DNA of 64,000 nucleotides, taken from positions 38,378-102,377 of the IMG/VR virus record IMGVR_UViG_3300027708_001885. One strand, given 5' to 3'. The notes under the pieces are model-generated. The model had not been told where the DNA came from, searched no databases, and saw only the letters and a program-made list of their open reading frames with translations. Position numbers and translations under genes: made by a program. The stretch comes from a virus. This document shows positions 1 to 64,000 of this stretch, piece by piece; position 1 is the first letter of the stretch; each line of letters begins with the position of its first letter.

Positions 1-177
1 CCATTCAACACAATCGTTTAATTTTTGATTATACCAAACCATACCCGGCTCTGCTTCTTCTACCACCTGTAATCGCCACCAATGATTGCTTCTTCGATGT
101 AGTGTGGGTTTAATCATAGGCTGCTCCAAAGCCCACTTTTTAAGGACCTTGTCCAATTCGCTAAAGTCTAAGTTCAA
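1..177 (-). CDS. Partial hypothetical protein (runs off the window edge)
   Basis: An open frame of 59 codons runs off the left edge. It starts with a TTG that overlaps the TGA of the upstream gene (TTGA), preceded by a purine-rich stretch. The visible N-terminus begins MNLDFSELDKVLKK and contains a tryptophan-rich patch (NHWWRL). No family is recognised. The start-stop overlap is the usual coupling in this minus-strand cluster and is the main support for the TTG start. Confidence 0.5.
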   Translation of the reverse strand, partial: MNLDFSELDKVLKKWALEQPMIKPTLHRRSNHWWRLQVVEEAEPGMVWYNQKLNDCVEW

Positions 178-701
178 ACTTTTTTCTTTCTAGGATAAGT
201 CCGGCGTTTGGTCTTAGTTTCTTTCATAACCAAAGGACCGTGGCTAACATCTTGTTTAGACTTTTCTAATGCGGCATGGATAGCATCGGCACTGATATTA
301 TCTTCATCAGCCATATGTTCTTCATGTCTATCAAATTCTTCATTTAAACTTACAGATCCTATGCCATTATGTCCGTCACCTGTAAATTCATCATTTGTTG
401 AGATTATTGCCATTCCAGTTCTAGCCAACATTCGATGTGCGGCATCTGGATCGGTAAAAGCTTCACGCAAACTACCCACATGCCCATCTTTAGTTTGACT
501 AATAGTTTCCCAAGTCCGAACTTCGAGCAAAGGTTCAATTTCAGTTGGAATAGCTATAACATAGTGAATGTTTTGACTCCAACCTTCTTGCCTGATAATA
601 AAAGTTTGAACAATTTTACCCTCAGTAGATTTGATATTATTTTTGCTAACACCGTAAATCCAAACGACATCCCCTATATTATATTTCTTTTTAATTGACA
701 T
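174..701 (-). CDS. Hypothetical protein, 175 aa
   Basis: The N-terminal 60 residues (IGDVVWIYG..., ...IHYVIAIP) read like a small SH3-like beta-barrel seen in phage proteins that begin 'GDxVW'. The middle is acidic. The C-terminus is very basic (KTKRRTYPRKKK), which would fit nucleic-acid binding. Its start overlaps the end of the 57-aa gene upstream by 11 nt, so the two are probably co-translated. I do not recognise a family and assign no function. Confidence 0.75.
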   Translation of the reverse strand: MSIKKKYNIGDVVWIYGVSKNNIKSTEGKIVQTFIIRQEGWSQNIHYVIAIPTEIEPLLEVRTWETISQTKDGHVGSLREAFTDPDAAHRMLARTGMAIISTNDEFTGDGHNGIGSVSLNEEFDRHEEHMADEDNISADAIHAALEKSKQDVSHGPLVMKETKTKRRTYPRKKKV

Positions 702-864
702 GTGTTTCCTTAACGCTTACGTTACCTTTAGACTCTAGCATGTCTTTGATAAACTTAATAGCTTTTCTATCGGTATCGTAAACGTATTCTGCGTCCTCGT
801 CATCGGATCGCAAAGTTACAACAACGCCATTTTTTACCTTACGGATTTCGATTGACTCAAACAT
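691..864 (-). CDS. Small hypothetical protein, 57 aa
   Basis: An ATG-initiated frame of 57 codons (MFESIEIRKVKNGVVVTLRS...) has an amphipathic beta-strand start, an acidic DDEDAEY segment and a basic tail. It ends inside the next gene with an 11-nt overlap and lies just below the glycosyltransferase gene. It resembles small conserved phage proteins in composition, but no family is recognised. Confidence 0.65.
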   Translation of the reverse strand: MFESIEIRKVKNGVVVTLRSDDEDAEYVYDTDRKAIKFIKDMLESKGNVSVKETHVN

Positions 865-874
865 AGTTTTACCT

Positions 875-1657
875 TTATTGTGGTACGCTCAAATTATAGT
901 TAAAGTGGAATATACCGATATGAGCAACTTCTCTGCTCAATTCTTGATCACACCAAACTTCATATCCTGTCTTTTGAGCCTGCTGACAGAAATAAATGTC
1001 CTCACCAATTTCAAGATTAAGTTCTGGAACAAATTCTTGCAAGTAATGCGGTTGTGGAATTTTTTCATAAACTTCACGCTTGCACAGTACCATACCGTGT
1101 GGCAGTACATCAATCAATTCCATTGCAGGACTTTGATCTGTAGTGTGAAATTCTGTAAATGATCCAGCTTTACCAGTCATACCTGTAAAGTTGGGATTTG
1201 GAAAACGGCGACGACGATAGTTTGCGCCAACAATATCTTTGTTCCGTGCCAATAAACGCATAGGTGCGTCGATGGGAAATTTCATATCACTATCGACCCA
1301 CCAAATGTAATCAAAATCTGACTTTAGAAAAATATCAACTAGGTTACGACGAGCAATGGTAATAACTGATCCAATGTTGAATGCACAGTTGATCTTAATA
1401 CCGTTGGCAACCATATTAGCAGCCGCCATGGCCAGGTGCTGTGCAAACTCAGCATTAACCATTTCCATTGCGGGCACAGCAATCATAATACTTGGAGGTT
1501 TCCCTGCAGGACGTTGTTGCGCCGCTGGGTTTGGCCTAAAGTTTGTAGGCATTGGTTGTCCAGTCGGTGGCCGACTAAATGCTGCTTGCATAGCCGCAGT
1601 AGCCGCAGTCGGAGTAGGCCTGTTTCCTGTTGGAATGTTTAGTTTACCTTTTTTCAT
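875..1657 (-). CDS. GT-A-fold glycosyltransferase-like protein
   Basis: This 260-aa protein has a low-complexity Pro/Ala/Gln N-terminus (about residues 1-55) followed by a GT-A nucleotide-sugar transferase-like domain. A hydrophobic strand (IMIAVPAMEM) opens the fold. WWVDSDM at about 119-125 supplies a DxD-type metal and sugar-nucleotide site, and a later GEDIYFCQQA segment looks like the acceptor-side acidic motif. It would move a sugar from a nucleotide donor to an unknown acceptor (glycan, protein or modified DNA base). The disordered N-terminus is unusual for the family. Acceptor and sugar cannot be read from sequence. Confidence 0.7.
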   Translation of the reverse strand: MKKGKLNIPTGNRPTPTAATAAMQAAFSRPPTGQPMPTNFRPNPAAQQRPAGKPPSIMIAVPAMEMVNAEFAQHLAMAAANMVANGIKINCAFNIGSVITIARRNLVDIFLKSDFDYIWWVDSDMKFPIDAPMRLLARNKDIVGANYRRRRFPNPNFTGMTGKAGSFTEFHTTDQSPAMELIDVLPHGMVLCKREVYEKIPQPHYLQEFVPELNLEIGEDIYFCQQAQKTGYEVWCDQELSREVAHIGIFHFNYNLSVPQ

Positions 1658-1675
1658 GTATTTCCTTTATTGTTT

Positions 1676-1704
1676 ATAATAACATGTTTCTTGATAAAAT
1701 GCAA
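1676..1704 (-). promoter_or_regulatory. Sigma70-like promoter for the GT gene
   Basis: A -35 TTGCAT and a -10 TATTAT are separated by 17 nt, about 20 nt upstream of the GT start codon; an AAAGGAA ribosome site lies between. Weaker than the other promoters listed, but the spacing is canonical. Confidence 0.45.
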
Positions 1705-1721
1705 TGACTTTTATTACCATT

Positions 1722-2456
1722 TTATCGTTTATTAGATTCTTGAAGACTTAATGTATCAAAAAATTCTTTCTTTGTACCCGGGTCCTTGTTAAATGCACCT
1801 TTGAGTACAGATGTAGTTGTTGAACTATCATGTGCCATAATACCTCGATTTTCACAGCATCCATGTGTCATTCTCAAATAGACTCCGACGTTTTCACTGT
1901 CTGTGGCTTTAGAGATCTCCCTAGCAATGTCATTACAAAGTTCCTCCTGGAGAGTACCTCTACGGGCGCACCATTGGGCGATTCGTGTATATTTGGACAA
2001 TCCGATGAGCTTCTGGGCGGCAATAATGCCAATATAAGCAACACCGCTAACAGGTTGGTGATGATGAGAGCACATACTACGAAGCTCACTGCGGACAACC
2101 AGCATACCTTCGTAGCGGTCCTCCGAATCATTTGGAAAAGCGGTTGCATCTGGTGCTGGTTCATATCTACCTGCCATTATCTCATTAAAATACATTTTGG
2201 CCAGTCTACGTGCTGTACCTTTGCTATTGGGATCATTCTCTCGGTCAATTAACAATGTGTCTAACACACTTTCAAATGCCTCTGTTGCCTCGTCGATTAA
2301 CTGATCAACGTCTGTAAAGTGAACGTATTCGCTAACATTGTCCCCTGCCCAAAAACGCTTGCCTTCACGTTTCATCTTCATGCGGATTTGTCCTGCCAAA
2401 GTACCTTCACTATAATCGCCCTCGTCCATGTTCTGGTATGATACCGGTTCTGTCAT
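1722..2456 (-). CDS. folE: GTP cyclohydrolase I
   Basis: FolE converts GTP to 7,8-dihydroneopterin triphosphate, the first step towards folate and also towards queuosine/7-deazaguanine. The 244-aa protein has the zinc ligands of the family: Cys129 and the following His-rich CSHHH segment, and the second Cys in HGCCENRG at about 199-206, followed by the conserved AHDSSTTT stretch near the C-terminus. The length is normal for the full enzyme. An AGGAAAA ribosome site precedes the ATG and a good promoter lies upstream. Phage FolE often feeds 7-deazaguanine DNA or tRNA modification, but no QueD, QueE or QueC is in this window, so the pathway here is open. Confidence 0.93.
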   Translation of the reverse strand: MTEPVSYQNMDEGDYSEGTLAGQIRMKMKREGKRFWAGDNVSEYVHFTDVDQLIDEATEAFESVLDTLLIDRENDPNSKGTARRLAKMYFNEIMAGRYEPAPDATAFPNDSEDRYEGMLVVRSELRSMCSHHHQPVSGVAYIGIIAAQKLIGLSKYTRIAQWCARRGTLQEELCNDIAREISKATDSENVGVYLRMTHGCCENRGIMAHDSSTTTSVLKGAFNKDPGTKKEFFDTLSLQESNKR

Positions 2457-2498
2457 TTATTATTTTCCTATGTTAAGGCAGCGGATTGCCATTTGTTA

Positions 2499-2527
2499 AT
2501 TGTATAGTATTTAGATTCGTGTGTCAA
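2499..2527 (-). promoter_or_regulatory. Sigma70-like promoter upstream of folE
   Basis: TTGACA, 17 nt, TACAAT on the minus strand, about 42 nt upstream of the folE start. Near-consensus for a housekeeping host sigma factor, which suggests early or middle expression. Confidence 0.75.
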
Positions 2528-2559
2528 TGGTTTAGGATAATCTGAGGAAAGTATTCTTT

Positions 2560-2616
2560 TTAATTGCTACCTACAAATCCATAACCAATAATGCCAACTC
2601 TTTCTTGATCAAACAT
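2560..2616 (-). pseudogene. 18-codon remnant of a Rossmann-fold dehydrogenase N-terminus
   Basis: Directly behind the preceding gene, with TAATG stop-start coupling, a frame encodes MFDQERVGIIGYGFVGSN and stops. VGIIGYGFVGS is the GxGxxG dinucleotide-binding start of UDP-glucose/nucleotide-sugar 6-dehydrogenases, which is common in phage sugar clusters. All downstream domains are missing, so this is best read as a decayed gene start. A functional micropeptide cannot be excluded. Confidence 0.55.
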
Positions 2617-2843
2617 TACTTGGTAAGGCCCATAAAAATAAGTTCACGCTCTGTGACATTGGCCACAGGTTTAAGCCAACCGTGCTGGATACATTCTAGT
2701 ATAAGATCTTTGTAATTTTCAGGGCATCGTTGACTAATTTCAATTCCGGCTCGATTAGCCTGCTCTAGGCCGGCAGTAATTACAAAATTAGGATCGCCCG
2801 GTTTGATAGTGCGAATTTGGCTTTGGTGAACAGTGTATGTCAT
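2616..2843 (-). CDS. Hypothetical protein, 75 aa
   Basis: A small soluble protein (MTYTVHQSQIRTIKPGDPNF...) of a type often seen in T4-like phages, ending MGLTK. Its ATG lies 6 nt after a TATAAT -10 box, so the transcript is predicted to be leaderless; no Shine-Dalgarno sequence is visible. The stop overlaps the start of the dehydrogenase remnant. No function is recognised. Confidence 0.7.
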   Translation of the reverse strand: MTYTVHQSQIRTIKPGDPNFVITAGLEQANRAGIEISQRCPENYKDLILECIQHGWLKPVANVTERELIFMGLTK

Positions 2844-2849
2844 GCTACT

Positions 2850-2878
2850 ATTATAGCATACAATTTAAATTAGATCAA
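2850..2878 (-). promoter_or_regulatory. Sigma70-like promoter giving a leaderless transcript
   Basis: TTGATC, 17 nt, TATAAT, then AGTAGC and the ATG. The expected transcription start coincides with the start codon. The -35 box overlaps the stop of the upstream protease gene. Confidence 0.65.
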
Positions 2879-3600
2879 CGATCTATCCAATCTTTATTGC
2901 GATATGGTTTGCCAACATAGGCCAATGGAAGATACCGAACTACCTTTTTCTTAACACGCTGTACAATAGGATGATTGTGATCGTGCTCAAATGCCTTTAG
3001 ATACATTCTCCAACTATTGTGACGTCTTTGTTTGCCCTTTTGATTTTCGTTTAAGTAATCAATAATTGAATCGTAATCACCCTTAAACTTGTCAATCATT
3101 TCACAGGCAATGTTAAACGCATACGCATCTATCTCATCAGAGGATCCTAAGTATTCTTGTTCTAATCTTACCTTAGTCCTGTTAGCTGTACTTTCATAAT
3201 CCGGAAGTATTTTAAACTTTCTACGTCTGTACTGCCTCATATGTATCATTTCATGTAGTAGTGTATCTGCTATGTTAAGGCACATGCTTTTAAAACGTTT
3301 AGGAGTCATACAAATTGTATCATCCACTACAGGATATGCAAACACTATTTCAATACATTTGGTTTTTTCTTGATCTAAATCGCTGTAATAAGCACCACCG
3401 ACCCATATTTGGTTCTGTTCAATCTTTGGATCAAATTCTCGTTTTATTTTAAGGGGTGCAATTTTTTTTAATTGCGTGGATAGTTTTGTATGGATTTGCT
3501 GGATAGTTAGTGTACGTCCAACAATATTAGGATAGAGAGAGTATATGAAACCAGCTATAGTTTCTCGAGTTAATCCAGCCCAATTAAACTTGATTCGCAC
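2875..3600 (-). CDS. SprT-like zinc metalloprotease
   Basis: The HExxH zinc motif HEMIH lies at about 116-120, preceded by a helix (LNIADTLL), with a downstream acidic SSDEIDAYAFN segment that could supply the third ligand. This is a zincin/SprT-like layout seen in many large phages. The start is GTG, chosen because AAGGAT lies 6 nt upstream and no ATG fits. The protein is strongly basic at the C-terminus, which would suit DNA association. The substrate is unknown; a role in cleaving DNA-bound or host proteins is inference. Confidence 0.72.
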   Translation of the reverse strand: MRIKFNWAGLTRETIAGFIYSLYPNIVGRTLTIQQIHTKLSTQLKKIAPLKIKREFDPKIEQNQIWVGGAYYSDLDQEKTKCIEIVFAYPVVDDTICMTPKRFKSMCLNIADTLLHEMIHMRQYRRRKFKILPDYESTANRTKVRLEQEYLGSSDEIDAYAFNIACEMIDKFKGDYDSIIDYLNENQKGKQRRHNSWRMYLKAFEHDHNHPIVQRVKKKVVRYLPLAYVGKPYRNKDWIDR

Positions 3601-3654
3601 GTTCTATCCTTTGATATAATAGTAGTTATCAGTTTTGCATATAGATATTATATG

Positions 3655-4167
3655 CTATGTTAATTTTATTATATTTACGCCAGATTTTTCTAAAAACTCT
3701 ACTCCTGACTTGTCCCTATAACTATTGCGGTAATATACGCTAGATATGCCGGCGCCATATATGCTTTTAGCACACTCCAAACACGGAGAGTGAGTGACAA
3801 ACATAGACGCACCGGTTCCGCCGACTCCGCCCCGTTTGGCTAATTTATCTAACGCATTTCGTTCAGCATGAAGCACCTCTGGTTTAGTTTTTAATCCATA
3901 ACGTACATCACGTTGGGCACCTTCATGCCATCCTTCGTAAGGATATTTGGCTTCAAATTCGTCAGGGTCAAGCCAACCACCTGCTCCTGCATCCCACACT
4001 CGATCTTCACAGTTGTTATCCCACCCTGCAGGCATACCATTGTAGCCATAGCTGATAACACTGTCGTCTTTGACAATGACAGCACCAACTTGCAATCGTA
4101 CAGCATGACTTAATTGGGCAGTCCGATCTGCCCAGTCCATATACAAGTCTATAAATTTTTGTTTCAT
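3655..4167 (-). CDS. dCMP/deoxycytidylate deaminase
   Basis: The protein converts dCMP to dUMP, feeding thymidylate synthesis. It carries the cytidine deaminase zinc site: HAE at 100-102 and PCLEC at 128-132. An additional Cys/His-rich insertion (around NNCED and HEGAQRD) is typical of ComEB/T4 cd-type enzymes, where it can bind a second zinc. Its 170 aa is normal for the family. The gene overlaps the next gene by 4 nt (ATGA). Phage enzymes of this kind support the high dTMP demand of DNA synthesis. Confidence 0.92.
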   Translation of the reverse strand: MKQKFIDLYMDWADRTAQLSHAVRLQVGAVIVKDDSVISYGYNGMPAGWDNNCEDRVWDAGAGGWLDPDEFEAKYPYEGWHEGAQRDVRYGLKTKPEVLHAERNALDKLAKRGGVGGTGASMFVTHSPCLECAKSIYGAGISSVYYRNSYRDKSGVEFLEKSGVNIIKLT

Positions 4168-4919
4168 TTGTATTCACTTCCGTCTTTTGAATTATATTTT
4201 ACATCTGGATCAAAGTGTTCGAACTGATCGTATCCTGGTTCGTCGGGTAACACCCGTTTACCTACAAACCAATTACCGATGTGTTTAATTATGTTTTTAC
4301 CGTAATAATTTTTTACATTGGCAGAAGTTTGTACTTTTTGTTCTGCTAATACTCTGCCTATAAGACCTTCATTGAGATTATGATCGTAGAATTGTTTATA
4401 GGGGATTTTTGTTGCACTCAAAGGATATAGACTAGCCATTGGTGAAAATATGACACTACCTTTAGTGTATCTAAAATTTTTGTATATTAGATCAGTAGAT
4501 TCTGCTTTTGGGTCTGTCTCGGTTGCATACCATGCTTGCCTTGCCAATTGAATTTGGCTTATTTCAAGATCGCTATTCAGCAACTCTATTAAATCGGTGA
4601 TCAATACAGGCTGTTGTATCAGTACATCATCTTCCATATGGAAAACATAATCGTAATCTCTATCTTTAATTAGATCCCAGAATTGACTCCATGTAACACT
4701 TAGACCTAAATTTTCTTCATGCAGTATAATCTCATCATATCCAAACAACTTAACCAATTCAGTTATCATTAAGTTATTTCTAGTCTTAGGATAATCGTCT
4801 ATAAAAATTTTATGTACTTCACAACCGTAGAAATTTAAATTAGCTTGACACTGTAGGGTTGGGATTAGATATTCTAATCTATTTGTAGAAAACACAACCT
4901 GACAGATTTTATAGGTCAT
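4164..4919 (-). CDS. GT-A glycosyltransferase-like protein
   Basis: The N-terminus (KICQVVFSTNRLEYLIPTLQ) and the DYVFHMEDDVLI motif near residue 90-101 fit a GT2/GT-A fold with an acidic metal site. The spacing and length (251 aa) match compact phage glycosyltransferases. It is bounded by 4-nt and 1-nt overlaps with dCMP deaminase and the oxygenase gene, forming part of a four-gene GT/oxygenase block. The target glycan is not predictable. Confidence 0.72.
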   Translation of the reverse strand: MTYKICQVVFSTNRLEYLIPTLQCQANLNFYGCEVHKIFIDDYPKTRNNLMITELVKLFGYDEIILHEENLGLSVTWSQFWDLIKDRDYDYVFHMEDDVLIQQPVLITDLIELLNSDLEISQIQLARQAWYATETDPKAESTDLIYKNFRYTKGSVIFSPMASLYPLSATKIPYKQFYDHNLNEGLIGRVLAEQKVQTSANVKNYYGKNIIKHIGNWFVGKRVLPDEPGYDQFEHFDPDVKYNSKDGSEYK

Positions 4920-5467
4920 TAGTATGCCTCTACGTCAAAAAAGAATGTTTGGAACAATCGACCATTTTCTTTACTGTCACCGAAGTAATCTAAACTTGCA
5001 TGAAACAGGTCACCTCTGTAGAGTATAAGTCTGTTGTACTTGTTGCCTATTCTATCGAATAAATCCCACTTGGTATAATCGTATCCTTCATGATAAGATT
5101 CGGTACGTCTATATTCGCCTGTTGCCTTATGTCGATATAAACCTGTGCCTCCTGTGTATGGTGCATCTGGTGTTAGATAGCATACTCCTGCCCATTGATT
5201 ATAGTGATCGGCATGTATCCATGTTCTGTCCTGTGCAGTAGCCAATTGAAAAGCCCCAGTACATCCTTGATTCTCAAACCAGTTAGTTACATTACCGACA
5301 GAATTCATCCAATACTGTATTGCATCTTTAACATCATCTGGCAGGTAGGGTTTTGTTCGTACTCCGGGATAGTTACCTGTAACATCAAACGATTGTTCTA
5401 GTGCATATTTTCTTACAGCATCTGGATCGCTATAAAAATTATCAACAATTAATAATTCTAAATTCAT
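4919..5467 (-). CDS. 2OG-Fe(II) oxygenase-like protein (DUF6445 type)
   Basis: WIHADHYNQW gives the H-x-D iron pair (H85, D87), and GDLFHAS gives the distal His at 156, all in a double-stranded beta-helix context (NRLILYRGDLFHAS). The 'ADHYNQWAGVCYLTPDAPYTGGTGLY' region resembles the DUF6445 family. Such enzymes hydroxylate small molecules or protein side chains using 2-oxoglutarate. It lies between two glycosyltransferase genes, so a sugar- or amino-acid-modifying role is plausible. Substrate unknown. Confidence 0.7.
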   Translation of the reverse strand: MNLELLIVDNFYSDPDAVRKYALEQSFDVTGNYPGVRTKPYLPDDVKDAIQYWMNSVGNVTNWFENQGCTGAFQLATAQDRTWIHADHYNQWAGVCYLTPDAPYTGGTGLYRHKATGEYRRTESYHEGYDYTKWDLFDRIGNKYNRLILYRGDLFHASLDYFGDSKENGRLFQTFFFDVEAY

Positions 5468-5468
5468 A

Positions 5469-6230
5469 TTAATACCTTAAAAATTGACCACCAGCTCCGT
5501 CCCACCCGTATACTACCCAATCTGTTTCAATAATATTTGGCTCATATACTCTTGTAAAAAAGTATAACAAGGTTTCTACATCATATATCGAACCGTTAGG
5601 GTGATTGGTAAATGTTGCAATGACTCTGTAAATATCTAATATTCTGTCCATATTCATTCTGCCCCATCCGTATAGGACAGACGAGTACTGATAGAGTTTA
5701 TTATCATTTTGAATAGCACGACGATCTACTATTTGATAATTCCAGCTGTCATTCCATTCATACTTGAAAGGATGTTTAAAGAAGATTTTATCGAGATTTT
5801 CTTCATTGAGCAAACTGGTATCAAAATTACTATCAACAAAATACCGTCCACTCATTTTAAAGTAGTAGTCGTATCCGTCTAAAACACTTCTGTACTTTTC
5901 GATGAACTTGACCAACATTAACGACTCGCCGAAACTCTTGTTAGGGTGTGTTCTGACTAATTCAAATATATCAGGAAATTCTTCCTTAACTGACACAAAC
6001 ACAAGATTTTTCTGATAACCTAGTGTAGACTTATATTGCTCGTAATCTTCTGATGCATCAATTAGAAAAATAGTAGTATCAGCTCCAGCCATCATATCAA
6101 GTGATGCTATAGTAAAGATGGTGTGTTTAAATCTATCAGCACTTGAAAAGGTTGTTCGTACCTTACTGTATGTAAGTGGGTTAGTATTATCGACATCAAT
6201 AACACTGGTAATTAAAAATGCTTTTTTCAT
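5469..6230 (-). CDS. Glycosyltransferase-like protein
   Basis: 253 aa with alternating hydrophobic strands (AFLITSVIDV, TIFTIASLDMM, TTIFLIDAS) and a DYYFKMSGRYFVDSNFD segment, which resembles WavE/LPS-type glycosyltransferases with 'KxRtD'-like motifs. The motif here reads KMSGRYF, so the catalytic assignment is weak. It overlaps the GT4 gene upstream by 4 nt and is almost certainly co-expressed with it. Confidence 0.5.
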   Translation of the reverse strand: MKKAFLITSVIDVDNTNPLTYSKVRTTFSSADRFKHTIFTIASLDMMAGADTTIFLIDASEDYEQYKSTLGYQKNLVFVSVKEEFPDIFELVRTHPNKSFGESLMLVKFIEKYRSVLDGYDYYFKMSGRYFVDSNFDTSLLNEENLDKIFFKHPFKYEWNDSWNYQIVDRRAIQNDNKLYQYSSVLYGWGRMNMDRILDIYRVIATFTNHPNGSIYDVETLLYFFTRVYEPNIIETDWVVYGWDGAGGQFLRY

Positions 6231-7249
6231 TCTCTGTAAAAATCCTTAGCCTGTAGTTTCTTAAAATATTCATCAAATTTTTTGTGTACTACAGATTCCT
6301 CGCAGTTGACCCATGCCCAATCTCTACAGGCTTTGGGATCTATGAGATGTATGTTTTTTAATGCTGTAACAAATTCTTTAAACTCTCTGCAACGATATCC
6401 CGTAACACCGTGTACTACTGTTTCAGTAAAACCACCCCAGTCTGTTGTAATTGCAGGTGTACCGCAGAAATACCCCTCAACCACCATATTGCCAAACGGC
6501 TCGACATAGTAAGTGGGCCCAATAATGGCCTGTGCATCACGCATCAATTCTTTTCTTTGATCGGAGCCAACTAGTCCTACACAGGTTACGTGCTCGGGTA
6601 TTTCTTTATATCCCATATCCGTGAGACTACCCGGACCAGCAATGATTAGCTTATGTCCAGATTTCTCTGTAGCCTGTATCGCAATGTGTATGCCTTTACT
6701 TTCAATTACACGGCCGAAGTACAGTATATAGTCTTTCTTTTTTGCAGAATATTCAAACTCGTCGGCACTAAATCCATTTGGAATAACTGCATCATACCAG
6801 CTGGGAGTCATCAACATACCTCGTTCACCATACATCATATGTTGCTGTGCATAGCTGACAAATACTCGATAAGGCGCAAATACTGCTTTAGTTTCGTAAC
6901 CGATGCTTGGTTCGACAATCAATAGGTCCTTATTTGCTTCGGCTGCTTCTCGATTCTCCCAACCATGGAAACACATGATTAAATCGCCGGTACGTTTACG
7001 CAGGGCAATTTCTTTGCCTGCACGTTTATTGTATTCTTTTATGTTAGTTTGATTATCATTATATATGTTAGGCAAACACACTATGGTTTTACACGGCACC
7101 TGGCACCCTACAATACCGTAATGAACACAATCCCATCCTAGCTTCTGCATGTTCTCGACAAATTTTATCACAGCTATTGAGAACGCATCTATCCTTCTAT
7201 CAATATGAACAGGACTGTATGGACTACTTAAAATGTGCAATGTTGACAT
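6227..7249 (-). CDS. GT4-family glycosyltransferase
   Basis: A GT-B retaining glycosyltransferase. The C-terminal half has the family hallmarks: YFGRVIESKGI, KLIIAGPGS, and EPFGNMVVEGYFCGTPAITT, corresponding to the E-x7-E donor-binding motif. The length of 340 aa is complete. Together with three neighbouring genes it forms a small glycan-modifying set in front of the tRNA-Arg gene. Donor and acceptor are unknown. Confidence 0.85.
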   Translation of the reverse strand: MSTLHILSSPYSPVHIDRRIDAFSIAVIKFVENMQKLGWDCVHYGIVGCQVPCKTIVCLPNIYNDNQTNIKEYNKRAGKEIALRKRTGDLIMCFHGWENREAAEANKDLLIVEPSIGYETKAVFAPYRVFVSYAQQHMMYGERGMLMTPSWYDAVIPNGFSADEFEYSAKKKDYILYFGRVIESKGIHIAIQATEKSGHKLIIAGPGSLTDMGYKEIPEHVTCVGLVGSDQRKELMRDAQAIIGPTYYVEPFGNMVVEGYFCGTPAITTDWGGFTETVVHGVTGYRCREFKEFVTALKNIHLIDPKACRDWAWVNCEESVVHKKFDEYFKKLQAKDFYRE

Positions 7250-7271
7250 ATTATTAATTATCGCTAATCAA

Positions 7272-7346
7272 TGGCCGGCCCTGCAGGAATTGAACCCACA
7301 TCGCATGGTTCGAAGCCACGTATTCTATCCATTGAACTAAGGGCCG
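7272..7346 (-). tRNA. tRNA-Arg (TCG)
   Basis: Cloverleaf with acceptor CGGCCCT/AGGGCCG, anticodon loop CTTCGAA, T-loop TTCAATT and encoded CCA. It is isolated from the main array, between the GT4 and kinase genes. Confidence 0.92.
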
Positions 7347-7350
7347 CAAA

Positions 7351-7827
7351 TTAAGTAGCAAACCAAACTTCATCAAACCCTTCTTCCAAAGAAGGTGGGT
7401 CTGCTGTTAGATCAAAAGCCATTTGTTCTACTACACTTATTGGAATCTCTTTACCAGGTCGACTTGCTAAACGCTTGGCTAATTCTTCTTTTTCAGGAGT
7501 CTTAAACACTACTGCAATCTTGTAGTAGTCTGGCAACATGTTGAACTTACGAGCACGACTTGCAATAGTTGTACTGGTCTGATCCCAAATGATATCACGC
7601 TTCATTTCACGGGCCGCAATTACTTCCTTGGCCATGAGATCAACAGCAGTGGGCATGAAATCTGTAAACACTTCGGAATAGGTACGACCCACTTCCTTGG
7701 CATAGATTTCAACCCACTTGTCTGTACTGATGCGAGCACAGGTTATTGCCCATTCCTGATCATCTACCCATGTAGACTTACCTGAACCAGGCACTCCGAC
7801 TAGTACATATAATTTACATCGTTGGTC
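7351..7827 (-). CDS. P-loop kinase, polynucleotide-kinase-like
   Basis: A Walker A GVPGSGKST lies at residues 12-20 when the start is placed at MDQRCK. That ATG has an AGGA 6 nt upstream and lies inside the end of the upstream gene, so I prefer it to an earlier ATG. IIWDQTSTT resembles the lid or substrate motif of T4 PseT-like and Zeta-like kinases. The protein could phosphorylate 5' ends of nucleic acid or nucleotides. The neighbouring phosphoesterase makes an RNA/DNA end-healing pair plausible, but that pairing is inference. Confidence 0.75.
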   Translation of the reverse strand, partial: DQRCKLYVLVGVPGSGKSTWVDDQEWAITCARISTDKWVEIYAKEVGRTYSEVFTDFMPTAVDLMAKEVIAAREMKRDIIWDQTSTTIASRARKFNMLPDYYKIAVVFKTPEKEELAKRLASRPGKEIPISVVEQMAFDLTADPPSLEEGFDEVWFAT

Positions 7828-8419
7828 CATTGCCGTTCCTAAATGTAATTGATCCACCTTCTTCAACAATGCGCTTTTTTACATCCTCGAACAAGATGGG
7901 CGCAAAGTCCGGAGTCTGCTCAACGCAAACACAATGATAACGAACATCGTTCTCGTCGCTGTACAAGACTTCTCCTGTACGGGCATCGACACCCCTGGCC
8001 TTCTTGACACGATTTGCATGTAAATGACCGTGAACGTTAACACCGAATCGACCTAAGCTGTCACTATGTAAAGGAATATGACTAAAGATCATACCCTCTA
8101 CAACGTGATAGGCTCGCAATTCACGGAAGTAAGCTCTGTATTCGTCATCTCGGAAGATGTCGTGGTTACCGCGGATTAAGACCTTGTCGCCGTTCAAGCG
8201 AGCTAATGTCTTTAATGCCTTACGGTTAATAACCACATCGCCCAAATGATATATTTTATCTGTGGGCTTAACACGTTCGTTCCAAGCCTTGACCATGGCT
8301 TCGTCCATTTCTTCAGGACTGTCCCAAGGACGTAACTTTGTGACACCGTCGTTACGAGTGAACTTACAGACACCCATGTGTCCGAAGTGCGTATCACTCA
8401 CTAAAAATGTCGCTGTCAT
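7814..8419 (-). CDS. Calcineurin-like metallophosphoesterase
   Basis: All motifs of the family are present in order: D9-T-H11, GD at 60-61, GNHD at 84-87, a single His in FSHIPLH, and GHLH at 131-134. At 201 aa it matches the small YfcE/phage-type enzymes that hydrolyse phosphodiesters or phosphomonoesters with two metals. It overlaps the kinase gene downstream by 14 nt and the small gene upstream by 26 nt. Confidence 0.9.
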   Translation of the reverse strand: MTATFLVSDTHFGHMGVCKFTRNDGVTKLRPWDSPEEMDEAMVKAWNERVKPTDKIYHLGDVVINRKALKTLARLNGDKVLIRGNHDIFRDDEYRAYFRELRAYHVVEGMIFSHIPLHSDSLGRFGVNVHGHLHANRVKKARGVDARTGEVLYSDENDVRYHCVCVEQTPDFAPILFEDVKKRIVEEGGSITFRNGNGPTM

Positions 8420-8657
8420 ATTCTATCCTTTCTTTCTTTACTCGCCCTATTCGGCTAGCCTTGTTCCAATCATAGTCGACTCCATCAGGACACTTTCCGT
8501 CCTTAACAGCGTCAACGCCAAATATGCCACACACTTCAAAGTCCGGACCTTTGATAGTCACAAACATTCCAACGGTCTTGGCAAATGCCATGGCACCATC
8601 TAGTGTGTCGCTTCCGAATAGTGGCAAGCCACTTTTGCTTATTATATTATATATCAT
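8394..8657 (-). CDS. Small hypothetical protein, about 87 aa
   Basis: The start is placed at MIYNIISKSG, whose ATG overlaps the stop of the phosphatase gene; a longer frame starting 48 nt upstream would be buried in that gene. The protein has a mixed alpha/beta look with GMFVTIKG and an acidic tail. It overlaps the next gene by 26 nt. No family is recognised. Confidence 0.6.
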   Translation of the reverse strand: MIYNIISKSGLPLFGSDTLDGAMAFAKTVGMFVTIKGPDFEVCGIFGVDAVKDGKCPDGVDYDWNKASRIGRVKKERIEYDSDIFSE

Positions 8658-9114
8658 TTTTAAAAGTTCGCCAATCATCAATGTTTGGCTTTTCGTTTTC
8701 ATCATATGTCCAACCTAAAGCCTTCATCATGCGATGCTTGACTAGTAGGTTAGGGCTGCGGAATCTGCCAGTATCTTCAAAACCCATCATGACTCCGACT
8801 TCGCACACTGCACCACTACGGCAGATACCCATTGTACAATGCACGACTACATTCATTCTGTTAGATAATGCATGTTGCAGTAATCGAACAAGCTCGTCGG
8901 CTTGTTCTTGACTACATCTCATTGCTTCGTCTAAAGCAAAATCATTCTTTTCGATATCAAGGAACTCAAAATTATGACGCTCTTTGAATACGTGTTTTGC
9001 TTCTGGCTTCCAACCTGCAGGATCAGTAATGCTGATCAGCATACTATTCTCTCCGGCTTCATGATGAAACCTAGTAGGTATATCATCAGCAGCTACGTTT
9101 TCAATCCAGGGCAT
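8647..9114 (-). CDS. Protein tyrosine / dual-specificity phosphatase
   Basis: HCTMGICRS (Cys93, Arg99) is the C-x5-R phosphatase loop, preceded by the hydrophobic strand NVVVH. At 155 aa it is a minimal cysteine-phosphatase domain, of the type many large phages carry. It would dephosphorylate phospho-Tyr/Ser/Thr proteins or possibly 5'-phosphorylated RNA. An AAGGAG ribosome site and a strong promoter precede it, making it the first gene of the short minus-strand operon with the phosphoesterase and kinase. Confidence 0.85.
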   Translation of the reverse strand: MPWIENVAADDIPTRFHHEAGENSMLISITDPAGWKPEAKHVFKERHNFEFLDIEKNDFALDEAMRCSQEQADELVRLLQHALSNRMNVVVHCTMGICRSGAVCEVGVMMGFEDTGRFRSPNLLVKHRMMKALGWTYDENEKPNIDDWRTFKNDI

Positions 9115-9137
9115 TTTATTCTCCTTATTATGTATAT

Positions 9138-9166
9138 ATTATAGCAGTATTTTACCAATCTGTCAA
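9138..9166 (-). promoter_or_regulatory. Sigma70-like promoter for the phosphatase operon
   Basis: TTGACA, 17 nt, TATAAT: a consensus promoter about 24 nt upstream of the phosphatase start codon, which has its own AAGGAG. Confidence 0.85.
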
Positions 9167-9184
9167 GTAAGTAAATAGTATTAT

Positions 9185-9406
9185 ATGTCACAATCTAAGA
9201 CTCATTTGCAAGAAAAGCTAGCCGAACTCGACGAGTTGTTAGAGCATTATTCTCACGCCACAAAAGGCGAAACCCTTGCCGCCCAAAGAGGGCTATTGCA
9301 AGGGTGGTTGGCTAGAATCGCGGCAACGGATTATATCGTGGCAAACGAACTTAAAGAGCGATTGTACTTGGCTACGAACGGGCAGAAGCCTTCAAAAGGT
9401 ACATAG
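9185..9406 (+). CDS. Small hypothetical protein, 73 aa
   Basis: A plus-strand frame with a helical, heptad-like N-terminus (LQEKLAELDELLEHYSHA) and a second helix. It runs tail-to-tail into the following minus-strand gene with a 35-nt overlap. It resembles short phage proteins predicted to be all-helical. No ribosome site is obvious and no family is recognised. Confidence 0.55.
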   Translation: MSQSKTHLQEKLAELDELLEHYSHATKGETLAAQRGLLQGWLARIAATDYIVANELKERLYLATNGQKPSKGT

Positions 9407-9635
9407 TAACTTCCGGACCTTCAACTTTGACTAGATCGTTGGGATACTTTCTATTACCTTGATACCAAGAATAATTGCCGTAATCAAGTTCCCAAACTGT
9501 AACCATCTTAGCATTAAGTTTTTTGACGGTGCCGAATTCAAGAGTATTTCGATTAGGATAGCATACTGCATCTCCTATTTTAAGAATACGTCCTAATTTG
9601 TCTTTATGTTCGATTGGTTCTTTTGTTTTTGACAT
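9372..9635 (-). CDS. Small hypothetical protein, SH3/KOW-like
   Basis: 87 aa with GRILKIGDAVCYPNRN...EFGTVKKLNAKMVTVW, which reads like a small beta-barrel of the SH3/KOW kind often found in phage proteins. No catalytic motif is present. It sits immediately downstream of tRNA-Gly, at the end of the tRNA region. Confidence 0.65.
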   Translation of the reverse strand: MSKTKEPIEHKDKLGRILKIGDAVCYPNRNTLEFGTVKKLNAKMVTVWELDYGNYSWYQGNRKYPNDLVKVEGPEVTMYLLKASARS

Positions 9636-9649
9636 AATGTGATTTAGAA

Positions 9650-9723
9650 TGGAGCGGGTAGCGAGAATCGAACTCGCAAATTAACTTTGGCAAAGTTATA
9701 GGTTACCATTACATCATACCCGC
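9650..9723 (-). tRNA. tRNA-Gly (GCC)
   Basis: Acceptor GCGGGTA/TACCCGC, anticodon loop TTGCCAA, T-loop TTCGATT and encoded TCCA. It is the last gene of the main array in the direction of transcription. Confidence 0.93.
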
Positions 9724-9751
9724 GATGTTTTTATTTACCTACTAAAATAAC

Positions 9752-9866
9752 AGGTTCTCATTTTTGTGCTACCAATACACCAACACAGTTGACCAAACTG
9801 TGTCCAGGATTCGAACCTGGTCCGTCTTTTTTGCAGAAAGTTTAATAAGATTGCTGAAAAGAACCT
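9752..9866 (-). tRNA. Apparent circularly permuted tRNA-Cys (GCA)
   Basis: On the minus strand the 3' part comes first: an anticodon arm CTTT-CTGCAAA-AAAG (anticodon GCA), a T-arm CCAGG-TTCGAAT-CCTGG, then acceptor strand ACACAGT. After 7 nt comes the 5' acceptor strand ACTGTGT, followed by the D-arm GTGT-ATTGGTA-GCAC. ACACAGT and ACTGTGT pair perfectly. The outer ends are joined by a 7-bp stem AGGTTCT/AGAACCT. No CCA is encoded. The order therefore is anticodon-T-acceptor-D, as in algal and archaeal permuted tRNAs. Processing to a functional tRNA is inference. Confidence 0.6.
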
Positions 9867-9883
9867 AAATGGTCAAATAAAAC

Positions 9884-9998
9884 AGGCTACTTTTTTTGAT
9901 GGCGATGAAGCCATTGCTCTACCATTGAGCGAATTTGGGAAACCCCAAATGTTGGAATCGAACCAACGTGTCATAAATGACTTTGCTGAACGTAGCCT
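9884..9998 (-). tRNA. Apparent circularly permuted tRNA (CAU anticodon possible)
   Basis: The same reversed layout as the neighbouring element. T-arm GTTGG-TTCGATT-CCAAC and acceptor strand ATTTGGG are followed, after only 4 nt, by the 5' acceptor strand CCCAAAT and D-arm GCTC-AATGGTA-GAGC. Then comes a hairpin ATGGC-TTCATC-GCCAT. A 7-bp outer stem AGGCTAC/GTAGCCT closes the unit. The anticodon is ambiguous: the hairpin loop has 6 nt, while joining TTCAT to AA from the other half would make a normal Met-type loop TTCATAA. Confidence 0.5.
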
Positions 9999-10003
9999 AA
10001 AAC

Positions 10004-10079
10004 TGGTTGCAGAGCTTGGATTCGAACCAAGGATGGCAAAGGCTTATGAGACCTCGCTGGTGACCAGACCCTCTCTGCG
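10004..10079 (-). tRNA. tRNA-fMet-like (CAT), initiator features
   Basis: Anticodon loop CTCATAA. Acceptor CGCAGAG/CTCTGCA pairs at six positions but has a C1-A72 mismatch with A73, the hallmark of bacterial initiator tRNA. CCA is encoded. The anticodon stem has only two of the three G-C pairs typical of initiators and the D-arm is short, so initiator identity is likely but not certain. Confidence 0.7.
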
Positions 10080-10228
10080 ATAATTGGTGGAGAACATTTT
10101 TGAGGTATCCCCTATGAAGCAGATCACTGCTAACCTGTTACATCGCATTTTAGTACTATTACTTGCCCCAAAGATTAGGTACCTACCTTGGCCGCTCATA
10201 CTGGATAATGTAACTTATCCGCTGTTCT
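10080..10228 (-). other. Structured spacer between tRNA-Ala and tRNA-fMet
   Basis: The 149-nt gap contains no credible gene. Its ends pair (AGAACA next to the tRNA-Ala CCA, TGTTCT near the other end, followed by CCACCA), and it holds a strong internal hairpin AGCAG-TGAT-CTGCT. It may be a processed small RNA or a decayed tRNA. No T-arm could be found. Confidence 0.4.
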
Positions 10229-10304
10229 TGGTGGAGGATATCAGGATCGAACTGATCACCTACTGCTTGCAAAGCAGCCGCTCTCCCAAATGAGCTAATC
10301 CCCC
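10229..10304 (-). tRNA. tRNA-Ala (TGC)
   Basis: Acceptor GGGGGAT/ATCCTCC, anticodon loop TTTGCAA, canonical D-loop and T-loop TTCGATC, encoded CCA. Confidence 0.93.
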
Positions 10305-10309
10305 TAATA

Positions 10310-10387
10310 TGGTCGGACATGTAGGATTCAAACCTACGACCCTCGCGTCCCAAACGCGATGCGCTAATCAGGCTGCGCTAATGTCCG
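10310..10387 (-). tRNA. tRNA-Pro (TGG)
   Basis: Acceptor CGGACAT/ATGTCCG, anticodon stem-loop TCGCG-TTTGGGA-CGCGA, T-loop TTTGAAT, encoded CCA. Confidence 0.92.
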
Positions 10388-10397
10388 AAAATAAATT

Positions 10398-10512
10398 AGG
10401 GCACAACTATCTATCCTTACAGGACCAATAACACTTATTACCGTATTACTGACGACCATTGTTATTTAAAATTAGCACAGCGTCGACTAAGGACTAGAAG
10501 TGCTGATCCCCT
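10398..10512 (-). other. Structured spacer with variant GTTCAGCAA-type element
   Basis: Lies directly behind the CCA of tRNA-Val. It begins TTTTAGGG-GATCAGCAC and closes with GTGCCCTAA, resembling the AGG-stem/TTCAGCAA elements found after other tRNAs in the array. An inner hairpin pairs AATAACA with TGTTATT. No reading frame or intact tRNA is visible. Confidence 0.4.
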
Positions 10513-10517
10513 AAAAC

Positions 10518-10593
10518 TGGTACCTGGTGACAGACTCGAACTGTCATCGCTCTCCGTGTAAAGGAGACGTATAACCTCTCTACGCAACCAGGC
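10518..10593 (-). tRNA. tRNA-Val (TAC)
   Basis: Acceptor GCCTGGT/ACCAGGT (G1-U72), anticodon stem-loop TCTCC-TTTACAC-GGAGA, T-loop TTCGAGT, encoded CCA. Confidence 0.9.
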
Positions 10594-10600
10594 AAAAATA

Positions 10601-10674
10601 TGGAGCGAGGTAGGAGAATCGAACTCCTCGCTTTAGATTGGAAATCTAAGGTATTGCCACTATACGAACCCCGC
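10601..10674 (-). tRNA. tRNA-Gly (TCC)
   Basis: Acceptor GCGGGGT/ACCTCGC, anticodon stem-loop TTAGA-TTTCCAA-TCTAA, T-loop TTCGATT, encoded TCCA. Confidence 0.92.
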
Positions 10675-10965
10675 ATACTTTATTGAAACACACTAACCGC
10701 TCTGTTCCTACTGTATGCCTACAGTTTGTATCCATTCGTTTAATACGTTTCAATAAAGTGTCTAGCTACCTACACCACATAGGCCCTAGACTGAGCGGTC
10801 TACTCTGTCTACGTATTTCTTCTTTTGGAAAAGGTTAGCGTTCCCCACCCAATGCGTTTCCAGTATCCCCCAACAGGGACTGATAGTCAATGCACTGCAC
10901 ACTTAGCACTCTCTATGGTGACTGCCCCACCCACTTTCATAACGTCAAAGTGTAACCCGGGTTTC
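10675..10965 (-). other. Non-coding structured stretch between tRNA-Thr and tRNA-Gly
   Basis: No gene is supported in these 290 nt. The part nearest tRNA-Gly is a long hairpin with a perfect 13-bp stem (10677-10689 with 10747-10759). The rest contains two copies of a G-rich block on the minus strand (GTGGGTGGGG and TTGGGTGGGG) and a TTGGGGGATACTGG stretch. It could be a structured RNA or the remains of tRNA-like elements. Confidence 0.5.
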
Positions 10966-11040
10966 TGGTGCCGAATGTCTGGTTCGAACAGACGACCTAT
11001 CGCTTACAAGGCGATTGCACTACCGCTGTGCTAATTCGGC
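10966..11040 (-). tRNA. tRNA-Thr (TGT)
   Basis: Acceptor GCCGAAT/ATTCGGC, anticodon stem-loop ATCGC-CTTGTAA-GCGAT, T-loop TTCGAAC, encoded CCA. First of two TGT tRNAs. Confidence 0.94.
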
Positions 11041-11050
11041 TTAAATCTAT

Positions 11051-11323
11051 TTAACCACCTTGTGTGGTATCTCGTACTTCGCTATCTTTGCGAAGTTCTT
11101 CTTCCAACCATAACATCTTTTGATGCCGATACATGTCTTCGCTCAATCCATGCCAACCAATACATTTGCCAGTTGGACTACGACCACAACCGCATGAACC
11201 AAATTCTTTTGGATTTTCTTTAACTCTTACTTGCATATCTTTCTTTCCAAAAATTACATCATAGTTATTGCCAAACTCTTTTTGGCTAACACTATACGGA
11301 CGAGGTCTACTGCCTTTGCTCAT
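11051..11323 (-). CDS. Small phage protein with CDGSH-like Cys motif
   Basis: 90 aa. The N-terminus (SRPRPYSVSQKEFGNNYDVIFGKK) is a conserved phage pattern. The middle carries SCGCGRSPTGKCIGWHG, which has the order C-x-C-x2-S-x4-C-x-G-x-H. This is one residue short of the CDGSH iron-sulfur motif, with CIGWH in place of CDGSH. A 2Fe-2S or zinc site is therefore possible but unproven. Its start shares one base with the stop of the omega-like gene, so the two are translated together. Confidence 0.7.
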   Translation of the reverse strand: MSKGSRPRPYSVSQKEFGNNYDVIFGKKDMQVRVKENPKEFGSCGCGRSPTGKCIGWHGLSEDMYRHQKMLWLEEELRKDSEVRDTTQGG

Positions 11324-11553
11324 CAGCGGACTCTCTTTAAATACTCACGTCCTACAAGTCCTGCTTCAATTTCTTGAAGTGCAGTAATAGTTGGACTGTT
11401 GAGTCCCATGACCTGTTTAGCATGACCACGGCGTAATTCTCGAACTCGAGCAGCCGCGATCAATACTAGATCAAATCTATTGCCTACCGCTTCGACACAT
11501 TTATCCGTGTCAATGTTTTGCGGCGAAAACTTTGTCTTAATTATTTGTACCAT
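11323..11553 (-). CDS. rpoZ: RNA polymerase omega subunit homologue
   Basis: The 76-aa protein carries the omega core VGNRFDLVLIAAARVREL at about 23-40, the segment that wraps the beta' C-terminus in bacterial RNA polymerase. TITALQEIEAGLV near the C-terminus matches the second conserved omega helix. The length is close to cellular omega (about 80-90 aa). Omega promotes polymerase assembly and is part of the ppGpp site 1. A phage copy could replace the host subunit or alter ppGpp response; that role is inference. It lies inside the tRNA array and is coupled to the CDGSH-like gene. Confidence 0.85.
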   Translation of the reverse strand: MVQIIKTKFSPQNIDTDKCVEAVGNRFDLVLIAAARVRELRRGHAKQVMGLNSPTITALQEIEAGLVGREYLKRVR

Positions 11554-11579
11554 TTGCTACCTTTTGTTGAAAAAACTTT

Positions 11580-11654
11580 TGGCTCCTCAGACTGGGATCG
11601 AACCAATGACCGATCGGTTAACAGCCGATTGCTCTACCGCTGAGCTACTGAGGA
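11580..11654 (-). tRNA. tRNA-Asn (GTT)
   Basis: Acceptor TCCTCAG/CTGAGGA, anticodon stem-loop ATCGG-CTGTTAA-CCGAT, T-loop TTCGATC, G73 and encoded CCA. Confidence 0.94.
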
Positions 11655-11664
11655 ATATATTGTT

Positions 11665-11952
11665 TGGTGCTCCGAGCCGGACTCGAACCGGCACACCTTG
11701 CGGCGAGAGATTTTCTTACCACTATAGTTTTCACTACCCTTGCGGTTTGATGGTCTGGACTATACCTTCATCATAGTATTACTACTTTAGATGCCCGCCG
11801 TCTAGTCTCTACACGTTCCCTTTCGGGCTTCGCTCGGTATTAGCATTTTACAGCCTTCACCGAATTTGACGGGTTCTACTCCTAGCATTTCCACTAGGGC
11901 ACTCAAATTTTACTCTCAAGTCTCTTGTGTCTACCTATTTCACCATCGGAGC
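11665..11952 (-). tRNA. tRNA-Leu (TAA) interrupted by a group I intron
   Basis: The exons are about 35 and 50 nt. Joined, they give acceptor GCTCCGA/TCGGAGC, an anticodon stem-loop AGAGA-CTTAAAA-TCTCT with anticodon TAA, a long variable arm, T-loop TTCGAGT and encoded CCA. The interruption lies between T34 and A35, the classical tRNA-Leu(UAA) intron site. Confidence 0.92.
11715..11917 (-). other. Group I intron in tRNA-Leu(UAA)
   Basis: A 203-nt intron lies between exon ends CTT and AAAATC. It has group I core sequences: AACCCGTCAAATTC, GCGAAGCCCGAAAGG, GTGTAGAGACTAGACGGC (P7/R region) and GGTATAGTCC (S region). It ends in G. This is the arrangement of cyanobacterial and chloroplast tRNA-Leu introns. 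No open reading frame is present, so the intron is not itself mobile by a coded endonuclease. Confidence 0.92.
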
Positions 11953-12036
11953 ATTACCAAATTAAAACATACTACTAACAGGCGGTCGATATCAGCGTTA
12001 GCCAAGTCACTTACCCGTATGCAGTATGTTTTAATA

Positions 12037-12112
12037 TGGTGCCCTAGGAGAGACTCGAACTCTCAGAACCTGGTTTCTAAGACCAGTACGTATACCATTC
12101 CGTCACCAGGGC
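12037..12112 (-). tRNA. tRNA-Leu (TAG) with short variable loop
   Basis: Acceptor GCCCTGG/CTAGGGC, anticodon stem-loop CTGGT-CTTAGAA-ACCAG, 5-nt variable loop GTTCT, T-loop TTCGAGT, encoded CCA. The 5' half (GGTGACGG..GGTATACG) looks leucine-like, but the long variable arm of bacterial tRNA-Leu is missing. Confidence 0.85.
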
Positions 12113-12426
12113 ATATATTTTTTAACGAACGTTGCTAAACTTGTTAGCCTATGTGTTTATTATACAGGGTATTTAACAACCTGTCAACCCCTATCTAAAT
12201 TAATTTGTTAAAGTAGTGTCACCATCGTTATAGACACCATTCACCCGTGTAATTAAGCCGGCCGGGACTCGGTACGTCACTTGGGATACTAGTCCAGATG
12301 ATACCCATTGTATGCCGATGCAATCAAGCGATCAGCCGGGTAACGACCCCGCATCCTTCTACTGTTTTGGTCCTTCGAAGAAACCTAGACAGCGTGACAT
12401 TCTCTTGCTAACACTCTAACAAAACT
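12113..12426 (-). other. Non-coding stretch with promoter and structured RNA-like sequence
   Basis: No gene is supported here. The end nearest tRNA-Leu(TAG) carries a strong promoter. The remainder has several hairpins on the minus strand, for example GTGTC..GACAC and GGGTAT..GTATCCC, and could be transcribed with the tRNA-like sequence upstream of it. Confidence 0.5.
12159..12187 (-). promoter_or_regulatory. Consensus sigma70 promoter driving the downstream tRNA block
   Basis: TTGACA, exactly 17 nt, TATAAT on the minus strand, about 50 nt upstream of tRNA-Leu(TAG). One of three near-identical promoters that each precede a tRNA block or small gene (followed by AAACACATRGG). Confidence 0.88.
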
Positions 12427-12497
12427 TGGTGCACCTAACAGGAATCAAACCTATCTACGTTTGGCTTCAAATCCAACTCGCAATGTCAATCCAGCGC
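12427..12497 (-). tRNA. Degenerate tRNA-like sequence
   Basis: The T-arm ATAGG-TTTGATT-CCTGT and TAGGTGC-A-CCA end are good. An anticodon-like hairpin around TTGG-ATTTGAAG-CCAA has an 8-nt loop, so the anticodon is uncertain. The 5' acceptor strand pairs poorly and the D-arm is truncated. A decaying tRNA or an unusual minimal one. Confidence 0.4.
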
Positions 12498-12578
12498 ATA
12501 AAAATAATCAAGAGCTTGTAGACCAAACTACAATTTACCGGTTTCTAGACGAATTCTCAAACTTGGTGTGTGATCAAA

Positions 12579-13301
12579 TTACCTGGCCCGAACCCACGAA
12601 TAATACCCTCCGTGACTTCCATTGATCAGGCTAAAATGATTTAGATACGGGTGATCTGCAGGGGGATACTTCAAATCAAATTTTGGTTTTGCCCCCAACT
12701 CACTGCTGATTTCTTCTATGACATCTCGGTCCTTGACATTCAACACATCCAGTACTAGTGTGCCGCCTACTTTGAGGCTTTTGAGTGCCTTGTCCCAGTA
12801 GTACTCCTTGGGATAATGCCAGCACCAAGAAAACATAGAAATTATAAGATCTACGTCAGCCGGCCAATCATCGTCGGGTGACAAGATGTTGAATTTATTT
12901 TTGTCCACTTCGGGACTAGTCAACGATTCGTTAAAAACTTCCCACAGATTGTACGAATAGTATTCTTTAGAATAATATGTTGGCTGACTAGGGAATTCAA
13001 CTGTTGTTTTGTCAACTAGAAAAAATTCAATATTTTTGTTTAGATGATGCAAAGTTAAATCAAATGTAGCTATTCCGCTACCAACATCAATTACTTTTTT
13101 TAAATTGGGTACATCAATGTGATTTGATGTTCTATTCCAATTCCCCAATGCAGTATCTTCCAATCTTTTGAAGAATAACTCTCGAGTATTGAATTCTTTC
13201 CAATGTTGCGGGCCTGTTTGCAATTTTGCCACCAGGGATAGTTTGTTGTAATTTTGCCAATAAATTCGTTTGTTGCTGATGGGTAATGATATGCTGTTCA
13301 T
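12579..13301 (-). CDS. SAM-dependent class I methyltransferase
   Basis: KVIDVGSGIATFDL near residue 70 is the SAM-binding motif I (E/D-x-G-x-G), followed by FFLVDKT as motif II and DVDLIISMFSWCWHYP and GGTLVLDVLN as later motifs. The 240 aa are enough for a complete Rossmann-fold methyltransferase. The gene sits alone inside the tRNA array. It has an ACTAAATA box 5 nt before its ATG and no Shine-Dalgarno, like the other cassettes in the array. The substrate is unknown. Confidence 0.75.
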   Translation of the reverse strand: MNSISLPISNKRIYWQNYNKLSLVAKLQTGPQHWKEFNTRELFFKRLEDTALGNWNRTSNHIDVPNLKKVIDVGSGIATFDLTLHHLNKNIEFFLVDKTTVEFPSQPTYYSKEYYSYNLWEVFNESLTSPEVDKNKFNILSPDDDWPADVDLIISMFSWCWHYPKEYYWDKALKSLKVGGTLVLDVLNVKDRDVIEEISSELGAKPKFDLKYPPADHPYLNHFSLINGSHGGYYSWVRAR

Positions 13302-13305
13302 ATCA

Positions 13306-13313
13306 ATATTTAG
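13306..13313 (-). promoter_or_regulatory. Late-promoter-like box for the methyltransferase
   Basis: ACTAAATA, two mismatches from T4 late consensus TATAAATA, lies 5 nt upstream of the ATG. The spacing is identical to that of other array cassettes. Confidence 0.35.
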
Positions 13314-13325
13314 TTTTATCAGATT

Positions 13326-13871
13326 TTAGAATTTGTTTTTGTACACTGCAAAACTTTTGTACTTTCTGATACTACGTTCTATCAGCAACTTGTGCTTTTC
13401 TCTATCAAGAGAACCTTCAATATACAATGTAGTACGGTCTGGATCTTCTCGAACACGATGTACACACGATGTTAGATCTAATGCATAGGCAAATGGAGCA
13501 TTTGGTAAAATTGGAGTAATCCAATCAGTACCGTTATATACTTCAAGTGAATTATTTTTTCCCTGTAATAAAATATGATACCCTGCCGGCTCTGTAGATT
13601 TAATTAAATCTAATTTTTCTGGGGTAGAGTTTTTTATATCGTGATCTATATGTGGACCGACTGCTTTTAATTGCACCTTATATGTAAATATTTCTACTTT
13701 GGAAAATGGTAATTGATCAAACAACCAGTTATATTCAACATAGTTATTTTCTTTACCTAAAATAGTTCGTGTTCTCCAAAATTTCTGTCGAGCACTAACA
13801 TGGTAATCACCCAATTTAAACGTTGGGTTATTTGGTATTGTTATGTCTAGTGGAACAAATAATAATGTCAT
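13326..13871 (-). CDS. 2OG-Fe(II) oxygenase-like protein
   Basis: The start is set at MTLLFVPLDIT because upstream codons run through tRNA-Tyr and a CATAAATA box lies 5 nt before this ATG. GPHIDHD gives H74-x-D76, CVHRV gives distal His138, and DPDRTTLYIEG gives a possible 2-oxoglutarate Arg146. All lie in the right order for a jelly-roll dioxygenase (AGYHILLQG.. SLEVYNGTDW). 181 aa. The substrate is unknown. Confidence 0.65.
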   Translation of the reverse strand: MTLLFVPLDITIPNNPTFKLGDYHVSARQKFWRTRTILGKENNYVEYNWLFDQLPFSKVEIFTYKVQLKAVGPHIDHDIKNSTPEKLDLIKSTEPAGYHILLQGKNNSLEVYNGTDWITPILPNAPFAYALDLTSCVHRVREDPDRTTLYIEGSLDREKHKLLIERSIRKYKSFAVYKNKF

Positions 13872-13876
13872 ATTTT

Positions 13877-13884
13877 TATTTATG
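13877..13884 (-). promoter_or_regulatory. Late-promoter-like box (CATAAATA)
   Basis: CATAAATA lies 5 nt upstream of the oxygenase ATG and overlaps the CCA end of tRNA-Tyr, so the cassette has no room for a leader. Confidence 0.55.
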
Positions 13885-13967
13885 GTGGAGTGTACTGGGA
13901 TCGAACCAGTCATGCCCGAAGACGGCGGAGTTACAGTCCGCTGCACCACCATTGGTGCGTCCACTCC
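13883..13967 (-). tRNA. tRNA-Tyr (GTA)
   Basis: Class II tRNA: anticodon stem-loop GCGGA-CTGTAAC-TCCGC, long variable arm, T-loop TTCGATC, encoded CCA. Acceptor GGAGTGG/ACACTCC has one mismatch at position 7-66. Confidence 0.9.
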
Positions 13968-13972
13968 ATATA

Positions 13973-14065
13973 TGGTACCAGCGGAGAGGATCGAACTCTC
14001 TCAAGAACGCTAATCTGGCGCTGAAAAGATTTATAAAATCTCTCTGACTTCCAAGTCTCGCTGGC
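13973..14065 (-). tRNA. Class II-length tRNA, anticodon probably TAT
   Basis: Acceptor GCCAGCG/CGCTGGT, T-arm GAGAG-TTCGATC-CTCTC and encoded CCA are clear. The anticodon arm GAGAT-TTTATAA-ATCTT gives TAT (Ile, AUA codons), followed by a long extra arm CGC-CAGATTA-GCG. 93 nt is long for tRNA-Ile, so the amino-acid identity is uncertain. Confidence 0.6.
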
Positions 14066-14066
14066 A

Positions 14067-14143
14067 TATATAAACACACTTTATGCTTTGGGAATAACAT
14101 TTCTGTTAAGCAACCATCAACGGTTACGAAGTGTGTTTATATA
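14067..14143 (-). repeat. Inter-tRNA hairpin linker
   Basis: A perfect 15-bp inverted repeat (TATATAAACACACTT and its complement) encloses about 47 nt between two tRNAs. The same AAACACACT-type stem recurs in four other spacers of the array. Confidence 0.7.
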
Positions 14144-14219
14144 TGGCGTCCCTAACGAGATTCGAACTCGTGTACCCGACGTGAAAGGCCGGTGTCCTAG
14201 GCCTCTAGACGATAGGGAC
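14144..14219 (-). tRNA. tRNA-Glu (TTC)
   Basis: Acceptor GTCCCTA/TAGGGAC, anticodon stem-loop CCGGC-CTTTCAC-GTCGG, T-loop TTCGAAT, G73, encoded CCA. First of two Glu tRNAs. Confidence 0.94.
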
Positions 14220-14272
14220 AAATTTTACTGTTAATTGTTAAAGAGCGTATGTTAATTTCTTAACATGTGTTT

Positions 14273-14301
14273 ATTATAGCATAGTTTTCTAACGGTGTCA
14301 A
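14273..14301 (-). promoter_or_regulatory. Consensus sigma70 promoter driving tRNA-Glu and downstream genes
   Basis: TTGACA, 17 nt, TATAAT, lying between tRNA-Thr(GGT) and tRNA-Glu on the minus strand. Confidence 0.88.
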
Positions 14302-14302
14302 G

Positions 14303-14376
14303 TGGTGCTCAAGTAAAGAATCGAACTTTAATTTCCAACGTACCAAGTTGGTGTACTACCATTGTACTACAAGAGC
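14303..14376 (-). tRNA. tRNA-Thr (GGT)
   Basis: Anticodon stem-loop CCAAC-TTGGTAC-GTTGG, D-arm GTAC-AATGGTA-GTAC, T-loop TTCGATT, encoded CCA. The acceptor GCTCTTG/CTTGAGC has two U-U mismatches. Confidence 0.85.
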
Positions 14377-14378
14377 AT

Positions 14379-14386
14379 TATAAATA
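14379..14386 (+). promoter_or_regulatory. T4-type late promoter TATAAATA
   Basis: Exact TATAAATA on the plus strand, 5 nt before the ATG of the oxygenase-like gene. The predicted transcription start falls on the start codon. Confidence 0.7.
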
Positions 14387-14391
14387 AAATT

Positions 14392-14877
14392 ATGCAAGAA
14401 AATTATAAACCTGTTGATATCAAATATGATAGAAATACTATAATGAATATTTTACAATCAGATAATAAAAATATTGTTAGACCGTGCTCTGTAGTAGAAA
14501 GATTTAGAATATCTAAAATATTGAATTTAAAAGACCCTATAACAAATATATTATACTTTCAAATGAATAAAGAATTTATAGGTGATATCCATAAAGATTA
14601 TACAGGAGAATATTATATAACTCATGCACTGATTTTACCGTTAATGGGTTGTAAAGCCACACATATGAAATGGTTTTTCCAAAACAATAATGTTACCAAC
14701 AATTCATTGTTAGGACCGACTGGGAAACCAATTCCTTTGTTATTGCATAGTAATGCGACCTGTATAGATACTGTCAATTGCAATACTCCCATTATAGTTA
14801 AGATAGATGATTGGCATTCAATTGAAAATAATTCAATTGAAGAGGTTAGTCATCTTATAAGTATAAGATTTGAGTAA
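14392..14877 (+). CDS. 2OG/cupin-type oxygenase-like protein
   Basis: The start is set at MQENYKPVDIK because the late promoter and tRNA-Thr occupy the codons upstream. 161 aa. IGDIHKDY gives H67-x-D69, DDWHSIEN gives H142 and SIRFE gives R159, the order of a 2OG-Fe(II) jelly-roll. It resembles the 199-aa gene near 23 kb in this motif order. Composition is AT-rich, unlike the early genes, suggesting recent acquisition. Substrate unknown. Confidence 0.6.
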   Translation: MQENYKPVDIKYDRNTIMNILQSDNKNIVRPCSVVERFRISKILNLKDPITNILYFQMNKEFIGDIHKDYTGEYYITHALILPLMGCKATHMKWFFQNNNVTNNSLLGPTGKPIPLLLHSNATCIDTVNCNTPIIVKIDDWHSIENNSIEEVSHLISIRFE

Positions 14878-14887
14878 TGGAGCATAT

Positions 14888-14895
14888 TATAAATA
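14888..14895 (+). promoter_or_regulatory. T4-type late promoter TATAAATA
   Basis: Exact TATAAATA 5 nt before the preferred ATG of the TauD-like gene and just after the stop of the preceding gene. Confidence 0.7.
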
Positions 14896-14900
14896 TCTAT

Positions 14901-15773
14901 ATGAAAATAACACCTATAAAAGATTCTTGGGGCTGCACTATTGAATTTGATAATCCTATGGATTTTTTTCAATATGACAATAACTACTGGCGTGATATGT
15001 TATATAGGAAAAAAATAATAATTTTTAAACGTATGAATTTTGAATTATTAGATTTTGCAAAATTTGGAACATACTTTGGGTCACCTTGGGACAAATGCGA
15101 TTACACATACAGCCGTGAAATAGGATTAACATGTGAAGATGTTGATAAAAATTATAGTGTATCTCATTTCAGTAATAAAATTCTCGGAATAGCAGATAGT
15201 GAAATGCCATGGCACGCTGATATTCCAAACCGAAGTTATAATCCTTATCCCCATAGAGCTTTATGGATTGTTAAGAATCCCAATCCTGATATATCGGGAA
15301 AAACAAAATGGCTCAATATTGAGGATTGTTTTAAACACTTAACTCCTAAGATGAAAGAATTATTGCCTAGAGTTAAGATAGAACAACAAAGTTGGTATGC
15401 ACCCGGCACCGATTTAGGAATTTATGATTTTATTAAAATACACCCTATTACAAAAAAACCAAGTTTGCGATTAAACTTTTATAATACAGATAAAATGAAA
15501 GGTGCTTGGATTAAAAGTGTCTATATTGATAATGAATTGCAATCTGATTGCAGTGTGATAAAAATGTTTATTGAACATTTAGAAAAAATTCCCGAGCTAG
15601 TACATTATCACCAATGGGACAACCAGGATATAGTTATATATGATAATTGGTCTTTTTTACACGGACGTACAGCATTACAGTTAGGCAACACTCCCGATAC
15701 TCAAGAACGTGCATTTTATAGGATGAATATTGATCATGTTGCTAATGATGTTTGGAACAATCAAAATATCTGA
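14901..15773 (+). CDS. TauD/TfdA-family 2OG dioxygenase
   Basis: The start is placed at MKITPIKDSWG behind the late promoter rather than at an ATG 24 nt earlier that overlaps the promoter. 290 aa, normal for the family. MPWHADIPN gives H105-x-D107, FLHGRTAL gives distal H254, and an Arg follows about 16-20 residues later for 2-oxoglutarate. Family members oxidise taurine, amino acids or other small molecules. It ends tail-to-tail with the next minus-strand oxygenase gene, with a 13-nt overlap. Confidence 0.85.
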   Translation: MKITPIKDSWGCTIEFDNPMDFFQYDNNYWRDMLYRKKIIIFKRMNFELLDFAKFGTYFGSPWDKCDYTYSREIGLTCEDVDKNYSVSHFSNKILGIADSEMPWHADIPNRSYNPYPHRALWIVKNPNPDISGKTKWLNIEDCFKHLTPKMKELLPRVKIEQQSWYAPGTDLGIYDFIKIHPITKKPSLRLNFYNTDKMKGAWIKSVYIDNELQSDCSVIKMFIEHLEKIPELVHYHQWDNQDIVIYDNWSFLHGRTALQLGNTPDTQERAFYRMNIDHVANDVWNNQNI

Positions 15774-16342
15774 TTTCCACCTTCGACTGCAATATCGACA
15801 ATAAGATGTATTCTAAAATCATCACCGTTGTTTATTAATTGATGAGGCAATCTATTATTAAGCTGACTTAACATTTTAAAAGGCATATGCTCAGTAATAG
15901 AAGAATCTTCTCCACTGAATAATACCATATTGTTTGTTTTAAACGGTATATGAAATCTTGAATACATTTCAAAATAATCACAAGGATCAGTATGCAGACC
16001 AACCTGACTTTTTGATTCTAATCGTACAATCATTATTCTTCCTAATGCAATACCATCAACTTGTTTATAAATCCATTCAGATGCTAAACATGCATTTTTG
16101 TATATATCGGTAGCAGGAAAATTATTTTCGCATTCTGTAATCATGCACCATTCTTCAAGTGATGTTGGCAATTTGCCTTTTGGTATTTTATTTCCTCGAA
16201 TATGAATGGCTTTGCTGGTATTGAACACGGAATTCCGTCTACTAGGATCTAAAATAGTTTCCCATTGAATAGTGTTTATTTCCTCTAACGCAGAAAAAAA
16301 TATACAATCAGGCACTTCGGTAATTGTTTTAACTAACGGCAT
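15761..16342 (-). CDS. Aspartyl/prolyl-hydroxylase-like 2OG oxygenase
   Basis: 193 aa. VGLHTDPCDYF gives H117-x-D119, RLPHQLINNG gives H167 and DDFRIHLIVDI gives R177, the typical double-stranded beta-helix set, with the strand SRFHIPFKTN between. This order matches aspartyl/asparaginyl-hydroxylase-type enzymes. A CATAAATT box lies 5 nt before the ATG. Adjacent oxygenase genes on the other strand suggest a cluster of such cassettes. Confidence 0.72.
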   Translation of the reverse strand: MPLVKTITEVPDCIFFSALEEINTIQWETILDPSRRNSVFNTSKAIHIRGNKIPKGKLPTSLEEWCMITECENNFPATDIYKNACLASEWIYKQVDGIALGRIMIVRLESKSQVGLHTDPCDYFEMYSRFHIPFKTNNMVLFSGEDSSITEHMPFKMLSQLNNRLPHQLINNGDDFRIHLIVDIAVEGGNQIF

Positions 16343-16347
16343 ATATT

Positions 16348-16355
16348 AATTTATG
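16348..16355 (-). promoter_or_regulatory. Late-promoter-like box (CATAAATT)
   Basis: CATAAATT sits 5 nt upstream of the oxygenase ATG, immediately below tRNA-Arg(CCT). Two mismatches from TATAAATA but identical spacing to neighbours. Confidence 0.4.
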
Positions 16356-16358
16356 CAT

Positions 16359-16433
16359 TGGTCTCGCCACCAAGGATCGAACTTGGATCAAAAGTTTAGG
16401 AAACTTCTATTCTATCCATTGAACTACAGCGAG
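16359..16433 (-). tRNA. tRNA-Arg (CCT)
   Basis: Acceptor CTCGCTG/TGGCGAG, anticodon loop TTCCTAA, T-loop TTCGATC, encoded CCA. Confidence 0.92.
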
Positions 16434-16435
16434 AA

Positions 16436-16510
16436 TGGTCCGGCGTAACAGAATCGAACTGCTGTTTAGGAGGTAGAAGCTCCCTGTATTTTCCACTATA
16501 CGAACGCCAG
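16436..16510 (-). tRNA. tRNA-Arg (TCT)
   Basis: Acceptor CTGGCGT/ACGCCGG, anticodon loop CTTCTAC, T-loop TTCGATT, encoded CCA. Confidence 0.92.
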
Positions 16511-16513
16511 ATG

Positions 16514-16587
16514 TGGTAGGTCATGACGGTATTGAACCGCCGTATCTTGGATGTCGACCAAGCACTCTACCTTTGAGTTAATGACCT
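16514..16587 (-). tRNA. tRNA-Val (GAC), unusual C33
   Basis: Acceptor AGGTCAT/ATGACCT, anticodon stem-loop CTTGG-TCGACAT-CCAAG, T-loop TTCAATA, encoded CCA. Position 33, nearly always U, is C. The last codons of the HNH gene overlap the 5' end. Confidence 0.85.
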
Positions 16588-17253
16588 ATGTTTATTGTTG
16601 CTTCTTCCAAAATTCCAACCATGTGGTAACGGATCTGTTTCTAAATGAAGTTTGTCATCCACTCCGTCTGTTATAAACTTTCTATTTTTATATGATGCCG
16701 AACCTGCATTCAAAAAATGTTTGCTATTTTTTCTTCCATTTATTGATTTTATTTCAGCACTATGAACTTCGCAATAACTAGCAAATCTTGTCTTTACTGG
16801 CAACTCACAGCAGATACATTTTTTGATTTCAAAATTTATTTTTCTTCCCAAAATCCAACCATCTGGCAATTCTTTGCTAATTGATATTTTTTTAGATACT
16901 TTTAATTCCGAGTTATAAATCCATTTTGTTCCAAACTGAGTATTTCCCGACCCTGTTTGTTTTTTGCTCTGAGCTTTAGAAAGTTTTCTTCTAAGCCATC
17001 CGTATAATTTATTTGATGGGCGATTAGCAACCATCATTACAGCGGCATGTAATAACGCAGAATTGTCTGGATTTATTTTCACTAGTAACTGATGTGCCAG
17101 ATAATGTTCTTCTGGTGTAAGATATACTAAGTTAATTTTATCATCCTTTCCACCTAGACATCGTGGTACAATGTGATGCCACTCACCGTATTCATTTAAC
17201 GTTCTTACTGATGCTCGAATAACAAGGTTATCGTATATTTTTTGATAGTTCAT
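16567..17253 (-). CDS. HNH homing endonuclease
   Basis: YGEWHHIVPRCLGGKDDKINLVYLTPEEHYLAH is the HNH/NUMOD-type nuclease core near the N-terminus, followed by a basic linker, a CxxC zinc-ribbon-like segment (KCICCELP) and DNA-binding repeats containing ITDGV and GWNFGRS. The start at MNYQKIYDN is preferred because upstream codons belong to a tRNA fragment. The 3' end overlaps tRNA-Val(GAC) and the 5' end abuts a tRNA 5'-half with the same loop sequence. This suggests insertion into a tRNA-Val locus. Such enzymes spread by cutting alleles lacking the insertion. Confidence 0.88.
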   Translation of the reverse strand: MNYQKIYDNLVIRASVRTLNEYGEWHHIVPRCLGGKDDKINLVYLTPEEHYLAHQLLVKINPDNSALLHAAVMMVANRPSNKLYGWLRRKLSKAQSKKQTGSGNTQFGTKWIYNSELKVSKKISISKELPDGWILGRKINFEIKKCICCELPVKTRFASYCEVHSAEIKSINGRKNSKHFLNAGSASYKNRKFITDGVDDKLHLETDPLPHGWNFGRSNNKHRSLTQR

Positions 17254-17273
17254 ATTGTATTTACCATCAAGTT

Positions 17274-17315
17274 TCACCGTGTCGAGGTAGTGTTCTACCA
17301 TTAAACTAAGGACCT
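17274..17315 (-). pseudogene. 5'-half tRNA fragment (Val-like)
   Basis: Acceptor strand AGGTCCT, D-arm GTTT-AATGGTA-GAAC and anticodon arm CTACC-TCGACAC-GGTG are present, then the sequence runs into the HNH gene without a T-arm or 3' acceptor. The loop TCGACAC matches the intact tRNA-Val on the other side of the HNH gene. Likely a leftover of the endonuclease insertion. Confidence 0.65.
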
Positions 17316-17474
17316 GAATAGGTTTTCGAGAGACCAGCTATCTTTCTGAAGGACTCACTGGCTTGTCTCGTATGAGCGAGTTTAAACTACCCTGTATAAT
17401 TCTACTGGTGTGTCATGCATCAGCCTAATGCACTAGAATACAAGGGACTCGAATCTCTACGTCTATCTCGAAAC
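17316..17474 (-). other. Structured spacer
   Basis: No gene or complete tRNA is seen. A hairpin pairs GTATTCTA with TAGAATTATAC around an inner TGCAT..ATGCA stem, and a TTCGAGA/TCTCGAA pair spans most of the spacer. Confidence 0.35.
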
Positions 17475-17595
17475 TGGTGCCGCTGCTGGGATTCGAACCC
17501 AGATAACCCCCTTGACATGGATTAAGAAAATTGCTGAACGTACTCTATACAGAGTCACCCTTTTATAAGGTGTCCTACCATTAGGCGACAGCGGC
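17475..17595 (-). tRNA. Interrupted tRNA with about 45-nt insertion
   Basis: Acceptor GCCGCTG/CAGCGGC, a D-arm with AATGGTA, T-arm CTGGG-TTCGAAT-CCCAG and encoded ACCA are clear. Between D-arm and T-arm are three hairpins instead of one: CACCT-TATAAAA-GGGTG, ACTC-TGTATA-GAGT, then GTTCAGCAA and an arm with loop ATGTCAA. The last would give an Asp (GTC) anticodon if the preceding part is removed. The GTTCAGCAA motif is shared with the permuted tRNAs. Confidence 0.55.
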
Positions 17596-17602
17596 AATAA
17601 CT

Positions 17603-17677
17603 TGGTGGTAATGACTGGATTTGAACCAGTAACACTCTCCGTATGAAGGAGGAAGACTACCATTGTCCTACATTACC
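17603..17677 (-). tRNA. tRNA-Met/Ile2 (CAT)
   Basis: Acceptor GGTAATG/CATTACC, anticodon loop TTCATAC, T-loop TTCAAAT, encoded CCA. Whether it is elongator Met or lysidine-modified Ile cannot be told from sequence alone. Confidence 0.9.
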
Positions 17678-17757
17678 ATATAGAAACACACTGGCTTGCA
17701 AGACTCCTACTAACCTTTCGATAGATGTCGCAGTTAGTATTCAATGTGTTTTTATAT
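17678..17757 (-). repeat. Inter-tRNA hairpin linker
   Basis: An imperfect 15-bp inverted repeat with AAACACA in the stem encloses about 50 nt behind tRNA-Met. Same family as four other spacers. Confidence 0.6.
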
Positions 17758-17779
17758 GGTAGGGGTTTTATGAGTTGAT
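17757..17779 (-). pseudogene. Possible tRNA remnant
   Basis: On the minus strand a CTCATAA-like anticodon loop lies close to CCCCTACCA, a tRNA 3' end, with no T-arm between. It adjoins the start of the VSR-like endonuclease gene and may be a scar of its insertion. Confidence 0.3.
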
Positions 17780-17780
17780 G

Positions 17781-17788
17781 CATAAATA
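17781..17788 (+). promoter_or_regulatory. Late-promoter-like box (CATAAATA)
   Basis: CATAAATA on the plus strand, 5 nt before the ATG of the endonuclease gene; leaderless arrangement like the other cassettes. Confidence 0.5.
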
Positions 17789-17793
17789 AGTGT

Positions 17794-18702
17794 ATGCCTA
17801 ATTATACAACATTTACATGTTCTTGCATAGTCTGCAAACAACCAAAAACCTCAAAAGGTATTCATTCTCATTATCTCATTTCTCATACAGAAGAAGGACG
17901 AGCAAGAAATCGTAAAAATCGTCTTGCTGGTGGATTATTAGGTTCTGAAATTGCTAAACAAAATGCACAGCAAATTCAAAATCAATATTTAGAAAATCCT
18001 AACAAATGCAAACAGTGCGATGTCTCTCTTACATACGAGCAGCGTCATAATAAATTCTGTTCAACATCCTGTTCGGCAAGTTTTTACAACAAGGATCGAA
18101 AAGGTGTTGCTCTAGATACTGCTGTGAAACAAAAGATTTCAGATAGTGTTAAAAAGTTTAATCTAGAAAATCCTTACACCAAATCAAAACAGATGTTTAG
18201 CAGACTATCGTATTGTTGTATATGCAACTCTGTCATACAAAACAAAATTGTTAAAACTTGTTCTTCTAAATGCAAGTCAGTGCTGTTATCAAACAACATG
18301 TCCGATAGAATCAAACAAAACAGAAGAAGTAATTATCGCAGAGATAAAAGATCTTATCTCGAAGAATCATTTGAAACTTGGTTGTTGGATAACAACATTT
18401 CTCTAAAATATGAAACTGAATACACTATTAAAAATCATATTACACAGAAATGGTATTTCGTGGATTTCTACTTTCCCGAAATAAATCTTATAGTTGAACT
18501 TGACGGGAAACAGCACGAAAAACCTAAACACAAAGAAGCAGACAAACTTCGTGATGAATACATCACTACTAATCTAAACTTAAATGTTTTTAGAATTTCT
18601 TATGATGAATATCAAGCTGGTTCTAAAATAAACGAATTACTAAAATTATTGGTGAGGCAGGTGGGGTTCGAACCCACAAGGAGATTTCTCTCGCCAGATT
18701 AA
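17794..18702 (+). CDS. Homing endonuclease with zinc fingers and VSR-like nuclease domain
   Basis: 302 aa. The N-terminal two thirds contain at least three Cys-pair zinc-binding segments (CSCIVCKQP, CKQCDVSL..CSTSCSAS, CCICNSV..CSSKCKS) that could recognise DNA. The C-terminal part (LEESFETWLLDNNISLKYETEY...VDFYFPEINLIVELDGKQH) is a PD-(D/E)xK nuclease of the VSR/DUF559 kind with D..E-L-D-G-K. The 3' end lies antisense across the start of a tRNA. It is a plus-strand insertion into the minus-strand tRNA array, consistent with a mobile element. Confidence 0.82.
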   Translation: MPNYTTFTCSCIVCKQPKTSKGIHSHYLISHTEEGRARNRKNRLAGGLLGSEIAKQNAQQIQNQYLENPNKCKQCDVSLTYEQRHNKFCSTSCSASFYNKDRKGVALDTAVKQKISDSVKKFNLENPYTKSKQMFSRLSYCCICNSVIQNKIVKTCSSKCKSVLLSNNMSDRIKQNRRSNYRRDKRSYLEESFETWLLDNNISLKYETEYTIKNHITQKWYFVDFYFPEINLIVELDGKQHEKPKHKEADKLRDEYITTNLNLNVFRISYDEYQAGSKINELLKLLVRQVGFEPTRRFLSPD

Positions 18703-18737
18703 AAGTCTGGTACCGCAGCCACTTCGGTGTCTGCCCC
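18650..18737 (-). tRNA. Class II tRNA with UUU anticodon
   Basis: Acceptor GGGGCAG/CTGCCTC, anticodon stem-loop CCAGA-CTTTTAA-TCTGG, a long variable arm GAGA-GAAA-TCTC, T-loop TTCGAAC, encoded CCA. The anticodon reads Lys AAA/AAG, but the long arm and D-arm (AAGTGGCTG) are of the Ser/Leu type. Confidence 0.8.
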
Positions 18738-18741
18738 ATAT

Positions 18742-18815
18742 TGGTCCCACACCACGGTAATGATCCGTGTTTTACCGGTTAAGAGCCGGTTACATCACCT
18801 TAATGTTTGTGAGGG
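18742..18815 (-). tRNA. tRNA-Lys (CTT) with atypical T-loop
   Basis: Anticodon stem-loop ACCGG-CTCTTAA-CCGGT and D-arm ACAT-TAAGGTG-ATGT are good, and the acceptor pairs at six of seven positions with encoded ACCA. The T-loop is ATCATTA instead of TTCRANN. Confidence 0.72.
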
Positions 18816-18876
18816 TTAGTTGTATTAAATTGATTTAATGTGCCAACCCTAGACCAATACGGGATCTAGAGCGACA

Positions 18877-18897
18877 CTAACGTTTAGCACGTTTCAT
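18877..18897 (-). CDS. Six-codon mini-ORF MKRAKR with strong ribosome site
   Basis: Between two tRNAs the minus strand carries AAAGGAG, 6 nt, then ATG and five codons before TAG. The peptide is almost entirely basic. A chance occurrence is possible, but the ribosome site is among the best in the region. It might act as a leader peptide or a ribosome-binding decoy; this is speculation. Confidence 0.25.
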   Translation of the reverse strand: MKRAKR

Positions 18898-18925
18898 ATC
18901 GTTCTCCTTTGAACATAATTAAAAT

Positions 18926-19001
18926 TGGTACCAAGAGTCGGGATCGAACCGACCACACCCGATTCTTCAGACCGGTGCTCTACCAACTGAGCTATCTTGG
19001 C
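18926..19001 (-). tRNA. tRNA-Phe (GAA)
   Basis: Acceptor GCCAAGA/TCTTGGT, anticodon loop CTGAAGA, canonical D and T loops, encoded CCA. Confidence 0.94.
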
Positions 19002-19022
19002 ATTGATGAATATGATAATAGG

Positions 19023-19095
19023 GGTGACCACTGAGAAGTCTCACTCAGACTACAACTTTCACAGAGTTGGGTGCCAATTTTACACTATGGTCACC
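19023..19095 (-). tRNA. tRNA-His (GTG), atypical, within an 18-bp inverted repeat
   Basis: Anticodon stem-loop CAACT-CTGTGAA-AGTTG, acceptor GTGACCA/TGGTCAC with an extra G(-1)-C73 pair as expected for His. The D-loop is AAAATTG and the T-loop TGAGACTT, both atypical. No CCA is encoded. The flanks continue pairing, making an 18-bp inverted repeat around the gene. Confidence 0.7.
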
Positions 19096-19112
19096 CCTAT
19101 TATCACATAAAC

Positions 19113-19187
19113 TGGCAGGGGCTGAAGGTAACGCTCCTTCTCACCTAGTTTCAAAGACTAGTATCTGCTCTTATCGATTTAACCCCT
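19113..19187 (-). tRNA. tRNA-Gln (TTG) with atypical D and T loops
   Basis: Anticodon stem-loop CTAGT-CTTTGAA-ACTAG and acceptor AGGGGTT/AGCCCCT with G73-CCA are clear. The T-loop is AGCGTTA and the D-loop lacks GG. Confidence 0.7.
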
Positions 19188-19196
19188 AAATATAAC

Positions 19197-19252
19197 AGGA
19201 TGCTTATTTTTCAATTAACAGTTGAATTGGATAAGTTTGCTGAACGCATCCT
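19197..19252 (-). repeat. GTTCAGCAA stem element (no tRNA inside)
   Basis: Follows the CCA of tRNA-Ile: TTTTAGGATGC-GTTCAGCAAA, then a smaller hairpin, then GCATCCT. The 7-bp AGGATGC/GCATCCT stem is analogous to the outer stems of the two permuted tRNAs. Confidence 0.6.
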
Positions 19253-19257
19253 AAAAC

Positions 19258-19333
19258 TGGTACCCTACCCTGGTTTCGATCCAGGTACCCCCGCCTTATC
19301 AAGACGGTGCTCTCCCAATTGAGCTAGTAGGGC
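19258..19333 (-). tRNA. tRNA-Ile (GAT)
   Basis: Acceptor GCCCTAC/GTAGGGT, anticodon loop TTGATAA, T-loop ATCGAAA, encoded CCA. Confidence 0.9.
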
Positions 19334-19338
19334 ATATT

Positions 19339-19416
19339 TGGTGCGTCCCGAGAGGTTCGAACTCCCGACCCCCGGCTTCGTAAACCAGTGCTCTAATCCA
19401 GCTGAGCTAGGGACGC
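19339..19416 (-). tRNA. tRNA-Arg (ACG)
   Basis: Acceptor GCGTCCC/GGGACGC, anticodon loop TTACGAA, T-loop TTCGAAC, encoded CCA. A34 would need inosine editing by host TadA. Confidence 0.93.
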
Positions 19417-19424
19417 ATTAAATT

Positions 19425-19500
19425 TGGAGTAGGTAACAGGAGTCGAACCTGCATAAAACAGATTTGCAATCTGCCCCCTAGCCTTTCGGGTCATACCTAC
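19425..19500 (-). tRNA. tRNA-Cys (GCA)
   Basis: Acceptor GTAGGTA/TACCTAC, anticodon loop TTGCAAA, T-loop TTCGACT, T73, encoded CCA. Standard order, in contrast to the permuted Cys-like element. Confidence 0.9.
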
Positions 19501-19510
19501 ATAATAAAAC

Positions 19511-19570
19511 AGGATCAACTTTTTAGTTTCTGGATAAAAGAAAGTTTGTTAGTTTTGCTGAACTGATCCT
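19511..19570 (-). repeat. GTTCAGCAA stem element (no tRNA inside)
   Basis: Follows the CCA of tRNA-Pro: TTTTAGGATCA-GTTCAGCAAAA, an inner hairpin TTTCT-TTTATCC-AGAAA, then TGATCCT. Same architecture as the element behind tRNA-Ile. Confidence 0.6.
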
Positions 19571-19575
19571 AAAAC

Positions 19576-19651
19576 TGGTCTCTCCTGTGGGACTCGAACC
19601 CACGAAATCCTCGCCCCAAACGAGGTGGCATAGCCGCTAACCGAAAGAGAG
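19576..19651 (-). tRNA. tRNA-Pro (TGG), second copy
   Basis: Acceptor CTCTCTT/AGGAGAG, anticodon stem-loop CCTCG-TTTGGGG-CGAGG, T-loop TTCGAGT, encoded CCA. Confidence 0.88.
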
Positions 19652-19678
19652 ATAAAATTAACATGATCAATACCACTA

Positions 19679-19686
19679 TATAAATA
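19679..19686 (+). promoter_or_regulatory. T4-type late promoter TATAAATA
   Basis: Exact TATAAATA on the plus strand, 6 nt before the ATG of the GT-like gene. Confidence 0.65.
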
Positions 19687-19692
19687 TGTGAT

Positions 19693-20343
19693 ATGAAAAA
19701 AATAGGAATTGCAATTACCGGGGAAATATACAGTATACCCCGACCCGGCTTTGTTCATCAACGTAATTGGACATTAACCAGGGACAATATCAAAACCAAT
19801 TTAATTGGTTCTTTTGAAGAAAATAATGTTGTTAATGTTTACACTACAACATATGAAAATGAAAAAGTAGAAGAAGTAGTTAAATTTTATTCACCTACTA
19901 AATCTTTAGTGCTATCTCCTGAAGGTAGTCATCAAAGACTTACCTACATTAAGAGCATGGAAAATCTTTTAGATCAAGATCTAGATTTTATCATAGCAGC
20001 CCGATTTGATCTAGCGTTTGATCAAGAAGTTGTTAACTTCAATTGGGATTATGATAAAATGAATTTTGTTTCTAAGGAAATGATGGGCTGGGAAACTTTA
20101 CAGTTTGTCACAGACACATTCTTTGGATTTCCTAAAAAATATCTACAATCTTTTATCAATAGCATTAAAAATTCACATGCTCATCTTGAAGAAACACAGC
20201 CTGGAAACATCGGTGTTCATTACATGCACGATATCTACAGGCATATGGTCATGGAAGTCAATAACGAAAATATACATTTCCTAGTTCCTGACAAGCAATG
20301 GGCTAATCAAATTCCGGGTATGTATAGGATAGTTAGAGCCTAA
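19693..20343 (+). CDS. Glycosyltransferase-like hypothetical protein
   Basis: 216 aa with a short strand GIAITGEIY, then NVYTTTYEN and DFIIAARFDLAF, where R-x-D-x-A-F resembles the nucleotide-sugar motif of WavE-like glycosyltransferases. FFGFPKKY and a C-terminal HYMHDIYRHMV follow. No family is firmly recognised. It is a plus-strand cassette between tRNAs with a late promoter and no ribosome site, ending right at tRNA-Trp. Confidence 0.6.
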   Translation: MKKIGIAITGEIYSIPRPGFVHQRNWTLTRDNIKTNLIGSFEENNVVNVYTTTYENEKVEEVVKFYSPTKSLVLSPEGSHQRLTYIKSMENLLDQDLDFIIAARFDLAFDQEVVNFNWDYDKMNFVSKEMMGWETLQFVTDTFFGFPKKYLQSFINSIKNSHAHLEETQPGNIGVHYMHDIYRHMVMEVNNENIHFLVPDKQWANQIPGMYRIVRA

Positions 20344-20346
20344 AAT

Positions 20347-20421
20347 TGGCATCCCCTGTTCGATTTGCACGAACCCTGGTGATTTTGGAGATCACTGTGC
20401 TGCTGCTGACACTAAGGAGAT
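20347..20421 (-). tRNA. tRNA-Trp (CCA)
   Basis: Acceptor ATCTCCT/AGGGGAT, anticodon stem-loop GTGAT-CTCCAAA-ATCAC, encoded CCA. T-loop TGCAAAT and D-loop CAGCAGCA depart from consensus. Confidence 0.82.
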
Positions 20422-20427
20422 ATAAAA

Positions 20428-20515
20428 TGGCGGAGCGTGTAGGAATCGAACCTACTCACCCATTTCTGGATGACGGGTTAGCAACCCGCTGCCTTGACCG
20501 GTCGGCCAACGCTCC
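20428..20515 (-). tRNA. tRNA-Ser (GCT)
   Basis: Class II: acceptor GGAGCGT/ACGCTCC, anticodon stem-loop GCGGG-TTGCTAA-CCCGT, long variable arm, T-loop TTCGATT, encoded CCA. Confidence 0.93.
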
Positions 20516-20521
20516 TAAAAT

Positions 20522-20635
20522 TGGTACGACTGGTAGGTCCTGCCCCTACAAGGGCTGCGAGTTATACTCATCGCCCCGGCCCCATTCCGTGCTATAAGCA
20601 CAGCGGGAGGTCTGCTATATTCCACTCACAGTCGC
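20522..20635 (-). tRNA. tRNA-like, UAU anticodon, very large extra arm
   Basis: Acceptor GCGACTG/CAGTCGT with ACCA end, anticodon stem-loop CTGTG-CTTATAG-CACGG (TAT), then a 35-nt structured insert, then arm GTAGG-GGCAGGA-CCTAC in place of a normal T-arm. 114 nt in all. First gene after a promoter. Function as a tRNA is doubtful. Confidence 0.5.
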
Positions 20636-20642
20636 ATATATA

Positions 20643-20670
20643 ATTATACACGAGTTAAGTAGAATGTCAA
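20643..20670 (-). promoter_or_regulatory. Sigma70-like promoter between tRNA-Ser(TGA) and the UAU element
   Basis: TTGACA, 16 nt, TATAAT on the minus strand, immediately upstream of the tRNA-like element. Confidence 0.75.
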
Positions 20671-20676
20671 GTTATT

Positions 20677-20771
20677 TGGTGGAAAGCGGAGGAGTCGAAC
20701 CCCACCCTGTTCTTCACAAGGACCCAGTTTTCAAGACTGGTCGGGGAACCAACTCCCCTGCATCACTTTCC
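20677..20771 (-). tRNA. tRNA-Ser (TGA)
   Basis: Class II: acceptor GGAAAGT/GCTTTCC, anticodon stem-loop CCAGT-CTTGAAA-ACTGG, long variable arm, T-loop TTCGACT, encoded CCA. Confidence 0.92.
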
Positions 20772-20777
20772 ATTATT

Positions 20778-20854
20778 TGGCGGTCCCAAGGGGATTCGAA
20801 CCCCTGCCGACGGCGTGACAAGCCGCTGTACTGACCAGGCTATACTATGGGACC
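20778..20854 (-). tRNA. tRNA-Asp (GTC)
   Basis: Acceptor GGTCCCA/TGGGACC, anticodon loop TTGTCAC, T-loop TTCGAAT, G73, encoded CCA. Confidence 0.94.
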
Positions 20855-20860
20855 TAAAAC

Positions 20861-20936
20861 TGGCGCCACAGACGGGAATCGAACCCGCCTCGATCGGATA
20901 GACAATCCGGTGCCCTACCCAGAGGACTACTGTGGC
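20861..20936 (-). tRNA. tRNA-Asp-like (GTC), U37
   Basis: Acceptor GCCACAG/CTGTGGC, D and T arms normal, anticodon stem-loop CCGGA-TTGTCTA-TCCGA, encoded CCA. Position 37 is U rather than a purine, which is unusual. Confidence 0.82.
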
Positions 20937-20940
20937 ATAT

Positions 20941-21015
20941 TGGCATCCTGCACGGGTATCGATCCCGTTCCTACACCTTGAAAGGGTGTTGATCTAGCCA
21001 GTAATCTAGCAGGAT
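20941..21015 (-). tRNA. tRNA-Glu (TTC), second copy
   Basis: Acceptor ATCCTGC/GCAGGAT, anticodon stem-loop ACACC-CTTTCAA-GGTGT, T-loop ATCGATA, G73, encoded CCA. Confidence 0.9.
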
Positions 21016-21021
21016 ATAATT

Positions 21022-21096
21022 TGGTGCTCTGTTACGGAATCGAACCGCATTCTGATGCTTACAAGACACCTGCATCGCCATCAATGCTTACAGAGC
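21022..21096 (-). tRNA. tRNA-Thr (TGT), second copy
   Basis: Acceptor GCTCTGT/ACAGAGC, anticodon stem-loop GGTGT-CTTGTAA-GCATC, T-loop TTCGATT, encoded CCA. Confidence 0.9.
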
Positions 21097-21101
21097 CAAT
21101 T

Positions 21102-21177
21102 TGGTGGAGGCCGAGGGAATCGAACCCTTCTAGTCACGATCCTTGCAAGGGAACGCCGCAGCCCACTGCTGCCCCCA
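21102..21177 (-). tRNA. tRNA-Ala-like (TGC), 5' half shared with the HNH gene tail
   Basis: The 3' half is standard (T-loop TTCGATT, GGCCTCC-A-CCA) and the anticodon loop CTTGCAA gives TGC. The 5' half overlaps the last codons of the HNH gene and has mismatches in acceptor and anticodon stems. It may be a tRNA repaired or damaged by the endonuclease insertion. Confidence 0.6.
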
Positions 21178-21711
21178 AATTATATCTTGCCATCTGATAG
21201 CATTCTTACTATCATAATCAAGCCTATTATTTTTGCTTTGATTATCTCGAGCCGGCAAGTATTGTAAATTATCCTGATGATGAAGTCCACCTTTTGATAA
21301 TGGTACCTTGTGGTCGACTTGGAATCCTTCAGGAACAAATTGATAAATTTGTCTAATTAAAATTAAATCAGCATCGTCAGGTATCGCATTTCTTTTCCGT
21401 GCTCTGTAAGCATAGACATTTGCTTTATTGCCTGCTTTTTTATGTTCTTCAGACACCCTGCCTTTTTTATCCCAGTAAGCATTTCTACCTGCTGAAATTT
21501 TTGTAGAGTGCTCTGCTGTCCTTGGAGGAAGTTTTACACCCTTTCTGTTTGGCATTTTTGCCTTACCAGAAATAATTGCTTCCTTAACACCTTTAGCAAT
21601 TTTTTCTTTAGTATCTGCTGTTCTAATTCTGCTGTTAGCACATGCTCTTGAGCAAAATTTTCCAGATCCAAAGGATCCATTGTGTTTGGCATCGCATTTA
21701 AAACATATCAT
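21130..21711 (-). CDS. HNH homing endonuclease
   Basis: 193 aa. An N-terminal CFKCDAKHNGSFGSGKFCSRAC is a treble-clef zinc finger, followed by a basic region and, near the C-terminus, FQVDHKVPLSKGGLHHQDNLQYLPARDNQSKNN, an HNH nuclease core. The stop codon lies within tRNA-Ala. A TATAAATA late promoter inside the palindrome CAATTGTATAAATACAATTG and a GGGAGAA ribosome site precede the start. Typical free-standing phage homing endonuclease targeting a tRNA. Confidence 0.88.
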   Translation of the reverse strand: MICFKCDAKHNGSFGSGKFCSRACANSRIRTADTKEKIAKGVKEAIISGKAKMPNRKGVKLPPRTAEHSTKISAGRNAYWDKKGRVSEEHKKAGNKANVYAYRARKRNAIPDDADLILIRQIYQFVPEGFQVDHKVPLSKGGLHHQDNLQYLPARDNQSKNNRLDYDSKNAIRWQDIIWGQQWAAAFPCKDRD

Positions 21712-21728
21712 AATAGTTCTCCCAATTG

Positions 21729-21736
21729 TATTTATA
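21729..21736 (-). promoter_or_regulatory. T4-type late promoter TATAAATA within a palindrome
   Basis: TATAAATA on the minus strand, centred in a perfect 20-nt palindrome, about 17 nt before the HNH start with a normal ribosome site between. Confidence 0.65.
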
Positions 21737-21766
21737 CAATTGAACTCATCTACTACAAATTACATA

Positions 21767-21842
21767 TGGCTCCATCTGTTGGATTCGAACCAACCTCTTC
21801 CGGTTAACAGCCGGGGGTACTCACCGAGAATACTAAGATGGA
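21767..21842 (-). tRNA. tRNA-Asn (GTT), second copy
   Basis: Acceptor TCCATCT/AGATGGA, anticodon loop CTGTTAA, T-loop TTCGAAT, G73, encoded CCA. Confidence 0.92.
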
Positions 21843-21853
21843 ATAGAATATTT

Positions 21854-21940
21854 TGGTGGAACCCCAAGGAATCGAACCTCTTGCCACCACCCACCTTATT
21901 TTGGCTACGATTTTACAGACCGCAAGCGGGAAAGGGCTCC
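21854..21940 (-). tRNA. tRNA-Tyr (GTA), second copy
   Basis: Class II: acceptor GGAGCCC/GGGTTCC, anticodon stem-loop GCGGT-CTGTAAA-ATCGT, long G-rich variable arm closed by GCCA/TGGC, T-loop TTCGATT, encoded CCA. Confidence 0.85.
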
Positions 21941-22085
21941 ATTAAACACACTCTAGCAGTTTATCTTTCTGCCTCTCTATACTATGTACTCGGAACGAAT
22001 GTGTGTATTAAAGTACTTTCCGCTACGCTGTCGTGCCCGTTGGAGGGGTCAAGTGAAAGCACTTTAATACGAACTAATTTTTAGT
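21941..22085 (-). repeat. Two inter-tRNA hairpins
   Basis: Two successive hairpins: one with a TTAAACACAC-type stem like other linkers, and one pairing ATTAAAGTACTTTC with GAAAGCACTTTAAT (13 of 14). No gene is seen; a further 95 nt without recognisable content follow. Confidence 0.5.
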
Positions 22086-22181
22086 CCCACAAGAGGGATT
22101 CCATCCTAGTCGCCGCCCGTTTGCCCCAATGTTTTACGTGCAGGGCGAGGACCTCGTTTCCTCATATCACACGTTGCGATG

Positions 22182-22334
22182 TTAACGACCTCCGCAGAGC
22201 GTCTCTCGCTTTCTCATAGCTTCATAACTTTGAACAGCTCTTGCCAACTTGTTCTCAAACAACTGTTTAAGTTGTTCAGGAGTTAGCGTATGCTGTCTAA
22301 GCCATTCAGCTTGTTTGATCTTTTTACTGTCCAT
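22182..22334 (-). CDS. Small basic helical protein, 50 aa
   Basis: ATG-initiated frame MDSKKIKQAEWLRQHTLTPEQLKQLFENK..., rich in Lys, Arg and Gln with two predicted helices and a CGGR end. It lies just below a strong terminator and above the tRNA block. No family is recognised. Confidence 0.55.
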   Translation of the reverse strand: MDSKKIKQAEWLRQHTLTPEQLKQLFENKLARAVQSYEAMRKRETLCGGR

Positions 22335-22350
22335 TTTCTTTTTGGAAAAC

Positions 22351-22380
22351 AAAAAACCCCAGGGTTCTTAATCCTGGGGT
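22351..22380 (-). terminator. Rho-independent terminator
   Basis: On the minus strand ACCCCAGG and CCTGGGGT form an 8-bp GC-rich stem with a 9-nt loop, partly overlapped with T-run TTTTTTG. It ends the short transcript of the 47-aa gene. Confidence 0.85.
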
Positions 22381-22405
22381 CCTTGGAAGTTAAAATGTAA
22401 TCTAG

Positions 22406-22549
22406 TTACACTTTGGTCTCCTGGGACCCCGAGTTAATCTCCGGTGTGCGATCATAACTTGACAGACTATTAATCGCTAACCAGCTGGCGGACATGCATC
22501 CAACCTGTTTGGCTATCGTATTAAAATGTTGTCTTTGTTGCGATTGCAT
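22406..22549 (-). CDS. Small hypothetical protein, 47 aa
   Basis: MQSQQRQHFNTIAKQVGCM... is an open frame between a consensus promoter and a terminator, making a single-gene transcription unit. An AAAGAGA purine stretch lies upstream. No motif is recognised. Confidence 0.5.
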   Translation of the reverse strand: MQSQQRQHFNTIAKQVGCMSASWLAINSLSSYDRTPEINSGSQETKV

Positions 22550-22607
22550 TTTGTTTTCTCTTTAAACCTTTGTTTACATCGACAGCACCATTGCTGCCTA
22601 TGTGTTA

Positions 22608-22636
22608 ATTATACATTTATTTAGTCTCGTTGTCAA
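22608..22636 (-). promoter_or_regulatory. Consensus sigma70 promoter
   Basis: TTGACA, 17 nt, TATAAT on the minus strand, followed by AACACATAGG as at the other tRNA-array promoters. It drives the 47-aa gene. Confidence 0.85.
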
Positions 22637-22711
22637 CCACTATTTGCAAGTTTGGCAAAATATTTTAAAGTATTTTGCTTTTTTGCCTACAATGCTTGCT
22701 AACTAGTCTCT

Positions 22712-22740
22712 ATTGTACAACAGTTTTTCACTGCTGTCAA
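22712..22740 (-). promoter_or_regulatory. Second sigma70 promoter, tandem
   Basis: TTGACA, 17 nt, TACAAT, about 100 nt upstream of the previous promoter. The spacer contains the inverted repeat CAGTG/CACTG, possibly an operator. Confidence 0.7.
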
Positions 22741-22781
22741 GTACTTTAGACAATTTATTTTGTTGTATTTTTACAACAAAA

Positions 22782-23381
22782 TTAGAGGACCCCAAATCTT
22801 ATTTTAACTATCTCATCGAATGTAGGGTTTCCTTCAAGCCGGACGGTAAGAACTGAACGATATGTTCCGTCAATATTGCTATTTGCACTATGCGGAACAT
22901 CAACCCGGGTAATTGTTGGTACATCATATATTTCAACGTTATCTAAAAGACTTGGTATACTATACCAATTAATGGCCCAAAATGGCACGGCCTTATTAGT
23001 AATTTCATCTATCCTAATTTGAGCCGTAAGTGTATAATCCCCACCCATCCAAAACATACATGTATTTCTACATCCGTCCAGCGGAATAATAATAGAAGCG
23101 TGTATCATTCCAACTTGGCCAGTTTCTGGTATACGATTACCGTCAACATGTAAATGATCTTTTGATATATCAAAGTTTTTTCTTTTAATACATAACAAAT
23201 TGCGGACCTTAGGCAATCCATATTCAGCTAATTCTAAATTAAGAATACTAGAAATTTTTCCATTAGTATCCAGTTGTCTAAGATATAGATCATCTTTGTT
23301 GAACTGATCCATATAAACTGACGCAAAATGTTGCAATTCTTTAAAACACTTTAATGGAAATGGATAATGCAACTTATCCAT
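22782..23381 (-). CDS. 2OG/cupin-type oxygenase-like protein
   Basis: 199 aa. KDHLHVDG gives H78-x-D80, VPHSANSN gives H164, and SVLTVRLEG supplies an Arg near 181, with strands HASIIIPLDG and TCMFWMGG between. The motif order is that of 2OG-Fe(II) jelly-roll enzymes and resembles the plus-strand gene at 14.4 kb. It overlaps the upstream 153-aa gene by 8 nt. Substrate unknown. Confidence 0.62.
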   Translation of the reverse strand: MDKLHYPFPLKCFKELQHFASVYMDQFNKDDLYLRQLDTNGKISSILNLELAEYGLPKVRNLLCIKRKNFDISKDHLHVDGNRIPETGQVGMIHASIIIPLDGCRNTCMFWMGGDYTLTAQIRIDEITNKAVPFWAINWYSIPSLLDNVEIYDVPTITRVDVPHSANSNIDGTYRSVLTVRLEGNPTFDEIVKIRFGVL

Positions 23382-23835
23382 TACTAAGTCTTATTTGTTG
23401 AAAAGTTTCAAAGTATGATATATAATCGTCATATCCTAAAAAAGAAAAGTTATCCGATTGGTCCTCAAGTACAGTTACAGAAGTACCTAATATATGATAT
23501 TCCACTTCTCGTTGAATAATACGATAGGGCAAAATTGTGTCGTGATTATCAATTCTCCATTTATTAAAATCATCAAAATTTTCAAACAATACTTGTGCCC
23601 CTACTGTATGTTTGTCTAGAGATTCAAAAAATGTCATTGTAGAAACTTTGTTTAAAGAAGACACAATTTTAGAATCAAAATCGATGTAATCGTTTAACAA
23701 AGCGATGCCTTGGTCAATGCATTTAAATATTTCTATATTGGTTTCGGTTTTTATTTTAGATTTATCTTTTAGCATTTCAAAATTAAAAATGTTTAAATCT
23801 GAAAAATCATATCGATGGAGTAATTGAAATTTCAT
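23374..23835 (-). CDS. Hypothetical protein, 153 aa
   Basis: Predicted mixed alpha/beta, starting MKFQLLHRYDFSDLN and ending QQIRLSNG. AAAGGGAA precedes the ATG. It sits between the radical SAM gene and an oxygenase gene in the same reading direction, so it may belong to the same pathway. No motif or family is recognised. Confidence 0.65.
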   Translation of the reverse strand: MKFQLLHRYDFSDLNIFNFEMLKDKSKIKTETNIEIFKCIDQGIALLNDYIDFDSKIVSSLNKVSTMTFFESLDKHTVGAQVLFENFDDFNKWRIDNHDTILPYRIIQREVEYHILGTSVTVLEDQSDNFSFLGYDDYISYFETFQQIRLSNG

Positions 23836-23863
23836 ATAATTTCCCTTTAACTTATTAATGTAT

Positions 23864-25486
23864 TTATTCCGTAATCAATAACGTAGGGTAATATTTGTTA
23901 TTTGAAAATTCAATTTTTGATTTAAAAGGCATTCGGGTAGCAGGAATTGTAGGTATAATTCTGTTTTTCATATAATTAAAAGGAACAGGACCTGCCTGAA
24001 ATTTCATATAATTTACATATTCTGTTACTTTTTTATAGCTATATAGATTAAGATTTTTTTCTTCTTCAACATATTTCAAAGTACGTAATTGTTTCATAGT
24101 GTAATCTTTTAATAATGCCATAACACAAAATGCAGTTACATTATTAATAATGTACGGACGTTTTTTATTAAAATCTTCAGTTAACTCTCTACTTAATGTA
24201 ATAGCATCTCCAACATTCATTAAATCTGTTTCCCAGTTAATATTTTCTTCAAAAAATGTTCTAGTCTGTTCATACTTGATAGCATTTTCTCTATAAGATT
24301 CTGGAATGTCTGTTGCTACCCTATAATATTTTTGATACAATCCTTTACTAAACAATGACTCTCCTATTTTAGGAATACCTAATGGAGTGTAGAATACATT
24401 GTCAAAAAAATCTCCATTAACTAAAATATCCTGTTGTTTTTGTATATCTTCTATAGTATCGTAGGGCAATCCGATAATAATGTTGATGTTAACTGCAACT
24501 TGATCTCTCCACACATTTCTAGCAGCAACTAGTGAGTCTACTGCATTTATGCCATATCCTTTTCCCACTGTAGATCCTGCCTTTTTGTTTAATGTTTCGA
24601 TACCTAAATTGGCGCCACGAAGACCTGAATCCATAAGTTTTTCAGCCGAACCTTTAATCTTATCTAGTAATTCTACTCGTATGTATCCACCAAATTCTAA
24701 TTCAAATGGTAATCTCTTGCTTACTTTATATAATTGATCAATTTTTTCCTCACTATCATTTAACGTGTCATCACTGAATTGATACCGCGTTGTTCCAAAA
24801 TTATCATAATTATGCATAAGTGTTTCGTATAGCACATCTTCGGTTTTGTTGTAATCTCCAAAGTTTTTTCCTGTCATGTTGTAATCGCAAAATGAGCATT
24901 TGAATACACATCCCCTACCCAGCTCTATAGGAAGAGTTTCGTTGTTTTGTACCCCATCCTCATTTGTAAATATTAAAAGTTTGTTTTTATTAAAATCTTG
25001 GTAATCATAAATTTTATCACTAACAAACCCATCTTCGTCTAATATAAGATCATCACCGTACAGTTCGTGTGCAATAATTGCTTTTAGGGTAATTTCTCCT
25101 TGTCCTTTTACTTTGTAATCATATGGTAGTATAGACTTTTCATTACGAGTAACTTTAGAACCCCCTACAATGAATACACAATTAGGATTGATAGATTTAA
25201 TTTTATTCATGATAGGGTCGAACAATCTATCGCACTCTGACATAACATTAATCATAGAGCCGGGCGATCCAAGCAATGTAGTACTTAAACAAATAAATCT
25301 TGTTTCTAGAGTTACATATTTGTCTATCAATTCAAATAAGTCAATTTGACGCATAGAAAATACATGATCTATTACAATGCTTGATAGACCCGTTTCTCTA
25401 AATATATTTGCCAGTATATACGACCCAGCGGGTTTTGTTCCAAATCGAACACGACTATATCCACAAAATATTACACTATCACTCAT
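23864..25486 (-). CDS. Radical SAM protein, B12-binding-like layout
   Basis: 540 aa. GRGCVFKCSFCDY supplies the 4Fe-4S ligands C193-x3-C197-x2-C200. The first 130 residues alternate strands and helices with CVFIVGGSK and VKGQGE, the layout of a cobalamin-binding-like domain preceding radical SAM in many methyltransferases and oxidative enzymes. Later motifs GANLGIET and IIIGLPYDT are typical of the radical SAM barrel. The reaction could be methylation or C-C rearrangement of a metabolite; its neighbours suggest an amino-acid or lipid product. Confidence 0.85.
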   Translation of the reverse strand: MSDSVIFCGYSRVRFGTKPAGSYILANIFRETGLSSIVIDHVFSMRQIDLFELIDKYVTLETRFICLSTTLLGSPGSMINVMSECDRLFDPIMNKIKSINPNCVFIVGGSKVTRNEKSILPYDYKVKGQGEITLKAIIAHELYGDDLILDEDGFVSDKIYDYQDFNKNKLLIFTNEDGVQNNETLPIELGRGCVFKCSFCDYNMTGKNFGDYNKTEDVLYETLMHNYDNFGTTRYQFSDDTLNDSEEKIDQLYKVSKRLPFELEFGGYIRVELLDKIKGSAEKLMDSGLRGANLGIETLNKKAGSTVGKGYGINAVDSLVAARNVWRDQVAVNINIIIGLPYDTIEDIQKQQDILVNGDFFDNVFYTPLGIPKIGESLFSKGLYQKYYRVATDIPESYRENAIKYEQTRTFFEENINWETDLMNVGDAITLSRELTEDFNKKRPYIINNVTAFCVMALLKDYTMKQLRTLKYVEEEKNLNLYSYKKVTEYVNYMKFQAGPVPFNYMKNRIIPTIPATRMPFKSKIEFSNNKYYPTLLITE

Positions 25487-26705
25487 TTATTGCCTTTGGG
25501 GTATAGATGTGCTTACCATTAAGACTGACTGACATAAAATGGTCGTTAATCTCTATTAACTTTATAATTTTTTTAGCAATTTCATCGTCGGTAAAATACG
25601 CAGTTTTCCAAGGTGGATTATTTGTTAAAAAACATTCAATTGTCCCTAACTCAATTAATGATAATTTGCATATAAACTGTTCTCGCAATCCTATTCGCCA
25701 TGTTTTCATTTTTAATAATTTTTTAGATTCCATATATTCGTTAGGTATGTAGTCTAAAGTTTCGTAATAATATGCGAGTGATCCCAATGCTACTATATGA
25801 ACTAACTTATTATTACGATAATGTTCAAATATCTGATCAAATATTTTACCTTGTAAATAACCTTTACCGGGAGTATGATCATACAAATTTAATATTATAA
25901 CTTTTTCTCCAATGATAACATCTATTTGCTGAAATAATAATTCGATGTTATTTTCAAAATCTATTTTATTGCGTTCTATAGTTAAAATTGTTCTGTTTTG
26001 TAAATTGTTAATAAGGCTATTGCTAATTTTTTTTGCATTTGGATTATGCCCTATAATACATACCCCTGGCTTATTCACACTTTCATACATTTCTCGTGTA
26101 TCGGGTATAATACGTTTGTCTCCGTAATATCTTAATTCTTGTTTTAATGACATACATACAATTCCAGTCTCAACTGGATATATATTACCTCCCATCATTC
26201 TATTATAACCGGAGTAGTTAGATGGGGTATTAGGTGGTATTACTTCATCAAAATAACAATTATATCTGTTTAATGGTGCATAGTCTTCAAAAAATTTATT
26301 TTTTCTAAATTCAAAAAATCCAGTCCTTCTAACTAAATGAAATGTATATATTCCCAACTTTTCATAATAAGACATGCTTTCATTGAGTATGGGCAGTAGA
26401 TCTTTAATTGGATTAAACGGTTTAATTAATTCGCTTTTATAATTCACAAATGTTACTTTTGGTAAAAATAAATTAAGATCAGATCGAATAGATTTTACTA
26501 GTTGACCAGATTGATCAAAAAATCCCCAAAATATTATATAGTTATTGTTGAATAGTTCTTCAATATATTTAATATTCAAAACTTTATCTTTAGCATTTTT
26601 TACCCAATCGTCGTCATCGATTGACATTAAGCCTTTGGTCTCATATACTCTAATTGAATGCTCTATATAAATTGATATATCGGATGATATAAGCTGTCGA
26701 ATCAT
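25479..26705 (-). CDS. Two-domain protein: GNAT-like N-terminus, SDR-like C-terminus
   Basis: The start is set at MIRQLISSD, whose ATG overlaps the desaturase stop (ATGA). The first ~180 residues read like a degenerate N-acyltransferase (HSIRVYETKG, FHLVRRTGFFEF). The region from about 215 (KPGVCIIGHNPNAKKISNSL ... VHIVALGSLAYYYETLDY) resembles a short-chain dehydrogenase with nucleotide-binding and S/Y-x3-like elements. Both assignments are tentative. It is tightly coupled to the radical SAM gene and a desaturase. Confidence 0.5.
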   Translation of the reverse strand: MIRQLISSDISIYIEHSIRVYETKGLMSIDDDDWVKNAKDKVLNIKYIEELFNNNYIIFWGFFDQSGQLVKSIRSDLNLFLPKVTFVNYKSELIKPFNPIKDLLPILNESMSYYEKLGIYTFHLVRRTGFFEFRKNKFFEDYAPLNRYNCYFDEVIPPNTPSNYSGYNRMMGGNIYPVETGIVCMSLKQELRYYGDKRIIPDTREMYESVNKPGVCIIGHNPNAKKISNSLINNLQNRTILTIERNKIDFENNIELLFQQIDVIIGEKVIILNLYDHTPGKGYLQGKIFDQIFEHYRNNKLVHIVALGSLAYYYETLDYIPNEYMESKKLLKMKTWRIGLREQFICKLSLIELGTIECFLTNNPPWKTAYFTDDEIAKKIIKLIEINDHFMSVSLNGKHIYTPKAINE

Positions 26706-27535
26706 TTGTCCTCCGAACGTGGCTTTCCTAAGAATGGCAAAAATATTGTACACATATCAAACTCCCACCAGTTACCGCTAATGGGAGAACCTGGATTCCA
26801 TGCTTGTGGTTTATAATGATGACCATGATGCCAACCCTGTCCCCATCCTAATAGACCTAGTACAATATTGTTATGGCTATTTTCATTTGTTTCAAAAATT
26901 CTATAACCTATTAAACATTTTCTATGAGCAACTACATTGACTAGATTATCTTGTAATATTGAAATGCCGGTGGGTAATACCAGTAACGCAAATGCCAATT
27001 TCCAATCGATTAATGCAACTACTATAGGAACCAACCATTGAATTTTTAATTGATGCTTATGAAACCAAACATGATTAGGTTTACGTAATAAATCCACTGC
27101 TAATTTAAAATTTACTTTGTTTGATTGTTCAGTGACTTCTAATGTCCAACCAAAAAATGCATGCCAGGGGCTGTGTGCAACCGGACTATGAAGATCGCTA
27201 GCTGTGTCGCTATATCTATGATGTGTCCTGTGTAATGCAGTCCATGTTATTGAAGATCCCTGGCCTCCTAATGCTGCACAAAATAATATAATGTTTTCTT
27301 TCCAGGTTGGAAGAATATGTGTTTTGTGACAAAATATTCTATGATATCCTGTTGCAATACCTAATCCACAGATCAATATCCAACCAACAATTGTAAACAT
27401 TAAATAATATGCCGGAATGACTCCGGCAATATAGAGGTACACTATTACAGGAATGGATAAGATAAAAGGTATAAAACTAAACCAAGAATATTTTGAAATA
27501 TTTTTAAACAAATTAATTCTCCATTTTAATACCAT
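26702..27535 (-). CDS. Fatty-acid desaturase (acyl-CoA delta-9 type)
   Basis: 277 aa with four hydrophobic membrane stretches and the three histidine boxes: GYHRIFCH (65-70), LHRTHHRYSD (102-106) and GWHHGHHYKP near 240. This is the stearoyl-CoA/DesC-type di-iron desaturase layout. It would introduce a double bond into acyl chains in the host membrane. A paralogue lies two genes upstream. The start overlaps the oxygenase gene by 10 nt. Confidence 0.92.
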   Translation of the reverse strand: MVLKWRINLFKNISKYSWFSFIPFILSIPVIVYLYIAGVIPAYYLMFTIVGWILICGLGIATGYHRIFCHKTHILPTWKENIILFCAALGGQGSSITWTALHRTHHRYSDTASDLHSPVAHSPWHAFFGWTLEVTEQSNKVNFKLAVDLLRKPNHVWFHKHQLKIQWLVPIVVALIDWKLAFALLVLPTGISILQDNLVNVVAHRKCLIGYRIFETNENSHNNIVLGLLGWGQGWHHGHHYKPQAWNPGSPISGNWWEFDMCTIFLPFLGKPRSEDK

Positions 27536-28176
27536 GTTACTTCTTCTGTTATGTTAGTAAACGCTGCCCTATCTATATCTACTATTAATATCAACCGAGG
27601 TGTCGATCCGTTATGTATTGTACCATGATATGCATCTCCATCGTCAAAGGCCCACACCTTACCTTTTTCCCATGCTCTGTCGGCATAATTTTCAATCATA
27701 AATTTTGCTTCGGGGTCACAAACAAGCCCTAAATGGAATCTTATATATTTTGATATCATTCCGTAATGCATTGATAATTTGGAACCTGGGTGCATTAAAT
27801 TAAAACCAACGCATCCAACATATGGATGGTATGGTTTTAAGATATTTTCAAGTACAGGAGTTGATTGTTGAGCAGCGGCTAATACAGCATCTCCTCTTTG
27901 TTTAGATTCTTCAGTAAGACCCCATACTGCTTCACATTCTATTAAAGAACATGATTCTGCAACTATACGTGTAAATTTAGATTGTATCTTGCCTTTATAC
28001 AGTTGTTTATTGTTTGATTCTCTTTGGTCAATTTGACGTCCCATGATATTATTGGGTTTAGTTGACAGGTGAAATCCAAAATTATTAACAAATTCGGCTA
28101 ATATATCATCATTGTGTTTCCTTAACTTACCTGATAAGGGATGTGTAGATACTTCAATATAACCTAACTTATTCAT
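27526..28176 (-). CDS. Aspartyl/asparaginyl beta-hydroxylase-like oxygenase
   Basis: 216 aa. LSMHYGM (H137), FDDGDAYHGTIHNG (H184) and STPRLILIVD (R194) reproduce the Asp_Arg_Hydrox signature, in which the iron is held by two His and the Arg binds 2-oxoglutarate. Known family members hydroxylate peptide side chains or fatty-acid moieties of lipids (LpxO-like). Its position between two desaturases makes lipid A or lipid acyl hydroxylation an attractive inference. Confidence 0.87.
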   Translation of the reverse strand: MNKLGYIEVSTHPLSGKLRKHNDDILAEFVNNFGFHLSTKPNNIMGRQIDQRESNNKQLYKGKIQSKFTRIVAESCSLIECEAVWGLTEESKQRGDAVLAAAQQSTPVLENILKPYHPYVGCVGFNLMHPGSKLSMHYGMISKYIRFHLGLVCDPEAKFMIENYADRAWEKGKVWAFDDGDAYHGTIHNGSTPRLILIVDIDRAAFTNITEEVTWY

Positions 28177-28178
28177 TT

Positions 28179-28985
28179 TTAATTCCCGTTTTTGTTACGT
28201 AATAGAGGCAAAAATACCCTGCAAGGATCAAATTCCCACCATTTACCACTAATACCAGTACCAAAGTCAAACGACTTAGGATCATGGTGATGATTGTTAT
28301 GCCATCCCTGCCCCCATCCTAGTAATCCTAATACAATATTGTTTTGAGAGTTGTCAGTTGTCTCAAAATTTCGATATCCAATGCCGCCTTTTAAATGACC
28401 AAATACATTTACTAGATTATCCTGTAGTAGACTTATACTTGTAGGGAGGCAACATATTGCCAAACTTAATTTCCAATCAACTAATGCTATTAACAACGGA
28501 ACGGACCATAAAATTTTCATTTGGTGTTCGTGAAACCATAAATGATTCTTTTTACGCAAAATAGGTCCAGCGTATTTTAAATTAACGCTAGGATTGTTTT
28601 CAGTAATTTTAGTAGCCCATCCAAACATAGCATGATATATACCGAATTTAGGACTATGTAGATCCTTTTCTGTATCGGAAAATTTATGATGGTATCCCCT
28701 ATGTATTGCACTCCATGTTATACTCGATCCTTGTCCACTAAGGGTACCAAAAAAAAGAATAATATTTTCTTTCCATGTTGATAAATCGGGATGAGTATTG
28801 TGAGAAAATATTCTATGATACCCTACTGCAACCCCTAACCCTGCAATAAGTATCCAACCAATTGTTGTAAAAATAAGATAGTATGCAGGAATTGTGCCAA
28901 CAATATAAAGTACAATGGTTAAGATACCAAACAACGTAAATGGCAAAAAACTAAACCAAGAGTATTTTGATATATTTTTAAACAT
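28179..28985 (-). CDS. Fatty-acid desaturase, paralogue
   Basis: 268 aa with the same three histidine boxes: GYHRIFSH (57-62), IHRGYHHKFSD (95-100) and GWHNNHHHDP near the C-terminus, and the same N-terminal FKNISKYSWFSF as the other copy, showing recent duplication or paired acquisition. A GATAAATA box lies 5 nt before the ATG. The two copies may differ in chain length or regioselectivity. Confidence 0.92.
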   Translation of the reverse strand: MFKNISKYSWFSFLPFTLFGILTIVLYIVGTIPAYYLIFTTIGWILIAGLGVAVGYHRIFSHNTHPDLSTWKENIILFFGTLSGQGSSITWSAIHRGYHHKFSDTEKDLHSPKFGIYHAMFGWATKITENNPSVNLKYAGPILRKKNHLWFHEHQMKILWSVPLLIALVDWKLSLAICCLPTSISLLQDNLVNVFGHLKGGIGYRNFETTDNSQNNIVLGLLGWGQGWHNNHHHDPKSFDFGTGISGKWWEFDPCRVFLPLLRNKNGN

Positions 28986-28990
28986 AATTT

Positions 28991-28998
28991 TATTTATC
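28991..28998 (-). promoter_or_regulatory. Late-promoter-like box (GATAAATA)
   Basis: GATAAATA lies 5 nt upstream of the desaturase ATG, the same spacing as for other cassettes; no Shine-Dalgarno sequence. Confidence 0.5.
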
Positions 28999-29001
28999 GG
29001 T

Positions 29002-29601
29002 TTATAAGCGGCCTGCGTTATATAACGAAGTTCTATATTTTTGCTTTAAAAAAGTACATCTTACAACAGTGTCAATAGGAACAAGTGTTCTGTTATACAA
29101 AATTTGCCAAGGCAACGAAAATAAACACTGGTGCTTCTCACCTACATAAAATTCATCAAAGTAATCATACCGTTCACTATTAGTTTTACTAAACGCAAGT
29201 CTCCTATAAACGTGTTGATATTTTAATGAGAACATACTATAAAATTTATATCGACCTTGTTCTTCATTATGAAACATTACCTGATCTAAAATAAGTTTAA
29301 TTTCAGCAGGTGTATCCCCAGTAGTTCTTACATGATTCCAATACCAGCTTGCATCGTCTTGCGATTCGTAGAAACCAATGAGAGAATTTATTTGCCCAGT
29401 ATCTTCTTCCGCACCATATGCATGATAATTTTTTAATCCCGACATATATGTGGATACAAAAGAGTTGTGATAAAAATCTGAAAAATCTTCCCCAGAGTCG
29501 ACAAAATAATTTTTAGAATGATCAACTCCCATAAATTTAGGTAGTTTAAATAGATGTTTAATATTTTCAGTATGCTCTTTAGTTAATTTAACTATTTTCA
29601 T
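29002..29601 (-). CDS. GNAT-like acyltransferase, tentative
   Basis: 199 aa. The N-terminus (MKIVKLTKEHTENIKHLF) and a SLIGFYES strand resemble N-acetyltransferase-like proteins, followed by RYKFYSMFSLKYQHVYRRL. No clear acetyl-CoA R/Q-x-x-G-x-G/A motif is visible. The start overlaps the stop of the PP-loop gene (ATGA). Confidence 0.5.
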   Translation of the reverse strand: MKIVKLTKEHTENIKHLFKLPKFMGVDHSKNYFVDSGEDFSDFYHNSFVSTYMSGLKNYHAYGAEEDTGQINSLIGFYESQDDASWYWNHVRTTGDTPAEIKLILDQVMFHNEEQGRYKFYSMFSLKYQHVYRRLAFSKTNSERYDYFDEFYVGEKHQCLFSLPWQILYNRTLVPIDTVVRCTFLKQKYRTSLYNAGRL

Positions 29602-30515
29602 TTTTTACCTTTAAGCATTTCAATGATGCTGTGATACTCTATTCCGTCTAGATTAGATTCTAATCTAATAATTTGTTCGCTAGTTAATTGCCTATATGAT
29701 TCAAAATTAAATCCTAATAATTTTTCAAACCCGTGCGTCTTTTTTCGTAATCGTATTTCCGGCAATAACTTTTTTAGAATATTATTCTTGCTACTAACTG
29801 ATGAAAGTTTATAATTATATCTATTTGAAACTAAGGATATTATATCCGGATCTTCTAAAAAATATAATAACAGTTCGGGGGTGTAGCTAAAATATTCATT
29901 AACTAATGGAATGTTGTATAAATTGCTAAACCTCATAGCACTAGCATCTTCATTTTCTCTAAAACAATAATACCATGTGCTAGGATCAGTTCCTATATTT
30001 TTTTTTAACATAGCCTCTCCTCCCATTATGGCAGGCAACTCTATTTTTTTAATACAATGATATACCATTAGATATGTAATTTGTGTACACTGTAATTGTT
30101 TACCAAATTCACTAGCTTCTCCACTGTACATAAATTCTTTAACATCAAAGTCGATAATGTGCAAAGGTAAATCTAATTCTTTAGCTAAATCAATTGCTTC
30201 ATTAACATCATCTGCATTATAGTCATCTTTAAATTTAATTGTGTAGCAGGGAGGTTTGATTCCTATATCTAAAAAATTACGGGCAACTATTTCGCTATCA
30301 GTCCCACCACTGAGAAATAATGCAAAGTCTTTACCATAATCTTTATAGATTAAATTTGCTGTTCTTTTTAACTCTTGTTGATAACTGCTAGAATTATAAT
30401 TATCTTGATCGACTACTCCTACATTAACTGTAAATTGTTCGTAGGAATTATTCCTATAGCCATATAGACAATCTCCTATATGATATGTTAAGTGATTTTT
30501 ATAAGTAAAATTCAT
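29598..30515 (-). CDS. Asparagine-synthase-like PP-loop ATP pyrophosphatase
   Basis: 305 aa. FALFLSGGTDSE (SGG-x-DS at 69-74) is the N-type PP-loop that binds ATP and adenylates a carboxylate. LRKKTHGFEK near residue 270 matches the C-terminal Lys-rich motif of asparagine synthase domains. The glutaminase domain is absent, as in beta-lactam or peptide amide synthetases and other stand-alone AsnB-like ligases. It could form an amide or guanidino product in the same pathway as neighbouring oxygenases. Confidence 0.82.
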   Translation of the reverse strand: MNFTYKNHLTYHIGDCLYGYRNNSYEQFTVNVGVVDQDNYNSSSYQQELKRTANLIYKDYGKDFALFLSGGTDSEIVARNFLDIGIKPPCYTIKFKDDYNADDVNEAIDLAKELDLPLHIIDFDVKEFMYSGEASEFGKQLQCTQITYLMVYHCIKKIELPAIMGGEAMLKKNIGTDPSTWYYCFRENEDASAMRFSNLYNIPLVNEYFSYTPELLLYFLEDPDIISLVSNRYNYKLSSVSSKNNILKKLLPEIRLRKKTHGFEKLLGFNFESYRQLTSEQIIRLESNLDGIEYHSIIEMLKGKK

Positions 30516-31135
30516 AAGTCTTCTAATGTTTGAATAAAATCAAGTTTGTCAATTGACATAGTCAATGTTCCAGCAATAATTAATACGACTCTATTGTCTG
30601 CATTAATTAAAGGAACCCTGTGCGGATAGTATGTGCTACTGAAACAAAAAACAGTGTTGGACCTAGTGGGAATTAGCGAATATATTTTATCTTCCACCAT
30701 ATTGGGTTCAATCATTTTTAAATGTTGCCTAGCATTTTTAAAATCATTCTTCATTTTACCAAATTCTACAAATGGTTTTTTTGTGTCCAGTCCAAATGTT
30801 ATTCTAAATCCATAATTTGGATCTTTATCAAAATGAAAATTAAAATCATAATTTTCTTGTTTACATTGAGATATTAATAATATGCCTCTAGATTCAGGTA
30901 TGATAGGTAATGAATTTATTAATGACATTAACGGTTTAAACAAAGTATTAGATGAGTAACTATGAAATTCCTTTCCTTGAAACTCGAGAATTCTCCTCTC
31001 CCAGGGATATACTCTTAAATTTCTTTGTTTATAAACAAACTCTTCATTATTATGACCTGGAATACTTTCATGTAAAGTTTTTGAAGATTTAATAAATTCC
31101 TCAAAATCCTCAAATGATATTTCTGGAACTTGCAT
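30512..31135 (-). CDS. 2OG-Fe(II) oxygenase-like protein
   Basis: The start at MQVPEISFEDF is preferred because AGGAG lies 8 nt upstream. FHFDKDPNYGFR gives H101-x-D103, YYPHRVPL gives H172, and ADNRVVLIIAG gives R182, with ITFGLDTKKPFVEFG strands between. This is the aspartyl/prolyl-hydroxylase-type jelly-roll. It overlaps the PP-loop gene by 4 nt, suggesting that the two act on one substrate. Confidence 0.72.
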   Translation of the reverse strand: MQVPEISFEDFEEFIKSSKTLHESIPGHNNEEFVYKQRNLRVYPWERRILEFQGKEFHSYSSNTLFKPLMSLINSLPIIPESRGILLISQCKQENYDFNFHFDKDPNYGFRITFGLDTKKPFVEFGKMKNDFKNARQHLKMIEPNMVEDKIYSLIPTRSNTVFCFSSTYYPHRVPLINADNRVVLIIAGTLTMSIDKLDFIQTLEDL

Positions 31136-31158
31136 ATTCAGCTCTCCTGCAATAAATG

Positions 31159-31704
31159 TCATAATATATTAACTGGTGTGTATTCTACAACATATTGATC
31201 TGTATAATATACAGTTTTCATTCCCACAGGTGTAAACCTCTTATAGATTTCTGGCCAATTATTGAATAATGCTGTTCTTTTACCTAACTTGTCTCTTACA
31301 AACCATTCATACAATGCTTTATTATAAGCATTAACTGTGGCCCATACATGTTTATAATCAGTTACCTCTTCGAGTATTTTTGGTAAAATATTTGTAGCAA
31401 CGTAATAATTGACTCTATGTTTGGGCGCAATATACATCCTAGTTAATATCAAAGCAATGTCTGGTTCGTATTCGTTCCATCCGGCACTGCAAATATATTC
31501 TCCATTATTTTCAAGTACGTAATATTTGCCTTTGCCCTGTTTATATCTGCCATTTTCTAAGATATGAAAAATATTACCCGGAATGTCTTTGTATTCGGGG
31601 TGATAATTTTTCATAAATTTAGATTCTTTAATTTTTGATAACCCTGATATCAATAATTCATTAACGTGACTATTTGATAGATCATGTATCTCATGTAATA
31701 ACAT
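31159..31704 (-). CDS. GNAT-family N-acetyltransferase-like protein
   Basis: 181 aa. The strand order YYVLENNGEYICSAGWNEYEPDIALILTRMYIAPKHRVNYYVATNIL fits the GNAT beta4-helix3 core, where R-x-N-Y-Y replaces the usual acetyl-CoA loop. HVWATVNAYNKALYEWF is the typical 'N..a..lYek.GF' end. An AATAAATA box lies 5 nt before the ATG. Substrate unknown. Confidence 0.65.
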   Translation of the reverse strand: MLLHEIHDLSNSHVNELLISGLSKIKESKFMKNYHPEYKDIPGNIFHILENGRYKQGKGKYYVLENNGEYICSAGWNEYEPDIALILTRMYIAPKHRVNYYVATNILPKILEEVTDYKHVWATVNAYNKALYEWFVRDKLGKRTALFNNWPEIYKRFTPVGMKTVYYTDQYVVEYTPVNIL

Positions 31705-31709
31705 GATGA

Positions 31710-31717
31710 TATTTATT
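31710..31717 (-). promoter_or_regulatory. Late-promoter-like box (AATAAATA)
   Basis: AATAAATA lies 5 nt upstream of the GNAT-like ATG, matching the leaderless arrangement elsewhere. Confidence 0.5.
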
Positions 31718-31740
31718 TTTATAATTGGGTGGGTTAGATT

Positions 31741-32310
31741 TTATAGAAGTTGATTAACTTTTGATTTTATGTAATCAAACTGTTCGGCAAACCCATAAGT
31801 GATTAAATATCTAGGTTTGTTCTCTATACTTGTAACTGAATGGTATTCGTGTGTATTAAGAATGTATCCCTCACCGTCATTTAAAATGTACGAGTCGTAA
31901 TTTTGATCTTGAGTATAATTGGTATTTGTCATTGCTAATGAAGTATTCATTAACCCTATATTAATACATGTGTTTCTTCCTGCTTCGTCTCTATGAGCAA
32001 CAACATTGCCTTTTGTTTTTATAATATGTACTCTTTCCTTATATACAGGAATATCGTCGTGTAAAAGAGATCTTAAAATTTTTACTATCTCTTTTGTTAA
32101 TTCTATTAAGATAGGATGTTTGTGAGTATGTCTAGTAAAACTAATAGTTCCACCAGTATTATTTCCATAAGTCATTAAACATGGACTATCTGGTATATCA
32201 AATTTCTTTCCATACTCGTGTATTATTTCGGGTAATTGGTCTATCTCTTTAATATATTTGTCAAATTCTAAAATATTAATTAATTTACCAATTTTGATTA
32301 TATTAGTCAT
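31741..32310 (-). CDS. 2OG-Fe(II) oxygenase-like protein
   Basis: 189 aa. GNVVAHRDEAGR gives H106-x-D108, LNTHEYHSV gives H157 and KPRYLI gives R167, with strands CINIGLMNTS and GYILN between. This is the complete facial-triad set of a small jelly-roll dioxygenase. It follows directly behind another oxygenase-like gene with 1 nt between them. The substrate is unknown. Confidence 0.72.
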   Translation of the reverse strand: MTNIIKIGKLINILEFDKYIKEIDQLPEIIHEYGKKFDIPDSPCLMTYGNNTGGTISFTRHTHKHPILIELTKEIVKILRSLLHDDIPVYKERVHIIKTKGNVVAHRDEAGRNTCINIGLMNTSLAMTNTNYTQDQNYDSYILNDGEGYILNTHEYHSVTSIENKPRYLITYGFAEQFDYIKSKVNQLL

Positions 32311-32311
32311 A

Positions 32312-32797
32312 TTATTTTTTAACTACCCCTACTAAATGTAATCTAGGTTGATCAGAACAATTTAAAAATGTGTGTTGTGTTGTGGTATCTACCCACCATA
32401 CTGAGTTAATTGGTAAATGAACAATACCGCCCGGATTGAAAAGAAAATAGCATTCTGGATTTGTAATTAACGGAATATGTATTCTAGGTGTTTTGTCAAC
32501 ATGCAGACTATAACACGATTTTGGATTAACCCACATTAAGCGTGTTCTATTTAAATTATATTTTTTGATCAATGTTTCAAAAATAGTATCTTTAAAGAAT
32601 GGATTTATAATAGAATATTGAAATTCATTGCCTTGACTTTTTCCAACTACACTTTTCCAAGGATCCTCATTTAGTTTATATTGTAAGCCAGTCTGTTTCC
32701 CTTGTAAATAATTAGTCCATACAATATCCTTATCAATTTTATTAAATTCAATAAGTATTGGGTCAATGCTAATGGTGTCTATTATATTACAATTCAT
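32312..32797 (-). CDS. 2OG/cupin-type oxygenase-like protein
   Basis: 161 aa. CYSLHVDKTPRIH gives H99-x-D101, TTTQHTFLN gives H142 and DQPRLHLVGV gives R152, with a central CYFLFNPGGIVHLPINSVWWVD pair of strands. The layout matches the aspartyl-hydroxylase-like enzymes next to it. Its ATG overlaps the stop of the SDR remnant upstream (ATGA). Confidence 0.7.
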   Translation of the reverse strand: MNCNIIDTISIDPILIEFNKIDKDIVWTNYLQGKQTGLQYKLNEDPWKSVVGKSQGNEFQYSIINPFFKDTIFETLIKKYNLNRTRLMWVNPKSCYSLHVDKTPRIHIPLITNPECYFLFNPGGIVHLPINSVWWVDTTTQHTFLNCSDQPRLHLVGVVKK

Positions 32798-32913
32798 GCA
32801 ATTTTTCCAAATGTTATACCGTTGCTTTTTGAAAAACTAATAACAGTATGAGGTTGAAAATAATTATAGAACGCTTGTCCTAATCCCCTAGTATAACCAG
32901 TTATTGCAATCAC
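32794..32913 (-). pseudogene. 39-codon remnant of a short-chain dehydrogenase N-terminus
   Basis: GTG-initiated frame VIAITGYTRGLGQAFYNYF..., coupled to the preceding gene by GTGA and to the next by ATGA. ITGYTRGLGQAF is the TG-x3-G-x-G cofactor motif of phage-type SDR oxidoreductases, but the Tyr-x3-Lys catalytic part is missing. The frame is preserved between its neighbours, so it may still be translated. Confidence 0.6.
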
Positions 32914-33611
32914 ATTACTACTTCGATAGTATTAAATGACCAACCAAATCCTAGACTTTGAAAGTATCGTCCGTCATCACCTGGATCTATTCCCATCCTG
33001 GCATATTCATGTGGGCTAGTTACAGTTTTAGTATGCTTTACTGGATAGATATCAATAACTGCTACTCGTCCACCGAACTTGGTTGTACTAGATGTACTTT
33101 GTAAAATATCAGACCAATAGCCCTCTAGACCGTATCCGACACCTGCAGGCATAAGCCCAAAGTGTGCAGAACATTCTGGCCAAGCTGCTCGACTAAAAAT
33201 AGGACCCATAATTTCTACAGTGTTTGTATAATGTAGTTTTGCTCCGGGAATTAAGAATGTAGGAGGATGTGTACGAGAACTATCTGCTGTTAATGCAGGC
33301 TGTGCTAGGTCTAGGTTGTATTCTTTACAAAGATTAAATGTTGCTTCGATTGCTTCCAGAGTTGTTAAACAATCGTCATCTAACACCCACACATACTCGT
33401 ATTGAGTGATGTCATGCTTGTCCCTAAATGCAGAAACAATTTTCCATTTCTGTCCGGGAATGTTTTCAACATAAGCAGCGTTTTCTGTGTTGGCTAGATT
33501 TGCACCACTCCAATTGACGATTGCTAGATCAAAATTGCAGTTAGAATAATCTCCCCAAGATTGGAATAGTGCGTTAGCACCTGCTGGAATAATTAAAAGA
33601 TTTGGTTTCAT
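32910..33611 (-). CDS. DUF707-like glycosyltransferase
   Basis: 233 aa. YVWVLDDDC near residue 74-82 gives an acidic metal motif, and the SAHFGLMPAGVGYGLEGYW and AVIDIYPVKHTK segments match the DUF707 family of putative GT-A enzymes. It is overlapped by the methyltransferase gene and heads toward the sugar operon. The acceptor is unknown. Confidence 0.72.
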   Translation of the reverse strand: MKPNLLIIPAGANALFQSWGDYSNCNFDLAIVNWSGANLANTENAAYVENIPGQKWKIVSAFRDKHDITQYEYVWVLDDDCLTTLEAIEATFNLCKEYNLDLAQPALTADSSRTHPPTFLIPGAKLHYTNTVEIMGPIFSRAAWPECSAHFGLMPAGVGYGLEGYWSDILQSTSSTTKFGGRVAVIDIYPVKHTKTVTSPHEYARMGIDPGDDGRYFQSLGFGWSFNTIEVVM

Positions 33612-34213
33612 GGTTTGCGATAGCTGGCCTTAAATCCAGAATCGATAATAAAATCCCAATCTTCTGCTAGCATACGTTCGTGAACAATCTTGTGATTGTA
33701 CCAACTGGTATCGTCGAATACAAAGTGTGTGCCAGGAACTGAACGTGGTAAGAAGAAATCCATTTCGGCCATTACTTGTGCATCGCCGTGTGGTCCGTCA
33801 AAATATACAAGTGCATATTGTGTTTCTATTACTTTTGCTCTATTATAAAAAGGAACACCATCTGCAAATCGTTTGAAAAATTCTGTATCTTCTAAACAGA
33901 ATACCTGCAGGTTAACTGGTTTGGTTTTAATAAAGTTAAAAATATTTGGTATAGCTTCATTACGCATTTCATTGCTGTAGCCTTTACCAGTTTCTACTTG
34001 ATCATTCAAGTGTATATAATCAATGTTTCCCCATGGGTCAACACAGATAACATTTCTTCCGTGATCTCCGGATGCTTCGAGTGCATTAACAATAACACCC
34101 AGGCTTCCTCCTTTTCTTGTTCCAATTTCGCATACTGCTCCTGGAACACCTTTGATGGCCGTAGCCGCGTCTGCTAACACGTGGTAGTGGTCGCCTTCAG
34201 TTTCTAAGTACAT
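33608..34213 (-). CDS. Class I SAM methyltransferase-like protein (Methyltransf_24 type)
   Basis: 201 aa. GAVCEIGTRKGGSLGV is motif I, NVICVDPWG motif II and ALVYFDGPHGDAQVMAEMDFFLPR the substrate/metal region of the macrocin-O-methyltransferase-like family. CATAAATA and an AAAGGG ribosome site lie upstream of the start. It probably methylates a sugar hydroxyl in the glycan made by this operon. Confidence 0.7.
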   Translation of the reverse strand: MYLETEGDHYHVLADAATAIKGVPGAVCEIGTRKGGSLGVIVNALEASGDHGRNVICVDPWGNIDYIHLNDQVETGKGYSNEMRNEAIPNIFNFIKTKPVNLQVFCLEDTEFFKRFADGVPFYNRAKVIETQYALVYFDGPHGDAQVMAEMDFFLPRSVPGTHFVFDDTSWYNHKIVHERMLAEDWDFIIDSGFKASYRKP

Positions 34214-34236
34214 AATAACCCTTTATATTAAAATAT

Positions 34237-35124
34237 TTATGTTGGTACAAATACCTGCATTTTTTCTGACACTGACTGCACACCATCAGGCAGAATATAA
34301 TCTTTCCATCTTTCTCTATCTTCAACAATACATTTTGGAAAGTAGTCGTCTAATTTTACTGCTTCTCCTTTGTGAAAATCCAATTGCGGAGCACTTCTGC
34401 CTTGAGCAATCAATTCGTCAACATTAACTTTATTTGCCAGTCCTCGATAATCGTTATGCCCTGTTGTTAATAACTTGTTGGTTGCAAAGTCAGTACCACC
34501 TTGATAGGTAAAATGCCACCCAGAATGTTGTACTTTCATGTTAACTCCATCATCGAAGTATATAGGATGGTTGCCCCAAATCATACCATGCGTTCTAATA
34601 TTACTAAATGATGGATAAGTCTTGGCCCTACCCCATGTAGCAGCAGAAGGATTGACTTGATATACCAACGGATCAACCTGCATATAATTAAATTTGTAAT
34701 AAAAGTAAGGCATATTAAAACCCCACAATGTATGTTGTGTATCTACACGTAGTTTATCAACAACTGTGCCTCTAACAATTTCATCCATATCACATATCAA
34801 TATGATATCGTTGTCGTTGGCATTGCCCAATCCTCTAGTTAGAACGTTTCGCTGATGCCCTTCATTATACATACATGCCATTGGGCTCATATCATTTTCT
34901 GGTACCCCCGGCATGTCTTCTACTTTTATATGAATAATTTTATCTAAGAACGGTTTAAACCTTTCTTGATTATCTAAGAATATATATTCTTTAGATTGTC
35001 CAGAGAATGTTGTGTTTGCTTCGGTCATGACAATGTGATCTACATGATCATATAATTCTTTCAATCGAACTTCTAACACATCAAGTTCGTTGTAGAACAT
35101 AAAGCAATCGTAAATTTTTCTCAT
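34237..35124 (-). CDS. GT17-family glycosyltransferase
   Basis: 295 aa. YDCFMFYNELDVLEVRLKELYDHVDHIVMTEAN is the characteristic N-terminus of GT17 (beta-1,4-N-acetylglucosaminyltransferase-like) proteins, with IILICDMDEI as the acidic metal motif and HSGWHFTYQGG near the end. A paralogue lies 2.5 kb upstream. The two probably add related sugars to the same glycan. Confidence 0.87.
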   Translation of the reverse strand: MRKIYDCFMFYNELDVLEVRLKELYDHVDHIVMTEANTTFSGQSKEYIFLDNQERFKPFLDKIIHIKVEDMPGVPENDMSPMACMYNEGHQRNVLTRGLGNANDNDIILICDMDEIVRGTVVDKLRVDTQHTLWGFNMPYFYYKFNYMQVDPLVYQVNPSAATWGRAKTYPSFSNIRTHGMIWGNHPIYFDDGVNMKVQHSGWHFTYQGGTDFATNKLLTTGHNDYRGLANKVNVDELIAQGRSAPQLDFHKGEAVKLDDYFPKCIVEDRERWKDYILPDGVQSVSEKMQVFVPT

Positions 35125-35909
35125 AATAAAATTTTTCGTTCGTTGTTGTTAAAGCCAGGTTCGTAGAACATAACAAAGTTCTCCATCCGGCACTCCCGCA
35201 AGGCAGCAAATACTTTTTCATATGCCGCAGTTTGCCCGGCAGATGCATATGCACCTATGTCAGTTGGTCTATCTTTTACATATCGATAGACACATTTAGG
35301 ATTAGACCGGATGTGAAACTTAGGAACTACTCTACGACTCCATTCCATTTCTTCACCTTGACCCCATAGCAGATTTTCATTCATTGGCTCTTCTAAAAAT
35401 CTTTCTCGCTTAATGCAGAAATAGTTTCCAGAAATGCCCATATACTGTATTAGGTCAATCATATCCCACGGCACCTTAATGCCTCTAGGTAATAGTGGAT
35501 GACGATCTACAATCCATCCATCTCCTCTTTGTCCATTGAAGTAGATATTTTGATGTACGCAAATATCCCAATGTGTTCCAAACTTTTGAAACTCTTCCCA
35601 CCAGTCTGGATCAAATGCTAGATAGTCATGTATAACAACACAGATATCATATTTGGCATTTTGTACAGCTACATTCTTTTTACGAGTAATCCACTTTCCC
35701 GGAAGGCCTGCAACAATGATATGTGCCTTTTCTGATTCATCAAATGGAACCCATCGAATTCTATCCGATGTTTCTATAGTTGTTTTGTCCCCACCTACAA
35801 AAACTACTTCATAATTAGGGATGTTCAATGCTACAATACTTGCAATTGATTTTTTAATGTTAGTATCGTCGTCTCCGCTAGTAATAATACAAAAAGAAAT
35901 TCCATTCAT
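35121..35909 (-). CDS. GT2-like glycosyltransferase
   Basis: The start at MNGISFCIITSG is chosen since the upstream alternative lies inside the rfbB gene. IPNYEVVFVGGD and VVIHDYLAFDPDWW give the nucleotide and D-x-D-like sites, and NLLWGQGEEMEWSRRV the E/D-E-x-E-W acceptor motif of GT2 proteins. 262 aa, so a single catalytic domain without membrane segments. Confidence 0.75.
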   Translation of the reverse strand: MNGISFCIITSGDDDTNIKKSIASIVALNIPNYEVVFVGGDKTTIETSDRIRWVPFDESEKAHIIVAGLPGKWITRKKNVAVQNAKYDICVVIHDYLAFDPDWWEEFQKFGTHWDICVHQNIYFNGQRGDGWIVDRHPLLPRGIKVPWDMIDLIQYMGISGNYFCIKRERFLEEPMNENLLWGQGEEMEWSRRVVPKFHIRSNPKCVYRYVKDRPTDIGAYASAGQTAAYEKVFAALRECRMENFVMFYEPGFNNNERKILL

Positions 35910-35913
35910 ACAA

Positions 35914-36852
35914 TCACCAAACAAAGTTATTTTTGTAATACTCAACAATTCTAGCAAGCTCTGTATCGAAGTCTGCTTCTGCCTTCCAACCCAATGCTCT
36001 TAGTTTACTATCATCAATAGAATATCGAACGTCCTGTCCTTTGCGACCCCAACTAAAATCTACATAATTTTCATAGTCATCAGAACCAGAAACTAACTTG
36101 ATAATTTTCTTAGCGATATTGATATTGCTATCTTCGCTATTTCCGCTGATGTTAAAGATTTCTCCAGTAACACCGCTTTCAACAATGTGAATGATTGCTC
36201 GAGCAGTATCACTGACATGCAACCATGTACGTCTAGGAGTTCCGTTTTCGTGTAAGGGTATCTTTCGATCGATGCTTAGATACTTAACTGCTTTAGGAAT
36301 TAGTTTTTCAACATATTGTCCGATACCGTAGTTGTTAGTAGGTCGAACAATGACCCAGGGGATATTGTGTGTACGTGCCCACGCACTAATCAGCATGTCT
36401 GCCGCAGCTTTGGTAGCACTGTATGGATTGCTAGGTTTTAATATATCTGTTTCAGTATGACTACCTTCTACAATATCTCCATAGACTTCGTCAGTTGAGA
36501 AGTGTAGGAATGTTGGAACCTTAAACTTGTTCTTTTGTAAGTTCTGCAACAGGGTGTGAACACCGTTGATATTGCTATCTAAGAATACTTCGCTTCCTAC
36601 GATGCTGTTATCAACATGACTTTCGGCTGCTGTATTGATAACATAGTCGCAATCTAATAGATATGTAATGTCTCTGATATCGCTCTTAATATATTTAAAT
36701 CTAGGGTTAGCTTGAAACTCTGGTAAGAACTGCAAATTGGCAGCATAAGTTTCTTTGTCAACACCAATAACACGCCAGCCTTTTGCTAGACACTGTCTTG
36801 TAACTTCGGATCCAATAAATCCTAAACATCCTGTTACGTAAACAACTTTCAT
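35914..36852 (-). CDS. rfbB: dTDP-glucose 4,6-dehydratase
   Basis: Converts dTDP-glucose to dTDP-4-keto-6-deoxyglucose, a precursor of rhamnose and other deoxysugars. VTGCLGFIGSEV is the NAD motif, HFSTDEVYGD the catalytic Thr-Asp-Glu segment and YSATKAAAD the Tyr-x3-Lys. RPTNNYG and RTWLHVSD are the usual C-terminal marks. 312 aa, slightly shorter than cellular RfbB (about 355). A 4-nt overlap links it to the epimerase gene. Confidence 0.92.
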   Translation of the reverse strand: MKVVYVTGCLGFIGSEVTRQCLAKGWRVIGVDKETYAANLQFLPEFQANPRFKYIKSDIRDITYLLDCDYVINTAAESHVDNSIVGSEVFLDSNINGVHTLLQNLQKNKFKVPTFLHFSTDEVYGDIVEGSHTETDILKPSNPYSATKAAADMLISAWARTHNIPWVIVRPTNNYGIGQYVEKLIPKAVKYLSIDRKIPLHENGTPRRTWLHVSDTARAIIHIVESGVTGEIFNISGNSEDSNINIAKKIIKLVSGSDDYENYVDFSWGRKGQDVRYSIDDSKLRALGWKAEADFDTELARIVEYYKNNFVW

Positions 36853-37649
36853 TTATAATTCCTTAAACCTTGTTCTAATCCTATCAGATTAAAATTATAA
36901 CTGTCGAGTGCAACACTATTGCCAGTTAAATTATTACCTGTTGGATTTGTAATTTTAATTTTTGACACAGACAATCCTAAATGATTACATAAAACTTTTG
37001 CCATGTCGCTTAGTCGATATTTATGGGGGTATACCATGTTGACATCAGAATGTTGGCTACGGCCTTCCACCATGCGATCAAGCATTGGGAAGATGTCCGG
37101 CAGGTATATGTAATCTAGATAGATGTCGTTATTAATAACTACTTCATCCTGTAGTTTAACTCTTTGAAAAAATCTATTAGACTTTTCAGTTTCGTGGAAC
37201 ACACCAAACAATTTTAAACTAAAAAAGTTAGGTGTATCTCGTATGATCCTAGCTACTAAGTTTTTAGCGTACCCATAACTTGTTTTAGGAAGATGCTGAA
37301 CAAAATCATATTCCAAAACATTATTATTGTCCTGTGTTAGATCAAATTCGTAAGCTGTTCCTAAATTAACAAATCTAGAGTAATGATGTTTTTGCAACCA
37401 AAGATTTCGGAACATCAACAATCCGTCTGACAAATATATAGGATCTGTACTAGACAACACTTCTCGACCACTGAGCGCACAATGAACAACTACATCAACT
37501 TTGTTATTTTTAAACCAAGTTTCGACTTGTTCCAAATTTAACAAATCTAACTCCTCCCTTGTTGGAGTTAAGACTGTGTGTTTTTTTGTTAGGTGTTTGC
37601 TGATAAAACTACCAACAAATCCTCTAGCTCCTGTAACCAGTATCTTCAT
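36849..37649 (-). CDS. NAD(P)-dependent sugar epimerase/reductase (extended SDR)
   Basis: 266 aa. ILVTGARGFVGSFI is the cofactor motif and KTSYGYAKNLVARII contains Y-x3-K. The compact C-terminus resembles GDP-fucose synthase/RmlD-like reductases. In this operon it would reduce or epimerise the 4-keto sugar made by RfbB. Exact reaction unknown. Confidence 0.8.
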   Translation of the reverse strand: MKILVTGARGFVGSFISKHLTKKHTVLTPTREELDLLNLEQVETWFKNNKVDVVVHCALSGREVLSSTDPIYLSDGLLMFRNLWLQKHHYSRFVNLGTAYEFDLTQDNNNVLEYDFVQHLPKTSYGYAKNLVARIIRDTPNFFSLKLFGVFHETEKSNRFFQRVKLQDEVVINNDIYLDYIYLPDIFPMLDRMVEGRSQHSDVNMVYPHKYRLSDMAKVLCNHLGLSVSKIKITNPTGNNLTGNSVALDSYNFNLIGLEQGLRNYK

Positions 37650-38518
37650 TTGTAAATTTCATCTAAATTTAAAGCGGGTACATAGTTTTTAATGCTAACA
37701 GTTGCATCAGAAATTATGTAATCCTTCCAACGTTCTGGATTCTTCCTAAGTGTTTCTGGAAAGTATTCATCAATTTGAATATATTCGAATCGCTCTGGGC
37801 TATTAGGATCAATGCCGCCTTTGCGGTTCATAATTTCATTAACATCGATCTTACTTGCCCAATGTTGGGATTCGGTATGTGCAAAGTTAAGAAGTTTAGT
37901 AGCAGCATGTGCAGTATCACCGAAGTAGGTAAAATGCCAGCCTGAATGTTGTATTGTCATAACATCTTCTGTGTTATAGTCATCTGATTGATGATATGCC
38001 CAGGTAAACATATTATGCCGAAGAAGTTGGAATGTGTTTAAATCTTTCTTCAAGATAGCCATTGGATTAACATGATACGATCTAGGCTGTGTCATAAGGT
38101 AGTTGGCCTTAAAATAAAACATAGGATGTCTGCAAATCCATTTACGATGTATTGTATCGTTTCGTAAAATGCTTAATGTCCTAGGACGAAGTATCTCATC
38201 ACAGTCAGTTAAAGCAACAACATCGTTGTCATCGGCATTGGTCAGGCCTCTAGCAAGTGCATTCCTTTGCCAGTATTCTCTTTCCCAGGCACTTGGACCA
38301 TCCGGCATGTCCTCTACTTTAATATATATAATCTTATCGTGGAATGCTTTATATCTATCCCAATTATCTTCTAAGTTAAATCTCTTAGGATTTCCAGCAA
38401 ATGTTACGTTAGCTTCTGCAATAACAAAGTAATCTACATAATCATAACATTCGGTTAATCTTAGTTCTAACAAATCTAATTCGTTGAAGAACGTAAAACA
38501 ATCATATACTTTTCTCAT
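37646..38518 (-). CDS. GT17-family glycosyltransferase, paralogue
   Basis: 290 aa. YDCFTFFNELDLLELRLTECYDYVDYFVIAEAN and VVALTDCDEILRPR parallel the other GT17 copy, as does HSGWHFTYFGD. The two differ in the middle part, so different donors or linkages are likely. Confidence 0.87.
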   Translation of the reverse strand: MRKVYDCFTFFNELDLLELRLTECYDYVDYFVIAEANVTFAGNPKRFNLEDNWDRYKAFHDKIIYIKVEDMPDGPSAWEREYWQRNALARGLTNADDNDVVALTDCDEILRPRTLSILRNDTIHRKWICRHPMFYFKANYLMTQPRSYHVNPMAILKKDLNTFQLLRHNMFTWAYHQSDDYNTEDVMTIQHSGWHFTYFGDTAHAATKLLNFAHTESQHWASKIDVNEIMNRKGGIDPNSPERFEYIQIDEYFPETLRKNPERWKDYIISDATVSIKNYVPALNLDEIYK

Positions 38519-39177
38519 TTAACCACCTTAGGCATATAGTAAGGAATCTGTCTTCCTAGTCGTGTTTCTAAACTTGAACCAGGCCAGTGTACAACAGTAT
38601 CGCCTGGCTCCCACCACGCACGTTCACCTAGTTTATCTAGACCAAATCCTGGTTGCCATTGATTAGGCCAGCAGTCGTGTGCATTGAACTTGTATTGCGG
38701 TTCAACTTTGATGATAGGCTTCCATTCGGGCATTTCATAACTATCAATCATTGCCTGCTGCTCATAGAAGTGATGATTTTCATACTTTGGCCACATTGCT
38801 GTTAACCAGTTTAAGTATGCGTTACCTTCGGGACTATTTCGCAAAAAGAAACTACCAGCGTTCATTCCATTGCCATCAGTTCCGATAATAAAATGGTAAT
38901 TGTTGTCGATAAGGTCTTCAATCTTTGTATTGTAGTTAGTGATTAGAGTATCTGACTCTAACCACCATAACCATTCTACATTAGGATGTGCATCGATGTA
39001 TTCGCGGAATAGGCGCAGTTTTTCTCCGCCTACTTGATGCTTGGGCAATCTGAAGTCATCAGTTTTGCAATATGCATCATACCCATGACGTTGGGCATAT
39101 TCTAATTTGTTTTGTGTCCAGGTATAATCAGCTAGCGGCTGATAGTCTGGAGTATGCATTGATATAACGGCGTACAT
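38515..39177 (-). CDS. GT34/galactosyltransferase-like protein
   Basis: 220 aa. TWTQNKLEYAQRHGYDAYCKT, a glycosyltransferase N-terminus like that of GMA12/MNN10 proteins, is followed by EWLWWLESDTLITN with the acidic E-x-D motif and YEQQAMIDS. It is a paralogue of the 219-aa gene at 46.8 kb. Operon overlap with the split transketolase gene is 1 nt apart. Confidence 0.8.
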   Translation of the reverse strand: MYAVISMHTPDYQPLADYTWTQNKLEYAQRHGYDAYCKTDDFRLPKHQVGGEKLRLFREYIDAHPNVEWLWWLESDTLITNYNTKIEDLIDNNYHFIIGTDGNGMNAGSFFLRNSPEGNAYLNWLTAMWPKYENHHFYEQQAMIDSYEMPEWKPIIKVEPQYKFNAHDCWPNQWQPGFGLDKLGERAWWEPGDTVVHWPGSSLETRLGRQIPYYMPKVVK

Positions 39178-39660
39178 TTAAATCTTTCTTGTTAAGTTTA
39201 AGTAAGCAGGTTCTGGACTATTGATAAAGTCTGGCCAGATATGTTCTAGCTCTTCGATACTTTTTGGTTTGTAAATTTTAATATTGGGCAAGGCTGCTAA
39301 TACTTGCTCATCATCATGCGCCCAATGACTTAATCCATCGTGGCTATAATCTTTATCTCGGCCACTGCCAATTAGTTTAACTGGTACACATTCTGCATTG
39401 ACATAGTTTCGCAAAAATTCAAACGGGCGATATAATACAAACGAGCTCATACTATAGCATACAGGAATCTTACCTGACTCTGCAAGTCCAATACCTGCAC
39501 CAATCATAAGTTGCTCTGCTGCTCCTACATTATGAAAACGTTCCGGAAACGAATTTTGTATTTGATCCAACAACCCAAAACCTAAGTCAGCAGTTAGTAC
39601 AATAATGTCTTGGTTCTCTACCATCTCTGCCAATAGCAGATTCATACATTCTTTTCTCAT
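39178..39660 (-). CDS. Transketolase C-terminal-type subunit (pyrimidine-binding domain)
   Basis: 160 aa. IIVLTADLGFGLLDQI, FHNVGAAEQLMIGAGIGLAESGKIP and FVLYRPFEFLRNY match the PYR domain of transketolases, including the catalytic Glu in GAAEQ. It overlaps the PP-domain gene by 4 nt, forming a two-subunit enzyme as in small archaeal-type or polysaccharide-cluster transketolases. Confidence 0.85.
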   Translation of the reverse strand: MRKECMNLLLAEMVENQDIIVLTADLGFGLLDQIQNSFPERFHNVGAAEQLMIGAGIGLAESGKIPVCYSMSSFVLYRPFEFLRNYVNAECVPVKLIGSGRDKDYSHDGLSHWAHDDEQVLAALPNIKIYKPKSIEELEHIWPDFINSPEPAYLNLTRKI

Positions 39661-40262
39661 GGTGTATAGTCCCTGCCCTTCATGACATAGTAGTGTGTTA
39701 ACAATCCTTTAGCAAAGCTAAATTCAGTAGGATCAGAAATTCTCAAATTAACCCTAGGTAAGAATGATTGTAATCTAGTTGATAGATACTCAACATCTAA
39801 GTACTCGTAAGCACTCATTCCGTTGATATTGGCATAGACATATAAGTTGTCTAGTTTAGCAGTATGTATAAAGCGTAGGCTTTCCCAAATACTACCCTCT
39901 GCACATTCACCATCACTAATCATACAGTAAACATTCTTTGTTCTATCTGCTAGGGCGTGTCCGACAGCAATAGGTAGACCACTACCTAAACTACCTGTGC
40001 TACAGTATAGTTTGTTTTCTAGATCTTTGCCGGGATGAATGCCGTGTTTATGTAATAGCATCACAGGATCAATGCCGTACTTTTCTTCAAGTACTACATA
40101 TAGTGCAAGACCAGCGTGTCCATTACTTAGAATAAACACCTCATCTTCTTTTTTCTTTGCGTATATTTCTTCTACAATAGGCAGTGCAGAAAGGCATGAG
40201 CTTAGATGGCTCAGCCTTTCTTGATAGCTAATATCAAGAATACGTTTGACTAATTTATTCAT
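39657..40262 (-). CDS. Transketolase N-terminal-type subunit (TPP-binding domain)
   Basis: 201 aa. ILSNGHAGLALYVVLEEKYG, STGSLGSGLPIAVGHALA and YCMISDGECAEGSIWES give the TPP-binding region with its GDG-like motif (SDGECAEGS) and N/W residues. With the adjacent PYR-domain protein it forms a transketolase that would transfer a two-carbon unit to a sugar in this cluster. Confidence 0.87.
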   Translation of the reverse strand: MNKLVKRILDISYQERLSHLSSCLSALPIVEEIYAKKKEDEVFILSNGHAGLALYVVLEEKYGIDPVMLLHKHGIHPGKDLENKLYCSTGSLGSGLPIAVGHALADRTKNVYCMISDGECAEGSIWESLRFIHTAKLDNLYVYANINGMSAYEYLDVEYLSTRLQSFLPRVNLRISDPTEFSFAKGLLTHYYVMKGRDYTP

Positions 40263-40974
40263 CTTTGTAAATGTACAATGAATCTTCTCTTAAGATTTGA
40301 GCAATGTATCCTTGTCTTTCAAAGATATCAATTAACTGTCCTCTGTTATGGCGTAGGCTATCAATACCTTTTAATTCTTCTGTATCAGTTGCATGAACTT
40401 CAACAAACCATGCATCTACAATGTCCTTAACTGCACTGATAGTTTCATCAGTTAGTGCCACCATTTCACTGCCTTCAATATCACACTTGACAAAATCTAT
40501 ATGTTCTAAATCAAGTTCTTTGATCAAACTTGCCAGTGTACGTGCTTGAACTTCTACTTTAATACCATATTTGTTAACGCTACTATTCATTGTAGAATTT
40601 TCTTCACTGATGTAAAAATCAATAGTAGTATCTTCATTGTGTGCCGCAACATTAACGGGATGAATATTGGGATAATCTTTAGTAAGGTCTTTTAAGATGT
40701 GAAAGTGCCCAGGTGTAGGCTCAATTGGATAAATTGCCTTTGCTCTATCTTGAGCATACAAACTAAACAACCCAATATTGCCACCTATATCTAAAATGGT
40801 AAGCTCGTCTTCGCCTTCGAAGATAGCATCATAGAATCTATCTGTGTTAATTTGATTTAATACAATATCGGCAAAGTTTGCCTGATTGTTAAAATGGCCT
40901 TCGGCTTGTGCATCTTCACTTACGATGTCGATAACTGTGTTCTTGCTTGTTAGCAATTGTCTTTGTAATGTCAT
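40255..40974 (-). CDS. FkbM-family methyltransferase
   Basis: 239 aa. LTILDIGGNIGLFSLYAQ is motif I, and HIDFVKCDIEGSEMVAL is the characteristic FkbM D-[IV]-E-G-[SA]-E motif. Such enzymes O-methylate sugar hydroxyls or amide groups in glycans and polyketides. Overlaps the transketolase subunit gene by 8 nt, typical for this operon. Confidence 0.85.
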   Translation of the reverse strand: MTLQRQLLTSKNTVIDIVSEDAQAEGHFNNQANFADIVLNQINTDRFYDAIFEGEDELTILDIGGNIGLFSLYAQDRAKAIYPIEPTPGHFHILKDLTKDYPNIHPVNVAAHNEDTTIDFYISEENSTMNSSVNKYGIKVEVQARTLASLIKELDLEHIDFVKCDIEGSEMVALTDETISAVKDIVDAWFVEVHATDTEELKGIDSLRHNRGQLIDIFERQGYIAQILREDSLYIYKDE

Positions 40975-40975
40975 A

Positions 40976-41803
40976 TCATTCCTGTTTATAATCTGCGGTC
41001 TTTAAGAAATCCTCTATACCTTGTTCTAAGGTATAAGTTGTTCCAAAACCATATTGTTCTTTAGCGTAGGTTGTATTACACAACCATACTTCACTTTCAA
41101 ATTCTTTAGCCATTGAAGGAACAACTTCAACTGGGCCCTTCTTTCCGGAAACTTTTTCAAATAATTCCAACACTTCTTGATTGCTATATTGTATACCTGA
41201 ACCAAGATTTACGATATCACCTAACGGTTTATCCTTGGCATTTACAATATAATCAATTCCCCTAATGAAATCATCTATGTATATAAAATCGTGATATCCG
41301 TGAAATAACTTCATTGGTTGATTAATTTGAAATGCTCTCCAGAGTCTTGGAAAGAGTCTATGAGATTTTTCGTATCTTCCATATACACTATACGCTCTTG
41401 CCACGGTGATGTCAAGTTTATATTGTCTAGCATAACCCTGACATAACAACGTACCGGCACCCTTAGTGGCCTGATACATATCAACTGGATTGATTCTATC
41501 TGTTTCGGCGGCCGCTCTTGGCACAGGTCCATACTCAGAACTAGATCCGATGTGTATCAATTTTGTTGTAGGATGAGACTTTACATATTCGAGAATAGTG
41601 TAAAGTAGATGTACGTTTGATTTCCACATGTCCTCTGGATTGTATATTTCAGCAGCACAATGAATAATCAAATCTGGGTTGGCAAATAGCAAGTCGCTAC
41701 GCATGTCAGCATCACGCTCGTACTCTACAATGTCATGATCTTTGTAATATTCTACTAGATTGCGACCAATAAAACCCTGTGTTCCAGTTAAAAATATTTT
41801 CAT
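40976..41803 (-). CDS. NAD-dependent nucleotide-sugar epimerase/dehydratase
   Basis: 275 aa. IFLTGTQGFIGRNLV is the cofactor motif, SSSEYGPVP the Ser-Ser-x-Tyr segment and DMYQATKGAG the Y-x3-K. HDFIYIDDFIRG and VNLGSG are typical of GDP-mannose-4,6-dehydratase/epimerase type enzymes. It acts in the same nucleotide-sugar pathway as its neighbours. Confidence 0.85.
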   Translation of the reverse strand: MKIFLTGTQGFIGRNLVEYYKDHDIVEYERDADMRSDLLFANPDLIIHCAAEIYNPEDMWKSNVHLLYTILEYVKSHPTTKLIHIGSSSEYGPVPRAAAETDRINPVDMYQATKGAGTLLCQGYARQYKLDITVARAYSVYGRYEKSHRLFPRLWRAFQINQPMKLFHGYHDFIYIDDFIRGIDYIVNAKDKPLGDIVNLGSGIQYSNQEVLELFEKVSGKKGPVEVVPSMAKEFESEVWLCNTTYAKEQYGFGTTYTLEQGIEDFLKTADYKQE

Positions 41804-41831
41804 AGTATAGTATTTAATAGGGCTTTAATTG

Positions 41832-42806
41832 TCAATACAAATTATCATAGTAGAGGTCCAAACACTGTGTAATAGCAACTTCTACTTCTTTGTCAGTATT
41901 GCAATGCAGGTTAATTGCGCCCACTAATTTTTTGTAATCATCTGTGGTAAAATTATAATGTCCCGCAACTGCAACCTTGACCGTGTCATCACCGTCGATT
42001 ATCCACTTCTTCCATTTACCACTAGCTATAACTTTATTTTTAAAATTATTGCTATCTATTTGGTAAAGGTCTGCCAATTCCAAAATCTTCTTGGTCTGAA
42101 TTACGCCCAACTGAGGTGCAATATTACAAGCATGAACTCCTGCAGATTTTCTCAATTGTATTTGTTCAGCAGTTAGGTAATCGGCATTGTGTTCTTTGAG
42201 TTTAACTACTGCATTGTTTGCATACCCTACAAGTTGCTTGACCATAGGAACATCAAAACTACCTACTTGACGGTCTTCCATAGTTAAACTACCAGTTTGT
42301 GCTACAACGAATTCCATGTTAGGGAACTGGCTGGCAAATTTTACATCATCTTTATATTTGTTAATGCCGGCAGCTACACCTACATTTTCTTCAGTTCCAA
42401 ACTCAAACTTAATATCAGGGTTAAGTTTAAGACAAAAATTAAACAATTCATCTGCAACGTGATATGAATCTTCACAACGGCTAGTATCTATGTGTATAAG
42501 ATCAAATCCATTTTCTATGTCGCCGGCAATTGTCTTTTTAGTTGCTTCGACTGCTTGAGACAAACTTAAACTCTTTTCAGCATCTAAGAAATATGGACCG
42601 CAGTGATCTCTACATAACATAAGATATTCACTTCGCAAAGGATTAATTTGCCGACCTAACTCTGTTGTTGTCATTACATAGCCACTATTAGAATCAATTT
42701 GATTGCGGCTAGCAATGAACATTAAAGGTCGCTGTTTATCTCTAGCATATCTAGCTTGTATATCATTAATTAATGGGCTCATTGGCCCTACGCCTAATTT
42801 AAACAA
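41832..42806 (-). CDS. GatZ/KbaZ-like tagatose-bisphosphate aldolase subunit-like protein
   Basis: 324 aa. LMFIASRNQIDSNSGYVMTTTELGRQI and YLMLCRDHCGPYF match the family core (N-Q-V-D..GGYTG, GGDHLGP). IHIDTSRCEDSY continues the TIM-barrel motifs. Cellular members support ketose-bisphosphate aldolases. Here it more likely acts on a sugar phosphate in the surface glycan pathway. It overlaps the AroE-like gene by 8 nt. Confidence 0.72.
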   Translation of the reverse strand: MFKLGVGPMSPLINDIQARYARDKQRPLMFIASRNQIDSNSGYVMTTTELGRQINPLRSEYLMLCRDHCGPYFLDAEKSLSLSQAVEATKKTIAGDIENGFDLIHIDTSRCEDSYHVADELFNFCLKLNPDIKFEFGTEENVGVAAGINKYKDDVKFASQFPNMEFVVAQTGSLTMEDRQVGSFDVPMVKQLVGYANNAVVKLKEHNADYLTAEQIQLRKSAGVHACNIAPQLGVIQTKKILELADLYQIDSNNFKNKVIASGKWKKWIIDGDDTVKVAVAGHYNFTTDDYKKLVGAINLHCNTDKEVEVAITQCLDLYYDNLY

Positions 42807-43524
42807 AAACTTTTTCCTTAACTTGTTTGATCATATCTGTACTAGGATACATTCCTGTATACAGATTAAATTGATACATAAATTGTGCAGCATAGATATC
42901 AGCACCTGTAATTACATTTAACCCTTTTTGTTGAGCTATGTTAATTAATTTGGTATTGCCTATTACACAATCAACTACTAGATCAGCCTGTATATCATCA
43001 ACTGGACTTTCATCTGTGCCCAAACCTATACTAGTCGTGTTAATTAAAACATCACAAGGTGTGTTGCGTTGGTCCCAATTAGCCCTACTGACCTGTAAGA
43101 CATTATCTGTTAATGCTAATACATTATCAGCCATTGCACCATTGCCTAACAACACAATCTTCTTGCCTTTGATGTGATCCTGTATCACTTTAATTAGTCC
43201 AAGGTAATCGCAATTAAATCCTGTTAATATTTTGTCTTTGTTTAATACGGTATTGACAGAATTAGTGGGAGATCTAATCCAGTCAATATAATTACCAACC
43301 TCACGTTTGTAAGGCATTGTAATGCTGGCACCTGCACAGTGTTCACGCACTAATTCCATATCTCCAGCTAGGTCAATGCAGGTACACGCTACATATTCAG
43401 CATTGACATTATAATAGTTGAAGAATTCTGTATAAAATTTAGTACCAGTTGTACCCGGCTTTGCTGCCAAACTTACGTAGAGATTTTCTTTTGTTCTATT
43501 ATCAATTGCCTCTTGGACATTCAT
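42799..43524 (-). CDS. aroE: Shikimate/quinate dehydrogenase-like protein
   Basis: 241 aa. ASITMPYKREV carries the catalytic Lys of shikimate dehydrogenase, SVNTVL...LTGFNCDYLGL the substrate Asn/Asp site, and VLLGNGAMADNVLAL and NTTSIGLG the NADP-binding region. Slightly shorter than cellular AroE (about 270 aa). Within a sugar cluster it may reduce a cyclitol-like or keto-sugar intermediate rather than serve aromatic amino-acid synthesis. Confidence 0.8.
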   Translation of the reverse strand: MNVQEAIDNRTKENLYVSLAAKPGTTGTKFYTEFFNYYNVNAEYVACTCIDLAGDMELVREHCAGASITMPYKREVGNYIDWIRSPTNSVNTVLNKDKILTGFNCDYLGLIKVIQDHIKGKKIVLLGNGAMADNVLALTDNVLQVSRANWDQRNTPCDVLINTTSIGLGTDESPVDDIQADLVVDCVIGNTKLINIAQQKGLNVITGADIYAAQFMYQFNLYTGMYPSTDMIKQVKEKVFV

Positions 43525-45047
43525 TTAAAAACCTCTGAGAAATGCAATTGAGAAAGTGCAATTAGATATTTGTCAAACGGTGCATCGTGCAATGGGCTCA
43601 TGTTGAGATAAATGATAGCAACCAGCAATCTTACCTTGTTAAAGTCTAGCCCTTTGTTCTCACACCATTGTTGCAATTTTCCAACATATAGATCGGCATC
43701 GGAGATACTGCAATCATTCAATGTAGCAGAATCATTTTCTTCGGTATATTCTAACTTGTCAGCTTTAACTGCTTGATAGTTCAGATAGATACCACCTAAC
43801 ATCTTGGCTAGATCGTAGTGTAGGTCTCCGTAACTGTCTCCGCCAAAATCTGTACGCCAATCAATACAGGTAAACAACTCACTTGCAGGATCGAAGATAA
43901 TGTTTTCAAATTGATAATCACCGTGGATGAAACACCACTCAGATGTATTAAGTAATGATTCCCAATCTACACGTTTGAGATATGTATCGATGCTTTCTAC
44001 CATACGACCATTAACGGTCCTTGGTTCACTCCAATTGCTGTATTTTACCCTAAATTGATTAAGTCTATCTTGTGTTTTGTTAAAATAAAACTCTTGGCAG
44101 ATTGATTTAGTATTCGGAAACCATTTCTTTTTCCAAAGGTCTTTCTCCGACCAGTCCATAAGTTTATCAAATATTTCAGGAGTTAATTGATTATAAATGA
44201 TATCGCCGCGTACATAGTTGTAGACAAGGAATTGTCCACTGCGTCTAATGCCGCTAGGCATACATATCGGATTTAACAAAGCACGGTTTGCCTTGCGATC
44301 TGTTAATGTGCTGTCAGTTGTAAATTTAACAATCTTATTGTTATCGTGGTAAAATAATTCATTAGGTTTAGGAAAGCTAACTTCCTTTAGACCTTCACTT
44401 AATTCAACCCATTTGTCATATGTTCCGAAGTCTTTCCATTCGCGAACAGTATGTGCTCTAAGTTCTAAGTTATCACCTAGTCCTTGATATGCTTCTGTTG
44501 CATTTACCGCTTTAAGGTTTTCAACATAGGTCATGTCCTTGCAATACATAAGACCAATAAATGCGTCAACTGCCTGTTTGCTAGGTTGCTTGTTTACAAT
44601 CTCTGTAATCTTATCACCATCACGTTTTACCCAGCAGTAATCTTTTGCTATTGAACTATCAACAGGATGTACAGCAATCCAATTATGGTCTAATTTGTCT
44701 TTGTAATCAAAATCAAATACAGTATCGCAGCTTAACCATATAAACGGACTATTGATGTGCTTTGAACAAAGTTGAATAGTAGTTGCTGGACCAGTTGATC
44801 CTTCTTCATAGTTTGCTATGTCTACATAGACTACCTGTTTGTCTGTATGTACTGAGCTAACATAGTCTTTGACCTGTTGACCCATATGCCCGCAAGCAAT
44901 AACAAATTTAGTATCGAGATCAAACTTGCCCATGATATGACTGATCAAGGGCTGGTTGTCATAAGGTATTAGGCCTTTATTGACCATTCGACTAAATGGT
45001 CCCATCCTACGACCAAAGCCGGCTGCGAGAATTAAAACTGTTAGCAT
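43521..45047 (-). CDS. Fused sugar nucleotidyltransferase and APH-like kinase
   Basis: 508 aa. The N-terminal ~220 residues are a nucleotidyltransferase: LILAAGFGRRMGPFS, NKGLIPYDNQPLI and WLSCDTVFDFD. The C-terminal part is an aminoglycoside/choline-kinase fold: CFIHGDYQFENIIFD is the HGD-x4-N catalytic loop and FTCIDWRTDFGGDSYGDLHYDL the metal-binding Asp region. A fusion of phosphorylation and nucleotidyl activation would make an NDP-sugar (or CDP-choline-like) donor in one protein. Confidence 0.85.
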   Translation of the reverse strand: MLTVLILAAGFGRRMGPFSRMVNKGLIPYDNQPLISHIMGKFDLDTKFVIACGHMGQQVKDYVSSVHTDKQVVYVDIANYEEGSTGPATTIQLCSKHINSPFIWLSCDTVFDFDYKDKLDHNWIAVHPVDSSIAKDYCWVKRDGDKITEIVNKQPSKQAVDAFIGLMYCKDMTYVENLKAVNATEAYQGLGDNLELRAHTVREWKDFGTYDKWVELSEGLKEVSFPKPNELFYHDNNKIVKFTTDSTLTDRKANRALLNPICMPSGIRRSGQFLVYNYVRGDIIYNQLTPEIFDKLMDWSEKDLWKKKWFPNTKSICQEFYFNKTQDRLNQFRVKYSNWSEPRTVNGRMVESIDTYLKRVDWESLLNTSEWCFIHGDYQFENIIFDPASELFTCIDWRTDFGGDSYGDLHYDLAKMLGGIYLNYQAVKADKLEYTEENDSATLNDCSISDADLYVGKLQQWCENKGLDFNKVRLLVAIIYLNMSPLHDAPFDKYLIALSQLHFSEVFK

Positions 45048-45518
45048 TTATTTGTGTTCCGATTCAATCTTCCCATGGCTCCTGTTTGCATCATCTTGCA
45101 GGCGGATAACGTCATCTAAATGACAAGTACTTGCTTCTACAAAACGCAAATCTGTATCGGCAATCATTCTATGGATAGTTCCCGGTTCAATAGTCATAAC
45201 GCTGCCTGGCCCGTACTTCTGGAACTTTAAATCAACAATAAAATTATCAATTTCTTGTGTGGTATATTTTCCAGAAATGTATTTTTCGCAATCAAAAAAT
45301 GCATCGCTATAAACAATTATGCCTTCGCCTTCTAAGATATAATTTGTTTCGGATTTATATTGGTGTACCTGCAAACTAGTTTTAAATCCTTGTTTAAGAA
45401 CAATCTCTTTTAAAACATAGTTATGGTTTCCTAGGATGTCGCCTTGCTGGATCCATTTCTCTTGTCCCCAAGGTTTGGCAACTGTTTTTACTTCTTCAAA
45501 ATTACTGTGTTTCATCAT
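45048..45518 (-). CDS. Cupin, type II phosphomannose isomerase-like
   Basis: The start is taken at MMKHSNFEEV, overlapping the RfbH stop. KPWGQEKWI, SLQVHQYKSETNYILEGEGI and YGPGSVMTIEPGTIHRM are the cupin metal-binding strands of mannose-6-phosphate isomerase type II and ManC C-terminal domains. 156 aa, so a stand-alone cupin. It would interconvert sugar phosphates feeding the nucleotidyltransferase next door. Confidence 0.82.
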   Translation of the reverse strand: MMKHSNFEEVKTVAKPWGQEKWIQQGDILGNHNYVLKEIVLKQGFKTSLQVHQYKSETNYILEGEGIIVYSDAFFDCEKYISGKYTTQEIDNFIVDLKFQKYGPGSVMTIEPGTIHRMIADTDLRFVEASTCHLDDVIRLQDDANRSHGKIESEHK

Positions 45519-46834
45519 AAAAATAAACTCATAAAGCCATCTACTTTTTCGCCGATGTAAGCGATCTGTTCCGGAGTGATAACAGGACTGCAACCGTGGA
45601 AAAATGTATTCTTCATTGTGTAGGTTGCTACAGGATAGTTATCACGTGCTTCCGCTGGATTCATTAAATGTGAATATGCAGGTTGCAACATAACATTACC
45701 AGCAAAGTACGGACGAGTTTGAATTAGATTTTCTTCTAAATAGTCAACAATGTCTGCACGAGTAAATGGAGCACCTTCTCTAATAGTTAAAGGAAATGCA
45801 AACCAACTTACATCGGCTTTATCACATGGACGTGGAATATGGAAGAACTCCTCGTATTTTTCATAGATCTTAAACAACAGTTCATAGTTGCGTTGACGTA
45901 GCTCATGAATCTGTGGTAGCTTTTTAATCTGCTCTAGACCCATAGCAGCCTGCAATTCAATAGGTTTTAGATTATAACCAATTTCATCATAGACATACTT
46001 GTGATCAAAGATCTCACCGGGAAGTTCTGGAATCCATTCTTTAAAGCGACTTCCGCAAGTACCGCATTTAAGTTTGTTAGCCTCTGGACCAACACAGTAG
46101 CAACCACGACCCCACTCACGGAAACTACGTACAATAACTTCTTGACTAGGACTATTGGTTGCTACAAAGCCACCTTCACCCATAGTCATATGGTGTGCTG
46201 GATAGAACGAGCATGATGCCATAAATCCAAAGCTGCCTAGTGGCTTGCCGTCATAGATAGTACCTAGTCCATCACAGCAATCTTCAAGCAGGACTAGATT
46301 ATACTTCTTAACCAATTCCATGACACGATCCATATTAGGGGGATTACCAAGTACATGAGCAAATGTAATAACTTTAATCTCTGGATCTTCTGCTAGGATT
46401 CGTTCTGCGTGATCGAGATCAATGTTTAGTGTATCAATTTCAATGTCAACAAATACAGGAACAAAGCCGACCTGTAGTGTAGGATTAAGTGTTGTTGGAA
46501 ATCCTGCAATGGGCATCAATACCTTTGTACCTTTGGGAAAGTTATGTCCACGCTTACTGGTCAATGATGCCATCATTAACAAGTTAGCACTAGAACCGGA
46601 GTTGGTCAATACTCCTAGACTCTTTCCAAACTGTGCAGGAAACTCTCTTTCAAAGCGTGTACCACATTCACCTAGGGCCAACCACCCTTTAAGTAGTGAT
46701 TCTACACCTGCCATATATTCAGATGAATCGTATAAGGCACCAGCATAGTTAACAAAGTCTTTGCCTGCAACCCAGGTCTTCTTTGCTTCTTTTTCTTCGA
46801 TGTATTTTTTTACTAGATCTAAAATTTCTTTCAT
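45515..46834 (-). CDS. rfbH: RfbH-type CDP-4-keto-6-deoxyglucose 3-dehydratase-like enzyme
   Basis: 439 aa, full length. The PLP lysine is replaced by His in YPAHHMTMGEGG (214-215), and four cysteines (245, 247, 257, 260 in GCYCVG..KCGTCG) can hold the 2Fe-2S cluster. Both features define RfbH/E1, which removes the 3-hydroxyl on the way to 3,6-dideoxysugars. No CDP-glucose enzymes are obvious in the window, so the substrate may be dTDP-linked. The overlap with the cupin gene is 4 nt. Confidence 0.9.
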   Translation of the reverse strand: MKEILDLVKKYIEEKEAKKTWVAGKDFVNYAGALYDSSEYMAGVESLLKGWLALGECGTRFEREFPAQFGKSLGVLTNSGSSANLLMMASLTSKRGHNFPKGTKVLMPIAGFPTTLNPTLQVGFVPVFVDIEIDTLNIDLDHAERILAEDPEIKVITFAHVLGNPPNMDRVMELVKKYNLVLLEDCCDGLGTIYDGKPLGSFGFMASCSFYPAHHMTMGEGGFVATNSPSQEVIVRSFREWGRGCYCVGPEANKLKCGTCGSRFKEWIPELPGEIFDHKYVYDEIGYNLKPIELQAAMGLEQIKKLPQIHELRQRNYELLFKIYEKYEEFFHIPRPCDKADVSWFAFPLTIREGAPFTRADIVDYLEENLIQTRPYFAGNVMLQPAYSHLMNPAEARDNYPVATYTMKNTFFHGCSPVITPEQIAYIGEKVDGFMSLFL

Positions 46835-46842
46835 GTTTTCTC

Positions 46843-47502
46843 TTATGGTGTAATATGTCTAACTAATCCAAGGAACTGTTGGCATAGTTCTTTCTTGGGC
46901 AAGCCACTGCCTGCAAAGTGAATTAAAAAGTCTCCTGGCTCCCACTGTCCACAATTGCCAGTCTTGTCAATATCACTATGGTAGATGTTCCAGTATAGCT
47001 GTCTATACAAGAAACTGTTGAAAGTCTTTTGTGGAACAAACTTAAACAGGTGTCCGTATGTTGGCATACTGTCAATCATAGCCTGTTGTTCCCACCACAT
47101 GTGTGTTTGATACTTTTCAACTTGTGTCCATAGATATGCAAAGTATTCTCTGCTCTCTGGGCTGTTCTTGATCATAAAGCTATCAGCATTTATATCGTTA
47201 ATGTCCTTTGCCATGACAATATGATATTTCTCATCGATAAAACTTTCTAATTTAATATAGAAGTTAGTAATCAACGTATCAGCACCTGCCCAATACAACC
47301 AATCATATTCTGGATGCTCAGTCATTACCTCTAGCATGAACTTGATCTTTTCGTAGCTAGGACAGTATGTGAATCCATCTGTTTTAATATGATACGGATA
47401 GCCCCAATGATCACAATATAGTTTTTTATTCTGTGTCCATGAGACATCTGCCAATGCTTGGTAGTTGTGATCCCATAATTGGCATACTGCAATTTTTGTC
47501 AT
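46843..47502 (-). CDS. GT34/galactosyltransferase-like protein, paralogue
   Basis: 219 aa. SWTQNKKLYCDHWGYPYHIKT, DWLYWAGADTLITN and WWEQQAMIDS match the copy at 38.5 kb. The acidic motif here reads A-x-A-D-T-L, so the metal site has one acidic residue fewer. It is coupled to rfbC upstream by a 4-nt overlap. Confidence 0.8.
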   Translation of the reverse strand: MTKIAVCQLWDHNYQALADVSWTQNKKLYCDHWGYPYHIKTDGFTYCPSYEKIKFMLEVMTEHPEYDWLYWAGADTLITNFYIKLESFIDEKYHIVMAKDINDINADSFMIKNSPESREYFAYLWTQVEKYQTHMWWEQQAMIDSMPTYGHLFKFVPQKTFNSFLYRQLYWNIYHSDIDKTGNCGQWEPGDFLIHFAGSGLPKKELCQQFLGLVRHITP

Positions 47503-48062
47503 AGTGTTCCTTGAAATTTATAACAGTCATTCCATACAGGATGACTTAGGTCTCGATCGCTTATAATCAGCGACTGATCTGGCACGAATGGCCATTGAAT
47601 GTTTAGTATAACATCTTCTGCATCAATTCCGCACTCAGCTTGGGCATTATAGTAGTTGTCTAACTTGTAGTTAACATATGTGTTTGGCTCTAAAGTTAAG
47701 AAGCCATGATAGAAACCGCGCGGTACATATACGATACTCGGATCGTCTTTGTTAATATTAATTTTACAAGACTTTCCGTATGTAGGACTTCCTACTCTAG
47801 CATCTACGATTACATCTAAAATGCTACCATTAAACACACTGACTAGTTTAGCTTGAGGGCAAATTGCTGACTGCGAGTGCATCCCTCTTAGGGTATTTGA
47901 GCTTGCACTAAAACTAGTGTAGTCAAAGATAAACTTATTAGTAATACCGATCTCTTCAAGCCAGCTTTCTCTAAAGTCTTCAGTAAACCATCCACGACTA
48001 TCTCCGTGGCGTTTCAACTTAATGACCTTGGCATCCTTTAGCGGTAAATCGTAATATTCCAT
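47499..48062 (-). CDS. rfbC: dTDP-4-dehydrorhamnose 3,5-epimerase
   Basis: 187 aa, normal length. RGWFTEDFRESWLE, NTLRGMHSQ (the catalytic His region), LDVIVDARVGSPT and YVPRGFYHGFLTLEPNTYVNYKLDNYY are the conserved RmlC strands. With RfbB and an SDR reductase it could make a dTDP-6-deoxysugar, although no RmlA-type gene other than the fused nucleotidyltransferase is seen. Confidence 0.92.
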   Translation of the reverse strand: MEYYDLPLKDAKVIKLKRHGDSRGWFTEDFRESWLEEIGITNKFIFDYTSFSASSNTLRGMHSQSAICPQAKLVSVFNGSILDVIVDARVGSPTYGKSCKININKDDPSIVYVPRGFYHGFLTLEPNTYVNYKLDNYYNAQAECGIDAEDVILNIQWPFVPDQSLIISDRDLSHPVWNDCYKFQGTL

Positions 48063-48862
48063 TAGAAGTAATTTCCATTTACTCTAGGAAACCAAACATC
48101 TCCCCATCCTCGGGGGCTACGGAAATTATCCCAGTCTTTTCTAGTTTCGGACCAGAATGTTTTTCCAAGTCCGATAGCCAGTGCCATTACAATACTTTGA
48201 TTAGCCATGACTTGTTCAGCACCTTGTATGAGCTGTGCCATCTCTAACATATTACGAACTGGTGAGTAAGGTACATTACAATTAAATTGTCTATTAAATG
48301 CAACTGACTCTTCTTCTGTGCCCAGGAAGATAGCAACATCCTCAAGACCTTCATCTACCCATTTGTGCCATGTAGGTGCAGTAGGATCACCACCTTGTAA
48401 GTATCGAGGAGTTCTATTGATAACAATAGGCCTGCCTTCTACTTTTACAGGTTCAACTCCGTCTAACCACGGATCAATTAATAGTGCTTTACGATGTTCA
48501 TCGAGATCCAGACCGCATACCAAAGCAGCACATTCTGTTTGATTACCTTGCCAACCTTTTGGCCCTGTGGTAAATTTATAATGATTGGCTAGATCGTGGT
48601 CCACTGTTTCATTACGCCATACATTGAGTTTATGGATGTAGCTTTGTTTTTCTAACAGTGGAAATAAAAAGTCAATGTCTGCCTGTGTATAGCGGCCTGC
48701 ATGTGGTCCTGCATTTGGCGCACCAAAAGCGTTCCAAGACACTTCGTTCATCCCGTTTAGTTTGATATATAGATCACCGCCTCCTAGAATCTTAATTGGG
48801 CACATACTATAAATTGTATCGCCAAATGTCCCCGAATGGCTGAATGATAATCTTTTGGTCAT
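48062..48862 (-). CDS. GT9-like (heptosyltransferase-type) protein
   Basis: 266 aa. FSHSGTFGDTIYSM is the N-terminal 'GDxi.s.P' loop of the GT9/heptosyltransferase GT-B fold; MANQSIVMALAIGLGKTFWSE resembles the C-terminal donor-site motif. First gene of the long sugar operon on this strand, with a consensus-like promoter behind it. It probably initiates or extends the glycan. Confidence 0.7.
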   Translation of the reverse strand: MTKRLSFSHSGTFGDTIYSMCPIKILGGGDLYIKLNGMNEVSWNAFGAPNAGPHAGRYTQADIDFLFPLLEKQSYIHKLNVWRNETVDHDLANHYKFTTGPKGWQGNQTECAALVCGLDLDEHRKALLIDPWLDGVEPVKVEGRPIVINRTPRYLQGGDPTAPTWHKWVDEGLEDVAIFLGTEEESVAFNRQFNCNVPYSPVRNMLEMAQLIQGAEQVMANQSIVMALAIGLGKTFWSETRKDWDNFRSPRGWGDVWFPRVNGNYF

Positions 48863-48920
48863 TAAATCCTCTTGTATTTTGTGCAGTATTTAAAATAATT
48901 TTTTCTACGGCATTACAAAT

Positions 48921-48949
48921 ATGATACAGCCTTGATTTGCTTTTGTCAA
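48921..48949 (-). promoter_or_regulatory. Sigma70-like promoter of the sugar operon
   Basis: TTGACA, 17 nt, TATCAT on the minus strand, 59 nt before the first gene of the operon. Its -35 overlaps a divergent promoter. Confidence 0.75.
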
Positions 48950-48965
48950 GTCTTTAGTGTATAAT
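48937..48965 (+). promoter_or_regulatory. Divergent sigma70-like promoter
   Basis: TTGCTT, 17 nt, TATAAT on the plus strand. The start codon of the glycosyltransferase gene lies only 7 nt after the -10 box, so the transcript is probably leaderless. Confidence 0.65.
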
Positions 48966-48972
48966 TAATGTT

Positions 48973-49686
48973 ATGAAAACATTAGTATTTTGCACCTCTT
49001 ACTCAAACGATCAAGCACGATGGGACGGCCTGTTTGGACGTTGGATCAATGCTTTAGAAAACAGCAAACTTGAATACGATCAACTATTGTTGATTGATGA
49101 CGGTAGTGCTATACTGCCTGGATGGGAAGGCGTTGAAGTTATTCGAGAAAATCAAATGCCTGCTGAATGTCCAGACAGCCGCGGGGTGATTTATCACTTT
49201 GAAAAGAACGGAGGATATACTGGACACGGTGTATATCCTGGCTGGTATCGAAGTTATATGTTTGCAGCAGAGTATGCTGAGAAATACGGCTTTGAAAAAG
49301 TAATACACATTGAATCTGATGCGTTCTTAATCACAGATCGCATTCAGGAGTATGTCAATAGTCTAGAACAAGGCTGGACAACCTTTTGGTGCCCACGCCA
49401 TAAGTTTCCAGAAAACAATATTCAGATCATTGCAGGTGATGGTTTAAAAAGATTTATTGCTTGGAATAAAGAAAAAGTTCCCTACTCAACATATCAAAAT
49501 ATATGTGCTGAGTTTTGGACTCCTTATACCCATGTTAATAGAGACTTTAAAGGAGACCGCTGGGGCGAGTTTGCTCCGGGCATGGCAGCAGTAGCCGATC
49601 CTAGTTGCCCTCCAGGTGTACCGCGCGATGCGGATTTTGTATGTCAAATTCGTCAGGAAAGCCCATGTTGGTGGCTTGAAGAATAA
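48973..49686 (+). CDS. GT-A glycosyltransferase-like protein
   Basis: 237 aa. QLLLIDDGSAIL and KVIHIESDAFLIT give the two acidic motifs of a GT-A fold. The aromatic-rich C-terminus (FWCPRHKFPENN, CWWLEE) resembles phage proteins of unknown sugar specificity. It is read divergently from the big sugar operon, from a promoter that leaves no leader. Confidence 0.72.
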   Translation: MKTLVFCTSYSNDQARWDGLFGRWINALENSKLEYDQLLLIDDGSAILPGWEGVEVIRENQMPAECPDSRGVIYHFEKNGGYTGHGVYPGWYRSYMFAAEYAEKYGFEKVIHIESDAFLITDRIQEYVNSLEQGWTTFWCPRHKFPENNIQIIAGDGLKRFIAWNKEKVPYSTYQNICAEFWTPYTHVNRDFKGDRWGEFAPGMAAVADPSCPPGVPRDADFVCQIRQESPCWWLEE

Positions 49687-49745
49687 TTATCTACCCACAT
49701 ATCCTCTAATTCATTATATGTAAATATAATAAACTGGAAAGATTA

Positions 49746-49895
49746 ATGAAAGACTCTATTAAAAACTTACAAACTAGTTTAGCTCAAGATTTAGTTAAAC
49801 TTGAAGAGAGCAATATCAATGAAGAACATTTTGAAATAATTGAGGATACTTACGAAAAGGTATACCTGCTTCTTAATAATGCAAGGGAAAATTAA
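49746..49895 (+). CDS. Small helical protein, 49 aa
   Basis: MKDSIKNLQTSLAQDLVKLEESN... is predicted to be one or two helices with acidic and leucine-rich content. It is followed by a TAATG-coupled gene. No family is recognised. Confidence 0.6.
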   Translation: MKDSIKNLQTSLAQDLVKLEESNINEEHFEIIEDTYEKVYLLLNNAREN

Positions 49896-50032
49896 TGGAA
49901 TTTATTTTAACTTATGTTGCAATCGGATTCTTTACAGTATTTGGTTGGAACGCAGGACAAAAAGTTTGGGACAAGTATGTTGAACCACCTGCAATTGAAC
50001 AGCCGGCAATAAAAAATGAAACTTCAAAATAA
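49895..50032 (+). CDS. Single-pass membrane protein, 45 aa
   Basis: Residues 2-20 (EFILTYVAIGFFTVFGWNA) form a transmembrane helix, followed by a short soluble tail with a Pro-rich segment (YVEPPAIEQPAIKN). Its ATG overlaps the stop of the previous gene. Confidence 0.6.
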   Translation: MEFILTYVAIGFFTVFGWNAGQKVWDKYVEPPAIEQPAIKNETSK

Positions 50033-50138
50033 AATACTATTAGATTGGTATGAAAGAATCTTTGACAATGTATTAAGAGTATTATGGTTAATTTTGTTAA
50101 TCATGTGGATTAACTCTGAACACACTTTATTCAAATGA
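50016..50138 (+). CDS. Small membrane protein, 40 aa
   Basis: The C-terminal half (VLRVLWLILLIMWI) is a single hydrophobic helix. The gene overlaps the preceding one by 17 nt and the following one by ATGA, so it is probably translated by coupling. Function unknown. Confidence 0.6.
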   Translation: MKLQNKILLDWYERIFDNVLRVLWLILLIMWINSEHTLFK

Positions 50139-50776
50139 AACCTACTATTGCCCTATTCATACACCAACCAATGTGTAGCATACAATCGGGCAATGGAATT
50201 ATTAATGCACTACGATCCGATTATAATTTCAAAATCTTTACCAAACACGAATTAGAAGACGGATTCTTTGACGGTGTTGACATGCTGGCCTTTCCCGGAG
50301 GTTTTGGTAACTCTGATAGCTATGACTATCTAATGAAGATCAATAGTAAATCTATTACCAACTTTATAAACAGCGGTGGCTATTACCTTGGTATATGTAT
50401 GGGAGCTTACTGGGCAGGTAAAAATTACTTTAAACTGTTAGAAGGTGTTGATGCTGTCCAATACTACAAAAGACCTACAGCCTGCACTCGTCGTCCCCAT
50501 ACTAAAAATATGCCAATAACTTGGCAAGGAGTCGAAGACAAAATGTTCTTTAACGATGGCTGCACTTTTGTGGGCAAGGGCAAGTATGAAACTTACGCCA
50601 CATATTCAAATGGTGATCCCATGGCTATCATTCAGAATAGATTAGGATTAATAGGATGCCACCCAGAAAGTGAAAAATTTTGGTATGATGGATATCCGCA
50701 GCTTATCGAGCAGTATCATTATGGAGTTCACCATAAGCTACTGTTAAACTTTGTCAATACTTTATTATCTAAATAA
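50135..50776 (+). CDS. Class I glutamine-amidotransferase-like protein (BPL_N type)
   Basis: 213 aa. VDMLAFPGGFGNSDSYDYL and GGYYLGICMGAYWAG carry the oxyanion Gly-Gly and the nucleophilic Cys of the class I amidotransferase fold; LGLIGCHPES supplies a His-Pro-Glu. This matches the N-terminal domain family of some biotin-protein-ligase-like proteins. Role unknown. Confidence 0.75.
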   Translation: MKPTIALFIHQPMCSIQSGNGIINALRSDYNFKIFTKHELEDGFFDGVDMLAFPGGFGNSDSYDYLMKINSKSITNFINSGGYYLGICMGAYWAGKNYFKLLEGVDAVQYYKRPTACTRRPHTKNMPITWQGVEDKMFFNDGCTFVGKGKYETYATYSNGDPMAIIQNRLGLIGCHPESEKFWYDGYPQLIEQYHYGVHHKLLLNFVNTLLSK

Positions 50777-50811
50777 TCACTTTGACTTTACCGGTCGCAA
50801 CTTTGATATCT

Positions 50812-51021
50812 TTATAGAGTTACAGCCAGACTTGACTGCGGCGCCAGCCAAAGCAAAGAGGGTTGAGAGATCCATCGATTCTCTCTCTTGCGCCATTCTA
50901 AGCACCAGACTGTGCGATTATAAACATCGCCGCTCCATGCCCATCGTACACATTCCCACTCGGGCCATTTTTTAATATCTGGTTCTTTGGCCAATGCTAA
51001 TACTAAAATCCATTCGTACAT
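50812..51021 (-). CDS. Small tryptophan-rich hypothetical protein, 69 aa
   Basis: MYEWILVLALAKEPDIKKWPEWECVRWAWSG... has many Trp residues and a basic, polar second half. It starts 7 nt behind the 36-aa gene upstream. Ribosome site is weak. Similar Trp-rich short proteins with 'LAKEP' starts occur in large phages, but no function is known. Confidence 0.5.
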   Translation of the reverse strand: MYEWILVLALAKEPDIKKWPEWECVRWAWSGDVYNRTVWCLEWRKRENRWISQPSLLWLAPQSSLAVTL

Positions 51022-51027
51022 AATAAT

Positions 51028-51138
51028 TTACTTTTTGAAATAAGCTTCATATAGCATTACCCAATATAATACAAACAGCGGACTTAACGCTATTAAAAAT
51101 AGTAGGTCACTGAATGTTATAACAATATTAAAGTACAT
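51028..51138 (-). CDS. Small membrane protein, 36 aa
   Basis: A perfect GGAGGA lies 5-8 nt before the ATG, inside the stop region of the upstream gene. The sequence MYFNIVITFSDLLFLIALSP... is one hydrophobic helix of about 25 residues with a charged tail (EAYFKK). Confidence 0.65.
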   Translation of the reverse strand: MYFNIVITFSDLLFLIALSPLFVLYWVMLYEAYFKK

Positions 51139-51141
51139 AAA

Positions 51142-51759
51142 TTATCCTCCGGCTACGGCCTTGTCTCTTTCTTCACGCTCTTTAGCTGCACGTTCTCTGG
51201 CGTGTCTTCTTACCACAGCGTCACGTTCTGCTACCTTCTGTTCATAGATTCTTTTTTCTTCCATGGACCCGTGGATGCCAATCCCGCCCATGACAATTGC
51301 AAATATAATAGCTGATCCTGACAGGAAATACATACAAAGCATACCCATTTCCGCCATCTTTTTTTTGCGTGCCAGTTGACGTTCTGCTTCTTCACGTTCA
51401 GCCGCTGCTCTTTCTTTAACAAGGCGTGTTCGTTCTCTGATCATGTCTTCCCAGATTTGAGGCTTGCCCAACTGCCACACGATCATGTCTTTCAAATCTC
51501 GCTCGTATTGTCTTAGAGCATCGCTATGCATAGCGATTTGAAGTGCTTCTTTTCCTAATTCTGCGTCAGTTTTACCAAGTTGTTGAGCTTTAATCTTGGT
51601 TTTGGATCGTTCTTTATGGATAGCATCCGCAGAGTCAAAGAATTTGCTAAACTGCCCAACAAGGCTGTTGACATCTTTACCTAGAGCGATAGCCTGTTTG
51701 ATGTAGCCAACCGCTGATTGTGCGGCCGTAAATGCTAGACCAATAGTGATTGGATCCAT
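51142..51759 (-). CDS. Coiled-coil membrane protein, 205 aa
   Basis: A helical N-terminus (DPITIGLAFTAAQSAVGYIKQAIALGKDVNSLVGQFSKFF) is followed by a long charged coiled coil, a hydrophobic segment near 145-162 (GMLCMYFLSGSAIIFAIVMGGIGI) and a second basic coiled coil ending HARERAAKEREERDK. The type recurs in T4-like marine phages. A structural or membrane-associated role is possible. Confidence 0.7.
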   Translation of the reverse strand: MDPITIGLAFTAAQSAVGYIKQAIALGKDVNSLVGQFSKFFDSADAIHKERSKTKIKAQQLGKTDAELGKEALQIAMHSDALRQYERDLKDMIVWQLGKPQIWEDMIRERTRLVKERAAAEREEAERQLARKKKMAEMGMLCMYFLSGSAIIFAIVMGGIGIHGSMEEKRIYEQKVAERDAVVRRHARERAAKEREERDKAVAGG

Positions 51760-51764
51760 TAAAA

Positions 51765-51812
51765 AACCGCTCCATAACAGTAGTGTACTATTATTTAATC
51801 GGTTTTTAACTT
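51765..51812 (-). terminator. Long hairpin, possible terminator or leader structure
   Basis: On the minus strand AAAACCG pairs with CGGTTTT across a 34-nt loop that holds AGTA-CAC-TACT, followed by a T-run. It lies between the radical SAM stop and the coiled-coil gene start, and part of the GGAG ribosome site is inside the stem. Confidence 0.5.
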
Positions 51813-51835
51813 TAAATTAAGTATATATTTAACTC

Positions 51836-52849
51836 TTATCTAATAATTTCTAGTAGCGCATTTACGAGTCTTTTAGGTTCTTGTACATCGAGACTACAAT
51901 TACATTCTGCTTTTTCGCATATCACACTGTCTGCAGCCCATGCAAAATTGTTATCATGTACATTGGCTATTACGCCGCCTTGTTTACACATTGATCTAAG
52001 TACATCATCAACTTCTATCATCAGGAGATCTTTGCCAATATCGCACTCCCATCCTTTGAATTTAGTTTCTAAACGTTGTACAAAGTCCTGTGAAGGAGCA
52101 GTCTTAATTGAATTATCGCTGTATGTCAGTGTTACACTAGATTGATACCAAGGTATAGATTCTATATGTTTTTGTTTCTTTATATATTCTCTAAAGTATA
52201 ATGGGCTCCTGGCATAAAGATTTTTTTGAATTAGTTCTAATTGTTCTGCTGTGTAAGGTTGCAGACATGCACCGTCATCAGTTGTTATAGGTTTTAAGCT
52301 AGAAATTGAAGCAGATTTTTTAAGAATCTCTCGATGTGCATCTACAGCAGCATTAAATAGACTAGTATCTGCCTGTGTAGTAACAAACACTGTTACTAAT
52401 GTGTTAGTAGCCTGCATTAAATTATTGACTTCTATAGTATGTTCTACTTTAGCACCTTGCTCTGTATGATGAGATATATACAATCTATCTAATACGTTGG
52501 CGTCTGCTAGTTCTTTCCACCAGCGTATGGTCCTGGAACCGTTGCTAATCATGCTGGTATATCCGCCACGATCTTTTATATATTTTAGTAACTCAATCAA
52601 CTTAGGATATAATGTAGGTTCCCCACCTGTAAATTGAAACCAAACTATTTTGGTTAGATCATTTTTGATCAACCTATCGATAGTCGATGTGTAAACTTCA
52701 TAGTCAAGGAAACGTTTGCTACCATCTTTGAATATACTTGGACAAAAACTGCAATCAAAATTACAGATGTTGCTCAATCGCCATTCTACTATTCTAGTTG
52801 TTCTAGGGGACTTGGCCCTTTCTAGTTTAATAGGGATAACTTTATTCAC
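51836..52849 (-). CDS. Radical SAM protein with SPASM-like C-terminus
   Basis: 337 aa. RLSNICNFDCSFCPS supplies C29-x3-C33-x2-C36, WFQFTGGEPTLYPKL the GGE SAM motif. The C-terminal part has extra cysteines (WECDIGKDLL, LRSMCKQGG, CEKAECNCSLD), as in SPASM or twitch domains that hold auxiliary iron-sulfur clusters. Family members modify peptides or small molecules. The substrate is unknown, and no precursor peptide is obvious next to it. Confidence 0.87.
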   Translation of the reverse strand: MNKVIPIKLERAKSPRTTRIVEWRLSNICNFDCSFCPSIFKDGSKRFLDYEVYTSTIDRLIKNDLTKIVWFQFTGGEPTLYPKLIELLKYIKDRGGYTSMISNGSRTIRWWKELADANVLDRLYISHHTEQGAKVEHTIEVNNLMQATNTLVTVFVTTQADTSLFNAAVDAHREILKKSASISSLKPITTDDGACLQPYTAEQLELIQKNLYARSPLYFREYIKKQKHIESIPWYQSSVTLTYSDNSIKTAPSQDFVQRLETKFKGWECDIGKDLLMIEVDDVLRSMCKQGGVIANVHDNNFAWAADSVICEKAECNCSLDVQEPKRLVNALLEIIR

Positions 52850-52863
52850 CAGGTACTTAGAAA

Positions 52864-54357
52864 TTATTGTGGGGGTACTTGCTCGGGTTCTTGCCCAATT
52901 TGTTGCTGGCTAGCACCCAAAGGCTTTTTCATATTTTGGATGCTTTTTGGAACTGGTGCAACTGGTGGTTTAGGTGCAGGCATTCCGGGTGATGCAACAG
53001 GTACTGGTCGAGTCATAGTAGTTAGCTCGGATAATAACGGTTCCATAGTAACCGAATTCCAAATCTTTTTATTGTCACCGGTTGCGTGATAACCCAATTT
53101 AATTAAAGATTTGCCAGAGTTCGCATCATAGATGTTTAGCTCAGGACGAGGTTCGCCGTTCTTACTTATACCTTCTCTATAGGATACTGTAAGATTAATG
53201 TTATCTGTCAATAGCTTATCGGTTAAATTTTTAAAACTATGTACTGTACTTACGCCAGTTTTACTTAACTGTACTAGTCTAACACCATCGTCGCCTTTAG
53301 TCGCATGATTTAAAACCATTGCAGCAATTTTAGCAACAACTCCAGCTTCTGACCTAGCATCAGCACCTGCTAGTTGCGATTTTAATTGACGAGTTGCATC
53401 TTTATAGGCCTTGGTCCAGAATGTAACTTTTTCTGCAACTCGCCTTGGCTGAGGAATTTCTACACCAATTGGGCTAAAGAAATTAACTGTACTCTGCCAT
53501 ACACCTTTTGTACTAGCTACATCAGCGGTTAATGATCCTGCACCTTGTTGTCCAAATTGACTACTGCCTGCTTTTAGACTAATTTTAAGAGCTTTTAATG
53601 GTTTACCATTTGCAAAAGCTTCAATATCAGTCTTTTTACCTTTTTGGTCGCTCATACCATCGCTAGCAACAGTTACCATATCTACTTTTCCATTTTTATA
53701 AAAGTGGTCAGCATATCTATCAATTTGTCCGCTATTTGCATAATGTACAGCGGAAGGTAACATTGTACCGTATTGTTGCCAGAAATCAGGACGTTGCATA
53801 AACACCCTTGTAGGTTCTCTAACTGCTACTGTAAATTTAATAATGTCTGCAATTTTACTATTTTTATCTGCTACTGTGTAAGAGCTAGTTCCGCTGTTCA
53901 CAGCAGAATTTAATGTGTTCATAACATCTTCCGCAGTAATATCGTCTACATTATCTGATCCACGTTTAATAAGTTTAGCAACAACTGCCGCACTTAATAC
54001 AGGCTCCGATAAATCACCCACGTTTCCTTCAGTACTACCCTTTTGTCCAGGAGCATGAACCATACCGCCCTGTATAGCACTATCATTTCCAGAAATAGCT
54101 AGATATGTATTATTAGGTCGTTTAAAATAACGTATTATATTACCTGTACCAAATTGAACTGTTGGGGTACGCTTAGGAGCTTTTTCTACCCACTCTAAAT
54201 CTTCGCTAGGATCAAAGTCGGGTACAGTTGCTTTAATAGTATTTGCTAGAGCCTTGCCTTTAGCAGAAGTAGAGCCGACTCTCACTTTATGTCCAAACGA
54301 GTATTTGTCTGCTCTGGTAAAAATGCTAGCTTCGGATAAAAATTCACGTGATCTCAT
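52864..54357 (-). CDS. Large phage protein of unknown function
   Basis: 497 aa. MRSREFLSEAS is the N-terminal tag of many marine T4-like phage proteins. The rest is a mixed-fold protein ending in a Pro/Gln-rich tail (PVPVASPGMPAPKPP, EPEQVPPQ). KTDIEAF...LKALKISLKAGSS has the spacing of a D-x(n)-S-x-K nuclease core, but without other support I treat this as chance or a weak hint. It overlaps nothing and probably heads a small operon. Confidence 0.65.
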   Translation of the reverse strand: MRSREFLSEASIFTRADKYSFGHKVRVGSTSAKGKALANTIKATVPDFDPSEDLEWVEKAPKRTPTVQFGTGNIIRYFKRPNNTYLAISGNDSAIQGGMVHAPGQKGSTEGNVGDLSEPVLSAAVVAKLIKRGSDNVDDITAEDVMNTLNSAVNSGTSSYTVADKNSKIADIIKFTVAVREPTRVFMQRPDFWQQYGTMLPSAVHYANSGQIDRYADHFYKNGKVDMVTVASDGMSDQKGKKTDIEAFANGKPLKALKISLKAGSSQFGQQGAGSLTADVASTKGVWQSTVNFFSPIGVEIPQPRRVAEKVTFWTKAYKDATRQLKSQLAGADARSEAGVVAKIAAMVLNHATKGDDGVRLVQLSKTGVSTVHSFKNLTDKLLTDNINLTVSYREGISKNGEPRPELNIYDANSGKSLIKLGYHATGDNKKIWNSVTMEPLLSELTTMTRPVPVASPGMPAPKPPVAPVPKSIQNMKKPLGASQQQIGQEPEQVPPQ

Positions 54358-54367
54358 AATATACTAT

Positions 54368-55036
54368 TTAGTGAAATTCTGGAAATAGAATTTCCTGTAC
54401 AAACTGTTGCATTTTGGGTTCAGGTACACCCATAGCAACCATGCTCTTAATTACATGCGGATTTTGCTTCTGATAGTGGCAATAACGGTTCTGTGCCATG
54501 TGATAATCTGCTAAATCTTGCTGATCTAGGCCTACATTCTTAAGATAAAAATCTAATGTAGTTAATGCTGTATCACATAACTGATCCACTTCGTGCATTT
54601 CTTGCACATTCCCAGCAGCAACCATTGCAGGGCTAAAGATCTGTTTTGCCCAGTCTGGCAGTGCTCTGGGCTTATTCCACTCTAATCCATTGACCTGTGC
54701 CTTAAACCATAGGTACATAAAACTAGTAGGATCGCCTGCATGGCTAAAGTCGTGGAAAGCACCAGTGATTTTGTTTGGTCCACATACAGCATCGAATCCG
54801 TAGATGGGACTAGGATCATTAAAGTGAGGAAATACTGTACAATGTAGAATGTAGATGTTGTAGGTTTCTCTAAAATCTACAATCTCAACATGTGCTCTGC
54901 GATATTGCTGGCTTGAGTAGATGGCATTATACCATCCGTAGTCGTCTGTAGGATCCTTCTCAGGATCACCTGTCTGTTTAAATTTTTCTTCGATATCAAC
55001 TGCTAACTTGCTGATCTTATCCCAAACTGCTGTCAT
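54368..55036 (-). CDS. Ferredoxin-dependent bilin reductase (PcyX/PebS type)
   Basis: 222 aa. FDAVCGPNKITGAFHDFSHA at 81-100 is the core of phage and algal bilin reductases, which reduce biliverdin with electrons from ferredoxin. The length and the neighbouring heme oxygenase match the marine viral PcyX type that makes phycoerythrobilin, but the exact product cannot be told from sequence. It overlaps the oxygenase gene by 20 nt. Confidence 0.87.
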   Translation of the reverse strand: MTAVWDKISKLAVDIEEKFKQTGDPEKDPTDDYGWYNAIYSSQQYRRAHVEIVDFRETYNIYILHCTVFPHFNDPSPIYGFDAVCGPNKITGAFHDFSHAGDPTSFMYLWFKAQVNGLEWNKPRALPDWAKQIFSPAMVAAGNVQEMHEVDQLCDTALTTLDFYLKNVGLDQQDLADYHMAQNRYCHYQKQNPHVIKSMVAMGVPEPKMQQFVQEILFPEFH

Positions 55037-55553
55037 AATCCCTCATCATGCGTATTGCCCAATCAAAGGCCACATTGGCTTCATCGCCCATGCTGTCGTC
55101 TAGTTTAGCACGAATGTTGGTCATCAGTGTGCGGGAGTCTGCAAACTCTAGATTACGGTGAGCACCTGGAACAATTTTCTTGATCATCTGTCCACCAAAC
55201 ATATCGCCCATGTGCCAGGTGTAGAGGTGTGCCATAATCTTACTAGGCTCTGTGGCAATAGAAATTAGGTATTTGTAGTAGTCGACTACAATAGGACGGA
55301 ATTGGTGTTTCTTACCATCAGTGTTCATTTCATTGTAATCCATGAACAGGTAAAATGTTCTGCGTAGGTCTGGCAAATCACCTAACAACTGATTAGCGCC
55401 GGCGGCGCCTTCGATGGCTCCGTAGAACAACCATTTCTGATATGTCCAATCTATCCATAAATCTTGAGGTAGCGTCTTGGCAAACACTGCCTTCATGAAT
55501 GGGGTAGATTCAGCTTCTGCATGTTTAGCAACAGTTAAATCTTTTAAACTCAT
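55017..55553 (-). CDS. ho1: Heme oxygenase
   Basis: Cleaves heme to biliverdin, CO and iron. 178 aa. VAKHAEAESTPFMKAVF holds the proximal heme His11, and YTWHMGDMFGGQMI at 111-124 the distal Gly-rich helix. The length is at the short end for HO. Together with the bilin reductase it makes a two-step heme-to-bilin pathway, as in ocean viruses. Iron or CO release could matter as much as the pigment. Confidence 0.9.
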   Translation of the reverse strand: MSLKDLTVAKHAEAESTPFMKAVFAKTLPQDLWIDWTYQKWLFYGAIEGAAGANQLLGDLPDLRRTFYLFMDYNEMNTDGKKHQFRPIVVDYYKYLISIATEPSKIMAHLYTWHMGDMFGGQMIKKIVPGAHRNLEFADSRTLMTNIRAKLDDSMGDEANVAFDWAIRMMRDYDSSLG

Positions 55554-55562
55554 AGTAGTTCC

Positions 55563-55868
55563 TTATTCGGGTTCTACTTTAATTATCAGTGGCCATCCAT
55601 GTGTTCTTGCAAGATTGGTTGCATCTAGAGATTTTTGTTCTGCTACTTCGTAACTAAAAATTCCAGCAGTTGCACTACCTTTATTGTGAATTGTCAATGT
55701 TAATTCTAGTGCGGCAGTTTCGGTATGCCTGAACACTGCAATCAACATAGAAATTACAAACTCCACTGGTGTAACGTCATCATTACATACAATGACTTTA
55801 AACTTACCCGGCTCTTTAAGAGAGTCTGTAGTTCTTGTTTTCTTTTCGATAATTGTATCTACTGCCAT
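55563..55868 (-). CDS. clpS: ClpS-like adaptor protein
   Basis: 101 aa. FKVIVCNDDVTPVEFVISMLIAVF is the substrate-binding N-D-D core of ClpS, followed by ELTLTIHNKGSATAGIFSYEVAEQKSLDATNLARTHGWPL. Host ClpS delivers N-degron substrates to ClpAP. A phage version may redirect the protease or protect phage proteins; that is inference. It is the first of three proteostasis genes with hsp20 and dnaK. Confidence 0.9.
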   Translation of the reverse strand: MAVDTIIEKKTRTTDSLKEPGKFKVIVCNDDVTPVEFVISMLIAVFRHTETAALELTLTIHNKGSATAGIFSYEVAEQKSLDATNLARTHGWPLIIKVEPE

Positions 55869-55892
55869 AATTTTAATTAAAAAGATTTATCA

Positions 55893-55914
55893 ATTGGGGG
55901 CTGGAGCCCCCAAT
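55893..55914 (-). terminator. Strong stem-loop between hsp20 and clpS
   Basis: ATTGGGGGC-TCCA-GCCCCCAAT (minus strand) is a perfect 9-bp stem, followed by TTGATAAATCTTTTT. It probably terminates or attenuates hsp20 transcription before clpS. Confidence 0.65.
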
Positions 55915-55917
55915 ACT

Positions 55918-56352
55918 TTACTCAGCTGTGATTTTCAACTGACGAGGCTTTAGAGACTCCGGAACTACCCGAGTAAGAGCGATGGTTAGAACACCGTTCT
56001 TGATCTTGCCTTCACCTACTTCCATGTGTTCAGCCAGTGTCCAACTACGAGTAAAATCTCGTGTTGCCAGCCCACGATGCAGGTATTGTGGTTCGTCAAC
56101 TTCACGCAGACGTTGCCCTCTGATTACCAGTTGATTCTGATCGATCTCAACTGCAACTTCCTCTGGTGCAAATCCTGTTACAGCAACTTCAATCTCATAA
56201 GAGTCTTCGCTGTGCTTTAGGATGTTGTATGGGGGATAGTTGTCTTTGATTTGATTTTGGAAACGACCTTCAAAGTCGTTAAACAATGTGTCAAATCCCA
56301 GTAGGGCTCTGTTTAGAGCGTTGGTGTCGAAACGTACGATTTGTTGATTCAT
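55918..56352 (-). CDS. Small heat-shock protein (Hsp20/IbpA-like)
   Basis: 144 aa. The alpha-crystallin domain runs from about NILKHSEDSYEIEVAVTGFAPEEVAVEI to NGVLTIALTRVVPESLKPRQLKI, with the A-x-x-x-n-G-v-L-T-I motif near 119-126. N-terminal FDTLFNDFEGRF resembles IbpA. It holds unfolded proteins for DnaK. Leader and promoter resemble those of dnaK, suggesting joint control. Confidence 0.92.
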   Translation of the reverse strand: MNQQIVRFDTNALNRALLGFDTLFNDFEGRFQNQIKDNYPPYNILKHSEDSYEIEVAVTGFAPEEVAVEIDQNQLVIRGQRLREVDEPQYLHRGLATRDFTRSWTLAEHMEVGEGKIKNGVLTIALTRVVPESLKPRQLKITAE

Positions 56353-56380
56353 AATTTTCTCCTTAATAAGTAAGAATCGG

Positions 56381-56405
56381 GTGGGACCCTTTATAGGTAT
56401 CCCAC
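56381..56405 (-). promoter_or_regulatory. Leader hairpin of hsp20
   Basis: GTGGGA and TCCCAC pair across 13 nt (with an inner ACC/GGT pairing) between the promoter and the AAGGAG ribosome site. It may affect mRNA stability. A role as an RNA thermometer is possible but not shown. Confidence 0.5.
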
Positions 56406-56413
56406 GTGTATTT

Positions 56414-56443
56414 ATTATACAGTCTCTTTAACGTCGGCGTCAA
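56414..56443 (-). promoter_or_regulatory. Sigma70-like promoter of hsp20 inside the dnaK tail
   Basis: TTGACG, 18 nt, TATAAT; the -35 is in the last codons of dnaK. No heat-shock sigma32 boxes are seen. Confidence 0.65.
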
Positions 56444-58295
56444 CGATATTATTATCCTTGTCGCTCTTGGCCTTTTCTTCAGCTTCGTGCTTTTTAGCAG
56501 TAATAGGATTCATAGCTTCGTAAAGTTTTGGAATACTATCCTGGATAATCTTTGCGTCATCGCCTTTGACAGCATCTTCAACTGCTTTTACAGCATCTTC
56601 CGCATTGGCTTTTTCTTCTTCCGTGACCTGATCACCGTACTTTTCTACATCGCCTTTAAAGGTGTGTAGAGTACTTTCGGCGCTATTACGAGCTTCAATC
56701 AATTCACGTTGCTTCTTATCTGCTTCTGCATTAGCTTCTGCATCCTGAACCATACGTTCAATTTCATCCTTGCTCAAACCGCTATCAGATTTAATAGTGA
56801 TCTTATTCTCTTTACCAGTTCCTTGATCCTTGGCACTGATCTTCATGATACCGTTGGCATCAACATCAAATGTAACTTCGATCTGTGGTGTTCCGCGTCG
56901 TGCTGGAGGAATACCGTCCAATTTAAATTCGCCAAGCGCCTTGTTGTATTGGAACAACTCACGCTCACCCTGTGCCACTTTGATATCAACAGCAGGTTGA
57001 TTGTCTTCCGCTGTGGAGAACACTTGACTTGCCTTGGTTGGGATAGTGGTGTTCTTTTGGATCAACTTGGTAAAGACACCGCCCATTGTTTCGATGCCTA
57101 AACTCAATGGAGTAACATCCAACAATAGAACGTCGGTGCGGCCACCACCTAGAACATCACCTTGGATAGCAGCACCTGCGGCAACTGCTTCGTCTGGATT
57201 AACGTCCTTACGTGGAGCCTTGCCAAACAACTGTTCAACAACTTCCTGTACCTTTGGCATACGAGTCATACCACCAACTAGAATAACTTCGTCAATGTCG
57301 CTGGCACTAACACCTGCGTCTGCCATAGCAGTCTTACATGGTCCGATACTGCGCTGGATCAATTCTTCAACTAGTTGTTCCAACTTACTGCGTGTAAGTT
57401 TAACGTTCATGTGCTTAGGACCACTTGCGTCTGCTGTGATGTAGGGCAAATTAACGTCTGTCTGTGCTGAACTTGACAGTTCAATCTTGGCCTTCTCAGC
57501 GGCTTCTTTTAGGCGCTGTAGAGCCAACATGTCTTTCTTAAGATCAACGCCATTGTCTTTCTTAAATTCATCAACTAAGAAATCCATAATGCGTTGGTCA
57601 AAGTCTTCACCACCTAAGAATGTATCACCATTTGTAGATAGCACTTCGATTTGTTTGTCGTCATCGACATTGGCAATCTCGATGATAGAAACGTCAAATG
57701 TTCCACCACCTAAGTCATAGACTGCAATCTTACGATCACGCTTGTCTTGTTTATCAACACCATAGGCCAATGCGGCTGCTGTTGGTTCGTTGATGATACG
57801 CAGAACTTCTAGACCTGCAATCTTACCTGCGTCTTTGGTTGCTTGGCGTTGACTGTCGTTAAAGTATGCAGGCACAGTGATAACAGCCTGTGTCACTTCT
57901 GTGCCCAAATAGTCTTCCGCAGTCTTTTTCATCTTACGTAGAACTTCAGCTGAGATCTGTGGAGGTGCTAGTCGATCGTTATTTGCTTCTACCCATGCAT
58001 CGCCGTTGTCGGCTTGGACAATTTTGTAAGGCATTAGGTCAATGTCCTTCTGAACAGCCTGTTCAGTAAATTTACGGCCGATCAAACGCTTGGCTGCGTA
58101 AATTGTGTTCTTTGGGTTTGTGACTGCTTGACGTTTTGCACTGGCTCCAACGAGAATTTCGTCATTAGCATAAGCTACAATACTTGGTGTAGTGCGAGCA
58201 CCTTCTGCGTTTTCAATGATTTTTGTGACGCCGTTTTCAATAACTGCCACGCAGGAATTTGTAGTTCCGAGATCTATTCCGATTACTTTGCTCAT
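56415..58295 (-). CDS. dnaK: Hsp70 chaperone DnaK, full length
   Basis: 626 aa, essentially the length of bacterial Dna[15 protein letters not shown] at the start, the phosphate-2 motif [14 protein letters not shown] near 195, [14 protein letters not shown] near 340 and the linker [19 protein letters not shown] are all intact, followed by a substrate domain and a helical lid ending [13 protein letters not shown]. The usual EEVKDK tail is modified. No GrpE or DnaJ is in the window, so host partners are presumably used. AAGGAGA precedes the ATG. Confidence 0.96.
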
Positions 58296-58318
58296 TAATT
58301 TCTCCTTAGTAAGTGAGC

Positions 58319-58331
58319 GGGCATTGTGCCC
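58319..58331 (-). promoter_or_regulatory. Leader hairpin of dnaK
   Basis: GGGCA-CAA-TGCCC in the 5' leader, shortly before ACTTACTAAGGAGA. The hsp20 leader has the same order: hairpin, CTTACT, AAGGAGA. Confidence 0.5.
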
Positions 58332-58366
58332 ATATAAAAGCCATAAGGTCTTTTACAGATTTATTT

Positions 58367-58395
58367 ATTATAGTAGCATACTATATAAATGTCAA
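58367..58395 (-). promoter_or_regulatory. Consensus sigma70 promoter of dnaK
   Basis: TTGACA, 17 nt, TATAAT, within the tail of the upstream gene. A vegetative rather than heat-shock promoter, giving a leader of about 65 nt. Confidence 0.85.
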
Positions 58396-58673
58396 GTGAG
58401 TGTATCATCTATATGATCCGATGCCCGAGGAACCCGATCGATGAACTGTTCTTTATATGATTGTCTAGCCTTTTCTGCATCGTAAGTAGATTCAACGTTA
58501 GATATTGCTTTAAAAATAGGGTGCATTAATTTGTCCATCATTCTACGGGACATTTGTTCCAGTGTTTTTTCAACATCTTTGCCCTGGGCAATTTCCTGCA
58601 TGGCCCAGCCGTGCTCGTACATGCGAACACGCTCGCACCAAGATTCGTAGCTTTCACCCTCATTTATTTTCAC
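58392..58673 (-). CDS. Small protein resembling the HemA (glutamyl-tRNA reductase) dimerisation domain
   Basis: 93 aa. WAMQEIAQGKDVEKTLEQMSRRMMDKLMHPIFKAIS resembles the C-terminal helical dimerisation domain of glutamyl-tRNA reductase (L-x-x-G-x-D-x-E-x-x-L-x-x-L-x-x-R-L-x-N-K-L-x-H). The N-terminal YESWCERVRMYEHGW is a phage pattern. If the likeness is real it could interfere with or stabilise host HemA and change heme flux, which would fit the heme oxygenase nearby; this is inference. Confidence 0.55.
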   Translation of the reverse strand: MKINEGESYESWCERVRMYEHGWAMQEIAQGKDVEKTLEQMSRRMMDKLMHPIFKAISNVESTYDAEKARQSYKEQFIDRVPRASDHIDDTLT

Positions 58674-58918
58674 TGCAATAGTTTCCCAACATGCTCTACA
58701 GTAAGTTCATTGTCAGGAACAATCTGGGCATTCCACATTATGGCCATGACCAGTGCATCTTTGTTGCTTTTAAAGACAAAATCCATATAAATATCGCCAA
58801 TGCGGCATACATATCTAGCTCCGGGTAATCCGAAATATTCGATAGCCCATCCACATGCTTCATTCCAGTCAGCGATAGTATCACCTATGTTCCAAGGTAT
58901 TCTTACAGTAGAACTCAT
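58670..58918 (-). CDS. Hypothetical protein, 82 aa
   Basis: An alpha/beta protein (SSTVRIPWNIGDTIADWNEACGWAIEYFG...) with a short hydrophobic core around ALVMAIMWNAQIV. It overlaps both neighbours by 1-4 nt. No family is recognised; the compact form is typical of accessory phage genes. Confidence 0.7.
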   Translation of the reverse strand: MSSTVRIPWNIGDTIADWNEACGWAIEYFGLPGARYVCRIGDIYMDFVFKSNKDALVMAIMWNAQIVPDNELTVEHVGKLLQ

Positions 58919-59031
58919 TATGCCTCCACGATTCTATACTGTGAGTTGGGATAGCGTTCTCGCAACCATTCCAACATACCTTCCTCGCAGGGAAGTCGAA
59001 TAGAATCAAACTTGTTAGTAATATATCTCAT
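58918..59031 (-). CDS. Small hypothetical protein, 37 aa
   Basis: MRYITNKFDSIRLPCEEGMLEWLRERYPNSQYRIVEA: TAA overlaps the ATG of the next gene (TAATG), a good sign of translation. GGATAA lies upstream. No function is recognised. Confidence 0.6.
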   Translation of the reverse strand: MRYITNKFDSIRLPCEEGMLEWLRERYPNSQYRIVEA

Positions 59032-59038
59032 TTTATCC

Positions 59039-59434
59039 TTAATATAACATCGGTTCAGTTGTGGGTTCATCTTTTAGAATCATTACCACTTCTTCCTTGC
59101 TGGGGTAGATCAAACCGCAGTCTTCCAAAATGATCCTGCGCTGTTCTGGCGTGATATCACACCAAGCCTTGACCTTTAGATAACTGCCCTGTGCTTCTTC
59201 GGGCACAGTATCTGCTATCCAATTTACCAGGGCCTTGTATGCTTCGATATGATTATTAGGATGACTACGCTGTATTGCCCGTGCAAAATCATTGGCCAGA
59301 ACAGCTTCAAAACAGCCGCCGGGTCTGAATCCCCACACTAGATAGTTGTAGAAAGGGTCAGCAAACTCCCGGGGCACATCCCAACGTTCAAATGTTTGCA
59401 TCAGTTTATTCTTACTGTATTTTGTTAGATTCAT
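59039..59434 (-). CDS. Hypothetical phage protein, 131 aa
   Basis: Mainly helical with WDVPREFADPFYNYLVWGFRPGGCFEAVLANDFARAIQRSHP, a pattern found in conserved T4-like phage genes. ITPEQRRIILEDCGL is a further helix. It overlaps the following gene by 4 nt. Confidence 0.75.
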   Translation of the reverse strand: MNLTKYSKNKLMQTFERWDVPREFADPFYNYLVWGFRPGGCFEAVLANDFARAIQRSHPNNHIEAYKALVNWIADTVPEEAQGSYLKVKAWCDITPEQRRIILEDCGLIYPSKEEVVMILKDEPTTEPMLY

Positions 59435-59682
59435 TCTTCAACTCCGAAATGTTCTTTAATCTGAGCCAATATACCACGTTCGGTATCATTCATATCTGGG
59501 CCAGGTTCTGACACTAAAGACATACATTCCTGCACAATCAACTCGGCGAACTTTTCATCTACTCTGTATTGTAGTGTGCGGTCGTGTCTGATATTCTCCC
59601 AAAAGAATTCCTTCTTGGTCATATTCTGTTCAGCAACAAAATTAAAAGCCTGTTCAGCAAGTTGGTTAATTCGTTCGTTCAT
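59431..59682 (-). CDS. Paralogous small protein, copy 1 (83 aa)
   Basis: MNERINQLAEQAFNF ... KFAELIVQECMSLV ... IKEHFGVEE. The head, the FAELIV-x-EC segment and the tail are shared with the next gene upstream, showing tandem duplication. The type is common in large phages; function unknown. Confidence 0.75.
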   Translation of the reverse strand: MNERINQLAEQAFNFVAEQNMTKKEFFWENIRHDRTLQYRVDEKFAELIVQECMSLVSEPGPDMNDTERGILAQIKEHFGVEE

Positions 59683-59933
59683 TCTTCAACTCCGAAATGT
59701 TCTCTAATCATTTGAGCAATCTCTGGCGGTGTCAGCGGATGCTTATCACCTAATGCGGGATTCCTATAACCGCCATTTATAATAACCTTACTACATTCTC
59801 TCACAATCAACTCGGCGAACTCGGCCAACTTATCTCGTTCTGTTCGAACACCTGGACCATTTTGACCTTCAACTAAATTATTAGGAAGGTTGAATCCAGC
59901 CTGTTCAGCGAGTTCTTTAATTCGTTCGTTCAT
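59679..59933 (-). CDS. Paralogous small protein, copy 2 (84 aa)
   Basis: The start at MNERIKELAEQ is taken because it overlaps the phosphoesterase stop and aligns with copy 1. FAELIVRECSKVI and MIREHFGVEE match copy 1, whereas the middle has diverged and gained NGGYRNPALGD. Function unknown. Confidence 0.75.
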   Translation of the reverse strand: MNERIKELAEQAGFNLPNNLVEGQNGPGVRTERDKLAEFAELIVRECSKVIINGGYRNPALGDKHPLTPPEIAQMIREHFGVEE

Positions 59934-59934
59934 A

Positions 59935-60747
59935 TCATACCTCAAAGTAAAAGCCAGGAATAAATTGATCACCTTCCCATGGGAGATATCCACGAGGGTT
60001 AGAGATCACACGAGTCTCACCAATCTTATAATCAACTGGGTCATGCATGTGGCCATGACAAAACACTTTGATGTTTTCATTGTCAAGGATAAATTCACTC
60101 ATGTCACTGGCGTAAGCACCATTAGTAGTAGTCTCATGTTTATACTTTTCATTTATACTCATGTAGCTAGGAGCATGGTGTGTAATGACTACAAAAGGTT
60201 TATCTCTGTTCATTTCTAGTACAATCTTAAAATACTGTTTGGTCTTGCGATGTACAGCCACCGTATGTTCTGGGGTCAGTTTATGATAGAGATTCTTAGC
60301 AGGATAGAAGTTTTGGATGGCCTTGTAGTCATTCATAAAACTTTTCATAGAATGAACAGTGATAGGATCACCCTTGTTCATGTCAGTCCATAATGTAGCA
60401 CCCATGAACATGATACCCTCATACTCTACCACTTGATCTTCCAGAATGGTCACATTAGGGGGCATCATGCCTTCCAGCAATGCTCTGGTCTTATCCAAAC
60501 GACCTCTGTAGTGCTCGTGGTTGCCCAGCACGTAGAACACTTTCTTATACTTTGGAACCTCAAACTCAAAGAAGTCGTGGCAGGGAAATGCTCCGGGCTC
60601 ACGATCCAACAGTTTAGTGCTATGGAATTCTTTGCTCAACTCTTTGGCTTCGCAGATATCTCCAGCCAAAATCAATACATCACCACCTGGCATCTCCAGG
60701 TAGCCACTAACGTCTAAATGTAAATCACTAACCAAATGTACTATCAT
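59935..60747 (-). CDS. Calcineurin-like metallophosphoesterase
   Basis: The start at MIVHLVSDLHLD follows from its overlap with the upstream stop (TGATG). 270 aa with DLHLD, LILAGDI, VLGNHEHY, VVITHHAP and VFCHGHMHDP in order, a complete two-metal phosphoesterase. Likely acts on nucleotides or phosphodiesters. It differs from the smaller enzyme at 8 kb in length and spacing. Confidence 0.88.
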   Translation of the reverse strand: MIVHLVSDLHLDVSGYLEMPGGDVLILAGDICEAKELSKEFHSTKLLDREPGAFPCHDFFEFEVPKYKKVFYVLGNHEHYRGRLDKTRALLEGMMPPNVTILEDQVVEYEGIMFMGATLWTDMNKGDPITVHSMKSFMNDYKAIQNFYPAKNLYHKLTPEHTVAVHRKTKQYFKIVLEMNRDKPFVVITHHAPSYMSINEKYKHETTTNGAYASDMSEFILDNENIKVFCHGHMHDPVDYKIGETRVISNPRGYLPWEGDQFIPGFYFEV

Positions 60748-61013
60748 CAAATGCCCCATTTAAGTAAAAACCACTGAGCTTCTTTGTCAGTGGCTAGGTA
60801 AATTCTCATTGTGAATTTGTCATTGACCCAACACCACGAAATATTAGGATCTTTAATTTTTTCAATAAACTCAAGATCGTCGCTGGCACCCCATTGTTCC
60901 CAACACCATTTACGGATATCACAGAACTTTTGGGTTGTTGTGTAATTAAAATTTGCATAGTATTTAAACACACCATGCCCATTCATCCTACCATCGACTT
61001 TTTTAAGTTTCAT
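60747..61013 (-). CDS. Hypothetical protein, 88 aa
   Basis: A small aromatic-rich protein (FKYYANFNYTTTQKFCDIRKWCWEQWG...). Its stop overlaps the start of the phosphoesterase and its start overlaps the next gene. No family is recognised, but the coupling supports expression. Confidence 0.65.
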   Translation of the reverse strand: MKLKKVDGRMNGHGVFKYYANFNYTTTQKFCDIRKWCWEQWGASDDLEFIEKIKDPNISWCWVNDKFTMRIYLATDKEAQWFLLKWGI

Positions 61014-61360
61014 GTTATCTTAATTTGTTTTGTATTTGCTCGATCACTGTAGATCTTATGACCACGTTCTCGGATCAGGTCGGCGGTAGCCTGTGGGCAT
61101 TCTTCCCACTGCTCTCGCCAAAACTCCTCATTCATACCTTCCGCACAATCCACAGCATAGATTTCATAATGCCGCTGAGTATTATACCTAGCCCGCAATA
61201 CCATAGCCCGAACAATACTATCCAACGGATTTCTTTCTCTAGGCTTATCTTTTAAAAGATTGATAAGCTGATTTTTGTCATGATGTTCATATTGGGTAAT
61301 AGGTACGATGGCTTCAATACCAGTTTGGTCCCAACTAAAGATGTAGGCGTTTGTAGTCAT
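61010..61360 (-). CDS. Hypothetical phage protein, 116 aa
   Basis: The start at MTTNAYIFSWDQTGIEAI is chosen because a TATAAT box ends 6 nt upstream and a longer frame would cover the promoter. Conserved pattern YIFSWDQTGIEAIVPI...WREQWEECPQ is known from many phages. Predicted leaderless mRNA. First gene of the minus-strand operon below it. Confidence 0.78.
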   Translation of the reverse strand: MTTNAYIFSWDQTGIEAIVPITQYEHHDKNQLINLLKDKPRERNPLDSIVRAMVLRARYNTQRHYEIYAVDCAEGMNEEFWREQWEECPQATADLIRERGHKIYSDRANTKQIKIT

Positions 61361-61366
61361 AATACT

Positions 61367-61395
61367 ATTATACAGTAAAACCAAGATAAAGTCAA
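61367..61395 (-). promoter_or_regulatory. Sigma70-like promoter giving a leaderless transcript
   Basis: TTGACT, 17 nt, TATAAT, then AGTATT and the ATG. Same spacing as the promoter at 2.85 kb. Confidence 0.72.
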
Positions 61396-61434
61396 GACTG
61401 ATTTTACCAAGTTAAATAGTAAAAAGGATATATT

Positions 61435-61854
61435 ATGGACAGAATTAAACGTGCTATTTGGTTTACATTGGGTATGATTTGTTTGGGCATTGCCTATATT
61501 GGAGTAGTCACACCTGGAATTCCGTGGTCAACTCCCACAGTTGGTGCTGCCTACTGCTTTGCCAAAAGTAATAAAAAGTGGCACGATTGGATTATGAACC
61601 ATAAACTGTTTGGGCCCTTTCTCCGCAACTGGAGTGAGAAACGTGTGTTTCCTACATATGGTAAGTGGGCCATGGTCATTACTATGGATGTCAGCTTGAT
61701 CATACTTTGGTTCACTACCTACAACTGGAAGTTGGTAGCCGGCGTTGGCCTAGGAATGGCACTCTGTGCTGTTTGGGCATTACGTTACCCTAGCAGTCCA
61801 GAAGAGTACGATCAAAGAAAAGCCGATGGCAAACGCATCGGCTGGTTTAAATAA
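61435..61854 (+). CDS. YbaN/DUF454-like inner-membrane protein
   Basis: 139 aa with three or four hydrophobic helices (TLGMICLGIAYIGVVTPGIPW, MVITMDVSLIILWFTTY, VAGVGLGMALCAVWAL). AYCFAKSNKKWHDWIMNHKLFGPFLRNWSE is the conserved DUF454 motif. Cellular members are uncharacterised. A short tail follows and the gene ends at a hairpin facing the opposite operon. Confidence 0.82.
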   Translation: MDRIKRAIWFTLGMICLGIAYIGVVTPGIPWSTPTVGAAYCFAKSNKKWHDWIMNHKLFGPFLRNWSEKRVFPTYGKWAMVITMDVSLIILWFTTYNWKLVAGVGLGMALCAVWALRYPSSPEEYDQRKADGKRIGWFK

Positions 61855-61856
61855 AA

Positions 61857-61874
61857 TAGGACCCGAAGGTCCTA
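61857..61874 (-). terminator. Rho-independent terminator of the GT4/RimK operon
   Basis: Minus strand TAGGACC-TTCG-GGTCCTA with a stable UUCG tetraloop, followed by TTTTATTT. It also lies right behind the plus-strand gene and may serve both directions. Confidence 0.75.
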
Positions 61875-61902
61875 CTACTGGTTACGAGAATCCAGCGACA
61901 CT

Positions 61903-62916
61903 CTATCTTGTGTCCGATTTTTCTACTAAGTTGTCTCTAAATATTTCCCAGGCTCGTTGCCAACTCCAACGCTGACTGACCCTATGTACTCTATCTCTAT
62001 CAAGTTGTAAACACTTATCAACAGCAACTTTTAAACCTTCTCTCTCCTCAGCCATAAATCCAGTAACACCCTGATCTATAACATCAGCAGGACCTTGACA
62101 GTTATAAGCCGCTACAGGTGTTCCACAGGCCATTGATTCAATCATTACAATGCCGAATGTCTCCCACTTACTGGGAAATACAAATACTTCAGCATTGGCA
62201 TAGTAACGTGCTAGATCCACACCAGTTTTAAATCCAGTGAATACTACATCTGGATATTGTTTCTTATAGACTTCCAGCATAGGTCCGTCACCTACCATGA
62301 TCTTTTGATAGCCAGGATAATCTAAATCCAAGAATGCTTCTAAATTCTTTTCCTTACTGACACGACTGACACATAGCAAATACTTACCAGGAAAGTTTTC
62401 TCTAAGTTCTGGTTTAAAGATCGTTCTATCAACACCGCGTGTCCATGGAATAACTTCACCTTTAAATCCGTGTGCTTGTAATTCTCTAACCATACTGTCT
62501 GTAGTAGTCAACACCTTGCCGCTGTGCTTGTGAAACCAACGAACAAAACGCCACGTAAATGTTTCTGGAATGCCAAATAACAATTTTAACCCTTCAGGAA
62601 ACCGAGTATGATAAGCGGTATTGTGCCTAATATCAGCCAATGACAGATACTTTCTAGCCCAACAACCAAGAGGACCTTCTGTCGCGATGTGTATATAATC
62701 CGGAGCAATCTCCTTGATCTTCTTGCCCATGTGGCGCGGCCAGGCAAGTTTGACTTCGTGATATTTAGGGCAATCAATGTAGCTGAACCACCCGGGATGC
62801 AACACCACAAACTTATAACCATCCAAAAGCGCACATGCCTCAATATTCGTGTAGGTCGTGACCACGCCATTTATCTGCTCCGGTAAGTTGTCAGTAATAA
62901 TTAAAACTGTTTTCAT
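61903..62916 (-). CDS. GT4-family glycosyltransferase
   Basis: 337 aa. LPEQINGVVTTYTNI is the Gly-rich N-terminal acceptor loop, and LLCVSRVSKEKNLEAFL, VFVFPSKWETFGIVMIESMACGTPVAAYN the donor-binding motif including E-x7-E. GT-B retaining enzyme of the mannosyl/galactosyl type, moving a sugar onto a lipid or glycan. It overlaps the RimK-like gene by 4 nt, which may point to a shared substrate or just operon packing. Confidence 0.88.
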   Translation of the reverse strand: MKTVLIITDNLPEQINGVVTTYTNIEACALLDGYKFVVLHPGWFSYIDCPKYHEVKLAWPRHMGKKIKEIAPDYIHIATEGPLGCWARKYLSLADIRHNTAYHTRFPEGLKLLFGIPETFTWRFVRWFHKHSGKVLTTTDSMVRELQAHGFKGEVIPWTRGVDRTIFKPELRENFPGKYLLCVSRVSKEKNLEAFLDLDYPGYQKIMVGDGPMLEVYKKQYPDVVFTGFKTGVDLARYYANAEVFVFPSKWETFGIVMIESMACGTPVAAYNCQGPADVIDQGVTGFMAEEREGLKVAVDKCLQLDRDRVHRVSQRWSWQRAWEIFRDNLVEKSDTR

Positions 62917-63803
62917 TGAATTTTCAATTTTACAAAATCTACTATATGCTGAGCCATGTCCTGCCCGCAGTGTTTATCCATACCTTTAAATCCTGGACTA
63001 GAGTTTGCTTCACATACCTTATACCCATCTTTATCAAATAACAAGTCAATGCCTGCTATTTGTAGACCCAACACACGGGCAGTCTCTCTGGCAATATAAT
63101 CAATCTCTGGTGTAATTTCAAACAATTCGCCAGTGCCGCCAGTGCTGATATTAGCACGGAAGTCACCGTCAGCACCAGTTCGTTTCATAGCTACAATAGT
63201 TTTGCCGCCTATTACCCACACACGTAGATCAGTACCAGGTTTAGCATCCACAAACTCCTGTATAATTAATGTTTTCTTCAATGCAATACTTGATAGTAAT
63301 TCCATCAAACCTTCAAAAATTTTACGTGTTTCACATAGGTATACTGTTTTACCTCTACTGCCGCTGGTAGCTTTGACTACACAGGGAAAGCCAATTTCTT
63401 TTTCAATTAACTCGACATCAACGTCTCCGTTGACCAATAATGTCTTAGGAATCGGCAATCCAGCACTGGCTAGTGCTTGGCTGGTTAGAAGTTTATCGCT
63501 TACCACTGCCACGCTTTCAGCATCGTTAATAACTGAGACGCCTAATTTTTCAAATTGTCTCATTAATGCTAATGTAAAATATGCACTACCCGAGCCAGTA
63601 CGACTCAATATTAAATCAGGTAGATCAATCTTCTCGCCTTTGTATCTAATACTTTTAGCATTACCACGACTGACTATGATGTCGAAATATTTGGGTTCAA
63701 ATATTTCTCCCTTGATACCATTTTGTTCAAGGCATTCGAGTAATCTTGTATTTTCGTAACAGTTAATACCACTAGCGTGATGTAAAAGCCATACACGTTT
63801 CAT
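62913..63803 (-). CDS. RimK-like ATP-grasp ligase
   Basis: 296 aa. FPCVVKATSGSRGKTVYLC (Gly-rich ATP loop) and IAGIDLLFDKDGYKVCEANSSPGF (metal- and carboxylate-binding E-x-N) mark an ATP-grasp enzyme of the RimK/LysX/MptN group, with 'SNPG' replaced by SSPG. Such enzymes add glutamate residues or similar to ribosomal protein S6, coenzymes or peptides. A TATAAATA box and AAGGATC ribosome site precede it. Confidence 0.85.
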   Translation of the reverse strand: MKRVWLLHHASGINCYENTRLLECLEQNGIKGEIFEPKYFDIIVSRGNAKSIRYKGEKIDLPDLILSRTGSGSAYFTLALMRQFEKLGVSVINDAESVAVVSDKLLTSQALASAGLPIPKTLLVNGDVDVELIEKEIGFPCVVKATSGSRGKTVYLCETRKIFEGLMELLSSIALKKTLIIQEFVDAKPGTDLRVWVIGGKTIVAMKRTGADGDFRANISTGGTGELFEITPEIDYIARETARVLGLQIAGIDLLFDKDGYKVCEANSSPGFKGMDKHCGQDMAQHIVDFVKLKIQ

Positions 63804-63820
63804 TTTAGATCCTTTTTTTA

Positions 63821-63828
63821 TATTTATA
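63821..63828 (-). promoter_or_regulatory. T4-type late promoter TATAAATA
   Basis: Exact TATAAATA on the minus strand, about 17 nt before the ATG of the RimK-like gene, with an AAGGATC ribosome site between. Confidence 0.7.
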
Positions 63829-63840
63829 TCTACGGGCGAA

Positions 63841-64000
63841 GTGATACATCTGCAAGGATATGAACCTTATGGGTTTGATCACTTGAAAACTCTATATAAA
63901 GAAAATCAAATACAATATCGTAAAAAAAATATGCCGGAACTATGGTATAACTGGCAAGGAAAAACTCGTAGATACTATTGTGATTTCTTCGTGGCGGATG
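63841..64000 (+). CDS. Partial VSR-like/homing-type nuclease domain
   Basis: An open plus-strand frame (GTG start proposed) reads VIHLQGYEPYGFDHLKTLYKENQ...PELWYNWQGKTRRYYCDFFVAD and runs off the right edge. The QGYEP..W-Y-N-W-x-G-K-x-R-R-Y-Y-x-D-F-F pattern is that of phage homing nucleases with a PD-(D/E)xK core, related to the domain at 18.5 kb. The upstream part seems to be missing, so it may be a remnant or start here. Confidence 0.6.
   Translation, partial: MIHLQGYEPYGFDHLKTLYKENQIQYRKKNMPELWYNWQGKTRRYYCDFFVAD

What the first reader, a model, noticed from the sequence alone, without database searches (positions are those of the whole stretch)
9752..9866. Circularly permuted tRNA-Cys gene in a phage-like tRNA array
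Seen in sequence: on the minus strand the order is anticodon arm (GCA), T-arm, 3' acceptor strand, 7-nt bridge, 5' acceptor strand, D-arm. The acceptor strands pair 7/7, the D, anticodon and T arms are all intact, and the outer ends are joined by a perfect 7-bp stem. Known: permuted tRNAs occur in some algae and archaea, where excision by tRNA endonuclease and circularisation restore the molecule. I know of none in phages. Inference: the RNA circularises via the outer stem and is opened at the 7-nt bridge.
Basis: partly seen in the sequence, partly recalled or inferred. Interest (0 to 1): 0.87.

Follow-up and report, generated by a model that had tools for sequence, protein, structure and literature searches.

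The report
Phage tRNA mimic with Ro60-like partner
The odd gene is most likely not a scrambled tRNA gene but one of a large family of small phage RNAs that imitate tRNAs and probably ride on a virus-encoded Ro60-like protein, perhaps as bait for bacterial enzymes that cut tRNAs.

Summary
In detail: window 9752-9866 (-) has the described order, and 42 relatives show compensatory changes in the acceptor stem across the cap. The tRNA-gene reading is not the best one. The outer 7-bp stem followed by UUCAGCAA is the shared scaffold of a phage RNA family (225 model matches at E up to 1 in 75 chosen sources; three more complete members in this window). Many short members carry only an anticodon-arm-like hairpin. 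Among the 42 nearest relatives, anticodon base 35 is the most variable position, and 26 carry Tyr or Ser anticodons on a body with a 4-nt variable region, unlike the phages' own tRNA-Tyr/Ser. 28 of 32 carrier records encode a DUF2828 protein whose model has the Ro60 fold (Z 18.4); an element often lies just upstream of the gene. Rfam's nearest models are YrlA (bacterial Y RNA) for long members and Dictyostelium class I RNA for short ones, below threshold. Verdict: Y-RNA-like tRNA mimic of a phage Ro60-like protein. Partner: strong inference. Decoy for tRNA-targeting enzymes: plausible, untested.

The parts
9752..9866 (-). The finding: scaffold element (7-bp outer stem + TTTCAGCAA) holding a capped, permuted tRNA-like body with GCA anticodon arm
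   Evidence: Sequence; 42 distinct sequences aligned with acceptor covariation; model R1 47.1 bits for 9745-9869
9860..9866 (-). Outer stem, 5' strand AGGTTCT (pairs with 9752-9758)
   Evidence: in the wider family 97 of 142 motif sites have the exact partner, swapped-stem control mean 1.6, largest 5
9851..9859 (-). Conserved motif TTTCAGCAA next to the stem, proposed (not shown) Ro60-like protein binding site
9825..9841 (-). Anticodon arm, loop CTGCAAA; base 35 (9833) is the most variable position in the 42 sequences
9804..9820 (-). T arm
9783..9803 (-). Acceptor stem closed by a 7-nt cap TTGGTCA (9790-9796)
9766..9780 (-). D arm (its stem never varies in the 42 sequences)
9752..9758 (-). Outer stem, 3' strand AGAACCT, followed by GTT
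9884..9998 (-). Second permuted tRNA-like element: stem AGGCTAC, GTTCAGCAA, T arm, 7-bp acceptor with 4-nt cap GTTT, D arm, second hairpin; permuted at another point
   Evidence: fold z -6.0; Rfam YrlA 26.5 bits, full length, for 9880-9999
19511..19570 (-). Short element between tRNA-Pro and tRNA-Cys: stem AGGATCA, GTTCAGCAA, hairpin with 7-nt loop
   Evidence: R1 69.2 bits (it was also a training sequence)
19197..19252 (-). Short element: stem AGGATGC, GTTCAGCAA, anticodon-arm-like TTCAA-CTGTTAA-TTGAA (GTT)
   Evidence: R1 66.9 bits (also a training sequence); Rfam Dicty_Class_I_RNA 27 bits
17478..17595 (-). tRNA in normal order with an insert holding a hairpin followed by GTTCAGCAA: by reading, the same scaffold the other way round

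Best explanation
The element encodes a small noncoding RNA of Y-RNA type. It is co-transcribed with the tRNA array and released when neighbouring tRNAs are trimmed. Its ends pair in a 7-bp stem which, with UUCAGCAA, is bound by a phage Ro60-like ring protein (DUF2828). The body imitates a tRNA with a readable anticodon arm but a capped acceptor, so it cannot be charged as it stands. Sister RNAs display other anticodons or only the anticodon arm. Most likely use: the protein-RNA particle offers tRNA-like bait to enzymes that act on anticodon loops, above all tRNA-cutting defence nucleases, and so spares the phage's tRNAs. Shown by sequence: anatomy, covariation, family, co-occurrence and adjacency with the gene of a protein whose predicted model has the Ro60 fold. 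Inferred: co-transcription, release, binding, capped acceptor in vivo, decoy role.
For: Scaffold family with covarying stem. Acceptor and T arm covary in permuted order. Short interiors: 59 of 125 have a 7-nt-loop best hairpin (shuffles 5.25), 53 of 59 with U33. Co-occurrence: DUF2828 in 28 of 32 carrier records, TROVE 0 of 32; DUF2828 in 0 of 24 records that matched the 5' motif without a stem partner. Adjacency: 33 of 39 DUF2828 genes in viral contigs have an element at most 400 nt upstream on the same strand, 17 within 50 nt. Fold: Ro60/TROVE entries lead Foldseek (E 1.9e-10) and VIA (Z 18.4, 396 aligned, rmsd 4.7). YrlA model hits on long members: 48.9, 39.6 and 26.5 bits. Anticodon base 35 most variable, 33/36/37 nearly fixed.
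Against: The own record has neither DUF2828 nor TROVE, though it is a 102-kb virus record that may be a fragment. Best YrlA score stays below the 69-bit cut-off and the finding itself gave no YrlA match. The motif UUCAGCAA differs from known Ro60-binding sequences (recalled). No binding or expression data. Variable base 35 could be mere lack of constraint. Three members (L016, L026, L096; read by eye) have ACCA after the acceptor strand. Three of 12 DUF2828 phage records gave no model match at E up to 0.5. The negative-control records are smaller: only 9 of 24 exceed 50 kb. Energy z-score of the finding is only -1.78.
Confidence: 0.6

Rival explanations
1. Y-RNA-type particle as above, but the tRNA-like body is an adaptor that brings the Ro60-like ring to a nuclease or RNA-repair enzyme for decay or repair of damaged RNA, not a decoy.
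For: Deinococcus Y RNA tethers Rsr to PNPase (passage in PMC7790460). A Listeria phage has a tRNA-splicing ligase gene close to DUF2828.
Against: Does not explain why many short RNAs are bare anticodon arms with differing anticodons.
Confidence: 0.28
2. Bait or regulator for tRNA-modifying enzymes: loops keep the marks of i6A37 tRNAs (A36 A37 A38) or t6A37 tRNAs (U36 A37).
For: 37 of 42 long relatives are G34-N-A36, A37 in 42 of 42; short ones have A or U at 36 in 48 of 53 against 1108 of 1980 tRNAs in the same loci (10 tRNAs without a 3-letter anticodon left out), Fisher p 1.2e-7.
Against: The same marks would suit nucleases that read hypermodified loops; modification rules are recalled, not tested.
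Confidence: 0.1
3. One reading: a permuted tRNA gene; the RNA circularises at the outer stem and is opened at the bridge to give tRNA-Cys.
For: Arm order and acceptor covariation. Known permuted tRNA genes have bridges of 1-74 nt, and those of C. merolae encode no CCA (passages in PMC3978253), so neither cap length nor missing CCA excludes it. ACCA is present in three members.
Against: Tyr/Ser anticodons on short-variable bodies, constant cap core, short members without acceptor, ordinary tRNA-Cys present, possible bulge-helix-bulge in only 5 of 42.
Confidence: 0.05
4. Remnant of a tandem tRNA duplication that lost its outer halves.
For: Such a remnant would leave a 3' half followed by a 5' half.
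Against: Compensatory changes across the cap and 55 carrier contigs; shared scaffold.
Confidence: 0.01

Closest known systems
Bacterial Y RNA YrlA (Rfam RF02553), partner of Rsr/Ro60
   Same: Paired ends forming a stem (protein-binding in Y RNAs, recalled); tRNA-like module with T arm, capped acceptor-like stem and D arm in the same order (model line); Ro60-fold protein encoded by carriers.
   Different: Scores below Rfam's cut-off (26.5-48.9 of 69 bits); other stem motif; carries an anticodon arm or only that arm; partner is DUF2828 without a Pfam TROVE match; several copies per phage inside tRNA arrays.
Dictyostelium class I RNA (Rfam RF01414)
   Same: About 60 nt; short covarying end stem; conserved motif beside its 5' strand (model consensus CCUUACAGCAA; phage variants include CCTTACAGCAA in L201); variable interior; 3' end CUGU (phage CCUGUU).
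   Different: Eukaryotic; known binding protein is the RRM protein Rnp1A; class I RNAs were reported in no other organism (PMC7919456, passages); phage hits at most 35.3 of 41.5 bits.
Circularly permuted tRNA genes of algae and archaea
   Same: 3' half before 5' half, joined by a short bridge.
   Different: No consistent bulge-helix-bulge, anticodon not consistent with the body, scaffold shared with non-tRNA members.
Ro60/TROVE proteins (2NVO, 1YVR, 9L5Y of Thermus phage phiLo)
   Same: Fold match over most of the length and a vWA domain with DxSxS.
   Different: About 11-16% identity; matched by Pfam DUF2828/DUF7788, not TROVE. TROVE proteins themselves are noted in a small subset of jumbo phages (PMC7824862, passage).

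Membership tests
Bacterial/phage Y RNA (YrlA, RF02553) | Reaches the family's Rfam gathering score | tested here: not met
   26.5 bits for 9880-9999, 48.9 and 39.6 for L060 and L202 members, cut-off 69; the finding itself gave no YrlA match
Bacterial/phage Y RNA (YrlA, RF02553) | Ro60-type protein encoded by the carrier, often near the RNA | tested here: met
   DUF2828 (Ro60 fold by model) in 28 of 32 carrier records and near elements; not in the window's own record
Bacterial/phage Y RNA (YrlA, RF02553) | tRNA-like module enclosed by an end stem | tested here: met
   67 of 143 distinct long interiors are permuted tRNA-like; acceptor covariation
Bacterial/phage Y RNA (YrlA, RF02553) | RNA bound by the Ro60-type protein | not testable with these tools
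   Needs pull-down or binding assay
Circularly permuted tRNA gene | 3' half upstream of 5' half with cloverleaf arms | tested here: met
Circularly permuted tRNA gene | Bulge-helix-bulge at the joint | tested here: not met
   Possible in 5 of 42 sequences by a simple rule
Circularly permuted tRNA gene | Body agrees with the isotype named by the anticodon | tested here: not met
   26 of 42 Tyr/Ser anticodons with 4-nt variable region; 175 of 176 genuine tRNA-Tyr/Ser in these loci are at least 80 nt. For the finding's own Cys anticodon this test says nothing
Circularly permuted tRNA gene | Circular intermediate and mature rejoined tRNA | not testable with these tools
   Needs RNA
Dictyostelium class I RNA (RF01414) | Reaches Rfam gathering score | tested here: not met
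   Best 35.3 of 41.5 bits; all 4 RF01414 matches lie on elements
Ro60/TROVE protein (for DUF2828) | Ro60 fold over most of the length | tested here: met
   Model pLDDT 78.5, pTM 0.72; Z 18.4/16.3/16.0/14.6 to Ro60/TROVE entries, residues from 29 to 452-463
Ro60/TROVE protein (for DUF2828) | Pfam TROVE match | tested here: not met
   TROVE in 0 of 32 carrier records; one DUF2828 protein scanned gave vWA_Ro60 only at 12.7 of 27.7 bits and no TROVE

The most novel reading that the evidence does not exclude
Phages carry a modular counter-defence particle: a Ro60-fold ring protein loaded with a library of anticodon-bearing tRNA mimics whose anticodons turn over as tRNA-cutting defences change; and dictyostelid class I RNAs, so far without relatives, are eukaryotic members of the same stem-plus-CAGCAA family with a Ro60-like partner still to be found.
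Probability: 0.2. Interest if true: 0.92.

Novelty: new variant of a known kind. Interest (0 to 1): 0.78.

Why it matters
Proteins like the DUF2828 protein of Vibrio phage 6E35.1a are found in 682 of 50,697 phage records, some labelled Ro-like, without a known RNA partner in the open papers that I could search. This work proposes partner RNAs and gives a sequence rule for finding them. It suggests that phages display anticodon arms on a protein scaffold, which would be a new answer to tRNA-targeting immunity, and it offers a lead on relatives of dictyostelid class I RNAs. It also warns that permuted tRNA-like folds in phage genomes need not be tRNA genes.

Tried and rejected
Permuted tRNA gene: weakened by the anticodon and family evidence (see rivals). 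Duplication remnant: rejected by covariation. TROVE as partner: 0 of 32 carriers; DUF2828 was found instead through the Vibrio phage. PDB sequence profile search with the DUF2828 alignment: 4 weak matches, none a Ro60, so the relation rests on fold. Looking for an intact tRNA with the same anticodon in the fetched pieces: 11 of 42, 9 of 27 in loci with at least 10 tRNAs (this set of 42 TTGGT-capped elements overlaps but is not the set of alignment A4), uninformative. Element search in 84,980 species' genomes with one AT-type pattern: 0 matches, so the family was not seen outside viruses at that stringency. Weak Rfam matches off the elements also occur: a partial YrlA match of 17.6 bits (E 2.6) on ordinary tRNAs. 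Literature: I saw only listings; no listed title or abstract start names this RNA family or an RNA partner of DUF2828. Most subscription papers are not held; the key Y RNA papers (Chen 2014; Sim 2020) are not, and what I say of them is recalled, including that Y RNAs have been reported in phages.

Selection effects: outer stems are 100% paired in A1 because the script demanded an exact partner, and fixed in A4 because the search pattern fixed them; so only and the inner helices of A4 count as stem evidence. The presence of TTGGT in the caps rests, which did not ask for it; the later list for A4 did. The 98 rows include at least two likely chance hits (L018, L110). The 75 sources were mostly chosen because they held a stem. 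The acceptor count leaves out the two outermost pairs, which the alignment does not hold in register; one sequence (L139) pairs poorly. Several contigs are near duplicates (for example L138/L149/L157), and two of the 32 carriers are near-identical Vibrio phages. Carriers for searches were the longer records, 32 of all those held.

Full report
WHAT IS THERE. Neither ARAGORN nor Rfam at gathering calls a tRNA there. The window is part of a 102,377-base IMG/VR virus record with 34 ARAGORN tRNAs in the window, including an ordinary tRNA-Cys(GCA) at 19425-19500.

IT IS NOT ALONE. The same outer stem pattern (AGGNNNN/NNNNCCT), followed by NTTCAGCAA and ended by GTT, recurs in the window at 9884-9998, 19511-19570 and 19197-19252, and in another form inside the tRNA at 17478-17595. 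Of 142 distinct motif sites with 200 nt downstream, 97 have the exact 7-nt partner; with stems swapped between sites the mean is 1.6 and the largest 5. A covariance model built from 66 short elements gives 225 matches at E up to 1 in 75 chosen sources, 757,824 bases. A looser script (AG-start exact stem, T[TA]CAGCAA) finds 313 elements in 133 loci. Of the 306 with a tRNA in the locus, all 306 lie on the strand of the nearest tRNA, at a median distance of 11 nt; 209 lie within 100 nt, against 40% of random positions in the same loci, which are tRNA arrays themselves. 73 of 313 sit directly between two tRNAs, so that trimming of the neighbours would free them (the release is inference).

WHAT THE SCAFFOLD HOLDS. 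Of 125 distinct short interiors, 59 have a best hairpin with a 7-nt loop (5.25 in shuffles); 53 of the 59 have U33 and 51 a purine at 37; 17 have no 5-bp hairpin. The 59 look like anticodon arms: TTT 11, TAT 7, TGT 6, GTT 5 and others. Base 36 is A or U in 48 of 53 against 1108 of 1980 tRNAs in the same loci.

THE FINDING'S OWN FAMILY. 55 contigs hold the element with the same stem. In 42 distinct sequences, the window's included, the anticodon triplets are GTA 17, GAA 9, GGA 7, GCA 4, GCG 2, TGA 2, ACG 1. Base 35 is the most variable of all 115 positions of the window's element (1.91 bits), while U33 (41 of 42), A36 (39 of 42) and A37 (42 of 42) hardly change. TTGGT lies in every cap. Two-sided changes occur in 5 of 5 scored acceptor pairs, 2 of 5 T-arm pairs and 1 of 5 anticodon-stem pairs; 114 cells in all against 39.5 in shuffles. 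So the permuted fold is real and selected. But 26 of 42 carry Tyr or Ser anticodons on a body with a 4-nt variable region, while 56 of 57 genuine tRNA-Tyr and 119 of 119 tRNA-Ser in these loci are at least 80 nt long. That bacterial Tyr and Ser synthetases need the long arm is recalled knowledge. A possible bulge-helix-bulge exists in 5 of 42.

THE PARTNER. Similarity searches led to isolates: Synechococcus phage BUCT-ZZ01 and KVP40-like Vibrio phages. Near the Vibrio array lies a protein with DUF2828 and DUF7788 matches. DUF2828 occurs in 28 of the 32 carrier records given to the search, TROVE in 0 of 32; the 4 without it are IMG/VR records of 50 to 184 kb. Among 24 records that matched the 5' motif without a stem partner, 0 have DUF2828, though only 9 of them exceed 50 kb. 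In 39 viral-contig loci with the gene, 33 have an element at most 400 nt upstream on the same strand, 17 within 50 nt. Of 12 named phage records, all with DUF2828 (two of them found through the element), 9 give a model match at E up to 0.5, and 6 below 0.001; Vibrio phage 6E35.1a, LeBron and Los1 do not, although 6E35.1a and Los1 show stems with the variant motif ACAGCAA by eye or script. The permuted mimic also occurs in Felixounavirus UAB_Phi87 and Klebsiella phage FBKp34. A model of one DUF2828 protein (33-sequence alignment; pLDDT 78.5, pTM 0.72) matches Ro60/TROVE structures first: Foldseek E 1.9e-10 (9kop), 3.0e-9 (Ro60 of Thermus phage phiLo), 2.1e-8 (Deinococcus Rsr); VIA Z 18.4, 16.3, 14.6, and 16.0 for human Ro60, above the single-domain vWA rows near 10. 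A sequence profile did not find Ro60. The window's own record lacks the gene. In the relative L134 the gene lies 1.4 kb from a block homologous to the last kilobase of this record, so it may lie just past the contig end; the wider order is not collinear, so this is only a possibility.

KNOWN RELATIVES. For the four complete window elements no Rfam family reaches gathering. Long members draw YrlA, the tRNA-mimicking bacterial Y RNA (26.5 bits for 9880-9999; 48.9 in L060; 39.6 in L202; cut-off 69), though the finding itself does not, and short members draw Dictyostelium class I RNA (27 bits at 19196-19251; up to 35.3 in L111; cut-off 41.5). Other YrlA matches: 28.2 bits in L186, over the end of one tRNA with a scaffold insert and the start of the next, and a partial 17.6 bits on ordinary tRNAs. 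Class I RNAs share the end stem, the CAGCAA motif beside it, the variable middle and the CUGU end, and were reported in no other organism (PMC7919456, passages). For Salmonella YrlA, the authors suggested that the tRNA-like domain might competitively inhibit an anticodon nuclease (PMC7790460, passage).

MECHANISM. Shown: anatomy, covariation, family, adjacency and, on a predicted model, Ro60-like fold. Inferred: binding by the DUF2828 protein; release by tRNA trimming; no charging; bait for enzymes that act on anticodon loops. Phage tRNAs are already known to counter tRNA-cutting defences (PMC13096335, passages), which makes a mimic plausible. Variable base 35 fits changing targets but would also arise without constraint.

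VERDICT. Observation confirmed; tRNA-gene reading unlikely; a new variant of the Y RNA kind, with a probable partner and an open function.

Noticed in passing
window 19010-19108 (-): The ARAGORN tRNA-His (19021-19094) sits inside a 21-nt, 95% complementary inverted repeat that lengthens its acceptor stem and, by reading, has no CCA: possibly another uncharged tRNA mimic.
   Followed up: partly
window 11956-12040, 10677-10759, 17674-17761, 14065-14145: Further spacers in the array are closed by 17-27-nt inverted repeats (81-100% complementary) with variable interiors; unidentified structured RNAs.
   Followed up: no
window 11734-11921 (-): Group I intron (Rfam 61.1 bits) that splits a tRNA, by reading a tRNA-Leu.
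   Followed up: no
L186 2398-2672: Vibrio phage 6E35.1a has tRNA-like genes in normal order with inserts; the one at 2398-2520 carries a hairpin followed by ATTCAGCAA and, by reading, a long acceptor-side repeat without CCA.
   Followed up: partly
L138, L042, L044, L082 and others: A separate class of scaffold interiors ends in GAGTTTCGAT..CTC..AAAAAGTAG, often just upstream of the DUF2828 gene; fold unknown.
   Followed up: no
L185 10990-11286: Synechococcus phage BUCT-ZZ01 has a match to permuted tmRNA (RF04321, 111.9 bits, cut-off 47), overlapping a beta_tmRNA match.
   Followed up: no
window 56415-58295 (-): A 626-aa protein that reads as DnaK (by recall); PHROG 22485, 1.6e-273, unknown function.
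   Followed up: no
L196 6850-8061: In Listeria phage LMSP-25 a tRNA-splicing ligase gene lies close to the DUF2828 gene.
   Followed up: no
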